A stretch of 6,406 bases of DNA, from the NCBI GenBank assembly GCA_946887065.1, contig CAMPKL010000227.1:1-6406 (forward strand), in the 5' to 3' direction. This DNA comes from an uncultured Bryobacterales bacterium. GTDB taxonomy: Bacteria; Acidobacteriota; Terriglobia; Bryobacterales; UBA6623. Below the pieces are notes generated by a model that was given only the letters and a program-made list of their open reading frames with translations, did no database searches and was not told the origin of the DNA. Positions 1 through 6,406 of the stretch are shown one piece after another. Each line of letters starts with the position of its first letter. Positions within the stretch are counted from its first letter, which is position 1. Made by a program: the position numbers and the translations under genes.

Positions 1-728
1 CCGCCGTTCCACTTCAGGCCAACGCGGTTACGGGAATCCAAAACGTGCACGTAATTGCCCGTGACATTGTGCCGCACATAGTCCAGCGGTTTGACGAACG
101 GACCGTCGGTGAACGAACCCTCATAGGCAACGAACGCATCGGCCTTGGCCGCGTTGGGGCTCCAACCGATGAAGCCGCGCCCTGAGTCGTACTGCCCGCC
201 TTGCAAGCGCACGGTCCACTCGTGAGGCAGCGACTCGCGCAAGCGAATCTGCACTACGCCCAATCCCGAAAAATCGCCGTGCTCGGCGTTGAACGGGCCA
301 TTGATTAGCTCGACCTCGTCCACCAACTCGGGCGAGAGGCTCTTGAGCGAGCCCATGTATCCTTGCCCGTGCCCTTGTGTTCCGTGATTCTGCGGGATGT
401 TGTCGACGGTGATTCTCAAACCGCCGTTGACGCCGCCGTGGTCGAGATTAAATCCGAAGCGGCGAATCTCCAGCGACTTTCCGCCGCCCTCGTGCTGGCC
501 GGCGTTGATCCCGGCATCCAACAGATGGAATATTTGGTCGTCGCGTGTGAAGAGCGTCTTGCGGAAAGCCTCGCCGTTGCGCAGATCCAGTTGAGGCCCC
601 AGGGGTTGGGCCGTGATCGTAATCGTCTCGATCAACGGCTTCAACTGTGGCTGCCCGGGCGTCGGCGTCTGTGCCGGTGACGCGCCGACTAGGGCTGCCA
701 GCAGCGCGGTTATTGCGAAGAGGCGCAT
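1..728 (-). CDS. TonB-dependent outer-membrane receptor, N-terminal part (cut by left window edge)
   Basis: The frame is open from ATG 728 to the window edge, giving 242 codons with no stop. Residues 1-20 form a signal peptide (MRLFAITALLAALVGASPAQ). ETITITA (about 34-40) is a plausible TonB box. A plug domain follows at about 50-165, with RRFGFNLDHGG, a VDNIPQNHGTQGHGQGY segment at 108-124, PELVDEVELINGPFNAEHGDFSGLG at about 133-157, then the start of the beta-barrel with alternating strands. Family members carry bulky substrates across the outer membrane using TonB/ExbBD energy. The HGQGY loop and the 'GPF-AE-GDFS-G' stretch fit a TonB-receptor subfamily I recall, but do not reveal the substrate. 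Only about 15 residues separate the signal peptide from the TonB box, so there is no STN signalling domain. It lies 41 bp downstream of the TPR gene and is probably co-transcribed with it. The Shine-Dalgarno is weak (AGGT, 9 nt from the start). About two thirds of the protein lies outside the window. Confidence 0.9.
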   Translation of the reverse strand, partial: MRLFAITALLAALVGASPAQTPTPGQPQLKPLIETITITAQPLGPQLDLRNGEAFRKTLFTRDDQIFHLLDAGINAGQHEGGGKSLEIRRFGFNLDHGGVNGGLRITVDNIPQNHGTQGHGQGYMGSLKSLSPELVDEVELINGPFNAEHGDFSGLGVVQIRLRESLPHEWTVRLQGGQYDSGRGFIGWSPNAAKADAFVAYEGSFTDGPFVKPLDYVRHNVTGNYVHVLDSRNRVGLKWNG

Positions 729-769
729 GGGGCGTGACCTAAGAGCGTAGCACCGTACTGACCTTCGTG

Positions 770-1924
770 CTACTTGGCGTGGGCGAGTTCTCTCGGCGGC
801 CGTGCCACGTTCATGACGTCGGCGTAATGGCTGATGCGCGGGTCGACGACGCCGATCTTCAGCGCCTCTCCCAACTGAGCCCTCGCCTCGTCCTCTTGCC
901 CCGTATGGAAAAGCGCCCAGGCGTAGGACGCGCGAGTGAAAACGTCCTGCCGCCGGCCGAAGTCGCGGGCGGCGATCTTCAGCGCGTCCAGCGGGCGGTT
1001 GGAATAGTCCACGTAATAGGCGATGAGTTCCCGGTTGGCGTTGTCCCACGAGTCCGATTCGCCAACGGCGGCTTTCTCGAAACGGGTGAACATCTCTTGT
1101 GCCTGCGCGTCCTTGCCTGCCATCTTCAGCGCCTCGGCCCATTCGAAAAGATTTTCGGGGTGAGCGGCCAACTTGTAGCGCGCTTCGAATGCCGCGGCCG
1201 CATCTGCGTGGCGTCCCTGCGCCTCGCGCAGCCGGCCTCGTTCCGCCCAGGCGTAGTGATAGTCGGGGAACAGCGCCATGGCCTGATCGATATGCATGTC
1301 CGCTGAGTCGAAATCGCCCTTCAGCCGCTTCAGGTGCGCGAGATGAACCTGAATCCAGGCCAAGTCTTCCTTCTCGTTGTACGGCGTTCTATCGTAGGCC
1401 TGTTGCATCAGTTCTATCGCGCCGTCGAGGAAGCCGTAGAGTTCGCGGATGTAAGCCGCTCGCGTCAGGCCCGGAACCGTGCCGGGACGGATGTCCAACA
1501 TCCACTGCGCCGATTCCAAGGCCTTGTCGTAGCGGCCCAATTCGACGTAAGCGTCGGTTAGAAAACCATAGATCAATACGTCGTCCGGCGCCCGCTGATT
1601 GAGCTGCTCGGCCAAGTCAGCCGCCTGCGCGAACTCGTGTTGGCCCAGCAAAGTCCAAGTCTTCGCCCGCAACGCTTCGTAGTTGCCGGGCGATATCTCA
1701 AGCGCCGCGGCAATGATCTCCATGGCCTTGGCGTAATACTGGGGGTCGCCGGTCTCCCGGGCGCGGCGCGAGTAGGCCGTCGCCAGCCGGCTCATAGCGC
1801 CCGCATCATCAGGATTTCGTTCGACGACGGCGGACATGCTCTCAATCTCTTGCTGGGCAGGCGTCGCTTGAGCGAGAAGGGCGCCGACGGCCGCCAATCC
1901 GGTGATGATGACCTTCTTCCACAT
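770..1924 (-). CDS. Secreted tetratricopeptide-repeat (TPR) protein
   Basis: A 384-residue protein starting at ATG 1924, preceded by GGAGGA (1934-1939) at an ideal 9-nt spacing. An in-frame GTG at 1933 directly abuts this Shine-Dalgarno and is therefore unlikely to be the start. Residues 1-24 form a signal peptide (MWKKVIITGLAAVGALLAQATPAQQ), with no lipobox cysteine, so a periplasmic location is likely. The rest is nearly all helical TPR-like repeats, about 43-76, 80-113, 115-147, 149-181, 188-220, 222-252 and a last one about 329-357. Typical signatures are LATAYSRRA, YVELGRYDKALE, AWAERGRLREAQGRHADAAAAFEARY and ALFHTGQEDEARAQLGEALKIG. TPR solenoids are protein-interaction scaffolds and no catalytic domain is visible. 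It sits between a secreted DUF4331 protein and a TonB receptor, so a partner role for one of those products is a reasonable guess. The function is unknown. Confidence 0.88.
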   Translation of the reverse strand: MWKKVIITGLAAVGALLAQATPAQQEIESMSAVVERNPDDAGAMSRLATAYSRRARETGDPQYYAKAMEIIAAALEISPGNYEALRAKTWTLLGQHEFAQAADLAEQLNQRAPDDVLIYGFLTDAYVELGRYDKALESAQWMLDIRPGTVPGLTRAAYIRELYGFLDGAIELMQQAYDRTPYNEKEDLAWIQVHLAHLKRLKGDFDSADMHIDQAMALFPDYHYAWAERGRLREAQGRHADAAAAFEARYKLAAHPENLFEWAEALKMAGKDAQAQEMFTRFEKAAVGESDSWDNANRELIAYYVDYSNRPLDALKIAARDFGRRQDVFTRASYAWALFHTGQEDEARAQLGEALKIGVVDPRISHYADVMNVARPPRELAHAK

Positions 1925-1933
1925 TGCGTTCAC

Positions 1934-1939
1934 TCCTCC
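1934..1939 (-). promoter_or_regulatory. Ribosome-binding site deciding the TPR gene start
   Basis: GGAGGA on the minus strand lies 9 nt before ATG 1924 and 0 nt before GTG 1933. The spacing selects the ATG. Confidence 0.75.
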
Positions 1940-1954
1940 GACTTCCAGCCAAGT

Positions 1955-1976
1955 AAAAGCGGCGTGCGCAACGCCG
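1955..1976 (-). terminator. Possible weak intrinsic terminator or attenuator
   Basis: Read on the minus strand, a 6-bp stem CGGCGT / ACGCCG with a 5-nt loop is followed by C and four T residues. The stem is GC-rich but the T-tract is short. It lies just upstream of the TPR ribosome-binding site, so partial termination could lower TPR and receptor expression relative to DUF4331. It may equally be an mRNA-processing or stabilising hairpin, or have no role. Confidence 0.3.
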
Positions 1977-2062
1977 GCTCAGTCGCTCCCCCTCGGAGAC
2001 AACTTTCCCCGGCGTCCGCTTGCGCGACCCGCCCCAGGTGCGCACGCCACATCCGTGCAGGC

Positions 2063-3622
2063 CTATTCGACGGGCAAGCCGTCTTCGCCCGGATCAATAT
2101 GCCGGCGGTCGCGGCCGCTCGGCGCTAGCCCTAAATAGGGGAACGATTCCTGGTAGGCGGCGTCGTTAACATTGACGCCGTCGCCCAAGGAGTTATTGGG
2201 GAACCTGTTTAGGCTTGCGCCCGTCGAGTCGGCGGTAAGCACGCCTCCCACTCCGACGCGCAGAACGATGTCCACAACGTCATCGACTAAACGGCGGCCA
2301 TTGGGATAGCCCGCGGCGTCGCCGGCGATCAGGCCCAAGCGTTTGGCTGACGCGGCCGGAGTTGCCGCAACGCCGGTATTGAGACGCAGCATGTCGGCAA
2401 TCGGGCCGCCAGGCGTTCCCGCGGCCGCGATCGGCGGCGCGTAGGTTACCAGCGGAAGCAGGTCGAAGCGCGGCGCTTGCGGCACGGTGAGAGCCCCGCC
2501 GTAAAGCGCTTCGACGATCTTGACGATCGGCGGATCGAGGAAGAAGTCAGCGAATTGTGAGTCGTTCTTGGGCTCGTCCATGCTGAAGCGATCCTTGGAG
2601 CCGATACCAATCAGCAACTCGTTAATCAGCGGATGGCCCATGCGCTGTACCTGTCTGTAGGGTCCGCGCGATTCGCCGAAGGGCAGCAGACGAACGCGGG
2701 CGCGCGAAGTCGTTCCCCAAACGCCGATGGTGGCCTCCGGGGAATTGGCGGGCTCAAGCGTTTCAGTCGACGTCAACATCTCGATCGGAACTTCGATGGC
2801 GATCGCGTTCACGGCGAAGCCGGAAACCATGTCGCTAGCGAGATTTGCGGCAGAGGCGTCTTCCTCCGCCGTCAAGACGCCGGGAATGCCGGAGCCAAGC
2901 TTGCGGAAGTTAGCGGTATCGAATGCGCCGCCGAGATCAATCCAAAACGGATCGTCGACGGTGCCGGCGAAAACCTTGACGCCGTTCGTCGTCGTGTAGG
3001 TCGCCTGTTCGTAGAGCGAAGCGTAGTCCATGGTGCGAGGACCCGGATTCGCGGGCAGCGCATAGAAATTTCCGCCGATGGAATTCTGCCACTGCGTGAC
3101 CACGCCTTTACCGTTGCCCTTGCCGGTCTGACGGGTCACTTTCACCGTGTAGTTCTGGATCTGATTCAGACCCGGGTTGTCGAAAGTACGAATCTGCGGA
3201 GGCACAACCAAGTTGCTCGTGCCTGGCGCCGTCGCTCCGCCGTCTCCAACTCCTGCCATCGCCGTGTACACGCCCGGTAAACGGAAGTTCGTATAGAAAT
3301 TGAACTCAAAGCTCAGGTCCGCTATCGCATCGTGGTTGTTGTCGACGTGAATCTCATACTTGATCTCCGGATCGAAGGGGAACCAAGTGGGCCCGTTCGA
3401 CGGCTCCAAAAGAGGATCCACGCACAGGATCAGGGTCACGTGCGTTGGGTCTCCGGAAGGATTTGGGCTCACGAAGGCATAAAGGTCCGTGATGTCCGCT
3501 TTGTGATCGAGCGCCGTAATGGGCGCCTCTCTATGGTTCGACGAGAAGGACGGCGGTGGGATCACCAGCGATGTGCATGCGACCAGCACCGCAGCCGTCC
3601 TCCATAAGGGTTGTTTCTTCAC
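2063..3622 (-). CDS. Secreted DUF4331-family protein
   Basis: A 519-residue protein from GTG 3622, which has GAGGAG (3630-3635) 7 nt upstream. The frame extends 28 codons further to a TTG, but that lies at the predicted transcription start, lacks a Shine-Dalgarno and would bury the signal peptide. Residues 1-27 are a signal peptide (KKQPLWRTAAVLVACTSLVIPPP). The mature protein begins with the DUF4331 hallmark SSNHREAP (27-34), then DITDLYAFVSP (43-53), an Asp/Asn-rich VDNNHDAIADLSFEF segment (93-107), FAGTVDDPFWIDLG (218-231), GHPLINELLIG (329-339), YPNGRRLVDDVVDIVLR (439-455) and a C-terminal LGDGVNVND...SFPYLGLAP. These are the family's conserved blocks in order, so it looks full length. 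DUF4331 has no established biochemical function. Its position at the head of an operon with a TPR protein and a TonB receptor suggests an envelope or extracellular role. Acidic clusters might bind metal, which is an inference only. Confidence 0.92.
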   Translation of the reverse strand: MKKQPLWRTAAVLVACTSLVIPPPSFSSNHREAPITALDHKADITDLYAFVSPNPSGDPTHVTLILCVDPLLEPSNGPTWFPFDPEIKYEIHVDNNHDAIADLSFEFNFYTNFRLPGVYTAMAGVGDGGATAPGTSNLVVPPQIRTFDNPGLNQIQNYTVKVTRQTGKGNGKGVVTQWQNSIGGNFYALPANPGPRTMDYASLYEQATYTTTNGVKVFAGTVDDPFWIDLGGAFDTANFRKLGSGIPGVLTAEEDASAANLASDMVSGFAVNAIAIEVPIEMLTSTETLEPANSPEATIGVWGTTSRARVRLLPFGESRGPYRQVQRMGHPLINELLIGIGSKDRFSMDEPKNDSQFADFFLDPPIVKIVEALYGGALTVPQAPRFDLLPLVTYAPPIAAAGTPGGPIADMLRLNTGVAATPAASAKRLGLIAGDAAGYPNGRRLVDDVVDIVLRVGVGGVLTADSTGASLNRFPNNSLGDGVNVNDAAYQESFPYLGLAPSGRDRRHIDPGEDGLPVE

Positions 3623-3629
3623 TTTTGAT

Positions 3630-3635
3630 CTCCTC
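3630..3635 (-). promoter_or_regulatory. Ribosome-binding site deciding the DUF4331 gene start
   Basis: GAGGAG on the minus strand is 7 nt upstream of GTG 3622, giving a product with a normal N-terminal signal peptide. No comparable site precedes the longer TTG start at 3706. Confidence 0.7.
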
Positions 3636-3696
3636 GTTGCGATCTGTTTTTGCGACGCGTGAGGGAGCGGATCGGGAAGTGACCCGACGGCCCAGC

Positions 3697-3712
3697 GCCT
3701 GTTCAATCAGGC
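3697..3712 (-). promoter_or_regulatory. Small palindrome over the predicted DUF4331 transcription start
   Basis: On the minus strand GCCTG-ATTGAA-CAGGC forms two 5-bp half-sites separated by 6 bp. It begins 2 bp after the predicted -10 element, where a repressor operator could sit. A 5-bp palindrome arises often by chance, so this is weak. Confidence 0.2.
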
Positions 3713-3714
3713 AT

Positions 3715-3741
3715 TACGGCAACCGGCTCGAATCGGATGAG
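3715..3741 (-). promoter_or_regulatory. Predicted ECF-sigma promoter of the DUF4331-TPR-receptor operon
   Basis: On the minus strand CTCATCCGA (3741-3733) supplies a -35 element containing CATCC (3739-3735). After a spacer of exactly 16 bp comes CGTA (3718-3715) as the -10. The same arrangement, with the same spacer length, precedes the ECF sigma gene at 5237-5263. CGTA/CGTC-type -10 elements and a spacer near 16 bp are typical of ECF promoters. As I recall, mycobacterial SigK, a sigma factor paired with RskA, uses a CCATCC-like -35. Transcription would start near 3708, leaving a leader of about 86 nt before GTG 3622. Confidence 0.65.
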
Positions 3742-3743
3742 GA

Positions 3744-3761
3744 GAGTTCGAAAAAGAACTC
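3744..3761 (-). repeat. 6-bp inverted repeat between the anti-sigma stop and the DUF4331 promoter
   Basis: On the minus strand GAGTTC-TTTTTC-GAACTC forms a perfect 6-bp stem with a 6-nt T-rich loop. It starts 12 bp after the anti-sigma stop codon and ends 2 bp before the predicted -35 region. No T-tract follows the stem, so it is not a canonical terminator. It could be a transcript-end hairpin, an AT-rich upstream promoter element or a regulator site. Confidence 0.3.
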
Positions 3762-3773
3762 GGGGCGTGAAAA

Positions 3774-4568
3774 CTAAGTGATGGGGCCGACCCAGATCGG
3801 CGTGGTCGTCGGCTGCGGGCTGCCGCCGGCAGGCTCGTCGGTTATCGCCAGCAGATTGGCGTCCTGCAAGGCGATCCCTGGCTGTGACAGCAACAGCGCG
3901 CGGCCCGCGGGCGTCGGCTGGAAAACATCCACGCTAATCGGGTTGCCTTGCTTCGGGATAATCCAAAGCTGCAGCGTCCGCCCGGGCGCCGAAACCGGCA
4001 GGTTGTCGCCGGCCAGCATCAGCCCGAACTGCTCATTCCAATAGGCGTGCATTGCCGGGCTGTCCGGCGCCTCCAGGGCGACCGCTTTGGTTTCGGGGCC
4101 CGAGATGATGGCGAGAATGCGCTCGAACCGGTCGCTGTTTTCGGCCAGCCGGTCTCGCTCCTCGCTGAGTACCGCGGTTCTGTCCTGCAGTTCGGCGACG
4201 GCAGTTCGCAGTTGCTGCACCTGTTGCCACTGATAGAAAGCGAACAGCAGGAGCCCGGCTGCAATGGCGGCGTAGGCCGCGGCGGCGCGTGGGCTAAAGC
4301 GAGTCGACTCAATGACCGGCGCGGGGCGGACGGTGCGGCTTTCCGCCGCAATCTTCGCCATCAAGTTCTCTTTCACGCGAGGCGAGGGGACTTCAGCATC
4401 CGCGGTAAGTCCGATCTGCGCCACCGTGGCGCGAGCTTCAGACAGAGCGGCCCGCGCTGCGGAATCGCCCTTCCGCAGCAGCGACTCCAACTCCGTCCGC
4501 TCCTCGCCTTCGAGAGTCCCTAGCTCATATTCCAGGCACAAGCCTAGGAGGCGTTCTTGGTCATTCAT
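3774..4568 (-). CDS. RskA-like membrane anti-sigma factor
   Basis: A 264-residue protein starting at ATG 4568, which overlaps the sigma gene's stop by 4 bp (ATGA) and is preceded by a strong GGAGGTG. Layout: a helical cytoplasmic N-terminal domain (1-80, MNDQERLLGLCLEYELGTLEGEERTELESLL) that should hold the sigma factor; one transmembrane helix about 95-113 (AAAAYAAIAAGLLLFAFYQW); a coiled-coil segment about 114-150 (QQVQQLRTAVAELQDRTAVLSEERDRL); and an RskA C-terminal domain about 155-264 with LQLWIIPKQGNPISVDVF and a LLAITDEPAGGSPQPTTTPIW ending. The N-terminal domain lacks the HxxxCxxC zinc motif and has only one cysteine (Cys11), so zinc/redox release is unlikely. Family members release their sigma factor after regulated membrane proteolysis. 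The cognate partner is the sigma factor encoded immediately upstream. Its extracytoplasmic domain would be the sensory part, with unknown signal. Confidence 0.9.
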   Translation of the reverse strand: MNDQERLLGLCLEYELGTLEGEERTELESLLRKGDSAARAALSEARATVAQIGLTADAEVPSPRVKENLMAKIAAESRTVRPAPVIESTRFSPRAAAAYAAIAAGLLLFAFYQWQQVQQLRTAVAELQDRTAVLSEERDRLAENSDRFERILAIISGPETKAVALEAPDSPAMHAYWNEQFGLMLAGDNLPVSAPGRTLQLWIIPKQGNPISVDVFQPTPAGRALLLSQPGIALQDANLLAITDEPAGGSPQPTTTPIWVGPIT

Positions 4569-5215
4569 TGAACACCTCCCATCAGCTCACGCAGCCGCAA
4601 CAGTCCGCCTCGAACCCAACTCTTTACGGTCCCAAGGGGCGCTCCGAGCTTATCCGCTATCTCGGTTTGACTCAAGCCTTCGAAGTAAGCAAGCTCCAAT
4701 GCTTGCCGCTGAGCTTCGGGCAAAGCGCTCATAAACGCCAGCGCGCGGTCAGCCTGGAGCTTGTTATCCACCCAAATATCGATATTTCCGGGAGTCGGAG
4801 GTTCAAGGGTCTGTTCGGTTCCGATCTCAGAGTGACGCTGCTTCTCGCCCTTGCTTCGAAAGCGATCAAGCGCCGTGTTACGCGCAATGGTCAAAAGCCA
4901 CGGCGTGAGGGCGCCTTGGCGTCCGTCGAAACTGCCGGCATTCTTCCAAAGACGGAAAAACACTTCCTGGCAGAGCTCTTCCGCCGAAGGCTGATCTCGC
5001 GTCATCCGCAGCAGCACGGCGTAGACTGCCCGCGAATGACGATCGTACAACGCGGCCAAGGCCTCTTGGTCCCGCCGAGCGGCGACGAGATTCAGCAACG
5101 TCGCGTCGTCGGGCGGTCCTTGCTTTGTTGCAATCGATAGACCTAGCAGCACGGTACTCCCAGGGGCGTAGGGACAGGCTAGCATGGTCGCTCGGCACGG
5201 AGCCGAAGCTGTCAC
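4565..5215 (-). CDS. ECF-subfamily RNA polymerase sigma factor (SigK-like)
   Basis: A 216-residue protein if started at GTG 5215. Region sigma-2 spans about 52-121 (ALAALYDRHSRAVYAVLLRM, DQPSAEELCQEVFFRLW, then GALTPWLLTIARNTALDRFR for -10 recognition). A short linker follows, then region sigma-4 about 164-212 with the helix-turn-helix LSQTEIADKLGAPLGTVKSWV for -35 recognition. There is no sigma-3 or sigma-1.1, as in all ECF factors. GTG 5215 has GAGGG (5223-5227) 7 nt upstream and fits a leader of about 15 nt from the predicted promoter. ATG 5185 (206 aa) has no clear Shine-Dalgarno, and GTG 5152 (195 aa, GGGAG 4 nt away) is closer to the usual ECF length. The frame stays open to 5329, but that would overlap guaA and the promoter. 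The gene is translationally coupled to the anti-sigma gene and probably autoregulated. Confidence 0.93.
   Translation of the reverse strand: MTASAPCRATMLACPYAPGSTVLLGLSIATKQGPPDDATLLNLVAARRDQEALAALYDRHSRAVYAVLLRMTRDQPSAEELCQEVFFRLWKNAGSFDGRQGALTPWLLTIARNTALDRFRSKGEKQRHSEIGTEQTLEPPTPGNIDIWVDNKLQADRALAFMSALPEAQRQALELAYFEGLSQTEIADKLGAPLGTVKSWVRGGLLRLRELMGGVQ
4573..4579 (-). promoter_or_regulatory. Anti-sigma ribosome-binding site inside the sigma gene's last codons
   Basis: GGAGGTG on the minus strand ends 4 nt before ATG 4568 and encodes part of the sigma C-terminus (MGGVQ). With the ATGA stop/start overlap this is a textbook translational-coupling arrangement, which would keep anti-sigma output tied to sigma output. 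Confidence 0.75.
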
Positions 5216-5222
5216 GGTTTTG

Positions 5223-5227
5223 CCCTC
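5223..5227 (-). promoter_or_regulatory. Ribosome-binding site favouring GTG 5215 as sigma start
   Basis: GAGGG on the minus strand lies 7 nt before GTG 5215. Its bases also form the right arm of a 6-bp inverted repeat with GCCCTC at 5242-5247. Confidence 0.5.
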
Positions 5228-5236
5228 GTCCTCTAC

Positions 5237-5263
5237 TACGTGAGGGCGGACAATTCGGATGAG
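5237..5263 (-). promoter_or_regulatory. Predicted ECF-sigma autoregulatory promoter of the sigma/anti-sigma operon
   Basis: On the minus strand CTCATCCGA (5263-5255), with CATCC at 5261-5257, is followed after exactly 16 bp by CGTA (5240-5237). It matches the element at 3715-3741 in sequence and spacing. It fills the short gap after the guaA stop. Initiation near 5230 would give a leader of about 15 nt before GTG 5215, just enough for the Shine-Dalgarno. Confidence 0.65.
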
Positions 5264-5264
5264 A

Positions 5265-6406
5265 CTATTCCCACTCAATCGTGGAGGGCGGTTTATGCGA
5301 AAGGTCGTACAGAACGGCGTCGACCCCACGCAGCTTCGAGAGGCGCGCCGCCAACTCCAAGACCTTCTCGGGGTTGATGCGAGCCACTTCGGCAGTCATC
5401 CCGTCCACCGATGTAATCGGCCGCAGGGCGATCGTCTCTCCTGCGCCGCGCGAAAAAGGCAGGAGGATAACGGGCGCCTGCCAAATCTTGCCGTACAAAC
5501 CTTCCGACCGCAGGAAGTCGGTCACGATGTGATCCGCCGCCTGCAATAACTTCACGCGCGGCCTGATCAGCGTTGCGCGCCGGATCTTCCACTCCGCTGG
5601 CTGAATGCGCTTGCGGCCGATCAAAGCGACGATGCGATTCGTCCGCCGGTAGCGGTTGGTAATCTCAGTCGCCAACGGCAGCAATTTCTTGTAATCCAGA
5701 TCGCCGCCCCACAGAACCGTCAGCTGGGCGTAGCTACGGCTGTCGCCCTGTACGCCGACGCTGCGCAACGGCAACAGGAAGGCGCGATATCCGCTGCGCC
5801 GGGCCAACGCGTCGATCTCCTCGTCCGCTTGCGGCTTTTCAGCCGACGCGGAGCAAATGCAACGAATGGCCAGCGCAGGGCCGGGAAAAGGGTGCCGGTC
5901 CACCAGCGCCTTGGGCAAGCCGAGCGCACGCCCTAGGACGCGCACCTCATCCTTGTAGAACTCCGCCAGCGGCTCCAAAATGCGGCCCTCGGCCATCAAT
6001 TCCTGGATACGCTCGACGCGGTTGTGATGCGTCTTGATGACCGCGGCTTGGCCCTTGCCGCCCGACTCAATCGTGTCCGGGTAGATCGTCCCCTGACCCA
6101 GCAGCCAGTCGTGCCCGGTGTGCTCTTCGCGCTCCAAGATTTCATCTTGTATGTCGACGAAGGCCTTGCCGATAATCGCGCGCTTTTCCTCGGGGTCGGT
6201 CACGCCCTGGAGACCTTTGAAGAACTGGCCCGCCGCCTGAAACGTCTCAAGATGCCCGAGGCCGAGCTTTTGGAAAGCGGCTTCAATTTGCTCCGTCTCT
6301 CCTTCGCGCATGAAGCCGGTATCGACGTAGATGCCGTGCACGGCCTCGGTCCCCAGCGCGCGAACCGTCAACGCATAGGCCACGGTCGAATCGACGCCGC
6401 CGCTCA
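5265..6406 (-). CDS. guaA: GMP synthase (glutamine-hydrolysing), ATP-PPase and C-terminal part, cut by right window edge
   Basis: The enzyme converts XMP, ATP and glutamine (or ammonia) to GMP in purine synthesis in the cytoplasm. The frame is open to the edge; 379 residues are visible, beginning with the ATP-pyrophosphatase P-loop SGGVDSTV. Further landmarks (fragment numbering) are DPEEKRAIIGKAF (70-82), GTIYPDTIES (105-114), IKTHHN (123-128), HPFPGPALAIRC (171-182), GVQGDSRSY (217-225) and the terminal KPPSTIEWE (371-379). The amidotransferase (GATase) domain expected upstream lies outside the window. About 90 residues (232-322) separate GVQGDSRSY from ETIALRPITSVDGMTAE, whereas E. coli-type enzymes join these blocks almost directly. 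This insert and the IKTHHN...IQELMAEGRILEPL segment resemble the long human-type GMP synthase. FPGPA replaces the usual FPGPG. A GTG at 6383 is internal and not the start. Confidence 0.96.
   Translation of the reverse strand, partial: SGGVDSTVAYALTVRALGTEAVHGIYVDTGFMREGETEQIEAAFQKLGLGHLETFQAAGQFFKGLQGVTDPEEKRAIIGKAFVDIQDEILEREEHTGHDWLLGQGTIYPDTIESGGKGQAAVIKTHHNRVERIQELMAEGRILEPLAEFYKDEVRVLGRALGLPKALVDRHPFPGPALAIRCICSASAEKPQADEEIDALARRSGYRAFLLPLRSVGVQGDSRSYAQLTVLWGGDLDYKKLLPLATEITNRYRRTNRIVALIGRKRIQPAEWKIRRATLIRPRVKLLQAADHIVTDFLRSEGLYGKIWQAPVILLPFSRGAGETIALRPITSVDGMTAEVARINPEKVLELAARLSKLRGVDAVLYDLSHKPPSTIEWE

What the first reader, a model, noticed from the sequence alone, without database searches (positions are those of the whole stretch)
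3715..5263. Matching bipartite ECF promoters before the sigma operon and the DUF4331 operon
Seen directly: the minus strand has CTCATCCGA at 5263-5255 and at 3741-3733. In both places CGTA begins exactly 16 bp after CATCC (5240-5237 and 3718-3715). Both copies lie in the only gaps that precede the two transcription units, and none is found in the DUF4331-TPR or TPR-receptor gaps. A shared 9-mer plus a 4-mer at identical spacing is unlikely by chance in such short gaps. Inference: this is the binding site of the encoded ECF factor, giving autoregulation plus direct control of the neighbouring exported/transport genes.
Basis: partly seen in the sequence, partly recalled or inferred. Interest (0 to 1): 0.72.

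Follow-up and report, generated by a model that had tools for sequence, protein, structure and literature searches.

The report
Shared sigma-factor promoters before two operons
Two matching DNA switches sit before a stress-type sigma-factor operon and its neighbour operon, and the same switch is found before the neighbour gene in many unrelated bacteria, so the sigma factor very probably turns on itself and a little-studied exported-protein system.

Summary
It is a real, conserved promoter. Of 79 DUF4331 loci, 52 carry ATCC-N16/17-CGTA upstream, where under one is expected; other spacings give 0 or 1. It also precedes 15 of 28 nearby SigK-like sigma genes. In the nearest relative both cores are kept, and only this one of 19 sigma-like genes has the motif upstream on its own strand.

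The promoter class is known: ATCC-N16-CGTA is the core of ECF11 RpoE/ChrR promoters (TGATCC-N16-CGTA). Different here are the DUF4331-TPR target and the partner: RskA-type in the window, ChrR-cupin in 19 other loci, mostly proteobacterial and planctomycete, which share the target and nearly always the promoter.

Against: in the nearest genome the motif is at background frequency (60 hits; 65 at wrong spacing), so the regulon there looks local; 27 of 79 loci lack it; the TonB receptor's membership is not conserved. Nothing was tested at the bench.

The parts
5255..5263 (-). -35 element of the sigma-operon promoter (CTCATCCGA; core CATCC)
   Evidence: core CATCCGA kept in L001, where the 9-mer reads CCCATCCGA
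5237..5240 (-). -10 element of the sigma-operon promoter (CGTA), 16 bp after CATCC
   Evidence: kept in L001
3733..3741 (-). -35 element of the DUF4331-operon promoter (CTCATCCGA; core CATCC)
   Evidence: the whole CATCC-to-CGTA 25-mer is identical in L001
3715..3718 (-). -10 element of the DUF4331-operon promoter (CGTA), 16 bp after CATCC
4565..5152 (-). ECF sigma factor, SigK-like; start GTG 5152 inferred
   Evidence: Pfam Sigma70_r2/r4; NCBIfam PRK12519 and PRK09646 (SigK), both below their cut-offs; best PDB sequence match 4nqw SigK
3774..4568 (-). anti-sigma factor with RskA_C domain; overlaps the sigma stop
   Evidence: PF10099 4.1e-18; NF052375 antisigma 1.9e-28
2063..3622 (-). DUF4331 protein, probably exported (inferred from its N-terminus); GTG start
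   Evidence: PF14224 5.2e-103; start as in homologue P0001
770..1924 (-). TPR-repeat protein, second gene of the target operon
   Evidence: TPR families; a TPR relative is present in 67 of the 80 loci
3..728 (-). TonB-dependent receptor, cut by the window end; regulon membership uncertain
   Evidence: PF07715; present in L002, replaced by GNAT in L001; a relative in 4 of 80 loci

Best explanation
The two sites are -35/-10 promoters of one ECF sigma factor, the SigK-like sigma encoded between them. Unstressed, its RskA-type partner holds it. When released it directs RNA polymerase to CATCC-N16-CGTA before its own operon (amplifying itself and its brake) and before the DUF4331-TPR operon, so a probably exported, mostly beta protein, a TPR protein and perhaps the TonB receptor are made on demand. 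Shown by computation: the motif, its spacing, its conservation, its match to a known ECF11 promoter core, and its restriction to this sigma gene among the sigma-like genes of the nearest genome. Inferred: recognition by this sigma, the direction of control, the signal and the transcription starts (near 5230 and 3708).
For: ATCC-N16/17-CGTA lies within 301 nt before to 20 nt after the inferred DUF4331 start in 52 of 79 loci (L023 left out, too short); dinucleotide shuffles mean 0.455 (max 3 of 200 runs); random stretches of the same loci mean 0.78 (max 4 of 50 runs); inside the gene 0; spacing N16 31, N17 21, each other spacing from N10 to N23 0 or 1. An unbiased 4+4 dyad count puts ATCC-16-CGTA first before DUF4331 (31 of 79) and before sigma genes (14 of 29). 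It lies before 15 of 28 nearby SigK-like genes; mononucleotide shuffles mean 0.21, random stretches 0.68. Where a sigma with an identified partner is adjacent, the motif before DUF4331 is nearly always there: 6 of 6 RskA-partnered and 16 of 19 ChrR-partnered loci, against 30 of the other 54 (from the lists). In L001 (89% sigma identity) both cores are kept; the CATCC-to-CGTA stretch is identical at the DUF4331 site and differs by two spacer bases at the sigma site. Of 19 sigma-like genes in that genome only this one has the motif upstream on its strand, and no sigma was detected within about 1.5 kb of its three ChrR-cupin matches. In 23 chosen genomes with a motif-bearing DUF4331 but no adjacent sigma-partner pair, sigma genes elsewhere carry it: 5 of 6 ChrR-partnered (30 loci fetched of 54 cupin matches) and 5 of 22 RskA-partnered. 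Known ECF11 promoters are TGATCC-N16-CGTA (passages: PMC5036791; PMC4336711; PMC5507510).
Against: 27 of 79 loci lack the strict motif upstream of DUF4331, including L009, although its neighbouring sigma has one; L025 counts only at the very edge (about 300 nt upstream). 13 of 28 sigma genes lack it; in five of these (L008, L011, L048, L051, L057) the sigma lies downstream of DUF4331 in the same direction instead. 17 of 22 RskA-partnered sigma genes in the trans test lack a close upstream copy. Of 7 more distant plasmid DUF4331 loci looked at, one (L188) has the motif directly before DUF4331; L184 and L190 have copies further upstream in the same direction. Genome-wide in the nearest relative the consensus is not enriched over a wrong spacing (60 against 65), although the tool's other control, the pattern read backwards, gave 33 and 26; 8 of 60 hits were intergenic against 7 of 37 examined of 65. 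CATCC-N16-CGTA alone was commoner (44) than at N14+N15 (45 together) or N17+N18 (55 together), but only 6 of 43 distinct hits were intergenic. Loci are not independent (close pairs such as L043/L050, L048/L051). No transcription data exist here, and the window's own genome is not held.
Confidence: 0.88

Rival explanations
1. The sites are real ECF promoters but are read by a different sigma factor of the same cell (for example a ChrR-partnered ECF11 type), the local sigma being only a co-target.
For: The core equals the ECF11 promoter core, and the same DUF4331 promoter is found with ChrR-partnered sigmas in other phyla.
Against: In the nearest genome 18 other sigma-like genes are at most 34% identical and none has the motif upstream on its strand; no sigma was detected near its ChrR-cupin matches. 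The motif sits before this sigma, and ECF factors commonly autoregulate (general knowledge).
Confidence: 0.07
2. The motif is a binding site of a conventional regulator shared by both operons, not a promoter.
For: Bipartite sites can be operators; inverted repeats lie close to the DUF4331 site.
Against: The motif is mostly in one direction, tolerates 16 or 17 bp and nothing else, matches TSS-mapped promoters, and no sigma-70-like promoter was found anywhere in the window (0 found, 1.1 expected by chance).
Confidence: 0.03
3. The resemblance is chance in short GC-rich gaps.
For: The 9-base core is at about background frequency in the nearest genome.
Against: 52 of 79 loci against under one expected, with a sharp spacing peak; 0 of 200 window shuffles had two copies.
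Confidence: 0.01

Closest known systems
ECF11 RpoE-ChrR regulon of Rhodobacter sphaeroides, RpoE2-ChrR of Shewanella oneidensis, PSPTO_1043 of Pseudomonas syringae
   Same: Promoter core ATCC-N16-CGTA with identical spacing; motif before the sigma/anti-sigma operon itself (passages read: PMC5036791, PMC4336711, PMC5507510).
   Different: The first two -35 bases are TC here, not TG; the partner is RskA-type, not ChrR; the target is DUF4331-TPR, which the passages I saw do not name.
SigK-RskA of Mycobacterium and Yersinia (ECF18 or ECF19 in PMC7509140, ECF19 in PMC7406223; passages)
   Same: Best solved-structure relative of the sigma (4nqw); partner with RskA_C domain; autoregulation of sigK in M. 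tuberculosis is stated (PMC7509140).
   Different: Target is DUF4331, not the MPT70/MPT83 proteins; the two sigma cysteines said to be kept in 94% of ECF18 and 56% of ECF19 are absent. The SigK promoter consensus is known to me only from recall and was not compared.
Sigma-ChrR-DUF4331 loci found here (19 of 80, for example L010, L029, L032, L037, L044)
   Same: Same promoter before DUF4331 in 16 of the 19, and before many of their sigma genes, in some as a divergent pair.
   Different: Anti-sigma partner has a ChrR cupin domain (PF12973; Pfam scans of L010, L029, L032, the rest by similarity) instead of RskA_C.

Membership tests
ECF11 (RpoE-ChrR type) promoter | ATCC-N16-CGTA core | tested here: met
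   against sequences
ECF11 (RpoE-ChrR type) promoter | TG as the first two bases of the -35 (TGATCC) | tested here: not met
   Both window sites read TCATCC
ECF11 sigma/anti-sigma pair | Partner with ChrR cupin domain (PF12973) | tested here: not met
   Window partner hits RskA_C only in Pfam
SigK-RskA | Anti-sigma with RskA_C domain | tested here: met
   PF10099 66.4 bits, cut-off 29.4
SigK-RskA | Sigma over the curated SigK model cut-off | tested here: not met
   PRK09646 152.9 bits, cut-off 226
SigK-RskA | The two conserved cysteines 133 and 183 of SigK | tested here: not met
   The window sigma has a single cysteine, at residue 61 in region 2; in the alignment to 4nqw the cysteines of the second half face other residues (native numbering inferred from the chain). 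The cysteines are stated in PMC7509140 (passage)
Autoregulated ECF system | Same promoter motif before the sigma operon and its target | tested here: met
Autoregulated ECF system | Sigma-dependent transcription from both sites | not testable with these tools
   Needs transcription start mapping or in vitro transcription

The most novel reading that the evidence does not exclude
Promoter and output form one old regulatory module (ATCC-N16/17-CGTA driving DUF4331-TPR, in some lineages with a NicO or HupE/UreJ-type membrane protein) that has kept its DNA switch and target across Acidobacteria, Planctomycetes, Proteobacteria and Myxobacteria while the sensor was exchanged between RskA-type and ChrR-cupin anti-sigma factors.
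Probability: 0.45. Interest if true: 0.6.

Novelty: new variant of a known kind. Interest (0 to 1): 0.47.

Why it matters
It ties a widespread protein family of unknown function (DUF4331) to a specific stress-type sigma factor in many phyla, which makes its inducing signal and role testable. If the partner exchange holds, it is a natural case of a sensor being swapped while promoter and output stay fixed.

Tried and rejected

Regulon search in the nearest genome G001: no convincing further target. Three other intergenic hits close before a gene (L278, L284, L285) precede a DksA/TraR zinc-finger protein, a protein with no Pfam family and a GMC oxidoreductase fragment; in all 5 of 60 right-spacing hits and 3 of 37 examined wrong-spacing hits were intergenic within 350 nt of a gene. 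My gene caller was simple and places some starts too far downstream.

The 'reverse complement control' is not independent (it mirrors the same dyads); I rely instead. In one search the antisense count was 8; five of these (L037, L044, L047, L049, L055) face a divergent sigma gene, three (L072, L077, L079) do not.

Sensor exchange: the sigma tree (35 rows) needs 4 changes of partner label and 0% of 200 bootstrap trees need only 1, but deep branches are weak and well-supported branches force only 1, so repeated exchange is not proven.

Papers: DUF4331 and PF14224 are in 0 of the held papers and DUF4331 with 'ECF sigma' in 0; subscription journals are missing, so this is no proof of absence. SigK + RskA + CCATCC gave 0. 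The ECF reclassification paper that I recalled is not held. CATCC + CGTA + ECF as whole words gave one paper, on a cyanobacterium (listing only). Searches were seen as listings; one passage of PMC6852236 was seen and not used.

Full report
OBSERVATION. CATCC-N16-CGTA occurs only twice in the window; none of 200 shuffles had two. The broader [N]ATCC-Nx-CGTA at any spacing from 13 to 20 finds the same two sites and nothing else, and the DUF4331-TPR and TPR-receptor gaps have none even with two mismatches.

GENES. All on the minus strand: guaA 3' part, ECF sigma, RskA_C anti-sigma, DUF4331, TPR protein, TonB receptor start. The sigma's best sequence relative with a solved structure is SigK (4nqw), then R. 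sphaeroides RpoE (2q1z); the same order was seen for the three other sigmas tried, L032, L026 and L010.

CONSERVATION. A search with a DUF4331 alignment gave 80 loci from bacterial genomes (159 relatives found, the best 80 kept). The nearest, L001 (an Acidobacteria MAG), has the same order guaA-sigma-rskA-DUF4331-TPR. Its DUF4331-promoter 25-mer is identical to the window's; in its sigma promoter CATCCGA and CGTA are kept, two spacer bases differ, and the base before CATCC differs. Of the 79 loci with more than 100 nt upstream (L023 left out), 52 have ATCC-N16/17-CGTA within 301 nt before to 20 nt after the inferred DUF4331 start: N16 31, N17 21, every other spacing from 10 to 23 0 or 1; dinucleotide shuffles average 0.455, random stretches of the same loci 0.78, the antisense strand 8. 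An unbiased count of 4+4 dyads ranks ATCC-16-CGTA first both before DUF4331 and before the sigma genes. From 51 of the 52 sites (L025 lies at the edge of the stretch) the consensus is [CA]ATCC[AG]-N15/16-CGTA: the base before ATCC is C 26, A 23, G 2; the base after is G 25, A 26. The 27 loci without the strict motif are L003, L009, L019, L021, L027, L028, L030, L031, L038, L039, L041, L042, L045, L046, L052, L058-L063, L065-L068, L070 and L072.

THE SIGMA SIDE. 15 of 28 SigK-like genes in the loci have the motif upstream (N16 13, N17 2; N12 and N13 1 each). In six loci with a divergent layout (L032, L037, L044, L047, L049, L055) the two promoters point away from each other between sigma and DUF4331. 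In L008, L011, L048, L051 and L057 the sigma lies downstream of DUF4331 in the same direction, which would give the same feedback through one promoter if they are one transcript (inference). Adjacent sigma genes with an identified partner go with the motif before DUF4331: 6 of 6 with RskA-type, 16 of 19 with ChrR-cupin, 30 of the other 54 loci (lists). In 23 chosen genomes whose DUF4331 has the motif but no adjacent sigma-partner pair, sigma genes elsewhere carry it: of 30 fetched ChrR-cupin loci (54 matches), 6 have an adjacent sigma and 5 of those have the motif at its start (in L197 inside the start of the sigma match); of 22 RskA_C loci, all with a sigma nearby, 5 have it 80-110 nt upstream and one more (L235) about 400 nt away.

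SPECIFICITY IN THE NEAREST GENOME. G001 has one DUF4331 gene and 19 sigma-like genes; only the one at this locus has the motif upstream on its strand, the others are 34% identical or less. Genome-wide, MATCCR-N15/16-CGTA has 60 hits against 65 for N12/13 (patterns read backwards 33 and 26); 8 of 60 and 7 of 37 examined were intergenic. The regulon visible there is therefore these two promoters. The genome is a MAG of about 4.5 Mb in many contigs, so more targets may be missed.

WHAT KIND OF PROMOTER. Published ECF11 promoters read TGATCC(N15)GCGTA in R. sphaeroides (PMC5036791, passage), TGATCC...CGTATT and CGTAAT with primer-extension starts in S. oneidensis (PMC4336711, passages) and mostly TGATCC-N16-CGTA in P. 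syringae (PMC5507510, passages). The window sites share ATCC-N16-CGTA and differ in the first two bases. So the switch is of a known class; the DUF4331 target and the RskA-type partner are the differences.

TWO PARTNERS, ONE PROMOTER. Pfam scans show ChrR-cupin partners in L010, L029 and L032; similarity searches extend this to 19 of the 80 loci, mostly proteobacterial and planctomycete, with some acidobacterial (L009, L046, L053). The window and L001, L006, L008, L025, L026 and L055 have RskA-type partners, as does a Pseudoalteromonas plasmid locus (L188); L002 has an RskA-type gene and a divergent sigma. Window, L001 and L026 sigmas form a supported group (100/98); RskA- and ChrR-partnered sigmas do not form two clean groups, but the deep tree is weak.

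THE TARGET OPERON. A TPR relative is found in 67 of the 80 loci, and a NicO- or HupE/UreJ-type membrane protein in 15 of 80 (several flanks are short), and next to DUF4331 on several plasmids. The TonB receptor next to the window's TPR gene is present in L002 but not in L001, where a GNAT gene follows; a receptor relative is in 4 of 80 loci. The role (metal handling, oxidative stress, envelope) is open; the known ECF11 signal, singlet oxygen, and the transporter neighbours suggest tests, not conclusions.

VERDICT. Real, conserved ECF promoters, very probably read by the sigma encoded between them; an autoregulated system of known type with a target I found described nowhere in the held papers and an unusual mix of partner and promoter.

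Noticed in passing
L029:4570-4594(-); L033 near 159-183(-); L035 near 4639-4663(-): In Hydrogenophilales/Thiobacillus-type loci a second motif copy points away from the sigma gene; in L029 it lies in the start region of a DUF4394 PEP-CTERM gene, a possible further target. No DUF4394 gene was detected in L033 (contig end) or L035.
   Followed up: partly
L185 (Streptomyces anulatus plasmid) 3899-9314: DUF4331-TPR-NicO-type gene next to a fasciclin-domain gene; fasciclin proteins are SigK targets in mycobacteria (recalled). No motif of this type lies directly before this DUF4331.
   Followed up: partly
window 3697-3712 (-): Inverted repeat GCCTG-N6-CAGGC two bases after the -10 of the DUF4331 promoter, identical in L001.
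   Followed up: partly
window 3744-3761 (-): Inverted repeat GAGTTC-N6-GAACTC between the rskA stop and the -35 of the DUF4331 promoter; only 1 of 200 shuffles folded as well; its arms are kept in L001.
   Followed up: partly
L072 near 6821(-), L077 near 6806(-), L079 near 6799(-): A motif copy facing away from DUF4331 with no sigma gene detected there; the divergent gene was not identified.
   Followed up: no
L049: Record titled Klebsiella pneumoniae MAG groups with Gammaproteobacteria MAG sigmas L044 and L047; the title may be a binning or naming error.
   Followed up: no
window 2063-3622 (-): The DUF4331 model (pLDDT 85) has many strands and weak resemblance to carbohydrate-binding modules and Ig domains; not enough for a function.
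   Followed up: yes
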